NCBI GenBank assembly: GCA_021208135.1
Contig: JAJOKB010000088.1
Coordinates: 1-64,000 of the forward strand
Direction of reading: 5' to 3'
Length of the DNA stretch: 64,000 bases
From: Verrucomicrobiota bacterium
Lineage (GTDB): Bacteria > Verrucomicrobiota > Verrucomicrobiia > Opitutales > Oceanipulchritudinaceae
Part shown: one piece after another, positions 1 through 64,000 of the stretch
Numbering within the stretch: position 1 is the stretch's first letter
Layout: each line of letters opens with the position of its first letter
The notes under the pieces: generated by a model
Told to the model about the DNA's origin: nothing
The model's input: only the letters and a program-made list of their open reading frames with translations
Database searches by the model: none
Position numbers and translations under genes: made by a program

Positions 1-1
1 G

Positions 2-916
2 ATGAACGGCAACAGCGTGGACAACGGCGATCTGGACGCCATTGTTGGACGTATGGACGCAAGCGTGCTGGATCGCTACGACCACTGGATTCTGCAGCGC
101 TTGATTGAAACCACTGATGGGGTAGCCAAAGCGTTTATCGAGTTTGAGATGCATCCCTACCCGCACCTCACCTATGAATTCTTCTGGAATGATTACTGCG
201 ACTGGTATGTGGAAGCCAGCAAAACCAAACTGCGCGACCCAGCCAGCAGGGAGACCGCACTGGCTGTTCAGGATTTTGTGCTGCGCCAGGTTCTGATGCT
301 GCTACATCCTCTGGTACCATTCATCACCGAAGAACTGTGGAATGCACTGGGCTTTTTGGAACATGGGACTGAGTTCATGGAGCAAAGCCGTTTACCGGGA
401 AGCGCGGAACTGCGTGCGGCATTGGCAGCGCGCAAAATTGGCGTAGATGAACAGGCCGTGCGCCAAATTGAAGCGGTCAAGGAAACCATCGTTCGCTTGC
501 GCGCGCTGAAAAGCGAGTACAACGTCAGCAATCGACGCGACGTGGCCTTCAGCTACAGCGCTGACCCGGAGCAAGCAGACATTATCTCCGCCAATCTGGA
601 AACCATACAATCACTGGCAGGAATTGGTACTGTGACTTTGGTCGAAACAGCACCCGCCGGCCAACCGGCATCGGTTACCGCCTTGGGCACCTGGTATGTG
701 GATTTGGCCAGCGCTATTGATGTGGCGGCAGAACGCGAACGGCTGGGGAAAGAATTAGCCAAATTGGATAAAGCTATCGCCGCCTCGCAGGCACGGCTGG
801 CCAATGACAAATTTGTCAACAGCGCTCCAGCTGGGGTTGTTCAAGGAGCCCGCGATCAACTGACTGCAAATCTGAACAAGCAAGCCGAATTGCAACGGCT
901 ACTGGCCTCACTCTAA
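2..916 (+). CDS. valS: Valine-tRNA ligase, C-terminal part (5' end outside window)
   Basis: This is the C-terminal 304 residues of class I valyl-tRNA synthetase, which charges tRNA-Val in the cytoplasm. The frame is open from the window edge, so the Met at base 2 is internal and not a start. The anticodon-binding helical domain is recognisable from FWNDYCDWYVE (about residues 61-71 of the fragment) and HPLVPFITEELW (102-113). From about residue 235 there is the charged C-terminal coiled-coil arm that contacts tRNA in ValRS, with the usual ending LANDKFVNSAP. The catalytic HIGH and KMSKS segments lie upstream of the window. The next gene starts 11 bases after the stop, so cotranscription is possible. 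Confidence 0.95.
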   Translation: MNGNSVDNGDLDAIVGRMDASVLDRYDHWILQRLIETTDGVAKAFIEFEMHPYPHLTYEFFWNDYCDWYVEASKTKLRDPASRETALAVQDFVLRQVLMLLHPLVPFITEELWNALGFLEHGTEFMEQSRLPGSAELRAALAARKIGVDEQAVRQIEAVKETIVRLRALKSEYNVSNRRDVAFSYSADPEQADIISANLETIQSLAGIGTVTLVETAPAGQPASVTALGTWYVDLASAIDVAAERERLGKELAKLDKAIAASQARLANDKFVNSAPAGVVQGARDQLTANLNKQAELQRLLASL

Positions 917-927
917 CCTTTACCATC

Positions 928-3900
928 ATGCGATTGATTGAATTGACCAAATACGCCGCCAACTGCTGGTCGGCGTTGATTGTAGGCTGTACACTATGGC
1001 TGACTGCCGCAACGCCGCTTCAGGCACAGGCAGAAAACTCGCCTCTTGCCTCGGAAACACCGCCGGCAGGCATGCTGCGCTTTCCTGCAATCAGTGCTGA
1101 TTACATTGCCTTTGGCTACGCGACTCAGTTGTGGATTGTTCCACGCGAGGGCGGCGTTGCCAAACCAGTGGCATTCCCAAGAGGTTCGGCCTTGCAAGCG
1201 GCGTTTAGTCCGGATGGTCAATGGATCGCATTCATCGCCAACTACGACGGGCAGCGAGACATATATGCCATTCCCGTTCAAGGTGGTGTTCCGCGTCGAT
1301 TGACCACCCATCCGGGAGGCAAAAACCTGCACACATGGACTCGTTGCGGCAGTGGCGTTGTGTATTCAACATCAGCATTTGCGGGCTCGGGCAGGGTTTC
1401 CGAACTGTATATTGCTCCTCTGGAACCGGGTCTGCCACAGCGCATGCCAGTGGCTTATGGTGTCAATGCCACCTTCAGTCCAGACGGCGATTCCATCGCA
1501 TTTATGACCCATACACGCGATTTTCGCACGTGGAAGCGTTATCGCGGAGGTATGGCAACGGATATCTGGACGCTAAACCTGGAAACCAGCGAATCCGCCC
1601 GCATCACCGATTGGGAAGGTACAGATACATTGCCGATGTGGCAGGGTGATAACATCTATTACCTGTCAGATGAAGGTTCACCCTACCGCCTCAATGTGTG
1701 GCGATTCAATGTGACAACAGGCGAGCGCAGCCAGATACTTTTTTCACCGAGCAACGATGTGCGTTTCCCCTTCATTGGGACCCGGACCTGAGGGCCAGGG
1801 CGAAATCGTCTTTCAACATGGGCAACTGCTTAAGGTTTTGGAGTTGGAAAACTACACGGTGCGCACAGTTGAAGTGCGCATTCCCGGTGCCTTACCTATC
1901 AAGCGCACGCAAACGGTAGACGCCTCGCGCACGATCAATCAACGCGGTTTGTCTCCAACCGGTGCCAGAGTTTTGCTGGAGGCCCGGGGCGATCTCTGGT
2001 CGCTGCCCGCTCGTCACGGCAGCGCTCGCAACTTGACCCGAACCAGCGGTGTTGCTGAACGCCAACCTGCTTGGAGTCCGGACGGACAATGGATTTTGTT
2101 CAGCGGCGACCGCAGCGGTGAGTACCAACTGACCCTGATGCGTGCCGACGGCAGCGGCGATCCCATCGAACTGACAGACGAGCCCGGCAATTTTTATTAC
2201 ACTCCACTGTGGGCGCCTGATTCCAAGCACTTTGCAGTCAATGATAAAGCCCAGCGCATCTGGATTGGCGTTATCCCAGCCGAGGGCGAGCAGCCTGAAC
2301 CATTGACTTTGGTGGATAGTGATCCGTCCTGGCCAACTTTATCAGCAGACTGGTCGCCAGATTCCAAATGGCTGGTTTACTCGATCGGCGAATCCACGCG
2401 CCAACACCGTCTATTGACCCGTTCCTTATGGGCTTTCTCAGTCGATACCGGCGAACGGAAGCAATTGACCAGTGGCATGTTTTCAGTTTGGAGCCCGACA
2501 TTTGACCGCAAGGGCGAATTTTTATACTACATCTCCAACGCGGATTTCACCGACCCGCAGTATGAAGATGTCGGCAGCACTTTCGTCTATCACAATACTG
2601 GACGCATTATGGTGGTTCCTTTGCGAACGGATTTGAAGGTCCCCTTCCATCCGCGCAGTGATGAGGAGAAAGGTGCAACTGCAGCACCCGCAAGCCCAAA
2701 GAAAAACGGCAAAGAAGAAGAAAAGCAGGACGCAGCCGCTGAAGAAGATTCAGAAGAACCGGAAGCACAGGAAACCACAGAAGACGAAGGTGAAGAGCCT
2801 GAGGAAAAAACGACCGGAGAAGAACCAGCCGAAACTGCTCCCGCCGCTGACCCAAAGGAAGCACCCAAGCCCGCCATGGAATTTGTCTGGGAGAATTTTG
2901 AGCAACGCTCTCTGCCAGCACCAGTGGCACGCGGAACATTCAGCGGCATAGCTGTCAATGATCGGGGTCATCTGGTCTATATGCGTATGCGCAGTAACCG
3001 TTGGGGAAGCGGCGGCGATCTGGTCGTCCTTGATCTGAGTGCTGAAAACCCGCGCGAAGCTTCCATTTTGGAAAACATCAATATTTTACGGTGTCCGCAG
3101 ACGGCAAAAAAGTATTGGCTATCCGCGATAGCGGCATGACCGTGGTCAACACTTCGCCCAATCAGCGTTGGGAGCATCCAGTAAATACCGGAACTATGCA
3201 ACAACGGCTGGATCCGCGCGCTGAATGGGCCCAAATGTTACGCGATGTATGGCGCAGACAACGCGACTTCTTCTATGTCGAGAATCTGCATGCAGTGGAC
3301 TGGGATGCAGTATGGGAACAATACTCAAGTCTGCTGCCTTACGTCAGCAGCCGTGGAGACCTACTCTTCGTAATGGGCGAAATGATTGCCGAATTGAATG
3401 TTGGCCACGCTTATATCAGTGGTGGTGACTTTGAGGATGAACCTAGTCTGAACATCGGTTTGCTGGGAGCCGATTTTTCCTGGGATGAGGACGCAAAAGC
3501 CTACCGCATCGACCGCATTCTGCGCGGCGCACCTTGGGATTTCGATGGCAGGGGTCCTCTGGCGATGCCAGGTTTACAAGTCAACGAAGGCGATTACCTT
3601 TTAAGTATCAATCAACTGGAATTGGCACGCGACCTGGATCCCTGGCTGGCTGCTGCCGGTTTGGCTGGACAGATTGTTACCCTTGAAGTTGCCAAAGATC
3701 CAGCGGATCCAGACTCCGTGCGCACTCTGGTCACACGGTTGATCGGCAACGATTCTGCACTCAGGTTCCGCGAATGGATCGAACACAACAGGCAATACGT
3801 TGAACGCGCCTCCGGTGGTCGCATTGGCTATATCTACGTTCCCAACACCGGCGTTGACGGACAAAACGAATTGTTCCGCCAATTTTATGGCCAAATTGGC

Positions 3901-4446
3901 CGGGAAGCCCTCATTATCGACGAACGTTGGAACGGCGGCGGTCAGTTGCCACACAGGTTTGTCGAATTGCTGAACCGTCCGGTCCAGATGTATTGGGCGC
4001 GCCGCGACGGCAAAGACTGGGCAACTCCTTCCGATGGACATAACGGTCCAAAAGCTATGCTCATCAACGGCTTGGCAGGGTCTGGCGGCGACGCGTTCCC
4101 CTACCTGTTCAGGCGTGCGGGTCTGGGGCAGCTGATCGGTACGCGTACCTGGGGAGGCTTGGTAGGTATTACCTCTGTGCCTGGCCTGATAGATGGCGGC
4201 AGCACAGCCGTGCCTACCTTCGGAGTTTACAGCACCAATGGTCACTGGATGATTGAAGGCCATGGCGTGGATCCTGATATCGAAGTACTCGACGATCCGG
4301 GATTGATGATGGAGGGTGGCGATCCGCAACTGGATGCAGCTATCCAGCACTTACTGCAGGAACTTGAACGCAATCCAGTCGTTCATCCGGAGCGCCCGGC
4401 ACCACCTGACCGCAGCGGCTTCGGCATTGATCCAGCCCATCGATAG
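928..4446 (+). CDS. Tricorn-like secreted S41 serine protease, two frame breaks
   Basis: Three overlapping reading-frame segments (928-1791, 1757-3139, 3091-4446) form one tricorn-protease homologue of about 1,170 residues. The start ATG at 928 gives a signal peptide ending near LQAQA, so the protein is probably exported. The N-terminal half has PD40/WD40-like propeller blades (FSPDGQWIAF and WSPDGQWILF repeats). A very acidic E/P-rich linker follows (about 2,650-2,870). The C-terminal part has a PDZ-like region and the S41 tail-specific protease core, with catalytic candidates His in NVGHAY (3406-3408) and Ser in GSGGD (4081-4083). Tricorn-type enzymes degrade peptides. The frame breaks are one extra base near 1770 and one missing base near 3080; conserved sequence continues across both, so sequence error is the likeliest cause. 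Confidence 0.85.
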
Positions 4447-4471
4447 AATGGCGTCGGCAAATCCCTGAAAT

Positions 4472-4487
4472 TGCTGCTTGAGCAGCA
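4472..4487 (+). promoter_or_regulatory. Short hairpin in the thrS leader
   Basis: TGCTGC-TTGA-GCAGCA forms a 6-bp stem with a four-base loop 25 bases after the tricorn-protease stop. It has no T run and may be only a transcript-end or leader stem. A role is not proven. Confidence 0.35.
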
Positions 4488-4533
4488 GTGTCTAGGCAGA
4501 TCTGCACTCATTGCCATTAGGCAGGCTAAAAAA

Positions 4534-4576
4534 ACGCTGGCAAATGCAGCGTGCATGATTGAACATGCACGTTTTT
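4534..4576 (+). terminator. Overlapping hairpins with T run before thrS (candidate terminator/antiterminator)
   Basis: Two inverted repeats share bases 4550-4552. The first is ACGCTG (4534-4539) with CAGCGT (4547-4552). The second is CGTGCATG (4550-4557) with CATGCACG (4564-4571), an 8-bp stem with loop ATTGAA followed at once by five T (4572-4576). The second has the form of a short intrinsic terminator, and the two stems cannot be fully paired together. It could end transcription of the upstream protease gene or attenuate thrS, whose likely ATG lies 8 bases further on. No T-box motif is visible. The choice between these roles is inference. Confidence 0.45.
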
Positions 4577-4584
4577 ATATAGAC

Positions 4585-6411
4585 ATGAAAACGATGACCC
4601 CATTGGAGGAAATGCGTCACTCAGCGGCGCACATATTGGCAACGGCGGTTCTCAGGCTATTCCCTGAGGCCAAGCTGGATATTGGACCTCCTACAGATAC
4701 CGGATTCTACTACGACTTTGACCTGGAGCATAAATTTACCGCGGCGGATCTTGAGCGCATCGAAGACGAAATGCGCAAGGTGATTAAAGAAAACCAGCGT
4801 TTCGAACGCATTGAGGCTACCCGGGATGAGGCCGAAGCATTGTTCACCAAACTGAATCAGCCATACAAGATCATTCGACTGGCGGATATCCCTGATGGCG
4901 AACCAGTGACATTTTATCGCAATGGCGAATTCACCGATCTGTGCGCCGGCACACATGTCAATTACACGAAGCAGGTTAAAGCCATCAAACTGCTTTCTAT
5001 CGCCGGTGCCTACCACAAAGGCGACGAAAAGAATAAGCAACTGCAACGCATCTACGGAACGGCCTTTCCGAGCAAAGAAGAGCTGGAACACTATTTACAG
5101 CAGCTTGAGGAAGCCAGAAAGCGCGATCATCGCCGCCTTGGAAAGGATTTGAAGCTGTTCCATATTGACGAGGCAGTTGGCCAAGGATTGATCCTTTGGA
5201 CGCCTAACGGTTCTATTGTTCGCCAGGAGCTGCAAAATTTCATTTTGGATGAACTGCAACGCCAAGGCTACCAACAGGTCTTTACACCGCACATCGGCAA
5301 ATTAGGTCTGTATCGCACCAGCGGGCATTTCCCCTACTACAAAGAATCCCAGTTCATGCCCATTATCGAGCGTGACGCCATGGATGACATGGTGCATCGC
5401 GGTTGCTCATGCGCTGAATTGAGCAATAGCGTGGATGAAGGTGATGTTGACGGTTACCTGCTCAAACCGATGAACTGCCCGATGCACATCAAAATCTTTG
5501 ATTCCCAGCCCCACAGCTACCGCGACCTCCCCGTTCGTCTGGCAGAGTTTGGTACCGTTTACCGCTGGGAACAATCAGGCGAGTTGAATGGTATGACGCG
5601 CGTGCGCGGCTTTACACAGGACGATGCCCACATCTTCTGCACTGAAGAACAAGTCGCCTCGGAAATCAGTGGCTGTCTCGAATTGGTAAAAACAGTATTC
5701 AGCACCCTGGGCATGAAAGACTACCGCGTGCGCATTGGCCTGCGCGACCCGGATTCGTCCAAGTACACGGGCGATGGCGCGCTTTGGGACAAAGCCGAAG
5801 CAGCCCTGCGCCAAGTGGCTGGCACTCTCGGCGTTCCCTACACCGAAGAACCCGGCGAAGCCGCTTTTTACGGCCCCAAGATTGACTTTGTGGTGCGCGA
5901 TGTCATTGGCCGTGAATGGCAACTGGGTACTGTGCAGGTTGACTATAACTTGCCCATCCGGTTCGACCTCAGCTATGTTGGGCCTGACAACAAACCTCAC
6001 CGTCCGGTTATGATTCACCGCGCTCCGTTCGGCTCCATGGAGCGCTTTACCGGTGTGTTGATCGAACACTTTGCCGGAAATTTCCCCACGTGGCTGGCAC
6101 CTGAACAAGTCAGGTTGTTGCCAATCACCGACGACCAGGTGCCTTTCTGCAAGGAGGTACAAGCAAAACTCAAGGCGGCAAAGGTACGCTGTTCCATCGA
6201 TGACCAAAGCGACAAGCTGGGGGCAAAGATCCGGCGCGCCGAATTGGAAAAAGTACCGTACATGTTTGTCGTCGGCAAAAACGAAGCTGCTGAGGGTAAG
6301 GTCACCGTGCGCAGTCGCGTGCGCAAGAGTGTAGAGGGCGCACGCTCCACAGCCGAGGCCATTGACTTGCTGCTTACCGAAATTGCCAGCCGTCAACTCC
6401 CTGAAGCCTGA
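4585..6411 (+). CDS. thrS: Threonine-tRNA ligase
   Basis: Class II threonyl-tRNA synthetase charges tRNA-Thr. From ATG 4585 the protein has 608 residues. It begins directly with the editing (SAD) domain, whose metal site is seen as H12-x3-H16 (HSAAH) and C120-x3-H124 (CAGTH). The usual N-terminal TGS domain of about 60 residues is absent, as in some other bacterial ThrS. The catalytic core contains MNCPMH with the zinc-ligand Cys near residue 298, then motif 2 in [17 protein letters not shown], and a C-terminal anticodon-binding domain. There is a lineage-type insertion just before MNCPMH (about 5,360-5,460). The frame extends upstream to a TTG at 4471 and an in-frame ATG at 4555. None of the starts has a clear ribosome-binding site. 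ATG 4585 is chosen from homology of the first domain. argH follows after 2 bases. Confidence 0.93.
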
Positions 6412-6413
6412 TT

Positions 6414-7814
6414 ATGAGCACTGGCAAGCAACAAACCTGGGGTGGCCGGTTCAGTGAAGGCCCGGCTCAGTTAATGGTACGTTTCAGCGAATCGGTCAGC
6501 TTTGACAAGCGCCTGGCACCTTATGACATCGCATGCAGCACCGCCCACTCCGCTATGCTGGCAGAGGTGGGTTTAATCTCGCCGGAAGAGCGCGATGCCA
6601 TTCACGCAGGCTTAAAGCAGATCGGTGCTGAAATTGCCGCTGGTACGTTTGATTGGTCGATAGATCTGGAAGACGTACACATGAACATCGAACAGCGCTT
6701 GACTGAGCGTGTACCTGCTGCCGCCAAACTGCATACCGGACGTTCCCGTAACGATCAGGTTGCCACCGACATGCGTCTGTTTTTTAAAGATGCCTGCAGG
6801 CAACTCAAGGACAGTCTGCGTGCAACCATTGGGACTTTAGTCGATACCGCTGACCGCTGCCAAGGCGTGCAAATCCCGGGATACACGCACTTGCAAAGAG
6901 CACAGCCTGTTTCCATGGCGCATCATATTCTGGCATGGGTTGAAATGCTAGGTCGCGATTTGGAACGCTTTGAGCGCATCGAGGACCAGGCCAATTGGTG
7001 TCCGCTGGGGTGCGGCGCATTGGCGGGATCCACTTTACCGTTGGATCGCAATTTGACCGCCCGGTTACTGGGCTTTGTGGACCGAAATGGCAAACCACGC
7101 GTGTGTCAAAACAGTATGGATGCAGTCGCTGATCGCGACGTGTTCCTTGAGTTTGCCTCAGCGTGTGCACTTTGCGGTGTCCACCTTTCGCGCATTGCTG
7201 AAGACATTATCCTGTGGAGCAGCGCCGAATTTGCGTTTGTTTCTTTACCAGATGCCTTCACCACCGGTTCCAGTTTGATGCCACAAAAGAAAAACCCTGA
7301 CGCCATGGAACTGACCAGAGGTAAGGCGGGCAGGCTGATTGGTCACCAGAGCGCTTTATTCGCCATGGTAAAAGGCTTGCCACTCACCTACAACAGAGAC
7401 TTGCAAGAGGACAAACCTCCCGTTTTTGACGCTCTGGATACCACACGCGATTGTCTGGCAGTTCTCTCTGGTACCGTGCAAGGCATGCAGCCAAAAATGG
7501 CCAAGTGCGCAGCCGCAGTCAAAGACCCGGCCTTGCTGGCCACAGACCTGGTGGATTATTTGGTTCTGCGCGGAATACCCTTTCGCCATGCCCACCATAT
7601 CATCGGGGCCTTGGTAGGCATGGCCGAAAGAACCGGGCGCAAGTTGACTGAATTGCGCTTGGAAGAGGTGCGCTCGATCGACCCTGCTTTTGGTGAGGAT
7701 TGGCTGGAAGTTTTTGACTTGGAGCGTGCCCAGCGCATGCGCGAAAAACCGGGCATGCCAGGCGCACAGCAAATTAAAGATCGGATTCAGTATTGGAGGA
7801 CTCAGCTAAGTTAA
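6414..7814 (+). CDS. argH: Argininosuccinate lyase
   Basis: Argininosuccinate lyase catalyses the last step of arginine synthesis, splitting argininosuccinate to arginine and fumarate. The 466-residue length is typical. The fumarase/aspartase superfamily signature [12 protein letters not shown] is at residues 285-296 and holds the catalytic Ser on its mobile loop. [12 protein letters not shown] and [11 protein letters not shown] are the other two conserved substrate-site blocks. The ATG lies 2 bases after the thrS stop, so the two genes are probably cotranscribed although their functions differ. The frame is intact. Confidence 0.96.
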
Positions 7815-7883
7815 GGCCGTAACGCCAAGGGCAGACCAAAAAAACCTTGAACGAATGGGCTACCTGGGTCTCACTGCAAATTT

Positions 7884-8705
7884 ATGTCAGGATTTTATGA
7901 CAAGTTACAGGCTGCATGGCAGAGCAGCCAATCTCTGGTTTGTTTAGGTCTGGATCCGGATCTGGCAAAGCTGCCAGCTTGTGTGCGTTCGGAAAAAGAT
8001 CCGGTATTCGCCTTCAACAAGGCCATCATCGATGCCACCGCACCTTTCATTTCCTGCTGCAAACCGCAATTCGCCCACTATGCAGGTCAGGATTGCCTGC
8101 CTTCGCTGCGCTCCACCTTTGAGTATCTCAAGTCGACCTACCCGCACATAGTCACCATTCTGGATGCCAAACGGGGAGATATCGGCAGTACTGCGGATTA
8201 TTACGCCAAGGAGGCATTTGAAATTTACGACGCCGACGCGGTCACCGTGAATGCCTATATGGGGGGGGGACACATTGCTGCCCTTTAGTCGCTATAGTGA
8301 ACGCGGGGTCATTGTTTTGTGCCGCACTTCCAACCCTGGGTCCGGTGAGCTGCAGGAACTTCAGATTCAGGATAAGCCTTTGTACCAATTGCTCGCGTCA
8401 AAAGCGGCGAACGAATGGAATGCGAACAACAATCTGGCTCTGGTTGTGGGTGCAACCTACCCTGAGGAAATCGCCGCTGTACGCTCTATCGTCGGATCCA
8501 TGCCCCTGCTGGTACCCGGAATTGGCGCCCAGGGCGGTGACCTGCAAGCAGTTCTGAGCGCGGATTAACAACTGACGGCACCGGCTTGATGATCAACTCA
8601 TCGCGTGGTATCATATACGCCAGCTCAGGACCGGATTTTGCTGACCGCGCAGCCTCGGCAGCTGAAGATTTGTTTAACGCTATCAACAAAGCGAGAAAAC
8701 CATGA
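7884..8705 (+). CDS. pyrF: Orotidine 5'-phosphate decarboxylase (subfamily 2), two compensating frame breaks
   Basis: PyrF decarboxylates OMP to UMP in pyrimidine synthesis. The N-terminal LGLDPDLAKLP and the catalytic LDAKRGDIG (Lys near residue 96) identify the longer type-2 family. The frame is open to 8288, continues in the next frame from about 8264 (GDTLLPFSRYSERG), and returns to the first frame near 8563 for the C-terminal GLTTDGTGLMINSSRG. The first break lies in a run of nine G (8261-8269) where eight would keep the frame. The second is one missing G near 8562. Both sides of each break match the family, so the gene is probably intact in the organism. The next small ORF starts in an ATGA overlap at the stop. 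Confidence 0.88.
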
Positions 8706-8920
8706 CTTTTTCCTTAGGATGGGACCGAAGAGACGAAGAAAGTGGCCGTCGGGTGAATGTTGAATTCTCCTTGATCAGGGACAAGGCTACCTGGAAAATC
8801 CGCAAATTACGGGGTGAACCCAGAGAGGAACTGAAACCCGAAGAAAGCGACTGGCAGGAATTGTTTGAGGTGCTGGATCGCCACCAGGCACGCGGTAAAA
8901 GTGAGGGCCCCCCGACGTAA
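8702..8920 (+). CDS. Small conserved-looking hypothetical protein, 72 aa
   Basis: I do not recognise this protein. It is small, charged and probably cytoplasmic, beginning MTFSLGWDRRDEESGRR, with no signal peptide or membrane segment. The ATG overlaps the pyrF stop by 4 bases (ATGA), which suggests translational coupling and supports a real gene. It contains a lysine/arginine-rich middle and an acidic DWQELFEVLD helix near residue 50. No function is proposed. Confidence 0.6.
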   Translation: MTFSLGWDRRDEESGRRVNVEFSLIRDKATWKIRKLRGEPREELKPEESDWQELFEVLDRHQARGKSEGPPT

Positions 8921-8973
8921 AAAGTCGTGCGCGCGCTTTTACAAAACGGTGGAAAGGTGAATTCTAACATTTC

Positions 8974-9240
8974 ATGGAAATGAGTGCATCCATGGTGTAT
9001 TTCGTCATTGCCCTGTTCCTGCTGGGTTTGGCAACAGGCATCTTCGTGTGGCAGCAGCACGCCGCGCCAGCACTGGCAAGTGTTGCGGCAAGGGCTGTGG
9101 ATGCATCATCAGGGCGCCACGCAAAACCAAAACCCTTTCCAACTCCAAATCATCGTGAATATTACGCCCGACTTTTCGCAGTTTCAACAACTCAGTACCC
9201 AGGGGAATTTGATTCCTTTATGCCTGGATTTAATGGCTGA
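8974..9240 (+). CDS. Possible small single-pass membrane protein overlapping trpE start
   Basis: An 88-codon frame begins MEMSASMVYFVIALFLLG, with one strong membrane segment at about residues 7-25, followed by a basic Ala/Pro-rich tail. The last 86 bases overlap the 5' end of trpE in another frame. The membrane segment lies before the overlap, which favours a real small gene, but the C-terminal part may be spurious or altered by a frame error. I do not recognise a family. Confidence 0.35.
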   Translation: MEMSASMVYFVIALFLLGLATGIFVWQQHAAPALASVAARAVDASSGRHAKPKPFPTPNHREYYARLFAVSTTQYPGEFDSFMPGFNG

Positions 9241-10651
9241 CTTTGAAACACCCGTTTCGGTTTACACCAAATTGAAAGCATCCGGCCCTGCATTTTTGCT
9301 GGAATCCATCGAAGGTGGCGCAAACGTCAACAGATACTCTTTCATTGGTTGCCAACCGCGAAAGCTACTTGAAGCCCATCTCGGCGGGCAAACTTTTATT
9401 ACCGAGCGCGACGGCACAACTAAAACAATCCCCACTCCCAAAGATCCACTCACTTTGATACAACAGGAGATGGAACAATTCACGCCTGTTGCCTTGCCTA
9501 ATATGCCCCGTTTTGTGGGCGGTGCGGTAGGGTTTCTCGGTTACGAATACATTTCCTGTGTGGAACCGTCCGTTCCCAAGGCAGCCAATGATGTACTGAA
9601 AATGCCGGTGGCTCATTTCATGGTCACCGATACTTTGGTGATCTTTGACCGAGCCCGACAAACGTTACGATTGTTGGTAAACGTTTTCATCGGTCCTGGT
9701 GAGGATCAACGCGCAGCCTATGAGCGCGGCGTGACCACCCTGCGCCAACTCGCGGACACCCTGGGCAAGGGCCGGGAAATCCCAACAGTTCCAGTCCCGG
9801 AAGTAGACAATATTCCAGTCCCCCAGGGCAACTTTGATCAGGCTGAGTTTGAAGCTATGGTTGAGCGCTGCAAAGAATACGTGCGCGCCGGTGATGTCAT
9901 TCAAGTAGTGGGCAGTCAGCGTTTCAGTATTCCATTCGAACATAGCTCAACCGCACTTTACCGGGCTCTGCGTGTCGTCAATCCTTCGCCCTACATGTTT
10001 TTGTACGACCCGGGTCCATTTGCGCTGGTGGGAGCTTCCCCTGAGGTTCATGTGCGCCTGACCGACGGCCTGGCTGAAGTCAGACCCATTGCAGGCACCC
10101 GTCCACGAGGCAAAACCATCGAGCAAGATCTGGCTTACGAGAAAGATCTGCTGGCGGATGAAAAAGAAAAAGCGGAGCACCTGATGCTGGTTGATCTGGC
10201 ACGCAACGATCTCGGTCGCGTGTGTAAATATGGTTCAGTTAGAGTGCCTGAGTACATGATCGTTGAGAGGTATTCCCATGTGATGCACATTGTTTCTCAG
10301 GTTGAGGGTACCATTGACGATCGCTACAACGCCTACGACCTCATGCGCGCAACGTTCCCTGCAGCACTGTTTCCGGGCGCGCCCAAGATTCGCGCCATGC
10401 AGATTATTGCAGAACAAGAGAAGGAACAGCGAGGACCGTATGCAGGTGCGTTGTGCTATTTCAGTTACGATGGCAACCTGGACAGTTGTATTGCCATCAG
10501 AACGGCTTTGCTGCGCGAGGGCACTCTACATGTTCAGGCCGGAGCGGGCCTGGTAGCCGATTCAGTGCCTGCTTCCGAATTCATGGAGACCGTGAACAAA
10601 GCCAAAGGTATGCTCAAGGCTGTTGCCATGGCCGGTGCCATGCACTGTTAG
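9155..10651 (+). CDS. trpE: Anthranilate synthase component I
   Basis: TrpE makes anthranilate from chorismate, the first committed step of tryptophan synthesis. The frame is open from 8984, but family similarity begins at GTG 9155 (VNITPDFSQF), giving 498 residues, the usual size. The N-terminal LLESIEGG around residue 50 corresponds to the tryptophan feedback site. The chorismate-binding core shows RPIAGTRPRG (about 310), LVDLARNDLGRV, EQEKEQRGPYAGA (about 420) and QAGAGLVADS. No trpG or other trp gene is adjacent, so the glutamine amidotransferase partner must be elsewhere. An alternative ATG at 9233 would cut conserved N-terminal sequence. The gene converges with the hybrid kinase, 31 bases away. 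Confidence 0.92.
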   Translation: MNITPDFSQFQQLSTQGNLIPLCLDLMADFETPVSVYTKLKASGPAFLLESIEGGANVNRYSFIGCQPRKLLEAHLGGQTFITERDGTTKTIPTPKDPLTLIQQEMEQFTPVALPNMPRFVGGAVGFLGYEYISCVEPSVPKAANDVLKMPVAHFMVTDTLVIFDRARQTLRLLVNVFIGPGEDQRAAYERGVTTLRQLADTLGKGREIPTVPVPEVDNIPVPQGNFDQAEFEAMVERCKEYVRAGDVIQVVGSQRFSIPFEHSSTALYRALRVVNPSPYMFLYDPGPFALVGASPEVHVRLTDGLAEVRPIAGTRPRGKTIEQDLAYEKDLLADEKEKAEHLMLVDLARNDLGRVCKYGSVRVPEYMIVERYSHVMHIVSQVEGTIDDRYNAYDLMRATFPAALFPGAPKIRAMQIIAEQEKEQRGPYAGALCYFSYDGNLDSCIAIRTALLREGTLHVQAGAGLVADSVPASEFMETVNKAKGMLKAVAMAGAMHC

Positions 10652-10682
10652 TGGGCAATCCAGAGTTCCGGGCACACAATCC

Positions 10683-13537
10683 TTATCGAACTCCGTGCAT
10701 GACCCGTCCCAGAATAGCGTACAACTGGGCAGGACGTATCGGCTTTGAAATGTAGGCGTTCATGCCTGCCTGGAGACACTTTTCCTCGTCCCCCTTCATC
10801 GCATGGGCCGTAAGGGCAACAATGAAGACCGGGGTACGTTCCGGGGATTGGCGCTCCAGCTGACGAATGGTTCTGGTGGCTTCCAAACCATCCATGACCG
10901 GCATCTGCACATCCATCAACACAACATCCCAATACCGCCTCTCCACCAACTTGACCGCTTCTGCGCCATTGGCCGCAGTAGTTACCCTGTGTCCAACGCG
11001 CTCCAGTAGTTTGGCAGCTACCTTGCGATTGATCGGCTCATCTTCAACCAATAATACGTCCAGTTCACTGAACTTATCGTCTTGAGTAGGCACCTGTGGT
11101 ACCTCTCCTTCCTGGACAACTTCACAGTGCGCACAAGATTCAGACAATTTCAGCGGCAATGAAAAATAGAAAGTGGTACCCATGTCCTGCTCACTGGTAA
11201 ACCATATGTCACCATGCATCAGATTCACCAATCGCTTGGCTATTGTAAGTCCAAGGCCGGTGCCACCATATTTACGCGCCACACTCGGATCAGCTTGGGT
11301 AAAGGCATTGAAAATATTCAACTTGTGTTCATTGGCGATGCCGATGCCGGTATCCTGAACACGGAACATAAGTTTTGGTCCGACACTTTCACTGTCACCT
11401 GTGCCCAGTTCCAACTCAAGTTCCACTGACCCTTTGTGGGTAAAGCGAAGCGCGTTACCAATCAAGTTGTTGAGTACTTGTTGCAATCGCAGTGAATCAC
11501 CTTCAACAAAGCGCGGTACCGAATCAGCGATGCATGACTTCAATAAAATTCCTTTGCGCTGTGCTTGCGCCTTAAACCCTTGCAGAACGGAGACAACCAA
11601 TGGTCTGATTTCCACCCGATCCAGATCCAGTTTAAGCTCTCCGGCCTCAATTTTCGAGAAGTCCAGAATGTCATTCAGCAAAGATAGTAAGGTTTCTGCT
11701 GAGGTGCGTACAGCCAGTAAATTCTCTCTCTGGTCACAACTCAATTGCGTTTCGAGAGTCAACTCAGTCATCCCCAGAATTCCGTTCATAGGCGTTCTGA
11801 TTTCATGACTCATATTGGCGAGAAAATCGCTTTTTGGCCTGATTGGCCCGATGCGCGATCATAGAAGCCTCAATATACTCCCGTCTCAGGTAGTCGGAAA
11901 AAACCAATACCGACAAGCGCCGAGCCAACCGTCCATACTGATGAGCATAGGCATTCCGCCTCGGCAATACAGCAAAGCCGATTTGCTGATTCACATGTTC
12001 CAGCGGCAATAGAACAGCTGGTTCACTCACGTTGATTTGCTTCAGGACCGAAGCGAGATTCCATTCCACAAAGGGCAAGTTCTCAAAGCCACTCCAGATC
12101 AAGGTATCGTGTTCACTGTCCTTGGTCCAGACTCCCAAAACCCCATCCACTTCACACCCGGAATTGAGGTATTCACTGCGCAAAAAAACACATGCAAAGT
12201 TTACGCCCACATCCTTCAACAACTGCGCAAACGCCTGAAGCGGAAATCCTGCCTCCGGACGCTTGCCACCGGCGTCATCAAATCGGTCCAACAGAGATTG
12301 GAAGCGGGACGATTCAAAATGCATTCGCATGGCAGGGACAGTGACTTCCTGCGAAATGAGTACACGCGCCTGACTTAAATGCATACGACGCTCGCGCATG
12401 TCGTGCCCTGTCAGTTCCAGACCTTCCAGATAGAGCTGAAATAGAGTCAACAAATTGTGCAGGTCGTTCAAATTATATCCATGGCGCTGAAAAATCCCAC
12501 ACAACGTCCGCAATGGGGTTAGAATATTGCCTCCGCGCAAAAACTCAGCAACCAGAGGCGCACACAAGCCTTCCGCCTGTTCACGGCTCAATCCGAAAAT
12601 GTTGTTCATCAAGTGGTCACTACACTTGGGCAACAACTCATCGCGCCCTACTTTGCTTTCTGGATCAATACTCTGGATGCGGGAGGATTCTACACCACAG
12701 GATAACCGAGGTACAAACCGGGACCGCCACAACACAGCCCCAGGCATCGGCTCGCCCGAGCACAGGTGATTTGCGACACTCTGGAATGCCTTGTAGCCTA
12801 ACTCAAATGAATTGGGATTCACCGACGCCAAGGGTGGCTGGAACCAGGAACATCGACTGATATTGTCGTAGCCCACCACTGCCACATCGTCAGGAATGCG
12901 GATTTTTTGTTTCTTCAGGATTCCTGCTGCCTCAATGGCAGCGTGATCATTGAGAGCAACCAAGGCGGTGAAATTCAGTTTGCGCTGCAAAAAGTCCAGA
13001 AACAAAGTCCGAAAATTACGGCACACTCCATCACCATCCGCCAATATCAAGTCGGGGTCAGGCTCCAGACCAAAGGCTTTGTGTGCAGCGATGTAACCTT
13101 GCAATCGTCGACTGGCCTCCGGACGAAACATACTGTTACCCAAAAAAAACAATCCGGCGGTGACCGGATTTGAGCAAAAAGGAGGTTGCTTCGTGCATAC
13201 CGCTAAGTCCGTCAGCAGTATAACCATGAAAGATATCAGATTGCCTGCCTACCAGAGCAATGGGCGGAATGGGTTTGGTTTCCCGCAGCCGTGCCAGATC
13301 TTCCAAAAGTCGACTGCCGGGAAAAATAATGATCAGTCCGGACAAATCCTCCAGTTTCAGCAGCATGCGCTGTTCAGCATCCAGTAAACTCATTTCGCTG
13401 TAGGAGGAATTTCCTGGAAAAGCAAAAATTTGCAGGGGAACACCACAATCATGAGCAGCCTGCACAGCACCCAGTTCAGCGGGAACCATGTAGTCTGCAC
13501 CCTGACAGGTGATCAGACCGATTAAATGTAAACTCAT
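10683..13537 (-). CDS. LacI-type sensor fused to hybrid histidine kinase/response regulator, two frame breaks
   Basis: Three frame segments (13537-13136, 13227-11803, 11813-10683) make one cytoplasmic protein of about 950 residues with no membrane segment. The N-terminal 270 residues resemble the LacI/PurR periplasmic-binding-like sugar sensor without the DNA-binding head ([25 protein letters not shown] is the typical end). A middle region of about 300 residues is unassigned. Then come HisKA with [11 protein letters not shown], HATPase with [17 protein letters not shown] and GTGLGLTI, and a receiver with LVEDEP, phospho-acceptor VLMDVQMP and SKPIRP. It would convert sugar or nucleoside sensing into phosphotransfer. 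Breaks: eight A at 13142-13149 (seven expected) and five T at 11830-11834 (four expected). No separate output regulator is adjacent. Confidence 0.85.
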
Positions 13538-13585
13538 GGGGGAGAGGGAAAATCGTTGTATAGTAGGAGGAAGACTTTAGGAAAG

Positions 13586-14098
13586 CTAAAATACTACAAG
13601 CACAAAAATGAATAAAACACCCCATGTGCATAAGGCGGCAGCCAAATCATCGGCAACAATGCCCCAGCCGTGTGGCAACTTTTGTAAGGAATTAACAAAC
13701 AAAGGCTTGGTGATATCAAAATAGCGGAACAGGAGAAACCCGCCAATAGCCCAAGGCCAAAACATTGCATCGGCAGGCAGCAGGGACGATAAACCGACAA
13801 AACACAGAGGCACCGCTACCACTTCGTCCAGAATGACTTCGCCCGGATCCCGTTTCTGCAAGACGACCTCAGCCTGCCCGCAGAACACCACAGCTGCTGC
13901 CGACATTACAAGAATAGCCAAAAGTTGCCAGGCAGGTGTCCAGGTATGCATCACTGTCGTGTAAAGTAACAATCCCACAATGCTGCCGTTGGTGCCCGGA
14001 GCCTTGCCCCAGTAGCCTATTGGCCCACAGGTCGCGGCAAAAGCCACCCAACGGGCAGGAATCAGTGACCACCAAAGCGGCCGTTGCGCCTTAATCAT
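13586..14098 (-). CDS. pgpA: Phosphatidylglycerophosphatase A
   Basis: PgpA removes the phosphate from phosphatidylglycerol phosphate to give phosphatidylglycerol. From ATG 14098 it has 170 residues, with several membrane segments and the family blocks GKAPGTNGS (about 31-39), DEVVAVP, FRYFDITKP and LPHGWGIVADD. The start overlaps the pgsA stop by 4 bases (ATGA), and PgsA makes its substrate, so the two steps are coupled in one operon. The open frame extends further upstream but that part overlaps pgsA and has no family similarity. Confidence 0.9.
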   Translation of the reverse strand: MIKAQRPLWWSLIPARWVAFAATCGPIGYWGKAPGTNGSIVGLLLYTTVMHTWTPAWQLLAILVMSAAAVVFCGQAEVVLQKRDPGEVILDEVVAVPLCFVGLSSLLPADAMFWPWAIGGFLLFRYFDITKPLFVNSLQKLPHGWGIVADDLAAALCTWGVLFIFVLVVF

Positions 14099-14718
14099 GT
14101 TTGCTGACCTCCCCTGCGGAACGCAGTAAGGGACCATATTGCAATACATAACTGACTCCCCGAACTCACCGTCAGCCAGGATGCATAGAGAAAGTAAAGG
14201 TAGCCATTGACCAGAATCCAGAAAGCCAACCAATCCAGATTGATGCCCAGCCAGGTTGCGAAGTCGCGCTCAAACATGGGCACCGCAAACAACACGCAGA
14301 TACTGGTGATCTGCCAAATTGTTTTGCGCTTGCCAGCCTTTTCAGCGGCCAGAACGATCCCCTTGCGCGCAGCCAGCATGCGCATCCCAGTGACTCCCAA
14401 TTCGCGCGCTGCAATCAGCACAAACAACACTAAAGCGGGAATCGGCCACCACGTCGAAAGCAACCCTGTTACCATCAACAGCACGTATGATCCAAGCACC
14501 ATCACTTTATCCACAATAGCGTCCGCTATCTTACCGAAATTGGTGATGGCATTGTACTTTCTGGCAAAATAGCCATCGAGAAAATCCGATATGGCACCAT
14601 ACAAAGCGCTGAAAAACACGATGGTGGCGGCACCTGTCCATGTCTGTCCGGCCAAACTGAATAACAGCGCCAGAACCAATATGCGGGAAAAGGTGATTAA
14701 GTTGGGCAAATGCTTCAT
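14095..14718 (-). CDS. pgsA: CDP-diacylglycerol-glycerol-3-phosphate 3-phosphatidyltransferase
   Basis: PgsA condenses CDP-diacylglycerol with glycerol-3-phosphate in the inner membrane to form phosphatidylglycerol phosphate. The CDP-alcohol phosphotransferase motif D-x2-DG-x2-AR-x8-G-x3-D-x3-D is complete at residues 45-70 (D45, D48, G49, A52, R53, G62, D66, D70). The 207-residue protein has multiple hydrophobic helices. It is followed with a 4-base overlap by pgpA. The promoter probably lies in the 60-base gap to the divergent coaD. Confidence 0.93.
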   Translation of the reverse strand: MKHLPNLITFSRILVLALLFSLAGQTWTGAATIVFFSALYGAISDFLDGYFARKYNAITNFGKIADAIVDKVMVLGSYVLLMVTGLLSTWWPIPALVLFVLIAARELGVTGMRMLAARKGIVLAAEKAGKRKTIWQITSICVLFAVPMFERDFATWLGINLDWLAFWILVNGYLYFLYASWLTVSSGSQLCIAIWSLTAFRRGGQQT

Positions 14719-14772
14719 GAAAATTGTGCCTGTATGGTAATTGCCAATCGCAACAAAATTACCCTAGGGTGA

Positions 14773-15274
<502 letters not shown>

Positions 15275-15291
15275 ACCCACTAGCCTTGTCT

Positions 15292-16614
15292 ATGTCCGCT
15301 TCCAAAAAACGGGTGCTCGGAGCACTATTTCTGACCATTTTCATCGATCTGGTTGGATTCTCCATAATATTTCCGCTGTTTCCTGCGATGCTGCAGTATT
15401 ATCTGGGGCAGCAAGGTGAGAACAGTCTAATCGGCAACCTGCACCAGTGGTTGGTATCTATAACGCCCGAGGGCAGTCAACAAACCTTTTTGGTCGCTGT
15501 GTTGTTTGGTGGCTTGCTCGGAACGTTATTCAGCCTGTTGCAATTCATCACAGCCCCACTGTGGGGTGCGTGGTCAGACCGGGTCGGACGCAGAAAGGTG
15601 TTGCGCATTACCATAGCGGGAACCGCAATTTCCTATCTGGTGTGGGGATTGAGTCAATCCTTTGAGGCTCTCATTCTTGCCCGTATTCTGGGTGGCATTA
15701 TGGCTGGCAATCTGGCTGTGGCCACTGCGGCTGTGAGCGATGTCACCAGCGCAGCCGACAGATCCAAAGGTATGGCGTTAGTGGGCATTGCTTTTGGCCT
15801 TGGTTTTATTCTGGGTCCCGCCATCGGTGGCTACGGTTACTTGCTGCAGGCACAGTTACTCGAGTCGGGTGCAACATGGCTCGCCTGGGCACCGCATCCA
15901 TTCGTGTTGCCTGCCCTGGCGGCATTCGTGTTGAGCTTGTTGAATTTTGCCTGGGTGAGCCGCGTATTTAAAGATAGCTTGAACCAACCTGCCAACGACG
16001 CGACGCACTCGCATAAACGCTCCTGGTTTGGATTCTTCGGATTGCAAAACCCGGCTGTTGCCCACGCCAGCAGGGTGTACTTTATCTTTATTTTCGCCTT
16101 TGCCGGAATGGAATTCACCCTTACCTTTCTAGCATTTGAACGTCTGTTTTATGAGCCACAGGACATGGTGCGCATGTTCCTCTTTATCGGTTTCATTCTC
16201 GCCTTCACCCAAGGATTTATCGTGCGCAGGTATGCCCACTCCATCGGAGAAATCCCTTTGTGTATTTCGGGGCTTCTGTGTGGGTTACTGGGCTTGGTTC
16301 TACTGGCAGCAGCCTATAACCCTACCCTGTTCTACATTGGACTTGCATTGATGGGAATTGGCATTGGCTTGAGCAGTCCGACCCTCACGGCTTTGGTCTC
16401 CCTGTATTGTGGCCCACGTGAACAAGGCGCTTATTTGGGCGCATTCCGCTCCGCTGGCGCGTTAGGCCGGGCCTTTGGTCCACTGACTGCCGCTGTGTGC
16501 TTCTGGCAATTTGGGTCGGACATAACCTACTTGGCAGGGGCAGGGATACTGATCATTGCTGCCCTACTGGCCATTTTCCTCCCCAAACCATTTATCCCTC
16601 CCGACGCCCATTGA
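15292..16614 (+). CDS. MFS transporter, TetA-like drug/metabolite exporter
   Basis: An inner-membrane major facilitator superfamily protein of about 440 residues with a 12-helix pattern. The cytoplasmic loop between helices 2 and 3 carries the family signature in WGAWSDRVGRRKVL, and the end of helix 5 contains GFILGPAIGG (motif C of proton antiporters), which points to export. The closest general type is the TetA/YceL-like group, but the substrate is not visible. The start is ATG 15292; a TTG two codons upstream is less likely. It lies 17 bases after coaD and could be cotranscribed with it. It converges with the M20 peptidase, 3 bases away. Confidence 0.85.
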   Translation: MSASKKRVLGALFLTIFIDLVGFSIIFPLFPAMLQYYLGQQGENSLIGNLHQWLVSITPEGSQQTFLVAVLFGGLLGTLFSLLQFITAPLWGAWSDRVGRRKVLRITIAGTAISYLVWGLSQSFEALILARILGGIMAGNLAVATAAVSDVTSAADRSKGMALVGIAFGLGFILGPAIGGYGYLLQAQLLESGATWLAWAPHPFVLPALAAFVLSLLNFAWVSRVFKDSLNQPANDATHSHKRSWFGFFGLQNPAVAHASRVYFIFIFAFAGMEFTLTFLAFERLFYEPQDMVRMFLFIGFILAFTQGFIVRRYAHSIGEIPLCISGLLCGLLGLVLLAAAYNPTLFYIGLALMGIGIGLSSPTLTALVSLYCGPREQGAYLGAFRSAGALGRAFGPLTAAVCFWQFGSDITYLAGAGILIIAALLAIFLPKPFIPPDAH

Positions 16615-16617
16615 GGT

Positions 16618-18007
16618 TTACCTCGATTTAGTGTCGGAGGGGGTGACCAAAGAGAGTAAAATCTGTTCGCTGACCAGTGTACCCTTGTGGAACATCGCCA
16701 GATCAAAACCTTCATTCGGTGCATGCAGGTTGTCGGCAGCGGTGAACATACCCAGCATGAGTGAATCCATTCCGGTTACCGTTTTGAGCATCCCGATGAT
16801 AGGAATACTCCCACCTTCCATCATGTAAAGCGGCGGTTGGCCGAAAATTGTGCTGATGGCATCACCAGCGGCACGAAAAAGCGGCAGACAGGTGCGGATT
16901 CTGGGCGGGATCAGCAGGCTCTTTTCCTGCGGGAGTGACGCGATAGGGAGGTCCGTAATGATCCTTGCGGATCGACAACTGCAAGAGTTCAGGGGCACGC
17001 GCACGAATGGCGTCGATTACCAGTTGCTCGATGACCACAGGATCCTGATTGGCCACCAAACGACAGCTGATTTTGACCGAAGCCTTGGAAGGTATGATGG
17101 TTTTGGATCCGTCGCCCTGATAGCCACCTTTGATACCATTGAACTCCAGTGTAGGCATGAGGCGGGTAACCTCGAAAGGATTCAAGCCGTGTACCGAGGT
17201 AAACCCTTTGACCCCAAGCGATTCGGCATATTGCTGCGGGGTTTGCTGTAACTTTGCTATTTCAGCGCGTTCCCAATCCTGAGGCGGCACCACAGAGTCG
17301 TAAAATCCAGGAATGTTGACAGTACCGTCGGGATTGTGCAGTGAGGAGCATAAATCACACAAGGCCCGAATCGGATTTAATAGAGCACCACCGTGTAAAC
17401 CCGAATGCACATCGCTGCTGGCACCAGACAATTCTACCTCTACACAGGTTATGCCGCGCAATGCAGTAGTAATGGCAATTTGATCAGTACCTGGGCTTTG
17501 CGTATCCGATAGCAACACAAAATCCCCTTTGATGCGATCGCCCAGATGGTCGAGGATAGCGCTGAAGCTCGGACTGCCAATTTCTTCTTCCCCTTCGATC
17601 AAAAAGCTGAGCCGCAAAGGCAGGTCAGGATACTTTTCCAACAATCGGGCTGCAGCGGTGATGTGAACCATCATCGGCCCCTTGTTGTCCGCTGTGCCCC
17701 GGCCAAACATACGCCCGTCCTTGATGGTGGGCTCGAAGGCCGGAGTGTGCCACAGATCAAGAGGATCTGCTGGTTGCACATCATAGTGACCATAGATAAC
17801 CACGTGCGGCCAATCTGCCGGCCCTGTCCTGGTGGCAAAAATAGCTGGGTGAAGAGGAGTTGGCACCTCTTCAACATCCAGCCCCATTTGCATGAACAAT
17901 GCTACCAACCGAGCGCGGGCAGCCGCCATACCCTCGGCAAACTTAGAATCTGTGGAAACGCTTGGTGCGCGCACCAGATCCGCGATTACAGCTACCGGAT
18001 CAAACAT
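16618..18007 (-). CDS. M20-family dipeptidase, one frame break
   Basis: A cytoplasmic M20/M28-fold zinc metallopeptidase of about 460 residues of the carnosinase/dipeptidase type. Metal ligands and catalytic residues are visible: His-Asp in YGHYDVQP, bridging Asp in GRGTADNKGP, catalytic Glu in EGEEEIGS, Asp in LLSDT and the last His in NLHAPNEGF. ATG 18007 overlaps the end of phoU by 8 bases, so it is translated as the last gene of the pst-phoU operon. The frame shifts within five A at 16876-16880 (four expected). Placement behind phoU may mean phosphate-controlled expression; the natural substrate is unknown. Confidence 0.85.
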
Positions 18008-18674
18008 TGGCGCGCTTGGTCTTTTCAGTGTGACGAATATCCATCCCACGCAGCAAGTACACGATCTCCTCGGCAATATTGGTGGCGTGATCGCAAATAC
18101 GCTCAATAGCTTTTGAGATAAATATCAGATCGATGTAATCGCTGGCCAGTTCAGGTGAACCCTGCACCTTTTCAGTGAAAAACTGAAAGTTGCGCCGGTG
18201 CATTTGGTCAATTTCTTTGTCGCGCATGGGCAGCGATTCAGCCTTGCCGGAATCATCGCCTACCAGACATTCAACCACCTCGCGCACTAAATCAACTGCC
18301 TGCAAGGACAGTTCTGGCAACATCCCCATTTCCAGCATGTGCCGGGATTCCATCAGGCGAATAACGCGCTTGGAAATGCTGGTGGACTCGTCGGCCATGC
18401 GCTCGAGATCGTGACTCACCTTCATAATGACAATCAACAAACGCACATCTGAGGCAACGGGTGAGCGCAAGGCAATGTAACGACTGGCTTCGGCATCAAT
18501 AGCAACTTCCAGTTCGTCGATGACATCATCGGACTTTATGACGCGCTCAGCCAATTGGATGTCGCCTCCATGCAGGGCAGCAAGGGCATCACTGATATTG
18601 GTCACAGTGCGCTCAGCCATCACAAGTAATTGCGTGCGCAGGTTTTCGAGTTCCCCCTGATAAAAGCGTTTCAT
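18000..18674 (-). CDS. phoU: Phosphate signalling/transport regulator PhoU
   Basis: PhoU is a two-repeat helical bundle protein that moderates Pst transport and passes the phosphate state to the PhoR kinase. The 224-residue protein has the family metal-binding helices, with E/D-x3-D in DDVIDELEVAIDAEA and DLERMADESTSIS in the first repeat and ERICDHATNIAEEIVYL in the second. It lies 14 bases downstream of pstB in the same orientation. No phoB or phoR gene is found in this window. Confidence 0.94.
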   Translation of the reverse strand: MKRFYQGELENLRTQLLVMAERTVTNISDALAALHGGDIQLAERVIKSDDVIDELEVAIDAEASRYIALRSPVASDVRLLIVIMKVSHDLERMADESTSISKRVIRLMESRHMLEMGMLPELSLQAVDLVREVVECLVGDDSGKAESLPMRDKEIDQMHRRNFQFFTEKVQGSPELASDYIDLIFISKAIERICDHATNIAEEIVYLLRGMDIRHTEKTKRANV

Positions 18675-18688
18675 GCGAAAAATAATGG

Positions 18689-19516
18689 TTATCCGAAGCG
18701 TCCGGAAACGTAGGCTTCGGTTTGTGAATTGATTGGATTCATAAAAATAGCCTCAGTTGAGTTGTATTCAATCAATTTCCCCAGATAAAAGAATGCAGTG
18801 CGGTCAGAGACACGGGCTGCTTGTTGCATATTGTGGGTAACGATGACAATCGTGAACTGCTTTTTCAGCTCATGAATCAAGTCTTCAATTTTCCCGGTCG
18901 CTATGGGATCCAATGCGGAACAGGGTTCATCCATCAAAATGATCTCGGGCTGATTGGCGATGGCACGGGCGATGCAGAGCCGCTGCATTTGTCCACCAGA
19001 CAAGCCAAAGGCACTTTGATGCAATCGGTCCTTAACTTCGTCCCATAAGGCTGCGGCGTGCAGACTGCGCTCGACGACCTCATCGAGTTCAGACTTTCGG
19101 TGGCGGCCAGCGACGCGCAAGCTGTAAACAATGTTCTCATAGATGGATTTCGGAAACGGATTGGATTTCTGAAAAACCATCCCAATGCGCTTGCGCAAGG
19201 AAATCACCTCAATATCGGGGTCAAAGATGCTGTGGCCATCAATGAAAATATCTCCCTCATGACGAATGCCATCAATGAGGTCATTCATGCGATTGATATT
19301 GCGCAACAGTGTCGATTTACCGCAACCAGAGGGACCGATAAAGGCCGTCACCTGCCGCTCTGGAATATCCAGATTGAGATCAAACAAGACCTGATGGACC
19401 CCGTTGTAAAAGAAGTTAAAGTTGCGCACGCTGATGTAGTCGGCACGCAAGGGAACATCGGAAGTGGTTACCGATGCTTGAGGCGTGACAGCAGTTTTGA
19501 TGGCTGGATCGGGCAT
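18689..19516 (-). CDS. pstB: Phosphate ABC transporter ATPase PstB
   Basis: The ATP-hydrolysing subunit of the high-affinity phosphate importer. The 275 residues include a non-conserved N-terminal tail of about 25, Walker [10 protein letters not shown] at 61-69, the PstB-type Q loop [17 protein letters not shown], signature [16 protein letters not shown], and Walker B IILMDEP followed by CSALDP. The frame is intact, unlike pstA and pstS. It lies 10 bases after pstA and before phoU. Confidence 0.96.
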
Positions 19517-19526
19517 GATGAGAAGT

Positions 19527-21180
19527 TTAAAAGGCTTGCGAAGCGTAACGGCGGCGCAGGCGGTTGCGGATGAGGATCGCGGCCAGATTCAAGGCCACAA
19601 CAAGCAAAATAAGTATCAGGGTGGTAGCAAAAACCATGGGTTGGGCAGCCTCCGAATCCGGTGACTGAAATCCAAGGTCATAAATATGGAACCCCAGGTG
19701 CATGAACTTGCGCTCAAGGTGGATGAAGGGGAATAAACCGTCTACAGGCAAGCTGGGGGCAAAAGCGACCACGCCAACCAAGATGAGAGGCGCAACTTCG
19801 CCGGCGCCACGTGCCATGGCAAGCACGAGTCCGGTGAGAATGCCGGGAGCAGCGGCTGGCAGCACCAAATACTGAATGGTTTGCCACTTGGAGGCACCGC
19901 AAGCGAGCGAACCCTCACGCACACCGCGCGAAACAGCAGCAAGGGCTTCCTCGGTTGCCACAATCACCACAGGGACAGTTAACAATGCCAATGTAAGGGA
20001 AGCCCAAAGCACACCTCCGGTGCCAAAAGTGGGTGTTCCCATTTCCGTAGCACGGGGGAAAAATATGCGGTCGATATTACCCCCCATAAAATATACGAAA
20101 AACCCGAGTCCAAATATGCCAAAAACGATAGAAGGCACACCCGCGAGATTGTTGATGGCAATACGCACCGCACGCACAAACAGGCCTTGGCGCGCATATT
20201 CACGCAGATAAATCGCCGCCATCACTCCGAATGGCGTCACTGCCGCGCTCATCAATACGGTCATGATAAATGTACCGAAAATAGCAGGCCAAATACCGCC
20301 TTCGGTATTTGCCTCACGCGGATACTCCGAAAGAAATGACCAGATATGCTGGAAGAACAAAACCACACGCTGCAGAAAATGCAGTTGATTGGGTGCATAA
20401 ACATGCACCAGGTCGCCTACTGTGATGCTGCGCACCTGTCCGGTTGCCAGGCTGTACTCGAGACGATTTTCTACAAGTTGGCGACGCAGTGCTGCAGCTT
20501 GTGCCGCAAGAGGCTCAAAATCGGACTGTAAAACCGCTATGCGTTCATGGATGCGATCCAGTTGCATTTGCTGTGCTACAGTGCGCTCGCTGAGATTTTC
20601 CAGGTAGCGACGGTCGAGATCCAAACGACGCATTTGTTCATTAATGCGGCCAATCTGGTTGCGTTCGATCCGGTGAATCTCCCGGCGGCGCTCGTGTACC
20701 TGGGCAAGTTGGCTATTCAAGGTATCCCCAAAACTGCTGTCAGTAGCCTGGACCGCTGTGCCATCGGCAAAAAACTATCCGCTGCGGGAACAGTAAACCA
20801 CTGCCCCACTCCATGCGCTCGGCAAATAACACCTCAGCCGGTTGAGAAGTGGATGCGATATGGGAAACATCGAAAAACGCGAATGAGGCACCGTAGGTCT
20901 CTCGATTACCTACGAAAAGCTTAAGTTCGACGCGATCCGGATGAGTGGCATTGGCTCTCTGACCAACAATGATACCAGTGACACTACGGCCACCGTGAAA
21001 AGCAGGGGCATCTTCCCGCAATTCGATTTGTACGACGCGTTGCGGCCAGAATACACTGACTCCGTTGACAAAAACCAGTAAGAGCAATCCGGCTATCATC
21101 GCCAAGGCGGCGGCCAGACCCATCCCGGTAAACCAGACGAAAACTTCCCCTTTGGGCTGCACTGAATGCGAGTTCTTCAT
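19527..21180 (-). CDS. pstA: Phosphate ABC transporter permease PstA with coiled-coil insert, one frame break
   Basis: The second permease subunit of the Pst importer. From ATG 21180 it has one N-terminal membrane helix (about 17-40), then about 250 extracytoplasmic residues, including a long heptad-rich coiled coil ([20 protein letters not shown] onward, about 150-230), and then the conserved permease domain with the EAA loop [19 protein letters not shown]. Ordinary PstA is about 290 residues, so roughly 250 are added. The frame changes within six A at 20769-20774 (five expected). The ATG is one base after the pstC stop. The coiled coil may bind PstC's insert or a periplasmic partner; this is inference. 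Confidence 0.88.
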
Positions 21181-21181
21181 G

Positions 21182-23455
21182 CTATTCAACAGCGCGGTAG
21201 CGTTCGCGCAGACGCTGGCGTAATATCTCGGCCAGGGTGTTTACCAGAAATGTCATCAGAAACAGCACCATGGCGCTCAAGAACAGAGTGCGATATAGGG
21301 TTCCCAAATAAGGAGCCTCGGGAAGCTCCACTGCGATATTGGCGGAAAGAGTACGCATGCCGCTGAACGGGTTCCATTCAGTTACAGGCGAATTACCCGT
21401 AGCCATCACCACAATCATCGTCTCTCCGACAGCACGGCCCAAACCGATCATCAGTGCGGAAAAAATCCCTGGGGATGCAGTGGGGATAACAATGCGAATC
21501 GCAGTTTGCCAGCGACTGGCACCCAGCGCTAATGAGCCAGACCTGAAGGCATCAGGCACATTGGTCATGGCGTCGTCAGATAGTGTGAAAATAATAGGGA
21601 TGATTGCAAAACCCATCGCGAAACCGACGACGAAGGCATTGCGTTGTTCGAAGGATAACCCGAACGCCTGCGGATACCATAGGCGAAAATCACCAATAAA
21701 CATCGCCTCCCACAGGTTCCCCATCTGCCAGCCAGCCCAACCCGCAAAAAGCAGGAGCGGCACCAGGACAGCAAACTCATACCCGGAAGGCAAGAGCCTG
21801 CGCACCGATCTGGGCAACGCTGGATAAACATTGCCCACGATGACCGCAGACAAACAAATGGCAAAAATAGCCGTGAGCACTGCGGGTACTGCATTGCTGA
21901 CGATGGGCGCCAGCCAAAGAGCCGCGAGAAAACCAAGCACCACTGAAGGCAATGACGCCATTATCTCCACGGCAGGTTTGATGTATGCCCGCAAGGCAGG
22001 ACGCAAAAACTGGGATGTATAGATTGCTCCCAGCAATGCAATCGGAACGGCAAACAACATGGCATACAATGTACCCTTAAGTGTACCGACAATCAGCGGC
22101 ACTAATGACAATTTGCGCTCAAAATCATCCCGTCCCCCCGTTGACTGCCACTCAAACGAGGCATGCGCTTGGCCCTCATAGCGAATGCGGCCGAAAAAGG
22201 TGCGCCATCCAGCCATTGGATGCGGATCACGCAGGTCATAGATGTGTAATTGGCTGGTATCGTCCAGGAAGAACAATGCGTTGTACCGAGGAGCTATACG
22301 GGCCTGAACAATGGTGAAAGGCAATTGCTGCTCCCAGCGCACCACCTCAGTGGTCATATAGCGCAATGACGCCAGACTGCCGGTCCCAGCCAGAAATCCT
22401 TTATTGCGCAGGGATGCAGAATAAAAGTCAGCCCCAGCAGGCAGGTCAGGAAATCGCTTGGCTTCGCCAAATATACGCGAATCGGTTGCTTCACTGCGAT
22501 ACAAGCTCCAGACTCGCATCACACCGGATGCATGGGTAAACATCAAACTGACATCACCCAATATATAGTCCATACTGGCAACAGCAGTGTCCTCCAACCC
22601 GGCAAATGGCGTGAACGATTGCCGCAAATAAAATTCGCCGTTTTGATAGAAGAAGTAACTGACCTCTCCGCTTTCGCTCAGCGCTACTACGGCGTTGGCC
22701 TCAAACGGGATCAGCACCTGTACAGGTTTGGCAGACAAAAGTGGTGTCAGATCGTAACTGCGCTCAATTGTCAAGGGACCCAGCCCCAGTAAGGTGCGCC
22801 GCTGAAACAAGGTTTGCACAAATAAACGTGGTGACCCATCAACCACTTGTACCGCTGCTGCCATTTTGTTGGTACCAGAGTCGCCATAGGCCAAATCAAG
22901 CACTGGATAACCAGGCTGCCCGATAGGCAGCACGGGAAAACTTTCCAGGCTCACCTCGACCCGGCGTCCGCCCTCAGGAGGAAACACAGTGCGGTATTGC
23001 AACGGTACAATCGTGAACCGGCCGTCATCCGAACCGAACAAAATTTGTTTCTGATTTTCATTGAACCGCATCACCGAGGGTACGAAACCAGCAGGAAGCG
23101 GATTACCCACCTGAAAAATCCCCCGCCCGCCATCGGGCTGGCTCAATCCGGGCAAATCTTTGAAGAAAATAGACCCCGAGGCATCGACAAAAAACGGCAG
23201 CTCGCCCCAGTCATCGGCGCCCATCAGAACCACCTCATCCAGTGCTACCGGTACCGATTTGACAAAATCAACCCGTGCACCGCGAAACAATGGTATCACC
23301 TGCAATGCAATGAAAACAAAGATCAACAGCACCGCGACAATAATTCCACCTCCTCCCAGCTTGATGAAAGTCTGCATGAAGCGGTCGAAGGCCAAAGTGC
23401 GTTTGGCCACTTGGAAACGCTCCGGCAAAGGCGGGCGCACGTAGGGAGAGCTCAT
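21182..23455 (-). CDS. pstC: Phosphate ABC transporter permease PstC with large extracytoplasmic domain
   Basis: Permease subunit of the Pst importer, 757 residues against about 320 in the model protein. A first membrane helix at about 32-55 is followed by about 380 residues rich in beta strands, resembling propeller blades (for example VMRFNENQKQILFGSDDGRFTIV region, near 130). The conserved permease domain begins about residue 465, with ASLPSVVLGFLAALW and the EAA loop ALGASRWQTAIRIVIPTASPG. The start overlaps the pstS stop by 4 bases. The inserted domain faces the periplasm by topology and could handle PstS docking or a regulator; this is inference. The frame is intact throughout. Confidence 0.9.
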   Translation of the reverse strand: MSSPYVRPPLPERFQVAKRTLAFDRFMQTFIKLGGGGIIVAVLLIFVFIALQVIPLFRGARVDFVKSVPVALDEVVLMGADDWGELPFFVDASGSIFFKDLPGLSQPDGGRGIFQVGNPLPAGFVPSVMRFNENQKQILFGSDDGRFTIVPLQYRTVFPPEGGRRVEVSLESFPVLPIGQPGYPVLDLAYGDSGTNKMAAAVQVVDGSPRLFVQTLFQRRTLLGLGPLTIERSYDLTPLLSAKPVQVLIPFEANAVVALSESGEVSYFFYQNGEFYLRQSFTPFAGLEDTAVASMDYILGDVSLMFTHASGVMRVWSLYRSEATDSRIFGEAKRFPDLPAGADFYSASLRNKGFLAGTGSLASLRYMTTEVVRWEQQLPFTIVQARIAPRYNALFFLDDTSQLHIYDLRDPHPMAGWRTFFGRIRYEGQAHASFEWQSTGGRDDFERKLSLVPLIVGTLKGTLYAMLFAVPIALLGAIYTSQFLRPALRAYIKPAVEIMASLPSVVLGFLAALWLAPIVSNAVPAVLTAIFAICLSAVIVGNVYPALPRSVRRLLPSGYEFAVLVPLLLFAGWAGWQMGNLWEAMFIGDFRLWYPQAFGLSFEQRNAFVVGFAMGFAIIPIIFTLSDDAMTNVPDAFRSGSLALGASRWQTAIRIVIPTASPGIFSALMIGLGRAVGETMIVVMATGNSPVTEWNPFSGMRTLSANIAVELPEAPYLGTLYRTLFLSAMVLFLMTFLVNTLAEILRQRLRERYRAVE

Positions 23456-24413
23456 TGCAAACGCTGCAGGATGTCTGCTGCCACAGCGGCAGGCAGAGGA
23501 AAGAAGCCGTCGCGAGCGACGATTTCCTGACCTTGGCGTGAAAGCACAAAACGCAAAAATTCAAATGTCAGCGGATCCAGTGGTTGGCGTGGGTTTTTAT
23601 TGACGTAGATGACAAGAAAGCGGGCCAAGGGATAATCCCCACTCAAACAATTCTCAGGCGTTGGCATATGGAAAGGTTCGCCTGCACGCTGGGCAATACC
23701 TATGGCGCGCACACTGGATGTGCCGTAGCCAATCCCGGAATAGCCGATCCCGAAGCGATTGGCAGTGATCGATTGCACAACCGTGGAAGAACCAGGTTGC
23801 TCCTGATAGCGCGGACTGAAATCACCACCACCCAACGCTATGTTTTTAAAACCCCATAGGTGCCACTGACCGAATTACGTCCGTACAACGAAAATGGCCG
23901 ATTGGCCCAATCTCCACTCAAGCCGACATCACCCCAGGTATGTAAAGGCCGGTGACCCAGGCGATTGGTGCGCGAGAAAATAGCGTCCACTTGCGGTAAT
24001 GTTAGCCCTTCGATGGGATTGTCGCGGTGGACAAAAACCGCGAGTGCGTCGATGCCCACCTGCACTTGGGTCGCTTTATATCCAAAGCGGGCCTCAAAGC
24101 GATCCTGCTCGGATGCGGTCATTTCGCGACTCATAGGGCCCAGCTGTGCAGTTCCCTCCATGAGCGCTGCAGGTGCCGTACTCGAGCCAGCCGCCTGAAT
24201 CTGAATGTTTACATTGGGATAAATCGCACGGAACGATTCGCCCCAGAGCAACAACAGGTTGTTTAATGTATCAGAACCAATGGAATTGAGCGTACCGGAT
24301 ATTCCCGAAACTGGGCGATATTCCGGCAGATCTGGATCCACCATTGCGTAGGCAGGAACGGCCAAGCCGACAGTTAACAATGCACTAACGAGAATTGATC
24401 TTCCCAATTTCAT
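23452..24413 (-). CDS. pstS: Phosphate-binding periplasmic protein PstS, one frame break
   Basis: PstS captures inorganic phosphate in the periplasm and delivers it to PstCA. A signal peptide ends near AVPAYA (residue 23). Phosphate-binding loop features include [21 protein letters not shown], the anion-site [11 protein letters not shown] and [10 protein letters not shown]. The frame breaks next to four A at 23848-23851 (one base missing), after which the domain continues through [12 protein letters not shown] and [17 protein letters not shown]. With the break repaired the length is about 320 residues, as expected. It is first in the operon, downstream of a promoter region with TTGTCACA repeats. 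Confidence 0.92.
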
Positions 24414-24473
24414 CGCACCTCAGCTTGAGATACGCATTTGAGGCGTCTACTCGAAATTAATTCCGTAACTACA

Positions 24474-24490
24474 TTGTCACATTTGTCACA
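24474..24490 (-). promoter_or_regulatory. Candidate Pho-box-like direct repeat upstream of pstS
   Basis: Two TGTGACAA copies lie in tandem with 9-base spacing 60-77 bases upstream of the pstS ATG (read as TTGTCACA twice on the + strand). GTTACG also occurs on both sides of the repeats. Classical PhoB boxes are two TGTCAT-type 7-mers at 11-base spacing, so the half-site is similar but the spacing differs. Position at the head of the pst operon favours a regulator site. No PhoB gene is present in the window to compare. Confidence 0.4.
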
Positions 24491-24502
24491 CAAACGTAAC
24501 AA

Positions 24503-25655
24503 TCAGCGCAGCCCGCCGGACACCTCTCCAGAATATCCCACCAACTCGAGATACGCAGAACCAACCACTTCACCGGTGCGTCCATCGCGCACCTGCATCG
24601 CACCCTCCCAATAATCCGTGTTGCCCAGTTTGTCCACAACCTGTTGATCGTCACGCAGCGGGATCAGATGCAAAAGCACTGTTTCCCCGCTCTCAGGGTC
24701 AAGCGCAGGCCCCTCCAATAACAGCTCAATGGGATATGTACCCCCTGTGTGCGGACTGATCCAGGAACGCAATGTTGTCCACGTAAACCTGTCCGGCCCA
24801 AATTCACGCGCTACACCTGCGCGATCAATGGTGATCCAACGCGAGAAGCTATCTGCAGTCCCATCAGCCCGTCGCAAGATATATGCTTTGATTTCGGTGC
24901 CATCCTTCAGGGTGATCGCGGTCCAGTCCCATCCCTGTAAATCTTCGCTGAGTTGACGGCTTGCGATTTCGTGATCCATCCAGGATAAGCCGGTTATCTC
25001 AAGGCTGGAGCCATCAGCCAACCGCAAGGTTCCTTCCGTTGCCAGCCTGGTAAAACTAATGTAGAAACTGGTCGCATCCGGATCTGCCCCTTTCCGCGAG
25101 ACTCCGTCCTCACCAAACACCACTCTCGATTTTAGCGGACGTAAGGTCAGATCTAGCGCAATACCATGCTCATCAAACCTGCCCTGAAACCGCATCCATT
25201 CTCGCTCAGGATCAATCATGCGCAATGACCAGTTACCGTTAAATACATGCAGCAGATCTGTGGCAGCTGCTGCCTGAAATCCATCGCGATTCATTCTGGA
25301 TTGATGGTAAAACCGATCCGCAGCTACATCCAGCAACGCCATGTGAGCCAGAAAAATTTGATCCGAGCGAAAACCCACTGCGCCCGAAAAGACCGGATTG
25401 GCATTACCCGCAAAACGAAAAAAAAGTCGCCTGCCAGCCAAATCGTCTTCCCTCTTCAGCAGTCAGTTGACCGGTAAGGTACCACCATTCAATGCGAAAC
25501 TCGGGGTGAGATGCGTGGGCACGCGGAAACTGTAGCACCTCGCCCGCTTGCGGAATCCGAAACCCATCAACATTGAACCTGGGTTCAGGCTGCGAGGCCA
25601 AACAACAGGTCCCCAGCACCTGGGCACAAAGACACCACAAAATCAGCCTGATCAT
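24503..25655 (-). CDS. AttH/CrtC-like (lipocalin-like) secreted protein, one frame break
   Basis: An exported protein of about 383 residues with a hydrophobic N-terminal signal. EWWYLTG near residue 55 and GLSWMDHEIAS in the C-terminal half are hallmarks of the AttH family, related to carotenoid 1,2-hydratase CrtC, a two-domain lipocalin-like fold. The catalytic role in this subgroup is not established; carotenoid or lipid-type substrates are possible. The frame changes in eight A at 25418-25425 (seven expected). The start overlaps the stop of the upstream propeller gene by 4 bases, so it belongs to the S55 peptidase operon. No FtsX-like permease partner, often next to attH genes, is present. 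Confidence 0.75.
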
Positions 25656-27834
25656 TCAATGGCAAAGGTCTGCGGGAAAGAAATGATATGCCCAGATTCG
25701 TCCATCACCTCTATCAGGAGCGTGTGCGAACCGGCAGGTAGATCGTCCAATTGAATGCTGAAATCGAGCTGCCGACTATCGAACAGACCCCTGACTGGAC
25801 GCAGCATTACCGTGCGCCCACCATTCAGACTGTAACCAGCCGCAGCCAGGACACTCCATTGATCGACCGCGGTGAAATCGACACGCAGGCTATTGCCAGA
25901 TACCTGAAGATTATTGACAACAATTTCAGGTGGTGTGACATCGATCAGGAAGGGTTCACTGACCCTGGTTGTGGAAAGAGCGATCTCAGGATCGTTGTCC
26001 GGAATATCACTGGCAGTGACGCGCACCCGGTACAAACCCTCGGGCATTCCACGGCTGTTAAAAGAGAAAAAGGGCTCGCGCAGTTCCGTCGCCAAAGTGA
26101 TCCACTCACCCCCAGGCCCATCCTGCCGACGCATCTCAACGGTGAACTCAAGATTGTCACCATTACCATCCACAGCTTGCCAGATAGCTGTCAGCATGCC
26201 TGGATTCGCAAGACGGCGCACCTGAGCTCGAGGCCTGGGTCCCTCGACAAAATTATCCAGATTGCGCTGCTGAAACACTGCACCATAGTCCAGCGCAACC
26301 GGTCCTCCCTGCTCGGTTACAATTTGACTCATACCGACCGGCACAACCCGCAGATTGGTAAATACAGGTGCCAGATTGGGTAATTGGCAAAATAGGCGAA
26401 TGCTGTGGATACGACCATTGCCCGTGATTTCCTTAAGCCGATACTGGAGATATCGACCGGGTAAAGATTGCGCCATGCCCGAGAATTGCGTCCCTCCGAG
26501 AGCAGTGGTTAATTCAACATCGCGCCACTCATCCCAAGTAGCATCCGGTCGCTCAGTATTACCTGTGCGGGTTTGCAATCGAAGCTGCAGGCTGCCTTCC
26601 ACCGCAATCTGAACGTTGCCCAGCGCGCTGGCTGACGTGAATCGCGCGGCCTGGACACAAAGCTTCCGGGCTCGTTATTGGCACCGCCCAGGCGGTATAC
26701 CACCGCTGGTTGGGAAGTGACTACCCACCAGGCGTTGCGGTTGCCCGAATCCTCAAGTATCAAGCTGACTTCCCCACCTCGGCGTGCCCGCTGCACCAAA
26801 TGCCAACTGTCGCGTGCACTGATGGCAAACAAACGACCATCGTGGTTCATGCCAACCAGAGAATAAGCACCTCCGGGAGTCTGCAGAGACATAATCCCTG
26901 CGCGGGCTGATTGCCAGACTGCCGTTGCCAATCCCTGCTCATTAAGCACAAATAATGTACTGCGACCGCGGTTGGCGTTAGCACTGCCGCCCCTGCCGCC
27001 TTCGGCAATGACCGGGAATACGATATCCGCACCTGAATTTTCCGGAGCATCAGCAGCCGAACCCGAGGGTTCGCTGTATGTGCTGAATACGATTCGACCA
27101 TCAGCCAGACTGGATATTGCCCTAATCTCTGCATCATCAGCCTTGAACAAAGCCCTTCCCTGTCCTTGGTCTATCACTTCATACAAAATACCGTTACCGG
27201 CACTACCCAACAACCAGCGCCCGTCCTCAGTGCGATGATAGTTGGTGAAATGATCGTCGCCAGTCTCAAACCATACAGTTTCGGTCGGCTCGTCTCCAGA
27301 CAGGTCTACCCTGATCAGCCGTGCAGGTAATCCGGTGAGTAACCAAAGTGTTTCGTCGTCTGAGGCATCAATGGCCCAAATGTAAGAGGCGCGACCCTGA
27401 TAAATTAATTGCGCCGGACCTCCGCCTGCTGGAACCCGGTACACTGTGCCTGACGGGGATGCACCCAACCACAGATGTCCTTCGCCATCAACTGCCAGCG
27501 CGCGCAACAATTGCTGTCCCATGCTGAAAACCTTGCGCGCATTACCGTCTGGTTGGACATGGAACACCGAACCTCCGGGACCGGTACTGACATAAAGGCC
27601 GCCCTCAGGAGCGGGTACCGCCGCCCAGGCTAACGAGCCTTCCAATGCAGCTACCTGGGTTAACGCCGGAGCCGTTTGCAGCCAGCCATGATGGGACAGC
27701 GCAAGATTCTCCATTTCCCCTTCGAGGAAAGTCTGAAAGCCCAGATCTGTAAATGAATGTGTGCGCACAGCGGAAGCAGTAGTTACCGCGAACAGGAACA
27801 CTATGGCGCATCGAATGCAGGAGCGAATGGTCAT
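25652..27834 (-). CDS. Secreted propeller-like protein with Ig-like C-terminal part, one frame break
   Basis: An exported protein of about 727 residues with signal peptide ending near TTASA. The N-terminal 400 residues form repeated beta motifs with spacing typical of a propeller (LWLGASPSGTVYRV, LLGSAGNGILYEV). The C-terminal 300 residues show beta-sandwich features (DVTPPEIVVNNLQV, LPAGSHTLLIEVMDESGH) as in Ig/fibronectin-like domains. A one-base loss near 26648-26654 separates the two frame segments. It is translationally coupled by 4-base overlaps to the S55 peptidase before it and the AttH-like gene after it. I cannot assign a function; a sensor, scaffold or peptidase-linked role fits the context. 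Confidence 0.65.
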
Positions 27835-29551
27835 TGTAAAACAAGTGGTATACGATAATTGCCGCGGAACTCACCGCTGACAGGAATGCTGGTTTCCCAG
27901 ACAACGATCTCGTTGATGGGTTGCCGTGGAATATGTAAATCAGGTTGCCCCATTTGAGCACGAACGGAAGCAGGCAGGCCGGGAAATTCTACGCCGTCAA
28001 AGCGTGCACCACCGGCCGGACGCAACAAACGCACATAAACACTATCGTGAGAGCGCAATAGGCGCAGCCTTCTGACAAGGTCATCGACACTGACTGGAGC
28101 GATGCCTACCGCCCCATCTACCGAATTGAGTGTACTGGCGTCCGCGATTTGAACAATCAATGAATCACCTGCTGCAAAATGCTCTGGTATTGGTACGGCA
28201 ACCGCCGGAAAGACACTTTGTTCCCGCAACCCATCAATGCGCAATGCAAACTCAAAGTCACGTCCTGCGCGCGGCCTGCTGTCCAAAAGGCGGACATGGC
28301 GCAATGTGTTCAGTCGCCAGGCATATTCGGCAGTCAGTTCAAACTCGATGCGCTCAACCACCACCGGCTCAAACGGATTGGTAGTCAAACGTCCCACTAC
28401 AGACTGGGTTTCAGCAATCAGACTGACAATACCCATCGGACCTGATGCAACTTGCTGCAGTTGAATCGGCTCATGGCCAAGTAAATGTATCGCGGTGTTG
28501 AGGCGAAATGTCTGATTTTCCTCTCCTTCCAGCGTCAATAAAGCACCGTCCATCATCGCCATACTTGCCAGCACGGGCATAATCTGTGGGTGCCGCCACA
28601 ATTGCGTGCGAAAAGTGCGTTCGCTACCGCTGACCGGACGAGTGCGTACCACCACTTCGGTCATCTCGGGTATCCGACTCATATCACCTTGAATTCCGGT
28701 AAGCCTGTCTTGTGTAATCGTGCCAATGACAGCACCTGGGCGGGACATTTTGAACGATAGTCGCAGACTCTGAACAATGGTCATAATATCGGCTCCAGCC
28801 ATCGGTATGTCGATGGCGCCTATCCCCATGAATGGATGCCCAAAGGCAAGGAAACGATCGCCATCCACCCAAGTAACTGTTCCTGTGGCCGCGGCACTGA
28901 AATCGCCGCTGGCAAGGACCGCAGAAACCGCCGCGCCTGGCTCAGGACGCCATTCGCTCAGATGTTCGGGCACCCCGCTCCGGCACCGAGTCCATCCTGT
29001 AAGTCAATACCCCACTGCAACCATTGACTGCGAAAATGCTGCACTGTGGCGGCACTAAAACCGCTCACAAAAAGCGGCGCAGGCAATTGCTCCAAGCGTC
29101 TTCCTTCGAACTCCTGTGCCTGGGTACCCGTGCGCGGTCGCAACGGGGCGAGCGCTGACTCGTCCGGAAAATCCAATATTTCCAGCATGTATTCAATCGG
29201 CGTGATGCCGATCAAGGCCTGTTCTTTAGGCCAAATCCAACCATAAGCATAGGCCCCGATCAACTTGCCATCAATGTACACTGGACTCCCGCTCATACCT
29301 GCTACTGTCCCAGTAGTGATATGCTCCGGATCATGCGACAATGCGATGATAACAGGTTGCTGCGGGCCAGCCATATTGGGCATTACCCCAAGTATCTCCA
29401 GCTCAAAAGACCGGATCTCCGTTCCGCGCACCACCGTCTCCCAATGCCCCCGCATTCCAGGCTGAATTTCACTCAGCGGCATGATGGCCGTACCCCACAA
29501 CGGAGCACCCACAATCACAACTGCGCACACAAAAAGAAATCTAAACAACAT
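27831..29551 (-). CDS. SpoIVB-like serine peptidase (family S55), one frame break
   Basis: An exported protein of about 573 residues starting at ATG 29551 with a signal anchor (residues 1-21). The S55 signature GMSGSPV lies at 85-91, with the catalytic Ser in GMSGSP, and the second half of the domain shows GTVTWVDGDRFLAFGHPF. In sporulating Firmicutes SpoIVB cleaves a membrane partner to activate sigma-K processing; homologues in non-sporulating phyla are uncharacterised. There is no PDZ domain in the recognisable form. The frame break sits at four C in the + strand (28973-28976), where five would keep the frame. It leads an operon with the propeller-like and AttH-like proteins. Confidence 0.82.
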
Positions 29552-29755
29552 TCGCACTGCACTCAGTGAGCCCAAATTGGGCCAAGCCTCAAGCAAAAGG
29601 GGAAATTTTTTCCAATCACTCCCAATCGTTGTCGTCCTCCTGTCGCCTCGATTGATCAACCCATCGCCAGCCAACGGCAACAATTTCACTTCGCAAACAG
29701 AAATTAGTGGGTTTCCCTTGAGAAACTTTTGCCGACGGTATTTGTTTTATCGCCA

Positions 29756-31187
29756 ATGATGTTATCTATCCAGCGGATAATGCGCAGCCTGGCCATGAGC
29801 CTGGCAGCCGGTATTGCCGCGCTGGGCAGTGGCTGTGCCTCCACCGGGGACGCATTGATGCCGGGTGCAAACTACGACCGCACTGCTGCCAGTTTGCGCT
29901 CTGCGGCCATGAGTGGCGATGTCCGCACCCTGCAGCGTGAAGTGACACGTCTCGAGCGCCGTGCGGGCGGCGGCGACCGCATCCTTTACCTGCAAGAACA
30001 AGGAAGACTTTTAAGCCTGGCGGGCGATCTGGATGGCAGCATTCGTTTATTGCAGGAAGCATCAGATCATTTCGAAGCTGAGCGCATGCGACCTGAACTG
30101 GCATTGTCCAGTGTCTTTTTCAGTGCTTCTTCGCTGGCTCTCAATGACCTCGCCTTACCCTATCGAGGCTTCAGCCAGGAAAAGATAATGGTACACAATT
30201 TATTGGCTACCAATTATTTACGCCAGGGCGACCTCACCAGGGCCCGCATCGAATTAAACCGCGCGGATCTTGAGCAAAATGTGGCACTGGAACAAAACCA
30301 GCGTCTGGCCGCTCGCGCTGAACAACAAGCCTCACAACGCGGCATCTCCATGCAACAGGCTGAGCAGTCTCTGGCCAATGGATTGCCGTCCAGAGGTAAC
30401 ACCGATATCAGAAATTCATTTCAAAACGCCTTTACTTTTGCGCTATCCGGATTGCTATTCGAGCTGACCGGCAGCCTGGACCGCGCCGTTATCGAATACC
30501 GGCGCGCCCTTGAGATTCAACCAGGCAACCGCCAGGTACGCACTCTGGAATCGGCGGCACTCAGACGCTTGAATGGACAGTTCGACCCCGACGAACTGTC
30601 CTCCGCACGCGTGGTCGTTCTCTACGATAGCGGACTGGTAGATACCCGAGCTGAATTCAGAATTCCGTTTTTTTTGGAATAATGAGTTACTACAAATCGT
30701 TATTCCTTACATGGCGGGCAACCGTTCTTCAATTCAAGCCATCACAGTCAGTAGTCTCAGTAACCCGGCCAACAACTCCACGTCAGAAGTTTTGGCTGAT
30801 ATCGATGCCATGGCGCCCGTGCACTCAGAGAAATGATGCCGGCCATTTTTTGTGCGCCAGGTCTTGCGTACCATCGTGCGCTACCAAACTCAACGGGAGG
30901 CCAGCTCCCGCGACCCATGGGCTGGATTGGCGGTCACACTATTCAATGTGTTGACCGATAAGGCCGATCTGCGCGCCTGGTCCACCCTGCCCTCCACTCA
31001 ACAATTGGCCGTTCTGACTCTGCCCGCTGGTGAACACACCATCCAGCTCCGCCAAGGAAACTTTTCCAGAGACTTGTCGGTTTACCTGAATGCAAATACT
31101 CTAACTTTTATTTTTCTCACCCGTAAAGGTAACGCTGTCTATCTGGACAGCCGCGAATTCAGTGTCCCTTCCCGTCCAACCAGTTAA
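29756..31187 (+). CDS. COG3014-like TPR lipoprotein, three frame breaks
   Basis: A lipoprotein of about 475 residues. The lipobox LGSGC near residue 25 would give a lipid-anchored Cys. TPR-like helix pairs follow (LLATNYLRQGDLTRARIEL, LTGSLDRAVIEYRRALEI). The C-terminal part (RQVLRTIVRYQTQ, AGEHTIQLRQGN) matches the COG3014 family that sits beside DUF1425 and LpoB in many Gram-negative bacteria, where it is thought to act in cell-wall synthase control. Frame breaks: eight T at 30668-30675 (seven expected), a missing G near 30813, and six T at 30846-30851 (five expected). Between them the reading continues as family sequence. Confidence 0.78.
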
Positions 31188-31199
31188 TTCTCACCAGCC

Positions 31200-31700
31200 A
31201 TGCCCAACACAATTCAAACTCTAAAACTCTGTTCAGTGGCCATTCTATCCGGAGTTGCTGCCTTGATATTTTCCGGGTGCCAGGCACCTGGAAATCCAAA
31301 TGCCGGACTCCCCGGCGAAGTGAACATTCAGTCATTGCCAAATGCCGGAATTGAAATCACAGGCATATTAAATGCAGATGGTTCGCTGAACTTATCGCCC
31401 CAAGTTGGCCAGCGTATGGGCCGGGGAGACTTTATCGTGGACAATATCCGGGCCGCCTACACGGACTCAGGGTTCCCGCGCGTCGAAGCATCATTGAGCA
31501 GTATTTCCAGAGGCAGGATCAGCATTCAATACCGCTTCGCTTGGTTTGACGCGAACGGTATGGAGATCGCCGCAGGTACCGGAGGATGGAACACTTTGTC
31601 TCTGGCTGCCAGGGAAACTGCCACCATACAAGGTGTTGCCCGATCCCAGGATGCCGTTCAATTCCGCATACTTGCACGCACTTTCACGCCAGGCCGTTAA
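31200..31700 (+). CDS. DUF1425 (YcfL-like) lipoprotein
   Basis: A 166-residue envelope lipoprotein with signal peptide and lipobox IFSGC near residue 27. The YcfL/DUF1425 beta-rich domain is seen in RVEASLSSISRGRISIQYRFAWFDANG. YcfL-like genes neighbour lpoB, which activates PBP1B, and a COG3014 gene. All three are in the same order here. The lipobox region itself contains the 13-bp palindrome GGTGCCAGGCACC. The exact molecular role of YcfL is not known. Confidence 0.82.
   Translation: MPNTIQTLKLCSVAILSGVAALIFSGCQAPGNPNAGLPGEVNIQSLPNAGIEITGILNADGSLNLSPQVGQRMGRGDFIVDNIRAAYTDSGFPRVEASLSSISRGRISIQYRFAWFDANGMEIAAGTGGWNTLSLAARETATIQGVARSQDAVQFRILARTFTPGR
31276..31288. repeat. Copy of GGTGCCAGGCACC palindrome inside the lipobox coding region
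   Basis: Exact 13-base match to the reverse complement of the palindrome found around the REP-transposase-like gene at 46-47 kb. Here it encodes part of SGCQAPG. It may be a REP-like insertion or chance; an exact 13-mer is unlikely in 64 kb. Confidence 0.55.
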
Positions 31701-31721
31701 TCTCATCATTCTCTTTCTACC

Positions 31722-32333
31722 ATGAAAACACTCATTTCAGCAGCATTGCTTGCCACACTGTTAACGTTAACCGCCTGCACCAGCGGACCTGTTGTACGCA
31801 CAGATCCGACAGATCCCTCGCGCGCCACCCTCAGCCTGGATCAGGCTGATGTGAACGCCACTGCTAGTGCGATGGTGGACTCCATGCTTGCCTCACCGGC
31901 AGTTGCACGGGTGGCAGACGTTAATAATCCGCCCACAATTGTGGTGCTTCCCATCCGCCTGGATGTAAACACCATAACCGACCCTCGTATCAATACCGAC
32001 GCCATAACCACGCTCGTACGCGGACAAGTCATAAACAGTGGCATCTTCCAGTTTGTTGACGCTACCCGACGCGCAGACATCGCGGCTGAGCTCGCCTATC
32101 AGCATGAAAGCGGTATGGTGCGCTCAGATACTGCTGCTCAGCGCGGCCAGCAGATTGGCGCAAATCTGATTCTCGAAGGTACGTTGAGTGGTTTTGCCAG
32201 CGACACCAATCGCACACGGCAACGCGGTTATGTAATCACCATGACCCTGCAAAACCTGGAAACGGGCATCATTCTGTGGCAGCAAACCGAACAGGTACAA
32301 AAGCTTCAACAACGCCGCACCATCGGATTCTGA
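31722..32333 (+). CDS. lpoB: Penicillin-binding protein activator LpoB
   Basis: An outer-membrane lipoprotein that activates the bifunctional peptidoglycan synthase PBP1B in Enterobacteria. The signal peptide ends in lipobox LTLTAC (Cys near residue 19). The beta-rich Lpo domain shows PPTIVVLPIRLDVNTITDPRI and GANLILEGTLSGF, with the length (203) and order as in LpoB/CsgG-like proteins. It follows the DUF1425 and COG3014 genes by 21 and 534 bases, a conserved trio. No PBP gene is in the window. Confidence 0.85.
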   Translation: MKTLISAALLATLLTLTACTSGPVVRTDPTDPSRATLSLDQADVNATASAMVDSMLASPAVARVADVNNPPTIVVLPIRLDVNTITDPRINTDAITTLVRGQVINSGIFQFVDATRRADIAAELAYQHESGMVRSDTAAQRGQQIGANLILEGTLSGFASDTNRTRQRGYVITMTLQNLETGIILWQQTEQVQKLQQRRTIGF

Positions 32334-32353
32334 CATCTTTTCGGACCTCCTCC

Positions 32354-33667
32354 CTAAGAGCTGATGCGTTCGATCAGCATGGGCAGTTGTTCCGGCTCGT
32401 CCGGAGCAACTGCCAACCAATTCTTTAGACCTTCTTGGAGCGCAACCACCTGATCCTGAGTCCTGCAGTGGGCAACCATTACGGGATCTCCTTGGCTAAG
32501 AAAAGTACCTCTTTTCGCAATCGCACTGAGTCCTACTGCCGGATCGATGACGTCATTCTGCGTGCGTCTTCCTGCTCCCCACTGCATTGTCAGGCGAGCC
32601 AGTGAAAGCGAGTCCACAGAATGGATGTAACCATTGGGACCATCCCAAGTCACTGTTTGCACAATAGGTGCCTGAGGCAGTTGAGTGCGATTGTCAACCA
32701 CACCTGCATCACCACCTTGTGCCTGAATTAGCACGCGAAATTTGTCCAGAGCAGTACCGTTCGCCAGGGCTGACCGACAAAGGGCTTTGGCATCTTCAGA
32801 ACGATCACAAATACCTCCTGCCAAAAGCATCTCCACGCACAAGTCGAGAGTGACTTCCAGCAAATCACCGGAAGTAATCGTTCCTGATAAAATTTCGATC
32901 GCCTCCCAAACCTCAACCGCATTGCCAATGGTGCTGCCCAGTGGATCATCCATTCTGGTAATCAGAGCACGCGTCGGTTTGCCCAATTGATTGCCAACAG
33001 TAACCAATCCCAGTGCCAGCGCACGCGCCGCTTTCAAATCTTTCATAAATGCCCCACGCCCGCATTTGATATCCAGAACCAGAGCATCGATGCCTTCAGC
33101 CAGCTTCTTGCTCATAATACTGGCACAAATAAGTGGAATACTTTCCACAGTCGATGTGACGTCGCGCAAGGCATATAGCTTGCGATCCGCAGGTACCATA
33201 GTCTCGCTTTGGCCAATCATAGCCACCCCAATTGCACTCAATTGCCGTTCAAATTCAGCCATTTCCATGCGCACCTTCATGCCAGGGATGGCTTCCAATT
33301 TGTCCAGGGTACCTCCTGTATGACCCAGCCCACGACCACTAATCATGGGTACAACCAAACCACAGGCTGCAGCAAGCGGGGCCAGAATAAGGGAAACCTT
33401 ATCCCCAACGCCTCCTGTTGAATGCTTGTCAACTTTGCTTCCTGGGAGATGGCTAAAATCAGCGACTTCGCCGGAATGCATCATAGCGTCAGTCAGCGCC
33501 ACCGTCTCGCGAGCACTCATTCCACGCAGATACACGGCCATCAACCAAGCGCAAACCTGGCCTTCCGTAATGCGACCTTGGGTCATTTCCCGCACAAACC
33601 AATGGATGGCTTCCGGTTCGAGTTCACCGCCATCGCGCTTACAACTTATGAAGTCCTGGATTTGCAT
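32354..33667 (-). CDS. deoA: Pyrimidine-nucleoside (thymidine) phosphorylase
   Basis: Splits thymidine, and in the broader group uridine, with phosphate to the base and (deoxy)ribose-1-phosphate; a cytosolic salvage enzyme. The 437 residues are full length. The family signature SGRGLGHTGGTLDKLE is near residue 110, the phosphate-binding loop KHSTGGVGDK near 80, and the lid region IMSKKLAEGIDALVLDIKCG near 185. The gene converges with lpoB (20-base gap). Whether it is specific for thymidine cannot be decided by eye. Confidence 0.92.
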   Translation of the reverse strand: MQIQDFISCKRDGGELEPEAIHWFVREMTQGRITEGQVCAWLMAVYLRGMSARETVALTDAMMHSGEVADFSHLPGSKVDKHSTGGVGDKVSLILAPLAAACGLVVPMISGRGLGHTGGTLDKLEAIPGMKVRMEMAEFERQLSAIGVAMIGQSETMVPADRKLYALRDVTSTVESIPLICASIMSKKLAEGIDALVLDIKCGRGAFMKDLKAARALALGLVTVGNQLGKPTRALITRMDDPLGSTIGNAVEVWEAIEILSGTITSGDLLEVTLDLCVEMLLAGGICDRSEDAKALCRSALANGTALDKFRVLIQAQGGDAGVVDNRTQLPQAPIVQTVTWDGPNGYIHSVDSLSLARLTMQWGAGRRTQNDVIDPAVGLSAIAKRGTFLSQGDPVMVAHCRTQDQVVALQEGLKNWLAVAPDEPEQLPMLIERISS

Positions 33668-33721
33668 TTCAAAATTATCCTGAGTTGAAATTTAGCCTGC
33701 GTTATACTTGGAGCAAACTGG

Positions 33722-35011
33722 TTAGCTAAAGTCAGCTATCGAACCAAAATCAGCATCAAAAAGCCGTTTGTAGGTACGCACTGCCAGTCCATCGGTAAGA
33801 CTGGCAACATGATCACACAACAACCGGTACTTGTCTTCCCGCTTGCTGGCATTGAGCACCCAGGTTGATACGGGTTCGGGCAAAATCCGCAAAGCTACAG
33901 TGGTCTGCTCAATGTAATGACTCTCGTAGGCACGGAACAAGGACTCAAGAACATGTCCGCCTTTGAACTCAATTTGCTGCAATGGAGGCGACTTGAAGAT
34001 CAAGTCCACAGCGATCCGTTTGTGCAACTGGCACACCTCTACCATACGCGGATCAATGGCCAACTTAAAACGATGACGGTTGGTTTCCCGCGCCAATGGA
34101 CTGTCGTGACTTTCCAGACGACAGGCTTGAATAAACTGACCGATGCGCATACTGCTGCGGGGTTCAAAACTTCCCTCAATCACTGCTTGAATCAGCTCTT
34201 CAACCACTTGAATCTGGGAACTGGTGAGGTCACTTTGTCGTTCTAACCACCCTTGCAATCGGTCCGGGGTAATGAACCTGGCGCGTACTCCATCTACTAT
34301 ATCATGCAAGGAATAAGCAGTGTCATCCGCCCAGTCCATAATTTGGCATTCAATACTCTTGAGTTCATTCCAGGCCCGACTGGAAAGCATAATTTCCTGA
34401 TCTCCAGATACAAATGCACGTATTTCTTTTTGATCGTCGTAGAGAAAATGGTGCAAAGGATAAACAGGCTGATTGGCGGCATCCACACCGCAACACTCGC
34501 TGTAAAGCGCTTTGTACTTCAATATCCCGTCTACAAATGCGCGGGTTGGACTCATACCCGTGGGAGCAGGATTCCGCGGATAAATTAGATTGGTTACTAT
34601 TCTCAACGACTGGGCATTGCCTTCAAAGCCTCCTGCGGATCGCATCATGTAGTTCAATTTGCGCTCACCGATATGCCCAAAGGGCGGATGCCCAAGGTCA
34701 TGCGCCAGGCCAACCGCCTCGACAAGGTCGGGATCAATGTAGAAGTCAGGCCGTAACTTATCAGAGGTTTGGTTCAAATAATCAGTAATCGACCGACAAA
34801 TACGGGCCACTTCGATCGTATGCGTCAACCGCGTACGGTAAAAGTCGTATTCACCCGACTGAAAAACCTGAGTTTTGGATTGCAGTTGCCGGAAAGGAGT
34901 CGAGAAAACCACGCGATCGCGGTCAATCTGAAACGGCGACCGGTAATCGTTCGCTGGCCGCTTGCCCGGCAAATGTTCGGAGTCAAAGCTGCCGTAAAAT
35001 CGATTGTTCAT
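33722..35011 (-). CDS. dgt: Deoxyguanosinetriphosphate triphosphohydrolase (HD domain)
   Basis: Hydrolyses dGTP to deoxyguanosine and tripolyphosphate, limiting the dNTP pool. The HD metal-binding motifs are visible in RTRLTHTIEV (H) and AHDLGHPPFGHIGE (HD), with a further Asp in MDWADDTAYSLHD. The N-terminal DRDRVVFSTPFRQLQSKTQVF is the nucleotide-recognition stretch typical of Dgt. It has 429 residues and an intact frame. It lies 19 bases after the receiver-histidine kinase gene in the same direction. Confidence 0.92.
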   Translation of the reverse strand: MNNRFYGSFDSEHLPGKRPANDYRSPFQIDRDRVVFSTPFRQLQSKTQVFQSGEYDFYRTRLTHTIEVARICRSITDYLNQTSDKLRPDFYIDPDLVEAVGLAHDLGHPPFGHIGERKLNYMMRSAGGFEGNAQSLRIVTNLIYPRNPAPTGMSPTRAFVDGILKYKALYSECCGVDAANQPVYPLHHFLYDDQKEIRAFVSGDQEIMLSSRAWNELKSIECQIMDWADDTAYSLHDIVDGVRARFITPDRLQGWLERQSDLTSSQIQVVEELIQAVIEGSFEPRSSMRIGQFIQACRLESHDSPLARETNRHRFKLAIDPRMVEVCQLHKRIAVDLIFKSPPLQQIEFKGGHVLESLFRAYESHYIEQTTVALRILPEPVSTWVLNASKREDKYRLLCDHVASLTDGLAVRTYKRLFDADFGSIADFS

Positions 35012-35030
35012 ATAGACTTGCAGGTGAATT

Positions 35031-36137
35031 TCAAATCGGGTGCTGAATCTCGGCTATCGTGCCTCCTTTGGGATTGTCGCGCAGTGCGATGGAGCCCCCC
35101 ATCGACTGAATGCTGTGGCGAACAATGGCTAAGCCCATACCCCGGCCTACTTCACTCTCGGTGGTCACAAACGGATCAAACACAGTGTCGCGAATTTCTG
35201 CCGGAATTCCACAGCCTTCGTCCTTCACCTGGATAATCACTGCACGGTCCCGCGCACGTGGATCCTCACCAAGTGTCAATGCGATTTTCCGTTCCTGCGT
35301 GTGAACCCCAAGTCGTTCGTAACTTTCCCACGAATTGCGCAGCACGCGCAGCAATAGATCTTCGAACAACTCCTCGTTAGTGTCGATCACGACGTCAGGT
35401 ATCGCGTTTTCAATGGCCACCACGTCTTTGCACTCAATTTCTTCACAAAAGCGCTGTACCGCATTAGCAACCAATTCCTCCAGTACATAGGGCCGCTTGC
35501 GCACTGAATCCATATCCGCTACCGACATCAGTTGCTGCACTATTTTAACCATGCGCTGCACTGCAGTGGACATTCTTTGCCGCTGAATTTCAACACGATT
35601 GGGTTGATCAATCACCTGACGCATCAACTCAAGGTAGCCACTCACCACGCCCAACAGATTGTTCAGGTTGTGCGCTATGCCTTCAGCAACATGCGCAATC
35701 GCAACCTGCCTGCGCATATCCGACAACCGGCGATTTAACTCAAGATTTTGCCGGTGACCGTCTCTGATACGCAACTGCGTGTTTACCCGCGCAAGAGTTT
35801 CGTCCAAATCGATCGGCTTGGTAATGTAATCAGCAGCCCCCACCTGAAGTCCCTCAAGCTTACCTTGTTTGGAATCCTGGGCAGATATGAAAATCACCGG
35901 TATGTCTTTTGTCTGCACATTCTGCTTCAATAACTTACAGACTTCGATGCCATCCAGTTCAGGCATCATCACATCGAGCAAAATGACATCCGGTGCCGCA
36001 GTCTCGGCAATTTCAATCGCGTCCATTCCATTTTCAGCCGACAAAACCTTCATACCAGCCCTTTCAAGCCTGGCGCGAACGATGCGTATATTGATCGGCT
36101 GGTCATCCACGACCAGTATGGTCGCAGGCAAACTCAT
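35031..36137 (-). CDS. Receiver-first histidine kinase (response regulator plus HisKA/HATPase)
   Basis: A cytoplasmic signalling protein of 368 residues. From ATG 36137 the receiver domain starts at once (LVVDDQP, 8-14) with phospho-acceptor D55 in [11 protein letters not shown] and conserved Lys in TKPIDL near 105. A kinase core follows, with H-box [12 protein letters not shown] box [11 protein letters not shown]1 [10 protein letters not shown] and G2 GRGMGLAI. No sensor or membrane segment exists, so the receiver is probably the input. The start overlaps the folD stop by 4 bases, suggesting coupling to a one-carbon gene. The upstream open frame beyond 36137 overlaps folD and is not used. 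Confidence 0.88.
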
Positions 36138-37016
36138 GACGGCAGGCTTCGGCTCTGTTTGTATGCCTTCAGTGTGTTGCTCATTAACATGGCAACTGTC
36201 ATCAGTCCAACACCTCCCGGCACCGGAGTGATGGCACTGCATTTGGCAGAAACCCCGGCAAAATCAACATCACCAACGATACGGTAACCTTTTTTTGCTG
36301 GCTGGATCTGCGACACGGTTGATACCGACGTCGATAACCACTGCTCCAGGTTTAACCATATCTGCCGTAATGGTGTTGGGGCGACCAATCGCTGCAATAA
36401 TGATATCAGCCTGACGAGTGATTGCCGCCAAATCTTTAGTCCTTGAATGACACACCGTGACCGTGGCATCGGCAAACGCAGCCTTGCGCATGAACAAAAG
36501 TGCGGCAGGCTTTCCCACAATCAAACTGCGTCCCACTACCACGACATGCTTGCCGCTGGTCTCGATATGACTACGACGTACAATTTCCACTATGCCCGCT
36601 GGAGTGCAGGCTACAAAGGCAGCGGGGTCTTCCTGAACCAACCTTCCCAGGTTTTCGCTGTGAAATCCATCCACATCTTTCGCAGCTGAGACACGATTAA
36701 ACGTGGTGCGCTCATCGATATGCTTTGGCAAGGGCGATTGCACCAGAATCCCGTGTACCGCCGGATCCGCATTCAATGCATCAATTTCTGCAAACAATGC
36801 TTCTTGCGTGATTGTCTCAGGAAAAACCAGAAGCCTGCTTTGAATACCTATCGCCTCTGCTGTGCGCTGCTTGGATTGCACGTAAAACACCGAAGCCGGA
36901 TCTTCACCCACTCGAATGAACGTAACGCAGGGCTTGGATCCCTCAAGTGCAGCCACTTCTTCAGTCAGTTCAGCAATGATCGCCTTGGACAAAATTTTTC
37001 CATCAAGAATTGTCAT
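36134..37016 (-). CDS. folD: Methylene-tetrahydrofolate dehydrogenase/cyclohydrolase FolD, one frame break
   Basis: FolD interconverts methylene-, methenyl- and formyl-THF with NADP. Catalytic YVQSKQR (near residue 46-52) with Lys, [13 protein letters not shown] and the Rossmann [17 protein letters not shown] are all present. The C-terminal [15 protein letters not shown] lies in a second frame. The break is within seven T at 36290-36296 (six expected), giving the natural [14 protein letters not shown]. Total length is about 294. The stop overlaps the start of the receiver kinase. Confidence 0.93.
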
Positions 37017-37056
37017 GCCGCATCAACCTAGTGCAAGCGACCACCACTGGCAAAAC

Positions 37057-37914
37057 TTATTTCCGTCGCAAACTGCGCACACGCACCACAATTTCACCGG
37101 TATTGCCGCGTACGCTTTCCTCGCCCACTACGAGGACCGTTTGGCCAATCCATTCTGCCATGGTTCCAGATAAAACCAGATCCCTGGTATCCAGCCAGGC
37201 AACCCTTCTGCCCTCAGCCGTAACCAACTGAAACGGATAGGGAGGACGGCTGAACGGGCGATCCTGGGAACGCCTGACCACACCCTCGTACAATACCGGC
37301 ACACCCGCCGCTGATCCATGACCGCCACTGGAAATGGTGCCAATAGGTACCGCAGGTCTCTGCAGCGTTTGCGGCACCGTCAGGGGAGCGCCTGAAACAG
37401 TGTTGGCCTGCACGTCGACAACCTCAGGTTGTTCCACCGGCGCCAGGATTTCTTCCAACGCCACCAAATCCATTTCAGGACGAGCCACCGTCAACGCGTA
37501 CAAGGGAATTGGAGAATCCACAAATACGCGCCACCAGTCCCCAGTTTCCAGCACTTCCACACTGTCATCCTCAGATATAATCCAAAGCACAGGACTGTCT
37601 GCTGATGCCCGTTGATGCAAGGGAGCACCTGCAACTGGTTCCAAATCCTTACCGATTTCCGCAACGGGAACAAAGCCAGTCAAACCGCCTTCCCACAAAT
37701 AGCGGTGCCAGCCAGCAGGCATAGGAGCAGCAGGATCCGGATCCAGCCGAACGATGTCCGGATTCGGCAATTCTATCGTCAACACCACTGGGCTCTCAAG
37801 ATCCGGTGACGTATGGAGGATTAAGGTTCCTGCTGGTGGCTCGTCGGCCAGGGCACTCCCGAAAACTCCCAGAAATGTCGCCAAAATAGATACTGATCGT
37901 TGCAACTCTTTCAT
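37057..37914 (-). CDS. Secreted SH3-like domain protein
   Basis: A 285-residue exported protein with signal peptide ending near GSALA. A bacterial SH3-like segment is suggested around residues 95-140 (RASADSPVLWIISEDDSVEVLETGDWWRVFV). The N-terminal half also has WHRYLWEGGLTGFVP, perhaps a first SH3-like repeat. The C-terminal part is beta-rich with no recognised domain. I cannot assign a ligand; cell-wall peptide binding is common for such domains. It lies 40 bases upstream of folD and is divergent from the nfeD cluster. Confidence 0.55.
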   Translation of the reverse strand: MKELQRSVSILATFLGVFGSALADEPPAGTLILHTSPDLESPVVLTIELPNPDIVRLDPDPAAPMPAGWHRYLWEGGLTGFVPVAEIGKDLEPVAGAPLHQRASADSPVLWIISEDDSVEVLETGDWWRVFVDSPIPLYALTVARPEMDLVALEEILAPVEQPEVVDVQANTVSGAPLTVPQTLQRPAVPIGTISSGGHGSAAGVPVLYEGVVRRSQDRPFSRPPYPFQLVTAEGRRVAWLDTRDLVLSGTMAEWIGQTVLVVGEESVRGNTGEIVVRVRSLRRK

Positions 37915-38085
37915 ACCTAAACAGTTGCCCCTTCAACCGGCAATTGCAACTCCAAAGGGCTGCAGATGTTCGCTCCGTCAGCCCACTGAAGCGCTCACAG
38001 TGTGCCTATCTTCGGTTATTCGACCGAAGAGCGTCCGGTTGTGTTTGCAATCTGGATCACCCCTATGTATCAGTATCTAAACCCT

Positions 38086-39623
38086 ATGAACAGGAACTCT
38101 ATCATTCGTCTTATCTGCGCTGGTTTATTGATCTTTACCGGTCTGGTTTTTGCCCTGGATCCGGTTGAACACCTCAAGGGGGTCGAACAACCATCAGAAA
38201 CCATCTCGGCAAAGGAGACTGTTCCGGCTGAGCCGTCAACCGCCAGTTCTGCAGACATGACCACCGGAGCCCACCGCACTGCGCCAGCTTCCGTGTATGT
38301 GATTCCCATCACCTCGGCTATTTCCCGCCCGAATGAATTCATTCTGCGTCGGGGCATCAAGGAAGCCATTGCGCAAAATATCGATGTTTTAGTCTTGGAC
38401 ATCAATACACCGGGAGGCCGTGTCGATGTCATGCTCAGGATCATGGACAAAATCTCCCGCTTTAACGGACTGACCGTCGCCTACGTTAATAACGAGGCCA
38501 TCTCCGCCGGCGCATTCATTTCCTTTGCCGCCACTGAAATTTGGTATGCTCCCAACGGTGTCATTGGCTCAGCTGCTGTCATTCAAGGGACTGGCGAAGA
38601 GATTCCGCTCACCATGCGCCAAAAAATCGAAAGTTATATTTTGGCTAAAACCAGGGCTGTCGGCACCGAACACCCTCACAGAGCACGTGTCATGCGCGCC
38701 ATGATGGATGCCAATTATGTGCTCGAGCTGGATGGTGAAGTTTTAAAACCTGCTGGCGAACTACTCACTCTCACCGCCCGCGAAGCCATGCGCGAATTTG
38801 GCACCCCGCCAACACCATTATTCGGCAACGGTATCGCCAGCGACTTGAACGACTTGCTCACACAAAGATTCGGCGCAGACAATTTTGAATATCGCCGATT
38901 TGAGGTTACTTGGTCCGAAGAATTGGCCAAGTACATGGACGCCATTGCACCACTGCTGATCGGCCTTGGATTCCTCGCTCTGTTCATTGAATTTAAAACC
39001 CCAGGCTTCGGTATTTTTGGCACCGTCGGCCTCATCCTCATAGCCATTGTATTTTCCACCAACTACGTCGTCGGCTTGGCTGGCTACGAGGTACTGCTGG
39101 ATTTTTTATTCTGGGTTTGGCTCTGGTCGCGGTGGAATTATTCCCTGTTTTCCCCGGCACGGGTATCTTCCTCATCACAGGGCTCGCGCTCATGTTCGGA
39201 TCACTCCTTTGGTCGCTGGCCGATTTATGGCCCAAAGATGGGGGCGGGGTCGAATTTGATATCTCCGCGTTCGCCGGTCCTTTGCTCGAATTAAGTCTCG
39301 GTCTTTTAGTTACGGCCATCGGCGTTATTCTAGTGTGGAAATTGATGCCGGAGAGCGCCTTGCTGAAAAGAGTTGTGCTCACCACTGCAAGCGCATCCAT
39401 TCCACCCGTTGCCGCTCACGGCGGCAGCTACGGCAATTCACGTTTACCAGACCTCGGTTCTGTAGCAATTGTGACCACCCCACTGCGTCCTGTCGGACAG
39501 GTTGAAGTCGACGGCCAACGCTTCGAGGCATCCACTCCTGGAGGTTTTCTTGACCGAGGAGAAAAAGTTGTCGTAACTGCCTACAAAAACTTTCATCTTG
39601 TCGTAGAAAAACCCAACTTATGA
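38086..39623 (+). CDS. nfeD: Long NfeD protein: ClpP-class serine protease plus membrane and OB-like domain, one frame break
   Basis: From ATG 38086 about 512 residues with an N-terminal signal helix. The ClpP/S49-like protease core has LDINTPGGRVD, the nucleophile region NNEAISAGAFISFAATEIW and MRQKIESY with the likely base Lys. Membrane helices follow (IAPLLIGLGFLALFIEF, GIFGTVGLILIAIVF), and a soluble C-terminal NfeD domain ends LVVEKPNL. Long NfeD proteins are paired with flotillins/stomatins and are proposed to degrade membrane proteins. The frame changes at six T, 39102-39107 (seven expected). The stop overlaps the next nfeD by 4 bases. Confidence 0.85.
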
Positions 39624-40091
39624 TCGATATCATCCTTGTCCTCTTGCTGGCAGCCACGCTGTTCTTTCTGGAAATCATCCTGCCGGGTGGTATCCTGGGT
39701 GTCATCGGCGGGATTTTACTGCTGGTCGCCACCGGCTTCGCTTTCCAGAGTTACGGATTCCTGGGAGCGACTTTAGTATTTTTTGTTCGGTGTGGCATTC
39801 GTCTTCGGCTTTCTTTTTCTACAATTTCGTGTTTTGCCAAAAACCAATCTGGGCAAACGCGCGTTCCTGCAGTCCAAATCCGAAGGCACCAGCAACTTGA
39901 GCGTCGGCAACGACCTGATCATTGGCAAACCAGGCCGCAGCTTGAGCCGTCTCAATCCCAGCGGCATCGTCCTCGTCGATGGTCAACGCCACCAAGCCCT
40001 CTCTCAAACAGGTTTCATTCAGGAGGGCGAATCGATTGAGGTCGTCAGCAGAGACGCTTTCCGGTTGGTCGTTCGCAAAAAAGCCAACTGA
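39620..40091 (+). CDS. Short NfeD-like membrane protein, one frame break
   Basis: About 157 residues: two or three N-terminal membrane helices ([37 protein letters not shown], and a third after the break) and a C-terminal OB-fold NfeD domain ([20 protein letters not shown]). The short form (NfeD1b) lies beside flotillins and is thought to be a partner of the protease-type NfeD. The frame changes in six T at 39779-39784 (five expected). It is coupled to the long nfeD by a 4-base overlap and precedes floA. Confidence 0.82.
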
Positions 40092-40144
40092 GCATTGCAC
40101 CTGAATCTTTTTTCAATAACCATACGTCAAACCTCTTAGAACTT

Positions 40145-41191
40145 ATGTCCACACAACCCTTCCTCGCTGCCTTCGCCGGCTCAACTATCGCCATCGCCGT
40201 TGGCTTGGTGATCCTACTCATTGCGGTGATCATCGTATTCTCGTTTATCACCACTTATGTCCGCGCTTTGGTTTCAGGTGCCAAAGTCGGCATGCTCAAC
40301 CTAATCTTCATGCGCTTGCGCGGTGTGCCCTACAAGGCCATCGTCGATGCCCGCATCAATGCAGTCAAAGCAGGAATAGAACTGTCTAGCGACATGATCG
40401 AAACTCACTACCTCGCCGGTGGTGATGTATTACAGGTGGTACAATCCTTGATCAATGCCGACAAAGCCGGCATCACCCTCGACTGGAACCGTGCCTGTGC
40501 CATCGATTTGGCCACCAAAGGCACTGAAAAATCGGTCATGGAAGCGGTGCGCACTTCGATCAATCCCAAGGTCATCGACTGCCCAAATCCAAAGTCGGGC
40601 AAGTCAGCTATTGATGGTGTCGCCAAAGACGGTATTCAGGTCAAGGTACGCGCCCGAGTAACCGTGCGTACCAATCTGGATCATTATGTAGGCAGTGCCC
40701 AGGAGGAAACTATCATCGCCCGTGTGGGTGAAGGTATCGTTACTACAATCGGTTCTTCCGAAGCTACAAAATGGGTGTTGGAAAACCCTGACAGTATCTC
40801 CCGCACTGTACTGAACCGCGGATTGGACACAGGTACCGCATTTGAGATTCTTTCCATTGATATCGCCGATATCGACGTTGGCGAAAACATCGGCGCTCAA
40901 CTGCAGGAGGCACAAGCTGAAGCCAATAAAAATATGGCTCAGGCACAAGCTGAAATCCGCCGTGCCGCTGCTGTTGCTCTCGAACAGGAAATGAAGGCCC
41001 GCGTTCAAGAGATGCAAGCCAAGGTAGTTGAAGCTCAGGCACAGGTGCCACTCGCAATGGCAGAAGCATTTCGCAAGGGCAACCTTGGCGTCATGGATTA
41101 CATGCGTCTCAAGAACATCGAGTCCGATACTGACATGCGTCAGGCCATAGCTAAGCCAGACGGTCAGGATGGCCAACCGGGCAAGGCTTAA
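40145..41191 (+). CDS. floA: Flotillin-like protein FloA
   Basis: A membrane scaffold of the SPFH/flotillin-like group (YqfA/FloA), 348 residues. One N-terminal hydrophobic segment (about 11-35) is followed by the SPFH-type domain ([19 protein letters not shown]) and a Glu/Ala-rich coiled coil ([24 protein letters not shown]) with repeated QAxAE. In Bacillus FloA organises membrane microdomains. It is in the order nfeD, nfeD, floA, then a coiled-coil gene, a conserved operon type. The start is ATG 40145, 53 bases after nfeD. Confidence 0.92.
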
Positions 41192-41201
41192 TCTGTAACC
41201 T

Positions 41202-41836
41202 TTGCTTTTCTTGAACTCTATCGTTCCAGTCTTTTTGGCCAATGGCTTCGATTGGGGCAGTTTACTGCCCATTCTGATCTTTGCTCTTTACGGTCTGAGT
41301 CAAATCTTCGGCCGCAAAAAAGAAGATGAACAGGATACCGAGGCGGAAATCGAGGCTGAATGGCGAGAACAAGCGGAAGCCGAAGCCGAACAGGAAAGGA
41401 TACGCCGCAAAATTGAGGAGCGCATGCAAATGCCCTCCTCAACTGATCCAGCGCCCCAGCCTGTCGTTCGCCCTCCTGTGCTGCGCGAGGTAGCTGCAAC
41501 CGAAGATGATGCGCGGCTCGCTCCATCGCCGCCGCACGCGCCCATGTCGAAGAATCGATGCAACGGCGCTTGGCAGTGCAACGTGAACGCCTGGCTGAAG
41601 CCCGACGCGCAAATACAGAGGCTACCCGCAAGGCTTATGCCATCGCAGGCAGCTCAATGGCCAATCAATCCAGAAGAGGAAAAGTTATATCATCAGGCTC
41701 ACTCGCCCAAGTGCGCAATGAGGCCGTGCAGATGTTAAATCACCCTTCCTCTCTGAGAAAGGCGGTCATTTTGAGAGAAATTCTTGGACCTCCAGTGTCC
41801 GAACGCCAAACGGGAAATAATAGTTTGCCGGTTTAG
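41202..41836 (+). CDS. Small membrane-anchored coiled-coil protein after floA, one frame break
   Basis: About 211 residues starting from TTG 41202 (no ATG available in the first segment). One N-terminal membrane segment (LLPILIFALYGLSQIF, about 21-36) is followed by a very charged coiled coil (EAEIEAEWREQAEAEAEQERI) and a C-terminal basic part ending near 41836. Two frames join near 41511-41515 (GCGCGG; one base probably missing). It lies 10 bases after floA and may be an unnamed member of the flotillin-NfeD complex. I do not recognise a family. Confidence 0.6.
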
Positions 41837-41862
41837 CAATTTTCTATTCACTCACCCCACCT

Positions 41863-42852
41863 ATGGCACCGCTCGCCCTGAAATATAGTCAAACTGGCAA
41901 TCCCCTCGAGGTTCTGTCACTCGAGGAGGTTACCCTACCATCCTTGCAACCCCGTCAAGTACATCTCAAGATGCTGGCAGCTGCCATCCATCCGTCAGAT
42001 TTTGGCATGATTCAAGGCAGCTACGGCAAATTGCGCGAACTCCCAGCCATTGGTGGCCGTGAGGGTCTTGCCGAAGTTGTTGCCATTGGCAATGAGGTGG
42101 GCGAAGTCCGCATTGGCGACCGAGTGCGTATTCCAGAACAAAGTGGTGCTTGGCAAACTGAACTGGTCACCGATGCGGCCGGACTTTATGTAATCCCTGC
42201 CGATATTCCACTTGAGTCGGCAGCGACACCTTGGGTCAACCCCGCAACCGCCTGGCGCTTACTTCGGGACGCACACGTTGCTCCTGGATCCTGGGTAGTG
42301 CAAAATGCAGCCAATTCAGCCGTTGGTGTAGCCGTTATTCAAATGGCCAAACACCTCGGCATCAAAACCTTAAACGTCGTCCGACGCGCTGAACTCATCC
42401 CGGAATTGGAACGCTTGGGTGCAGATGTTGTGGTTCTCGAGGACTCAGGATACGAAAAACGCGTCAAGGAACTAACACAAGGTGGCACTGTCGCACTTGC
42501 CCTCAATTCCATCGGTGGTGAGAGTGCCATGCGCTTGATCAAGTGCCTCTCCGATGGCAGCAGCCATGTAACTTTTGGAGCCGCAACATTTGAACCTGTA
42601 CGCTACCCAACCCGGTATCTTATTTTCAACGATATTCACTTACGCGGCTTTTGGATGGACCGTTGGTACCGGCAAAGTTCTCGCGAGCGCATCCAAATAA
42701 TGATGGATAATCTTTTCGATCTGATGAGAAAGGGTGTTATCAAGCCCGTAGTCGCCGAAAAATTCACCCTCAATCAATGGCGTGAGGCGATTGAGGCGGT
42801 CTCCAAGCCACGTCTTGGCAAGGTACTTTTTGTTGGCGGTGACGCCAGTTAG
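41863..42852 (+). CDS. MDR-family NADPH oxidoreductase, trans-2-enoyl-CoA/ACP reductase-like
   Basis: A 329-residue medium-chain dehydrogenase/reductase without zinc-ligand pattern. N-terminal HPSDFGMIQGSYGKLRELPAIGGREG matches the mitochondrial-type enoyl reductase (MECR/Etr1), as does WVVQNAANSAVGVAVIQMAKHLGIKT, the Rossmann nucleotide-binding turn. C-terminal RGFWMDRWYRQ is also typical. This suggests NADPH-dependent reduction of trans-2-enoyl thioesters, but other quinone-reductase-like activities remain possible. It lies between the flotillin cluster and the SNF2 gene, with only 5 bases to the latter. Confidence 0.78.
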   Translation: MAPLALKYSQTGNPLEVLSLEEVTLPSLQPRQVHLKMLAAAIHPSDFGMIQGSYGKLRELPAIGGREGLAEVVAIGNEVGEVRIGDRVRIPEQSGAWQTELVTDAAGLYVIPADIPLESAATPWVNPATAWRLLRDAHVAPGSWVVQNAANSAVGVAVIQMAKHLGIKTLNVVRRAELIPELERLGADVVVLEDSGYEKRVKELTQGGTVALALNSIGGESAMRLIKCLSDGSSHVTFGAATFEPVRYPTRYLIFNDIHLRGFWMDRWYRQSSRERIQIMMDNLFDLMRKGVIKPVVAEKFTLNQWREAIEAVSKPRLGKVLFVGGDAS

Positions 42853-42857
42853 TTTTA

Positions 42858-45791
42858 ATGCCAAGCGATTGGTCTGACTTGCCGGATCTATCCCGCGACT
42901 CACTTGTAGATTTGGCGGGCTGGGCGGTGCTGAAGGAAGCGATGGCGCTATTCGACGCCGGTGCCGTTCTTTCAGTCTCTTGGAATAAACCCGTTTTGAG
43001 TGGCGAACTGCGGTCCAGTCCACGCCATTTGCGACCTAGACTTAACTTGCGCTCACTGGCCTTCGCGGAGAATAAATGTTCCTGCGCCAAAGGTATTCAG
43101 GGTTATGTGTGCGCTCATGCCGTTGCCTTGTGCATTGCAGCGGAACGGGCAAGACGTACCACTGAAACAGCGGATATAGCTGAGGATTCTGCCACCGCAA
43201 AGCCGCAACTCTCTCCAGATACAGATATCCAGCCAATTAGCGCAACTCCTCAATCCTTGCGCTTGGATGCCACGAATGGCAAACCTTTGCACATACGCCT
43301 GCTGCTTCCTCCTAATTTGGCATCCGCAATCACCAGAGATGTAGTAATGGTTAAATTGGAAGTGGCTGCTGACCGCGAATTGATGGCACCAGAAAAATTG
43401 TTTCGCGGCACTGCCTACAAAATACAAAAAAACCAAGCCGCAGCAGCTGCGATGATCGAAACTTGGTGCGGCGGCAAACTGTTCAGTTTACTGCAACTGC
43501 GTAGAAATCAATTGGTTCAACTCATCCATGAACTTCGCGGCCAGCCGGTCTTTGCCTGGGTCAATCAACCCGATCGCCCTCTGACCTGGCAAGGTGATTC
43601 ATTGGCTGGAATTTCAGAACTACTCGAAACACAAGAAGAGCCGTCACCGCCAATCGGCAATCCCCTCCAACCCTCACCTCAGGTCAGGCGAACATTGCCA
43701 TCCCAACCTGTTCAACGCGAATCGGCAGTAACAACTTTTTTGCGCGAGCGTGCCAGCCTTGGTGCAGGGCCCTTTCCTGCGGAGCTGGATGGCTCCAGCT
43801 TGTTCCTGTCATTACGCTTGCCTGCTAGAGATCACGACTCCTATTCCGCAATTCTGAATCTGGTTAAGGACAATGACTTCAGGCTCGAACCGGGAAATGG
43901 GCGTTGGTGGCTGCGCGATAAGCACAAGGTGCTCACTTTTCTCGCCAGGTTTTTGCGCACATTGCAAAGTGAATATCAGGTTCGCTTTACTCCAAACTTC
44001 AGTAAACGAACTGAGTCGATTACTTACCTCCCAGTCAGTATTGCAACGCATCCCGTGCATGATGGCTTTGAAGTCCAGGTTCAGCTGCAGGTCCCTGGAC
44101 TTACGGAACAGGATGTTTTCAGAGCGTTGAGTAGCCATCAGTTGTACTTGGAAAGTGGTGAACGTATCTTCTTGTTACAGTACGACCTTTTGCAACGGTT
44201 ACAATCCGCACAACAAGCTCTTAGTGGCGACCGTTCACGCGAAGTCGCACCTCGCTTCAGTTGCAAAGTAAGACCCGCTGCGTTGCGCGATGCAGAAAGG
44301 ATTTTAACTGAACTTGACCCAGAATTCCTAGCACCAGTGGATTGGCGCAAGCGCAGTACAGCCCTTCAACAGGTCAGCGCACTTCAAGCGGCACCGGTGC
44401 CAGGCACCCTCGACTCACTACTGCGAACCTACCAACGCATCGGGGTCGCTTGGCTGTGGCACCTATACCTCAACCAATTGGGCGGCGTTCTTGCGGATGA
44501 AATGGGTTTGGGTAAAACAATCCAGGCCTTAGCTCTACTCTCCTCAATTCATAATGATTCATCGGTAAAGTGCTGTAATTCAGTAGCTTTAGTCGTTTGC
44601 CCTGCAGGACTGGTGGAAAACTGGCGCAGGGAGTGCAATCGCTTTGCCCCACAATTGAAGGTGGCTATTCACCACCGCGAGCAGCGACTTGAGTCTGGAG
44701 AAATGGCAAATCACGATCTTGTCATCACCTCTTATTCAACTTTGTCCCGTGACGATGCTCTATTCGGAGTTGTCAATTGGGCAGTTATAATCGCCGACGA
44801 GGCTCAACACATTAAAAACCGCCGCACTCAAGCTGCCGCATCGCTACGCTCTCTTAAGTCATCTGCGCGATTTGTTCTAACTGGAACTCCACTCGAAAAC
44901 AGCCTGGACGATTTGCGATCCCTTTTCGATTTCATTTTACCCGGCTATCTAACACGCTGTCGCTCCAATTCACGCGATGAACGCGAATGGTTGGATCAGC
45001 GACACCTCGAACAAGCCGCACCTTACATTTTGCGCCGTTCCAAAGAATCCGTAGCACCAGAGTTGCCGCAAAAGTTAGAACAGATTGTCTACTGCCCCCT
45101 CACATCAGCACAAGAAACTCTATACCGCAAAATCCAACAACAAACTGAAGCAAATATCGCAAAACTGGAACTCGCTGGAGTCGCTGAACAAAAGGTGCGA
45201 TTCGCCGCTTTAGCCCAACTGGTTAGACTAAGGCAGGTTTGCGCTGAGCCCAGGCTGCTCCAGGAATCCCTTTTACCAGAGGATTCAGCCAAACTAAATG
45301 TGCTTTCCGAACTGCTCAACGAAGCGTTGGATGGTGGACACCGAGTACTTATCTTTTCACAATTTGTTGAGGTTTTATCACACCTACGCTTGTGGATGCA
45401 GGATCAGAAACTGGAATACGCTTATATCGATGGTTCCACCAGAAATCGTGTTGCAGAAGCAGAACGTTTTAATACAGACCCTGATATTCCAGTCTTCCTG
45501 ATCTCGCTAAAAGCAGGTGGCACCGGACTAAACCTAACCGGTGCAGATACAGTCATTCACTTTGATCCATGGTGGAATCCCGCTGCAGAAGCACAAGCAA
45601 CTGATCGCGCCCACCGCATCGGACAAAAACGGCAAGTTCAAGTCTACAAACTGATCGCGTCCAACACTATTGAGGAAAAAGTGCTACAATTACAATCCGA
45701 CAAGGCAGCCCTCTTAGAGCAACTACTCGAAGCCAGCACCAACCGAACTGCATCCGTAAGTCTAAAAGACATTAAAGACTTACTGCGCTAA
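42858..45791 (+). CDS. SWIM zinc-finger SNF2-family helicase/ATPase
   Basis: A DNA-dependent ATPase of 977 residues. The N-terminus has a SWIM finger C74-x-C76-x8-C85-x-H87. A middle region of about 400 residues is unassigned. The SNF2 core starts with DEMGLGKTIQALAL (about 550), DEAQHIKN (about 647) and LTGTPLENSLDDLRSLFDF, then helicase C with FSQFVEVL, LISLKAGGTGLNLTGAD and DRAHRIGQKRQ (about 918). Such proteins are common in bacteria and act in transcription or repair; some neighbour defence genes, but none is adjacent here. Its frame is intact. The linker before the core contains the palindrome GGTGCCAGGCACC. Confidence 0.92.
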   Translation: MPSDWSDLPDLSRDSLVDLAGWAVLKEAMALFDAGAVLSVSWNKPVLSGELRSSPRHLRPRLNLRSLAFAENKCSCAKGIQGYVCAHAVALCIAAERARRTTETADIAEDSATAKPQLSPDTDIQPISATPQSLRLDATNGKPLHIRLLLPPNLASAITRDVVMVKLEVAADRELMAPEKLFRGTAYKIQKNQAAAAAMIETWCGGKLFSLLQLRRNQLVQLIHELRGQPVFAWVNQPDRPLTWQGDSLAGISELLETQEEPSPPIGNPLQPSPQVRRTLPSQPVQRESAVTTFLRERASLGAGPFPAELDGSSLFLSLRLPARDHDSYSAILNLVKDNDFRLEPGNGRWWLRDKHKVLTFLARFLRTLQSEYQVRFTPNFSKRTESITYLPVSIATHPVHDGFEVQVQLQVPGLTEQDVFRALSSHQLYLESGERIFLLQYDLLQRLQSAQQALSGDRSREVAPRFSCKVRPAALRDAERILTELDPEFLAPVDWRKRSTALQQVSALQAAPVPGTLDSLLRTYQRIGVAWLWHLYLNQLGGVLADEMGLGKTIQALALLSSIHNDSSVKCCNSVALVVCPAGLVENWRRECNRFAPQLKVAIHHREQRLESGEMANHDLVITSYSTLSRDDALFGVVNWAVIIADEAQHIKNRRTQAAASLRSLKSSARFVLTGTPLENSLDDLRSLFDFILPGYLTRCRSNSRDEREWLDQRHLEQAAPYILRRSKESVAPELPQKLEQIVYCPLTSAQETLYRKIQQQTEANIAKLELAGVAEQKVRFAALAQLVRLRQVCAEPRLLQESLLPEDSAKLNVLSELLNEALDGGHRVLIFSQFVEVLSHLRLWMQDQKLEYAYIDGSTRNRVAEAERFNTDPDIPVFLISLKAGGTGLNLTGADTVIHFDPWWNPAAEAQATDRAHRIGQKRQVQVYKLIASNTIEEKVLQLQSDKAALLEQLLEASTNRTASVSLKDIKDLLR
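44396..44408. repeat. Copy of GGTGCCAGGCACC palindrome inside the SNF2 linker
   Basis: Exact 13-base match to the reverse complement of the 45.9/47.4-kb palindrome, coding for part of APVPGT just before the ATPase core. The site is in a linker where an insertion would be tolerated. Confidence 0.55.
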
Positions 45792-46168
45792 GTTGAAGAA
45801 TCATTCACTGACACTAGCAATCATCTCATTCACACCCAATGTGCTGTGTCCCTTGTTCACATGTTGCCAAAATGGAGGCATTACCTGGCAAAGGTTGAGG
45901 CTGTGTCCTGAATATTTTCTCCTTCGGCATTACCATTTTTCAGGTGCCTGGCACCCAAGCGCTCCCGTTGTCGCTACCTCGATGTGGACTCATTCAACTT
46001 TTGTTCTTGTCCAACTCTGCAGAGTGCGTTTGGGGGTCATTATGCTAAGCCTCTTTAATTCTCTCAGTAAGGTTGCACACGCCTTCACACCACTGCCCCA
46101 TGCCGCAGCTCACCACAGTTGTTTCAGTGGTGTGTATCGAGTTCTCCTTTGATCTTTGGCCCTACCTG
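45792..46168. other. Intergenic region between SNF2 helicase and REP-transposase-like gene
   Basis: 377 bases without a convincing gene. A 119-codon open frame (45793-46152) has no start context, is Cys/His-rich without pattern and looks non-coding. The only structure I see is the palindrome at 45943-45955. Confidence 0.6.
45943..45955. repeat. REP-like palindrome GGTGCCTGGCACC
   Basis: Perfect 6-bp arms about a central T, 214 bases from the downstream end of the REP-transposase-like gene. Two more copies lie on the other side of that gene. Confidence 0.65.
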
Positions 46169-47221
46169 CTACCCGGAACTGACCGGTCTTCTTCGCCCCT
46201 GTGACCAAGTGCCACTGAACAATACCATCGCCGCCAGCGCGGCTCGTATCATATAGCGCCCCAATAAGCGTCCGGCACGCAAAATACTTTTGGCGGTACC
46301 TATGTAGGTCGAGCACATCCGAAACGCTTTCAGTCCTTCTCGACTCATCCAGCCCAAGCGCAGTCCATACCGCGCGAACACCTCTTCCGCTGAGCGACAA
46401 ACAAACCGCACCGTGCCTTCCATGCCGCCCTCGATCCTCAACATATATACATAATCTGCCAATGTCAGTCTGCCTGGCCCGGTAAAACCACACACACTGT
46501 AACACTGCTCTAATGGACACAACATCGCCTTCATCTTGCCCGCATGTTCCCGCTCGTGTTCCGGCAAACTTTCCAGCTCCACCAGCCGATAATAGATACT
46601 GCTGTGGCGACAACGCTCCAGTTTGTTCGCAGCTCCTTCGCGAATCTGTTCAAGATCGATGTACTTAAGTGTCGCAAGCAATCCTTCTGCGCTAACGCAC
46701 ACCACCGACTTGAAACGACTCCTCCACAATGTGCCTTCCGTTTTGTCCAGCTTGTTCATCATCTTGCTGATCGATTCATCCAAATACTGCATGAACACAC
46801 TGATGCTCTTCAGGTTCGCACGCCAGTTTTCCACCTCAAGCTCATCCTCAAGAAAGTCCTCTATCCATTGCTCGCGCTGCTGCACTGTCATTCGGCCGCG
46901 CTTCTCGCTCTTGCAATCCAGATTGGCCACAAGCTCCGCTAGCCGACGATCGCTCAGCCCGTCTATTCGGGATGGATCAAAGTGCAGACACATACGATAA
47001 CTGTCCTTCTGAAAATTAAAGGACAATACATCCGCTTGCCACGTCGTAACCAACTTATATACAAGCTCTTCCAAGAAAATCTTCTTTTCAGCAGACAATT
47101 CCTGGTCCGCTTTGGCTCCCCCAAATTTAAACCAACGGCGCACCGCACGGTTGCTGACGTGCACCGTCAATGGCTTATTCACTGCAAATATGCTTTTTCG
47201 CGCTATTCTCACCAACAACAA
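46169..47221 (-). CDS. REP-associated (Y1/IS200-type) transposase-like protein lacking the HUH motif
   Basis: A 350-residue protein with clear landmarks of the large Y1/RAYT-type transposase family: HVSNRAVRRWFKFGG (21-35, the xxSRCVRRxFLxG block), GTLWRSRFKS (163-172, the GRFWExRFKS block) and LATLKYIDLEQIR (182-194, the MxYVDLNPIR block). Where active members have HYH, the metal site, this one reads DSYR (73-76), so the HUH histidines are missing. It may be inactive or domesticated. No ATG fits the start; TTG 47221 or GTG 47215 are the best candidates. It is flanked by palindromes at 45943, 47328 and 47366, as REP elements flank RAYT genes. The frame is intact over 350 codons, which argues for retained function or recent arrival. 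Confidence 0.7.
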   Translation of the reverse strand: MLLVRIARKSIFAVNKPLTVHVSNRAVRRWFKFGGAKADQELSAEKKIFLEELVYKLVTTWQADVLSFNFQKDSYRMCLHFDPSRIDGLSDRRLAELVANLDCKSEKRGRMTVQQREQWIEDFLEDELEVENWRANLKSISVFMQYLDESISKMMNKLDKTEGTLWRSRFKSVVCVSAEGLLATLKYIDLEQIREGAANKLERCRHSSIYYRLVELESLPEHEREHAGKMKAMLCPLEQCYSVCGFTGPGRLTLADYVYMLRIEGGMEGTVRFVCRSAEEVFARYGLRLGWMSREGLKAFRMCSTYIGTAKSILRAGRLLGRYMIRAALAAMVLFSGTWSQGRRRPVSSG

Positions 47222-47233
47222 GCTTTATTATGA

Positions 47234-47253
47234 TTAGCTTATTGGCAAGCTAA
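47234..47253. repeat. Inverted repeat TTAGCTT-ATTGGC-AAGCTAA
   Basis: Seven-base arms around a six-base loop, 13 bases upstream of the transposase-like start. It could be an operator, an element end or a transcript hairpin; no T run follows on either strand. Confidence 0.4.
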
Positions 47254-47327
47254 AATATCGACAATATGCTATTCCCCAAGAGTACTGCGACTGCATGATG
47301 AATTCCGGGGTCAACCAGCGGCAGAAT

Positions 47328-47340
47328 AGTGCCTGGCACC
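47328..47340. repeat. REP-like palindrome, AGTGCCTGGCACC variant
   Basis: The 11-bp core GTGCCTGGCAC is intact but the outer arm pair is lost. It lies 107 bases upstream of the transposase-like start and 25 bases before the next copy, in the same orientation of the central T. Confidence 0.6.
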
Positions 47341-47365
47341 ACCATCAGAAAGGTAGCCCAGTCAT

Positions 47366-47380
47366 GGGTGCCTGGCACCC
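47366..47380. repeat. REP-like palindrome GGGTGCCTGGCACCC
   Basis: The longest copy, with perfect 7-bp arms around central T. Together with 47328-47340 it forms a closely spaced pair, as in REP doublets. Confidence 0.65.
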
Positions 47381-47641
47381 CCTGCGATATGGACTGAAAA
47401 TCAAAATTTACACCGCCTATCATCACCCAACCCGCAGATGTAAACCATTCCCTAAATTGCTGATAGAATCAGCGGGATTAGGAAATTAGATGACTTCAGT
47501 TGGCGTAAACTGCCTTAGAGGAAGCTTACCGAATTCCTCCAATTAGAAGTGCGCAAAATTCGGTATTTAACCTCCACCCGTAAAGCCATCTTAGCCAGTT
47601 TGGCCGACAAAAGATTGATTGAGCAATTGAAGGAATCTAAC

Positions 47642-49522
47642 ATGATGGTGCTAATGGAGTGGCTCATAGGCGCATTGATTTTAACGGTTTTTATCACACC
47701 GATTGCCATATTATACTACATGTTCAGGTGCATTCGGAGAATAGAATGCCGTCTGGAAGAATTGAGGAAAAACATTTCCAACGGAAGTGCGTTCCCCGCT
47801 GGACAAGTGAAACACGGGAACGGCGAGACAGAGGAGGAAATTGAACTTAAGCGGAACGTAATTCGTAATCGAATAGAAGACCGAGTGATTGCCCAAGGAG
47901 GGAGTGATACATTGAAGAGACAGGCACCCAATGAGGCTGTTGTGGCAAAAAGTACTTGGATAAATGAAACGGTACTTGGGCAGAAAGTGTTACTTGGTGT
48001 TGGCGTATTAGTACTGATTTTGGGGATTGGCTATTTTCTTCAGTATTCGTTTCAACAGGGATGGATCCACCCTCCAATGCGTGTAGTAATGACCTATCTG
48101 AGCGGGTCTGTATTGATGGTATTGGGGGAGTTTTTCCGACGCAAGAATTTGTCTGTGTTTGGTTTGGCAATCATTGGAACGGGAATTGCCACACTGTACT
48201 TTGCAAATTTTGCATCCCATCAACTGTATGGTTTGATTGGAGCCGGCCCAGCAATGTTATTGATGGTAACCGTGACAATCTTAGCGGTTTTACTCGCGGT
48301 GGTTTATGACAGTCGCTGGCTGGCATTATTTGGATTAATTGGTGGTTTTTTATCTCCGTTGGTTATCGCTACTGAGAAACCGGCAGCGCTAGAACTGTTC
48401 AGTTATTTGACTATTCTTAATGCTTCCATTGTTGCGCTAGCCTATTGCAAAAAGTGGGTGTTACTGAATCACGCTGGGTGGCTGGGAACCTGGCTGATCT
48501 TTACGGTATGGTACCTGAATGAATTTGAGGCTTCAATGTTCTGGTATGCATTCCCATTTTACCTTTTGTTTTTCCTTACTTACGCACTTATACCTTCGAT
48601 TTATGCCGTTCGCAGGCTGAGCAATAGCATTGGGCGCGAATGGATAATCACTCTACCCAACGCATTGATAGCGCTGACGATTGGCACCACTATGGTGGCA
48701 GAACGCTATGAGATTAGAGATGCTGGACTTCTAACAGTGGGCTTAGCCGGGCTGTTTTTGTCGATAGCAGTATGGATTAAGGATAGACACCCAAATCAAG
48801 GTCACGCATTCACACTGAATATCGTAAAGGCCATCGTATTTTTAGGAATTACAATACCTATCTTATTTGAAGGACCTATGATCACTGGCTTTTGGATACT
48901 CCTTGGAGTCGCGTTGGCATGGGCTGCACTCAGCCTCAACAACAAGTGGGTGATACATTGCGCGGTAATTTTGGGGATTATGGCCCTGATGAAGTTTTAT
49001 CTTTCAGACTTTAATTGGTTGTACTCCCCTGAGCTTCGAGCGGTATCCCGAGAAAAATGGCAGAATGATGCATTTATTAGACTTACACTTCTGTTGGCTT
49101 TGGGTGGATTGACATTATTCCTAGCAAAAAAAGTACCCCTCACGGCACCAAACTACCCTATCAAAAGAGCAACATTCCTAACTGTCGCATGGTTACACTT
49201 ATTCTATGCTGTGAATATGGAATTGCGCGGGTTCTTCTACACATTAGGTACCTCTGCAGTAGCAACCGCACTGACTATATTCTGGACGGTAACATCCATG
49301 GTATTATTGATTTGTGGCTTCCGCACAAGGATGAGGCTTCTGCGCACCCTGGGAATACTGTTGTTCAGCTTAACTGCAGCCAAAGTACTTTTGTTTGACA
49401 TGGCACAGACCGATACCCCCTATCGAATTTTGTCGAGCATCGTGCTAGGCATCCTACTCATAGCAGGCTCATTCCTATACTTTCGCTACAAGCATTTAAT
49501 TGAATCCAATGCCGAAAAATAA
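47642..49522 (+). CDS. DUF2339 polytopic membrane protein
   Basis: A very hydrophobic protein of about 626 residues from ATG 47642 with roughly 15-20 membrane helices. The N-terminal helix and charged linker (RRIECRLEELRKNIS) precede the core. VLGQKVLLGVGVLVLILGIGYFLQYSFQQGW is the hallmark beginning of the DUF2339 core, with SGSVLMVLGEFFRRK following. Function is unknown; the family usually lies next to DUF3999, as here. A GTG 31 codons upstream keeps the frame, but ATG 47642 precedes the first helix. The gene reads A+T-rich compared with the thrS region. Confidence 0.82.
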   Translation: MMVLMEWLIGALILTVFITPIAILYYMFRCIRRIECRLEELRKNISNGSAFPAGQVKHGNGETEEEIELKRNVIRNRIEDRVIAQGGSDTLKRQAPNEAVVAKSTWINETVLGQKVLLGVGVLVLILGIGYFLQYSFQQGWIHPPMRVVMTYLSGSVLMVLGEFFRRKNLSVFGLAIIGTGIATLYFANFASHQLYGLIGAGPAMLLMVTVTILAVLLAVVYDSRWLALFGLIGGFLSPLVIATEKPAALELFSYLTILNASIVALAYCKKWVLLNHAGWLGTWLIFTVWYLNEFEASMFWYAFPFYLLFFLTYALIPSIYAVRRLSNSIGREWIITLPNALIALTIGTTMVAERYEIRDAGLLTVGLAGLFLSIAVWIKDRHPNQGHAFTLNIVKAIVFLGITIPILFEGPMITGFWILLGVALAWAALSLNNKWVIHCAVILGIMALMKFYLSDFNWLYSPELRAVSREKWQNDAFIRLTLLLALGGLTLFLAKKVPLTAPNYPIKRATFLTVAWLHLFYAVNMELRGFFYTLGTSAVATALTIFWTVTSMVLLICGFRTRMRLLRTLGILLFSLTAAKVLLFDMAQTDTPYRILSSIVLGILLIAGSFLYFRYKHLIESNAEK

Positions 49523-50831
49523 CCTGTTTTTATGGATTGTTGTGTTGGTCTTTTTGTTCTGCTGAATATGTCCGCGGAAAGATAGACATTCAATCATTTC
49601 CCTTTACCGGAACCATCGAACCGATGATTTCAAATACCGGTCCTGTACGATTTACATTGGACCCACATTGGTTGCAACAGGCGGGAGATGGGCAAAAAAA
49701 ACTGCGCTTAGTGGACAGCCAGTTTAATGAGATTCCTTTTGCTGTGGTGCTAGCCTCTGACTCCATCGAAGTTCCAGAATGGGTTTCGCTGCAGGTTTCC
49801 AGCTTCGATTACGGTGAAGGCGAACAAACTATGATTTTGGAGAATAATCACCCGGAGACACCTGTAGCTTCAATTCGTTTTCAGACCCACTCCCGCGATT
49901 TCCACAGAGCTGCAGAAGTATGGACATCAAACGACAAAGAGAACTGGCATTGGCAAACCAGTGGATACATCGTCGATGCTAGTTCACAAATCAACTTTCG
50001 CCAGTTGGAAATAGCCTTGCAGCCCGTCCGTGCTCGCTGGATTCGAATTCGACTTACTGATACCGGATCGAACAGGCGGGCCCATGCGAGTCTAACAATA
50101 CAAACCTTGCAAGAAGTCATCGTGCAGTTACCCACTGAAGCTGCACTAAGTATTCGTCAAATACAGGCCAAACTATTGCTAGAAAAACCTGTAAGCAAAT
50201 CATTTGGGTCATTGCGGCTATTTCCCGCTGCCTCAACAGAGGATTCAAATACGATACTACCGCTGAATGACCTCAGATTGCCGATAGATAGAATTTCATT
50301 TGAAGTGGACCAATCGGTTTTTCACGTCATTTCATCCTACAGGAAATGACAACTCACGGCACACGAATTCTATGGCAGGATCAATTAGTACGCACCCTTG
50401 ATGGCTCAAACGCAAACCTAACATTCGCAATGGGAATTCCGTACATGACAAACGGTAAGGTTGTTATAAAAAACGAGGGGAATCCACCGCTTACCATTTC
50501 GGGGATACAAATTGAATGGTTTCAAAGAGAGTTTGTTTTTATTGCAGAGCCGGGAAACCGCTACACGTTGCTCGCAGGAAACTTTGCCGTGCCATCTGTG
50601 AACTACGATCTCGCTCACATATTAAAGCTCAATCACGAACGGATCAACAGCATGCCTAGAGTGCAACCACCTTTAATGATCGCCAACCCGGAGTACTTAG
50701 AAGACAAACATACCTATCTTCAATGGCTACGACACAATACGGTCATGATCCTTGTGATAATCATCGCATTCGGATTGTTACTATGGATGCGCATCATTCT
50801 GCGATCGACCCCAGATCAAAGCTCCTCTTGA
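49509..50831 (+). CDS. DUF3999 family protein, two frame breaks
   Basis: A type-I envelope protein of about 440 residues. ATG 49509 overlaps the DUF2339 stop by 14 bases and opens a signal peptide (NLFLWIVVLVF). The frame shifts at five T, 49551-49555 (four expected), and again near 50330-50345. The beta-rich extracytoplasmic part includes ARWIRIRLTDTGSNRRAH, and the C-terminal membrane helix is MILVIIIAFGLLLWMRII. DUF3999 with a C-terminal anchor after DUF2339 is a conserved pair; the function is unknown. A split into two genes with an ATGA overlap at 50346 is possible but less likely, since DUF3999 is normally about 450 residues. Confidence 0.72.
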
Positions 50832-50857
50832 GAACGAAAGCCATGAGGATAGGGTGT

Positions 50858-53800
50858 TCAAGGGAAGTCTGGAAAGGATCCCCACTGATCCTGAGCAATA
50901 TTGTAAAAATCGCCAGCGCTGCTTTCGGGAACCCAGATCCAACCGTGATCAATCAAGTTCATCACTTGACCGCCCATACCCCAAGAAGGATAGGAGAGAC
51001 ACCAACCCCAATGGGGAAGATAGATCCAGGGGTAGTCGGCGTGAAAAACCCACCCGAAAACTGAAGAGAACGCGAGATCTGGAGACAGCGTCACGACCTC
51101 ACCAGGAAGATCATTAACAGAAGGAGGAATGGCCTCGAAAAGAGCGGTAAAGTTAAGGTTATCGGTAACGACGCCAACAAGAGGATTACTCACGTTGTTT
51201 TCTAATTCTTGCCAGCCAACAAATCGGTATCCCGGAAGGGGGATTGCAGATAAGGAAAATTCGTCGCCATCGGCATATTCACCCGCCCCATCAACCCAAC
51301 CATATAATTCATTACTTGAGGTCGCGGATAGCTGCCAAGCCCCCATGGAGACACGTCCAGCAAATGTACCGGGTTGGGCAATAGCTCGCTGTTTTTCTGT
51401 ACTGCCCCATGATCAGCAAGGTATGATCCGAATAGGCAAATTGCCCGCCAAAGACAGGTCTCACTTGCTGGTAAGGAACGAATTCAAGCTCTGCATTGAA
51501 TCGCTGGTCCAATTCCAGATTAGTCGAAAACAACCTGAACAAACCGGGGAAGTTCTCAGAATTAGATGTCTTGAAAGTACCCAAGACATAAAGAAAATTA
51601 CCGTGGTGCAAAATATGATGAACCGCTGGCGATTCTGATGCAGATAATTGAACTGGCACACGGATTTGATCGAGCCCCGATTGAGTCGGATTGAGTTGCA
51701 CCAAAGAGATTGCCTCCACCGAGCGCGATGAGACCGATACCTCATCAAAATCTCCTCCAACCAACAAAGACCCATCTTCAAGCACCACAACTGAATGGAC
51801 CCTAGCCTGTGACGAAAACACTTTGATCGTGGAGGGGAAGGGGAACGCTGGCATCATGGTGTATTCAACCGGCTTCTTGCTAGTGAAGGTAACTGGAGCA
51901 AACGTGGGATCTAGGCTACCGTCCATAAACAGCCTTTGCAGCACTGGATTCCCCCCATTGATCGGGAATGGTCAGCAATAGTCTGTTTTGATTATCAATG
52001 TGCCAGAGTCCAACATTTTCACTGGACGCAAGCGATAACTCATTCGTGCCGGATGCCGTTTGCCAATTGTAAATATCGCCCAGATAGGCACCGTCGCGAC
52101 CATAAAATATCACCCTGAACATCAGGTATTTATTGTCTTCGAAATAGGGGGAACCGTGATTGGCATTTGTCAATAGTACCGCAATTGAATCACTTCCGAC
52201 AGGGCGCATACCATAGACCCTCGGTGGCATTGAATCCAAGTATGTTAGCAGTGATATACTATCGAAACCGACACTAACTAACGCCAGGGATGAGCCTGAT
52301 TGCCTCACTAACGCAATAACCTCACCATCTGGCAATTGTACGGCATTGATTAAGCCGGCGGCATTGCCTTCCAAATGAGAAGGGAAGAAAGGTGCGAGTG
52401 AGAATTGCGGGTCATCAAAGGAGAGTCTAGCGGCATTATAGGAACCTTCGTCACCCACAAAATCGACGCGATGTCGTTCGGTGGGGTCAGCACCGCCCCC
52501 GCCAACACCCCACAACATGACGTGTCCCGAGGTGGTGCGAACAGCGCGGTTAGGAAAAGTGAGAGCAAATGGTTGGGGGGTAAAAAAAGTTTTCTTCCAC
52601 CACTCCCAAATGAATTAATCCGAAAAAACTCCATGGGAAACCACCCCCTGCAAAACTGCCCCTGAATCCATACTGCCTGACAATAAGTAGCCATCTACCA
52701 AGGTTCGATACCAAATAAGTTATCGATCATTGTACCCCACAACTCGCTAGGTAACGGGTTGGGCATTACTTGCGAAAATGAGGGATCTAGTTGACCATCG
52801 GGTAACAAGCGGATTCCTCCCATTGTACCAACCGCAATGATGCGGTCATTGGCATCAATAATAAGGTCATTGATGCCCATGCTACCGCTAATGGATGTGG
52901 GTGCATTGAAAGTTGAATCCACACTGCCATCAGCATGGAGTCTTAAGATCCCGGGTCCCAGAATATTCGGGTTTGTTGAACTTGTAAACCTGGCTGCCAC
53001 CAGAATTCTGCCTTCAGAATCAAGACCAAGACCTCGGATGGCCCGGTTTGCAGCAATGGGCAACGCCGCATGGAATGTTGAATCTACATTACCGTTGGGC
53101 AATAGCCGGGCAATGGAGTCGATGGCAACTTCATTGACGGAAGAAAAAGACCCGCCAATCAAAATACTCCCTGACGCATCCTCCAAAACTCTGGCCCAGA
53201 CATTGGTTTCAGGCTGCGATTGTTTATAGCCTAAGGCTACGGGGTTCCAGGTATTGTCTATTTGCCCATCTGCGTTCAGCCGATAAACGTAAGCTCCTCC
53301 TGCTGTTGGTCCATCCGCAGTATCCCTTGATGCGATGATGATTTGACCATTGGACAGAATTCGCCCCACGCGTGGAGAACGAACTGAAAACGGCTGAAAA
53401 TCTGGATCAAAAGTCCCATCAACAAATACTTTGCGCACAAACGCATCGTAGCCGTAATCGGTTACAACCAGAGCGGATCCATCATCAAAGACATCTAGCA
53501 ACATTACCGATGAAGCACCAGAGGCAAATGAGAACCCTGATACTGGTTGGCCAGAACTGAGGTCCAGTCTGATCAAGGCTCCAGACAACTGGTTGCTGAC
53601 ACCAGAAACGATAGATAAACCGGACGCCCACAGACCACCTTGTCCATCGGGAATTGCCCGATAAAAATACGTCGGGCGCTGTGGGAAATTATTTGCTATA
53701 CTGGACAAAACTGTGCCAGGGATCCCCAATGACAACTGATCCGATGGGTGAGGGCCATTTTGTACATTAGCAGTACCAAGAGTGCCATAACCTGAGGCAA

Positions 53801-53885
53801 GAAGCGTAATAAATGTAAACGCAACAGCACAAGTAACTGATTTTATTATTTTTAACCTAGGGAATATCATCGCGCGGAAGTCCAT
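50858..53885 (-). CDS. Secreted delta-60-repeat propeller protein with InlB-like repeat, several frame breaks
   Basis: Four segments in changing frames appear to form one secreted protein of about 1,000 residues. Its N-terminal signal peptide is near 53885-53790 (TFITLLASGYG). Delta-60/DUF5122-type repeats recur, with endings such as LHADGSVDSTFNAP, LLPDGQLDPSF and FMDGSLDPTFAP. A region resembling an InlB B-repeat follows (GWVDGAGEYADGDEFSLSA, GYRFVGWQE). It ends in a Trp/Tyr-rich C-terminal domain (FGWVFHADYPWIYLPHWGWC), a type I recall from secreted Opitutae proteins. Breaks are clear at six C 51951-51956 (five expected) and near 51395-51408. Several occur within 52519-52694, where the exact path is uncertain. 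It converges with DUF3999. Confidence 0.6.
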
Positions 53886-54058
53886 CGCGGAATTTATGTA
53901 AATGCAACCTTTAAACCATAATGAAGAAAATAAACCCATATTTGACGGTCATTTAGGACAACACCTATCGAATATTGGTATCGGTGCGCCATACACTGGC
54001 TTCGACCTGGTTAAAGCTTAAAGGAATGAGACGAGCCTGGTCGTTGTTGCCAGAACAC

Positions 54059-56481
54059 TTAGGGGGTTACTTTGATGCGAACAAAAACCGTCCCTATATC
54101 GCTTGGAATAGGGGCCATATAAATTTCATTATTTCCATCAAAGGCTGGCGTAAGGTTATCCCATTCAACCAAGTCGAGCGACGTCTGGACGGTATAGCGC
54201 AAGCCTCGCTCAGCAAAGAAACTGACGCTGGCATCAGCCTGAGCATTAGCTTCAATGGATGGTACCGGAACTAACATGGAAAAGACGGGCAGTTCAGCTG
54301 AATAATCGACCGAATAGACCACCTTGCCCTCATTGAGCAAGTCCAGTTTGCCATTTCGGACCCTAAGGCGAGGACCGTCGATCAAATCCCAGGACAATGG
54401 ATCGGCAATGATTCCGTTGAGCGACCACAAGGGCTGTCTGCCATGCCCGGAGCCCTGAGGCCAGTCGGGTTGCCGCCAAGGATGGGCATGCATGAGGCTA
54501 ACCCCTCCAGGAGTGCTGACCCCGTAGTTCCAATCGTAATCGGGTTCAATCCAAGTGCCGCTTTCCTGATACCAAGCTTGAATAACATCCCCACTCAATG
54601 CCGTGTAAGTGACGCTGAGGTTTGTATCGCGCTCACTTAAGTCCAACTCTGTCTGTTGAATTACAGTGTTTTGGAAGTTTTCGAAAGATCCAAACTCCTG
54701 TTGTGTGCCAACTTCCATAATTAAGCCAAACAATTGGTCGGGATCTCCGGTATCTGTAAATCTTCCGTTAGTCAGGGCGGGCATTGGATTGCGAATGGAG
54801 CGCACGGCAATATAAGTCGCCCCGCTTTGTGCAAAGCGAATAAAACCCTGCACAGCAAGGCTACTGCCGTTAGCTGGCGAAATGTGTGCAGTGCGGGCAT
54901 TCACAACGTTGCCACCTGTTGCTTGGAAATTAAGCGGGATTCTGCGCCCAGCGAATGTATCACCATTGAATCCACCCCAATCCGGAGCAGGCCAGCGGGC
55001 CAGAAAATCATCATACCAGGATACCTTCCATTCATTATATTTAGCCTGTACTGCGCTGACAATGGCTGTCGCATCGGATGGTACTCTGTGCAATTGAATC
55101 AAAACGTTGCGGTGTTGGACGATCTGCATCCAGGGATCTCGCGTATTCAAAATACCTGCTCCATAAAAACCGCCATTTCCGGAACAACCGCAGGGAAACT
55201 GGTTGGACTGGCACCAGTGATCATCATTTTCCAAGGAACAATTTGCCACGTAGAGGAATGAAAACTGCCGATATTCATGTTGGCCGAACCCAGAGTATAG
55301 CCAGGACCGAGATGAACCACTTCCACTGTCTGCGCGGCATCTTGCAGTAAATATGAGGGTTTCAATGCGTGGTATGTCTCATGATCAGCAGGCCCTTTGC
55401 GTGCCAGGGCTACCAAATGAGCCGGCGGGCGATAGCTACTGACTGCGGCATACACTGCTTCTGCTGCCTGGTTTCCGCGCCAATCCGGCGGTGGGAGAAC
55501 TGTATCGGCAAACCAAAGGTAAGCCAGGTACGCTGTGCCGTTATCCATGCGGGAAAAATTTCTCCCGCTGCGACTCTCAGCACCAGCAAAGTGAAAGCCA
55601 TTGTGTTTGATTGCCAGCGTAGCGGCGTAAAAATCAATTACCGCCCTTGCGGCAGCACGAACTTCGGGATCCCATCCATGCTCTGTTCCGGCATAGTCAT
55701 AGGCGGCGAGCCATCCCTGCAGACTGACCATGTAATAGGTTCCTGAATCCCATTCGCCAATGCCTACCTCATAAATCCGGCGCGACCATCCCATAATCCA
55801 CGAGCGCATTTCATTGGCACGCTGAGCAGCAGAGGCTGGTTGGCCTGAAAAACTGTATCCCAAACGCTCTGCCTCTGATGCCAAAACCCACGCGCTGGGT
55901 CTACTCATGTTGATGTGGTTTTCAGTACCTTCTCCGGTGAAGGCATTGTAGTTATCGGTCCGAGTCAGAACATAACGAAGATAGTTCGAGCGATAAGTCA
56001 GATTTGCATCACGGTGATGTGGATCACTCCAGGCTGGAATATCAGGATACATGCCCATCAGGTAGGCCAGTCCTGGAAAGATAAAATGAAATACATTTGG
56101 GTTCCATGAAAAGGAAACATTGCTGCCAGTGCCTCTGGTGGCGTTGCTGACCAAACCGGTGGCAGCTTCACCATCATATTTGAGAATGCCCCAGTAGCGT
56201 GGTGGCCTTCCACTGGTAGCGTCACCGTCGTTTACCTGAGGATGCAAGATACCTTCAGGCTTGGATTCAATGACCGCAATGGCACTAGACCAATAGTGCT
56301 TATGGACATCGCTGAAATTCGGGAAAGGTTGGCCGTTGCCCCATCCGTCAGCAAGATAACTCAGTAGGTGGGTTTTGCGGGCCTGAAAGCTTTCTTCGTA
56401 GGAAGAAGCATCCGTAAGAGTTGTTGCGCATAAAATGAATCCAAGCAAAACATAAGGGACGCGAATGTGTAGTTTAAACAT
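54059..56481 (-). CDS. Large secreted protein, alpha-barrel-like N-half with YTVQxS tail, one frame break
   Basis: An exported protein of about 807 residues starting at ATG 56481 (signal peptide to TTLTDAS). I cannot place it in a named family. The N-terminal 400 residues are helical with aromatic/His-rich loops (EGTENHINMSRPSAW, GEWDSGTYYMVSLQGWLAAYDY), reminiscent of alpha/alpha-barrel polysaccharide lyases or glycoside hydrolases. The C-terminal half is beta-rich (PDWGGFNGDTFAGRR, GTWIEPDYDWNYG) and ends with the Verrucomicrobial-type tail GLRYTVQTSLDLVEWDNL. The frame breaks at five A, 55165-55169 (six expected). It is divergent from a XylR-like regulator, which supports a sugar-induced locus. 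Confidence 0.6.
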
Positions 56482-56603
56482 GATATCGGGGGTAGTGAAT
56501 AGGTTTTGAGTAAGATTGGGGGAATACAAACATACGGAGAACACCAGTGATTTTCGCAATCAGCTTGATACATTATCTCCTTGGAACACCATCCATAGAT
56601 AAG

Positions 56604-57788
56604 ATGCATGCACATAGCAAGGTTTCGCATGATATACATATTTTTCCTCTGCTCTCCTTGGCCAACTCCATGGGACGACAGATTTTCAAGGGTATACTTG
56701 AGTATGTCAATGAACACCCTGAATGCAGAAACTGGCGATTTCATCCTCCCCTAAACCAACTTTCCATTGATCAACTCACACTGCAGCAGTTCAGCCCTGT
56801 TGGCGTGATCAGCCAAGTGCCAAATCGCTCGTTCTTACAAGGATTGGATGATGAGCGTATTGCCCGGGTTAATGTTTCCTCCTGGATAAAGGATGAGTTT
56901 GGGCCAACGATAACAGCAGATAACATCACCACTGGAAAATTGGCAGCAGATCATTTCCTATCGAGGAAGTTTCAGCACTTCGCATATGTGGGTGTTCAAG
57001 GAGCATTGTATTCGGAAAAACGGTTTTCCGGATTTTATGAGGTTTTGGATAAAATGGGACTGTCCAAAAAGTTGTATGCAACGGAAATTGTGGCGAATAC
57101 GGTCTATTTGGATGGTGCAATCACAAAGGAGTTAGAGCATTGGCTGGGATCGCTTCCTATGCCAGTGGCTGTTTTTGCCGCAACAGATGGTTTGGCTAGA
57201 CGGATCTTGGAATTCTGTGAGCGCACCGGCATTCGATGCCCAGACCAAATTGCGGTACTTGGTGTGGACAATGACGAGTTTGATTGCGCGATCTCCCCAG
57301 TGAGCCTTAGCAGTGTGGCACTGCCATTTCAAGCTATCGGCAAGATGGCTGCGGAAAAGCTGCATTCCCAGTTGGAGTTGGGCATTAACGAACAAACACG
57401 GGAAGGAAGCGTTCTCCCACCACTGGGTATAGTGACACGTAGATCAACCGAACTTCTGGCAGTTCAAGACCCCATTCTGAGTAGAGCACTGGAATGCATT
57501 CGCGTGTCCGCCTCAAGGCATTTAACAATTGATTCTCTCGCACAGACCTGCGGGGTCTCACGCAGACTATTGGAGCGCCGTTTTCGCAGCGTTTTAGGAT
57601 GTTCGCCCAATGAGGAAATACTGCGGTTCAAGATTCAAAAGGTGCAGTTCATGCTTGCAGAGACCAATCTGTCCGTAACTGAAATTGCACAGCGCCTCGG
57701 ATATCAGGAGCCCAAATACTTGCATCGAATTTTCCGGAAATTCTGTGGCAGCACCCCACTTGAGTATCGCAACACCTTCCAAAGGTGA
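56604..57788 (+). CDS. XylR-type transcriptional regulator (LacI-like sensor plus AraC HTH)
   Basis: A 394-residue regulator from ATG 56604. Residues about 10-285 form a LacI/GalR ligand-binding fold (RFSGFYEVLDKMG, AVFAATDGLARRILEFCE, IAVLGVDNDEFDCAISP). The last 100 residues are an AraC/XylS HTH pair (LTIDSLAQTCGVSRRLLERRF and LSVTEIAQRLGYQEPKYLHRIFRKFCGSTPLEY). This architecture regulates pentose or other sugar genes in E. coli XylR and is frequent in Verrucomicrobiota. It sits between the secreted protein (divergent, 122 bases) and the beta-helix gene (same strand, 116 bases), so it probably controls both. The inducer is unknown. Confidence 0.9.
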   Translation: MHAHSKVSHDIHIFPLLSLANSMGRQIFKGILEYVNEHPECRNWRFHPPLNQLSIDQLTLQQFSPVGVISQVPNRSFLQGLDDERIARVNVSSWIKDEFGPTITADNITTGKLAADHFLSRKFQHFAYVGVQGALYSEKRFSGFYEVLDKMGLSKKLYATEIVANTVYLDGAITKELEHWLGSLPMPVAVFAATDGLARRILEFCERTGIRCPDQIAVLGVDNDEFDCAISPVSLSSVALPFQAIGKMAAEKLHSQLELGINEQTREGSVLPPLGIVTRRSTELLAVQDPILSRALECIRVSASRHLTIDSLAQTCGVSRRLLERRFRSVLGCSPNEEILRFKIQKVQFMLAETNLSVTEIAQRLGYQEPKYLHRIFRKFCGSTPLEYRNTFQR

Positions 57789-57904
57789 GCAACGGGGATT
57801 TGGCCAACAGACTCACTTTGTCGCAAAAAGATACCCATTGTGTCGCTGAGCGGGATTGCGGATAAAGCGCGGACCTGATAAGATGTTGTTTCACCCCTAT
57901 CAAT

Positions 57905-60139
57905 ATGAGACTATTTCCGTACCTTTTTACCCTGCAAACCTTACTGGGTGGACTCAATGTCACGAGTGCCAGCGAAGTTCCTACAGATAATCCTATAGCA
58001 ACCTTCTATGGGGCCGATACGTACAGTTGGACGCATGAAATTCATTGGAACCGAGTGTTCAATGTGGCTGATTTTGGTGCAATTCCGGATGATGGACAAG
58101 ACGACCTTGCGGCGATCAATGCAGCTATGCAAGCAGCCCATGAAGCAGGCGGGGGGGTAGTTTACTTTCCAGCAGGAGTCTGGGACATTTCCGATGATCT
58201 GGTTATGAGGAGCGGTGTTGTACTGCGCGGCGCATCGCCTGCGGTGCCCACAACGGCACCGAATCACGCGCGCGGCGACGGCACCCACCTGGCAGCACCC
58301 GCACAACTGGAAGGCTATTTACCGCCTTCGCGTCTACAGTTTCCGCGCTACATCCCGTCTTTCACCGGAGCAGGCACACCCAATGAGACTGCGTTTAAAG
58401 TCATAACGGTGGAGGATGAAGTTACCACCTCCAATTGGGGTTTGGTTAACCTCGACCTGGATCATGTACGGATTCGAAACTATCAGGACACTTGGTTGAG
58501 TGGACCCTTTGAACTGGCGGATCGAGCCACTGTTTTCAATCCAGAACATGATGCTCGCAACATAGTTATTTTTGGTAATAGAGGCAATCATATGGCAGCG
58601 CCTGATCCCCGGGTTCCATCAGGCTCACAACATGCCTGGCAACGCTTTTCAGCCCGTGGGTCAGCCAATATAGCTTTAATGGCTTACGAAAACATTCTGG
58701 TGGCTAATAATCGTTTAAATGACAACATTACTGATGACTGGGAAATGCCGGGCTATTTACTGAGTAATGGTGCATTGCCCAATAAATCGGCAGGCCGAGA
58801 AGTCAGCTTCGGTTATACCAACGTATATGGAATCAATCTGAACAGGGTATACGCAAATCCATCGCCACCCCCCTCAAGCCTAACCCCTGATACATTCCCA
58901 GAGGTATTCCGCAAAGGAATGGTTGTGAGGGATAACTGGATCTATCTAACCGCTCGGGTTGCCTATCATGTGACTGGTCAGGATGCGGTTATCGTGGACA
59001 ACGTCAAAGTGGACGATCCAAATAAATTTTCTATAGTGTTACCCGTTGGAACGCGGCAAACCGCTGGATCTGACACCAATGAAAATAGAGGTGTGGATTT
59101 TTCTGGTTTCAATGTAACGGTCTCGGGCAATGATCTTGATGTTCATTCTCACTTCGCTATCTCCCTAATCAAACGATAAATGGGACCGTTGACGGGGAAG
59201 CGATCCTAAACCAGGCACACACGACAGCGATTGTACGCGGTGCCTGGATTGAAAACAACTACGTCAAAGGCTATATCGGCATTTACAAGACCGGCGACTC
59301 TGAAGACATTGTTATCCGCAACAACCGCATTCGCCCGGGCAGTTTTTACACGCCAAAACATCTACGAAAACATTTATGTGGTGGCTGATATCAACAACAA
59401 CAACAACATGTACCTGAGGAATGTCTTGATTGAGGGGAACCGACTCACAGGTCAGGACGACGTGAGGATTATGGGGACTGGCGGTATCGACAATGTGAAA
59501 GTCGAGGGCAATTTCGGCGGCAATCGACTGATTCACTCTGCGGGCGTGAGTTTTTCACAAAATGAATTTGTTTCCACAACGCAAACTAATGTAAACTTTA
59601 CCTACAATCCCAGACCACAAGTAGTTTTATCTGGTCTCGATGACCGCATAACTTTGCCTCCTGGTAGCAATGTGGAAATCAGTGCAACGGTGACTCATGG
59701 CCAGGAAATTGCATCAGTGGAGTTCTGGTCAAACGGAAATTTATTGGGGAGTTCGGCCATTGAACCGTATACGCTAAAACTTCAGGATCTTCAGGCCGGC
59801 ACTCGACATAACATCTTTGCCAAAGCTACCGATGTGAACGGCCGAACCAACTGGACTATGCTCTCCATTGCCTTTGAAGTAAGGGAAGCGCAATCTGTGC
59901 AGCCCATAGCCGCGAAGGATTTGACTCTAGTCATTGAAGAAACCGGTGTCACTGTTCAATTCGAAGGTAATGCGACCATGCTATACAGCTTGCAGTACTC
60001 TGTTGACTTAAATGATTGGCAAACAGTGAGCGGCCCGATTAACGGCATTGATGGAACCATGCAAATAATACATCCCGGTTCTCAGGCTACGGAAGAGTCC
60101 GCGACCTTCTACCGAGTGATTACAGAACCTCAAAAGTAG
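57905..60139 (+). CDS. Secreted right-handed beta-helix protein (pectate-lyase superfamily), two frame breaks
   Basis: About 744 residues with a signal peptide (residues 1-22). NVADFGAIPDDGQDDLAAINAAM is the classical start of the Pectate_lyase_3 / GH28-like beta-helix domain. Beta-helix turns follow (LVNLDLDHVRIRNY, YENILVANNRLNDN, MVVRDNWIYLT, VLIEGNRLTGQDD). Next come an Ig-like domain (VEISATVTHGQEIASVEFWSNG) and the tail SLQYSVDLNDWQ ... FYRV. Frames join near 59164-59170 and near 59340-59350; between them NQTINGTVDGEAILNQAH keeps the helix. Enzyme class, lyase or hydrolase, cannot be told. It likely degrades or binds a polysaccharide with the divergent partner protein. Confidence 0.75.
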
Positions 60140-60153
60140 ACCCGCACAACACC

Positions 60154-62112
60154 CTAAAGGGCCCGCTGACGGGCATCGGATTCGATCAGGCTCTGTAACT
60201 CTGCCAGAGATTCCTTAGCTTTCACTTTTGCGGACTCCAAGTCTCCTGGTTGGGCAACATCCTCCTGCGCGAAAATATAGAACTTAATTTTAGGTTCGGT
60301 ACCACTACCGCGGACGGCGAAACTGTAGCCGTTATCCAGTTCCAGGAAGTAAAAATCCTGTTTGGGGATCAGTTCATTGTCATCATCATAGATGTCTTCA
60401 GTGCCAAAATCCTTGAACCCGGTTACCTGAATATCGCCAAAAGCTTTAGGAGTATTGTCGCGATAACTTTTCAGGATAGCGTTGATCTTAGCCGCACCCG
60501 AAGCTCCCTCATAATATAGATTCAGCACGCCTTCGGTGTTGTATCCATAGCGCAAGTATATGGAATCGATATGTTCCTGAAAACTGATACCTCGGGATTT
60601 AAGGTCAGCAGCCAACTCACAAAACATAAGGACCGCGGCGTTGGCGTCCTTATCGCGCACACTGTCAACACCCATGTAGCCGTAACTTTCCTCACCTCCG
60701 AAGACATAAAAAAGTGCTGTGTTCCAGCAGCAATTCTCTACGTTTAGTCTGCGTACAATTGTCGTAATCGATGGCAATACCTGATTGTTGAAGCAAGGCT
60801 TCTTTGAGCTGCTGTTCATACCCTTGCAACTTTGCACCGATCCATTTGAAGCCAGTCAAAGTATCGATCACTTTTAAGCCATTTTGACGGGCAATTGTAG
60901 CCTGCAGTGGAGTGGTAACAAATGTTTTGACTAAGGCTGCCCGCTGGGTTCCATGCGCGGCAGAATGCCCAACTCCTTCATTTTGCGAATCCGGTATTCT
61001 GCAAACAAGGAGCCAATCAAATTTCCAGACAACAATTGCATTTTTCCGTCGTCACCGCGCACGGCCACACCCATGCGATCGGAATCAGGATCCGTTGCCA
61101 ACACCACTTCGGCGCCAATTTTATCGGCCAATTTCAACGCCATGGTTAACGCTTCGGCATTCTCCGGATTGGGAGACTTGACTGTTGGAAAAGCAGGCGA
61201 TTGCACCATCTGTTCCTCAACATAATGAGCATCAATCTGGTGACGTTGGAGTACTTTTTGCACCATAAATCCGGCAACTCCATGGATAGGAGAGAAGACC
61301 ACTTTGGGTTTGGCACCGGAGAGTACTTTTGGATCGACAATGTTTTCATCCACAGCCGCCAGGTAAGCATCATCGAGTTCTTTGGAGAGCATCACCACTG
61401 ATTGAGTGTCCACTTCCAGATATCGGACAACCTCGCTCAGGCTAACTTGATAAACCTCGTGAATTATGCCCTCTGCATGAGGAAAAATAACCTGCGCACC
61501 ATCCTGAAAATAAACTTTGTATCCATTGTCATGGTAAGGATTGTGACTTGCGGTGATAACAATTCCCGCAGTGGCTTTGGTTTTGCGAACCGAGTAACTC
61601 AACTGGGGTGTGGAACGTGGTCCGTCAAACACCATCGCTAAGCCACCCAGTTGGGTCCAGGTTGAGGCAGCGAGCTCAGAAAAGTGCTTGGAGAAATGTC
61701 TGACATCATGGGCGATGATAAGTCGCGGTTGGCCAGGTTGAAGGTGGCATTGATCCAAGTATCGTTTGCAATAGCGAAACAGTCCAATGGTAGCGCGTAC
61801 AATGTTAAAATCGTTAAGCATCGCGCTTCCAACTGCAGCAAATGCCGGGGTATCGCCCTCACTGGTATTGCCCCGCTCGGCATGAGTAATCAATTTGCTG
61901 ATAGTGCGGTTGCGCATGCCTCCGGTACCAAACTCAAGATACTTATAAAACCTGTCATTGAGTTCATCCCACGCACCGGCCTCGACCAGTTCCTGAATGC
62001 TGGAGACGGCCCACTGCGGCAATACATCCCCCGTGAGCCACTCCTGCAGGTTTTTAACTGTGGAATTCAATAAGTTACCGGCTGCACCGGCGGCTTGGAT
62101 TTCTTTCAACAT
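60154..62112 (-). CDS. Phospho-sugar mutase (phosphoglucomutase/phosphomannomutase), two frame breaks
   Basis: A cytosolic alpha-D-phosphohexomutase of about 653 residues, longer than PGM/PMM of the short type and typical of the PGM2/PgcA group. FGTGGMR (61-67), the phospho-Ser loop TASHNPYHDNG with S189, the Mg loop ATDPDSDRMG (near 330) and the C-terminal phosphate-binding RGSGTEPKIKFY are visible. The bridge between segments is coded in the gap 60838-60930 (NGLKVIDTLTGFKWIG). Breaks: a missing G at 60937-60939 and six A at 60708-60713 (five expected). It lies next to the pyrophosphorylase gene, giving a path from sugar-6-phosphate to UDP-sugar. Confidence 0.88.
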
Positions 62113-62132
62113 GACAGATTGATATTAGCGAT

Positions 62133-63567
62133 TTAACCGAGATAAAGTCCTGAAAAGTTTTCTGGCTTGGGCTCCAATGCCTGCCAGCGCGAAACAAAAG
62201 ATTCTTCAGAATCGGCGAATAATGGCGAAACTTCAAAGATAAACGATGGAAGACCCGTTGAATCCGTCTCAATTTGTACGCCTGCAGCTCTCAACCACCG
62301 TGTCCACTGTCGAATCTGGTCATTGCGACAGGTTTCCGGCGAATCGAGCCCAGTGGCATTTTTAACCGGACTGAAGTCATCTTCACGACGTGTTTCTATG
62401 ACGATAGGATTGGACGCGAAGGGTAGGGCATCAAACACAAACATCTCAAACTTGATGCCATTGGGTGAACTGGGTACCACCGGCTTTCCATCCGCATCAA
62501 TGGTCTTGATCTTTTTGTCGGCACGGTGAAAGGGGAGGGCAAATGTCGCATCTTTACCGGAACCAAGCCTGTCGACAAAATCAATATTCAGCATGTGGAT
62601 CGCTATACTTCCAGCCAAATACAGCAGCTCTCCATCAGCAGTCGTAAGCTCTTGCATGGCCATTGGCATATCACTGTACTCAATCACCACCATCCTATCA
62701 TTCTGCATGCAAAAGTGCCCTACCTTTTCGGCAGGGTATGCCTTGGGAATCATCTTGCTGGACATATCGGATCGGTTTTTAAAATGAAATCCAATGAATG
62801 CCGGGTCGATACAACGCACGAGCGGATTGTCCACTTGAAAGTAACTGATGGCACGAATACCTCGGGTACGCATGTCTGCCACTGCTCCGCTGCGAACTAA
62901 AGCACGCAGCGAGCCTCCGTGGCCATCGGGGCTCATTGCAATGGCATCGGGAGCCTCAAGAATGATCTTTCCGGAAAGATCCACCGCAGGCATACGCCCC
63001 TGCATGAAAAAGAATACATCGGAAGCTTGAAGGCCAAAATAACCATTATCTTCGAATGCGGCAACGGTAGCGGCATGATTGGCATGGCTGGTCATAATAT
63101 ACCATGGAATTACGGTACCATAACGCTTCTGAGCTGCCGCAATTTTTTCGGCAAATACCTGAAATAAAGTTTTTTGTCGAATAGGGGTCACTGGATAAGT
63201 TCCTTTGGGTCCATCGTACCCAAGCCGGGTACCCTGCCCGCCTGCCACAGTGAAGGCAGCTACCTGCCCGGCGCGCAACGCAGCTTCGCCAACCTCGCGC
63301 GCACTCCTCCATTCAAGGGGATTCCCCCCCCCTTTCAGGATCCGCAAGGTAAGGGGCGGGAGCCAAACCTTCCAGATCTGCACCCGCATGGCCACTGTCA
63401 ATAACCAGATGTTGAACAAGGTTTTCCAACTCAATAAGGTCTATTTCAGCAGCTTGGCGCAGCAGATGCTGCCGTTGTTCCTCTGTCAAACCTTCCCAAA
63501 AGGCAAAAACGTGGCCTTGGCCCTGCGAGTGAAAAGTTTCGATCAACGAAATGGATTCTGTACTCAT
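62133..63567 (-). CDS. UDP-N-acetylhexosamine pyrophosphorylase-like (UAP1/UDPGP type), one frame break
   Basis: A nucleotidyltransferase of the eukaryotic UDPGP family, about 478 residues, that makes UDP-GlcNAc or a related UDP-sugar from UTP. It has AGGQGTRLGYDGPKG, QKTLFQVFAEKI, PWYIMTSHANH, FFFMQGRMPA, MSPDGHGGS and FQVDNPLVRCIDPAFIG, which follow UAP1 more closely than UDP-glucose pyrophosphorylase. The start is probably ATG 63567. The frame shifts within nine C (63324-63332; eight expected), just before the catalytic loop. Substrate specificity is inferred only. The pair with phospho-sugar mutase upstream in the pathway is consistent. Confidence 0.82.
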
Positions 63568-63674
63568 GAGGCCTGCCAAGGTATCAAACGGCTGCACCTA
63601 AAAGCCAGAATAATATCGGGACCAAATACTGTCCTTGAAATGCGCTGGGATTCGGGCATTGTCGGGCGCTTATC

Positions 63675-64000
63675 ATGACTAAAGCGGTTTCAGATATCAA
63701 TATCGTCGATAGCGTCACATTGCCAGCACCGGAATATTTCTGCAGGGAAACACAAAGAAGTGAAACGGCTGCGGAATTTGTGGCCGACTCAAGAAGTCAA
63801 ATCCACAGAATTTTATTTGGTGATGACAAGCGTTTGCTGGTGGTGGTTGGACCCTGCTCCATTCATGATACAGCAGCAGGATTGGATTATGCTCGCAGAT
63901 TGGCCGACCTGGCTAAAAAAGTTGAGTCGCGCATGAAGATAGTAATGCGGGTTTATTTTGAGAAACCTCGCACCACTGTAGGTTGGAAAGGCTTGATTAT
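63675..64000 (+). CDS. 3-deoxy-7-phosphoheptulonate (DAHP) synthase, N-terminal part
   Basis: Type I DAHP synthase condenses PEP and erythrose-4-phosphate at the entry of the shikimate pathway. The first 108 residues from ATG 63675 include VVVGPCSIHD (metal and PEP site) and VMRVYFEKPRTTVGWKGLI (substrate loop) before the window edge. The N-terminal leader resembles AroF/AroG. The isoform, and thus the feedback amino acid, cannot be decided from this part. It is divergent from the pyrophosphorylase gene, with 107 bases between their starts. Confidence 0.92.
   Translation, partial: MTKAVSDINIVDSVTLPAPEYFCRETQRSETAAEFVADSRSQIHRILFGDDKRLLVVVGPCSIHDTAAGLDYARRLADLAKKVESRMKIVMRVYFEKPRTTVGWKGLI

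Follow-up and report, generated by a model that had tools for sequence, protein, structure and literature searches.

The window, as the whole stretch of 64,000 nucleotides analysed is called here, contains on its minus strand an open reading frame (46169-47221) that codes for a TnpA_Y1 (REP-transposase-like) protein. The original prediction had placed a REP-transposase relative at this location, and two homologs in the organism's own genome (assembly G000) support the assignment: L002 (35% identity, E 5.7e-44) and L003 (30% identity, E 8.9e-24). A further relative in the genome, L004 (G000:C106:11754-13727), is a remnant: its N-terminal part is missing and the neighbouring gene codes for an ISL3 transposase (Pfam DDE_Tnp_ISL3, E 2e-66), so that an ISL3 insertion may have interrupted it. 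The protein is termed the SYR protein, after the residues at its HUH site. Translation likely starts at the GTG at 47212, as the family N-terminus M-x-IARK is thereby restored (M-R-IARK in the SYR protein); an alternative start, TTG at 47221, would give 350 codons.

What kind of TnpA_Y1 protein is this? Its scores are under the cut-offs of the Pfam Y1_Tnp model (14.9 of 23 bits) and the NCBIfam REP_Tyr_transpos model (16.6 of 80 bits), but scores are also low in HUH-intact relatives, and Quentin 2018 likewise reported low scores for class 2 against PF01797 (PMC6006769). The protein appears best placed in TnpA_Y1 subclass 2.3 of that study because of its length (347 aa), an insert that separates HUH from the W motif, a HUH-Tyr distance of 111, a long C-terminal tail and gammaproteobacterial relatives. 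Homology to the subclass is confirmed over the core by alignments and by a tree with 41 relatives.

The gene lies between short palindromes (Table 1). The palindrome GTGCCTGGCAC is found on both sides. The limits of the REPtron-like element are taken from the outermost palindromes, the second copy supporting the left limit only. As an exact 13-mer, GGTGCCTGGCACC occurs 35 times in the genome and its reversed control not at all; the gene is thus flanked, as in a REPtron, by palindromes dispersed across the genome. There are 44 such 13-mers in G006, a genome of the same family, and 0-2 in the other genomes sampled from the order and phylum. The GT[AG]G foot of canonical REPs has no conserved counterpart in the 35 aligned GGTGCCTGGCACC contexts, which yield only the consensus RGGTGCCTGGCACCY. 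When folded as DNA, the palindromes form an ordinary hairpin, unexceptional against shuffled sequences, and a literature search returned nothing relevant that describes GTGCCTGGCAC as a bacterial repeat. Within the window GGTGCCTGGCACC is also present at 44396-44408 and 31276-31288; the former lies in frame within an SNF2-type helicase open reading frame, where it reads APVPGTL and leaves the frame unbroken.

The window had been described as full of frame breaks. This appears to hold for two stretches, 49537-50831 and 50858-53939, but 27 non-overlapping open reading frames of at least 300 aa are intact. In the first stretch a DUF3999-like gene that follows a DUF2339 gene is split over two open reading frames at 50346-50349; the second, on the minus strand, is a chain of overlapping open reading frames in different frames. 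Both are likely pseudogenes or assembly errors.

Table 1. Coordinates of the SYR gene, its motifs and the surrounding element in the window
Feature	Position	Strand	Basis or remark
Gene, SYR-type TnpA_Y1 protein	46169..47212	-	347 aa from GTG at 47212; codon usage
Ser-Tyr-Arg codons AGT TAT CGT, HUH site	46994..47002	-	alignments
Y motif, Tyr187...Glu191 (YIDLE, family YxDLN)	46649..46663	-	alignment; motif definition PMC6006769
REPtron-like element, 1437 bp, SYR gene between GGTGCCTGGCACC palindromes	45943..47379	.	palindromes on both sides
Palindrome GGTGCCTGGCACC, 3' of SYR gene, border of duplicated DNA	45943..45955	+	
Palindrome GTGCCTGGCAC, inner of tandem pair 5' of SYR gene (11-bp core only)	47329..47339	+	
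Palindrome GGTGCCTGGCACC, outer of tandem pair 5' of SYR gene	47367..47379	+	
Segment duplicated at G000:C49:1-304	45943..46246	.	99% identical

The metal site and the predicted fold

In class 2 proteins the Y---NP motif provides the catalytic Tyr and, four residues later, the Asn that serves as third metal ligand, represented by N119 in E. coli TnpA_REP (PMC6006769). In place of the HUH pair (His-hydrophobic-His), the SYR protein has Ser-Tyr-Arg at residues 74-76 as numbered from the TTG at 47221 (71-73 from the GTG at 47212). The S and R are exactly in register with the two His of L002 (NHMH), L003 (NHYH) and about 45 relatives, and the replacement of HUH by SYR originally predicted is thereby borne out. 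Might the two His be found at a shifted position? No shifted pair was seen in the alignments with own-genome paralogs and with near and far relatives; these put the S and R on the two His, and the possibility is rejected. The H of CLHFD aligns outside the motif and is also present in several HUH-intact relatives. A frameshift artefact at SYR is likewise rejected, as conserved residues on either side share one frame. Among about 50 aligned members, only the SYR protein has both His replaced (S74, R76).

The change extends beyond what had been predicted. The catalytic Tyr is retained (Tyr187), but the Asn-Pro of Y---NP is Glu-Gln, and the third metal ligand is changed from Asn to Glu at residue 191, a position at which each of the 47 other relatives and every own-genome paralog has Asn. 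Other motif positions that are altered are N73, V193, A195 and the P of Y---NP (192). As read from the sequence, the whole metal site is lost (H74S, H76R, N191E). A catalytic Tyr at the position of LNE-x-IARRAN was considered and rejected, since the catalytic Tyr is placed in Y---NP (PMC6006769).

The losses are confined to the motifs. Among the 21 family-conserved columns kept by both L002 and L003, those broken in the SYR protein are N73, H74, H76, N191, V193 and A195, i.e. six of the nine columns in catalytic motifs vs none of the 12 elsewhere. The Fisher exact p for this comparison, calculated by hand from the alignment table of conserved columns, is ~0.0015 and is descriptive, as the motif set was chosen post hoc. 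Metal is essential for the attack by Tyr in the HUH superfamily (PMC8266576), and with three ligands lost, Tyr attack on DNA should be abolished and with it cleavage by the SYR protein. That an Arg76-Glu191 salt bridge stands in place of the metal is only a thought. A damaged HUH is also found in L066 (G004:C153), which reads YVH for HVH with a single His lost, in a genome (G004) full of intact copies.

An AlphaFold model of the SYR protein, built from 42 family sequences, has a mean pLDDT of 79.7; its core is modelled confidently and its tail poorly. Among PDB structures, the top match to the model is 4er8, TnpA_REP bound to its hairpin (probability 1.00), and the next matches are mostly IS200/IS605 transposases; the E-values, from 0.02 upwards, are weak. 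The fold is thus predicted to be kept.

Probable retention of the gene and probable duplication of the element

Is the gene maintained, as first proposed, or is it a relic? In the tree the SYR protein joins L002 and L003 with support of 100/99, and from this node its end branch measures 1.73 changes per column vs 0.52 for L002 and 1.07 for L003, values that are rough because the branches are long. Family-conserved columns are broken at 14 of 35 positions in the SYR protein, vs 11 of 32 in L003 and 8 of 35 in L002, and no other protein of the set has as long an end branch or as many broken columns as the SYR protein. Codon scores are host-like and even across the whole gene, and the best frame is that of the open reading frame itself, as in the paralogs. 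Neutral drift was simulated under an assumed indel rate: 6% of frames remained open after 30 substitutions and 0.4% after 60. As few frames survive drift and the end branch is long, free drift would represent at most a small part of the branch. An old pseudogene is unlikely, because codon usage is host-like and the frame has stayed open over a long, fast branch. Together with the kept fold positions, these features give the appearance of a maintained gene, and they argue for retention under a changed constraint, short of proof. No close SYR relative was detected in the genome contigs, 373 genomes of the order, 384 of the class, viral contigs or phages. On contig C49 the second copy includes 75 coding bases, which do not differ from the SYR gene and are too few for dN/dS.

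The same pattern could be obtained if the gene is very recently dead. The SYR protein would then be an inactivated transposase, a functionless passenger of a palindrome-bounded element that an intact enzyme mobilizes, and its frame would still be open merely because too little time has elapsed. The long end branch and the broken columns favour this somewhat unlikely scenario, and L066 provides one other copy with a damaged HUH. Of 924 Y1 sequences, Quentin 2018 retained the 722 that have a complete core with both motifs, and regarded the others as probably non-functional (PMC6006769). There is also an intact, expanding L003-type family that could act in trans. Stop-free neutral drift, however, is limited to ~20-30 amino-acid changes, far below the excess of the SYR protein over L002. 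Where conserved columns have changed, they lie within the catalytic motifs and are not scattered, and codon usage is even along the gene, all of which speak against a dying transposase.

The L003 type itself (L003 at G000:C104:2-700, and L104-L113) has its upstream end and first codons at ~15 places that are 91-99% identical. The copies have a sharp border ~133 nt before the ATG that consists of tandem CTTTCYGGACAGTCCC palindromes, and most end at contig ends; the pattern resembles that of an IS-like family with many copies and recent spread. Elsewhere in the taxonomic family, G002, G004, G009 and G013 each have more than 30 copies of HUH-intact relatives, and other genomes of that family have none. 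Expansion of the HUH-intact transposase group is thus very uneven across the family genomes.

Has the element moved? The original prediction called the protein non-transposing, but contig C49 carries the 3' part of the element, if not more, a second time, with the palindrome as its border. The homology begins exactly at the boundary palindrome and the flanks beyond are unrelated; 304 bp and one border are visible. The two segments differ by one substitution and two 1-base indels, all outside the open reading frame, and from the last difference to the end of the contig there are exactly 127 identical bases, which would fit an assembler overlap (k=127) that merged two real copies. A copy that starts at a palindrome suggests that the element was duplicated, whether its own protein did this or another one acting in trans. 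The term non-transposing then fits the chemistry of the SYR protein and not the element. Alternatively, the match on C49 reflects strain variation or an artefact of assembly and says nothing of movement. The assembly is fragmented and has 4.2% contamination, and a single border of the copy can be seen. Such an explanation is improbable, as the homology stops exactly at the palindrome, the three differences signify two real sequences, the 127 bases are accounted for by an overlap of two copies and C49 bears other palindromes of the same family. At two sites, L035 (G000:C49 near 59,490) and C49 305-340, another hairpin, ACCCAT...ATGGGT, which is imperfect, stands ahead of the palindrome; its inner bases vary from one site to the other in a manner that may preserve the pairing.

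Could the SYR protein be half of an enzyme? In a mixed dimer, Tyr187 and Glu191 would come from the SYR protein and the two His from a HUH-intact paralog of the L002/L003 type, and the SYR protein would aid or brake transposition. The active site of IS608 is built in trans, with Tyr and Gln131 from one subunit and the HUH from the other (PMC5934647). The SYR protein keeps exactly the Tyr half, Glu could plausibly bind metal at the place of the Gln or Asn, the genome has two sisters with an intact HUH and the element appears to be duplicated. Against this, the palindrome that brackets L002 and L003 is another one, GGACAGTCC, the possible partners share no more than 30-35% identity with the SYR protein and dimerization in subclass 2.3 is putative; a mixed dimer is thus quite improbable. 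Equally doubtful is a split transposase of two paralogs, in which the SYR protein is an obligate partner or brake of its HUH-intact sisters and also serves the dispersed GGTGCCTGGCACC palindromes. Least probable is a SYR protein that alone still cleaves, with a different metal arrangement or no metal, and mobilizes both its element and the dispersed palindromes: the palindrome-bordered second copy, the 35 palindromes and the lack of another palindrome-bracketed transposase of this type in the assembled 74.5% of the genome are in its favour, but three ligands are lost together, the superfamily depends on metal for the Tyr attack (PMC8266576) and a quarter of the genome is outside the assembly.

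A putative hairpin-binding protein and its relation to known systems

The reading preferred here, tentatively, is that the SYR protein is a retained, non-cleaving, hairpin-binding derivative of a subclass 2.3 TnpA_Y1, and that its element was moved in trans or at an earlier time. The protein would have come from the same branch as the intact L002 and L003 transposases, and have lost its metal site while keeping the predicted fold and Tyr187. Most likely it binds single-stranded GGTGCCTGGCACC, or competes for such hairpins, without cutting. A non-cleaving protein in a copied element requires either an intact transposase that acts in trans or a copying event at a time when the metal site was still present, and the duplication may have come about in either way. 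The absence of cleavage, the hairpin binding and the mobilization of the unit in trans are what one may infer from these features. Binding is favoured by the kept conserved columns and the palindrome brackets, and is a reasonable guess from the sequence. Retention of Tyr187 counts against a pure binder, which does not need the Tyr, but the residue may be structural.

Which enzyme might have acted in trans? L020 (G006:C92), with HYH and Asn intact, is the single family gene found in G006 and has two GTGCCTGGCAC palindromes on each side; it is a clean candidate for the palindrome's own transposase. As L020 and the SYR protein are in different sub-branches, the palindrome may be that of a different enzyme, with the SYR gene as a passenger. 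A mobilizer of the L020 type was not found in the assembled part of the organism's own genome and could be located in the missing part. Among the other family members examined, none has comparable repeated palindromes, and four have isolated pairs that resemble chance occurrences.

REP-associated transposases are thought to be domesticated enzymes. A maintained metal-free member between its palindromes would separate hairpin binding from cutting, and such a separation would make it testable how REPs spread and what the host gains. Loss of core motifs is already known from the Y1 sequences set aside in the 2018 study; what appears unusual is a complete loss, confined to the motifs, in an otherwise maintained, palindrome-bracketed gene.

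The SYR protein resembles the RAYT/TnpA_REP of E. coli in its predicted fold class, in the position of its gene between palindromes and in the Tyr motif. Unlike it, the E. coli protein has about half the length and an intact HUH, and its REPs have a GTAG foot (PMC6006769, PMC8266576). With L020 the SYR gene shares the bracketing palindrome, whereas L020 has kept the HUH and Asn and is on another sub-branch of the tree. L002 and L003 are closer, as sisters with a similar architecture of repeated short palindromes; they differ in their intact HUH and Asn (HMH and HYH, respectively) and in the palindrome that accompanies them, GGACAGTCC vs GGTGCCTGGCACC in the SYR element. The SYR protein is similar to subclass 2.3 in its length, near 325-350 aa, the HUH-W insert and the long tail, in a HUH-Tyr distance next to the reported median of 110 and in a Y motif near YVDLNP (PMC6006769), and its best named relatives are proteins of the Pseudoalteromonas, Shewanella and Vibrio type. 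It departs from the subclass in having SYR for HUH and Glu for the Asn ligand, and in its flanking palindromes, as Quentin 2018 found no such flanks for subclass 2.3 (PMC6006769). With the SYR gene and L020 bracketed by palindromes and L002 and L003 accompanied by GGACAGTCC, it appears that subclass 2.3 genes of this lineage can sit in REPtron-like units. Thus a subclass reported to be without REP-like flanks would be shown able to occur in palindrome-bracketed units.
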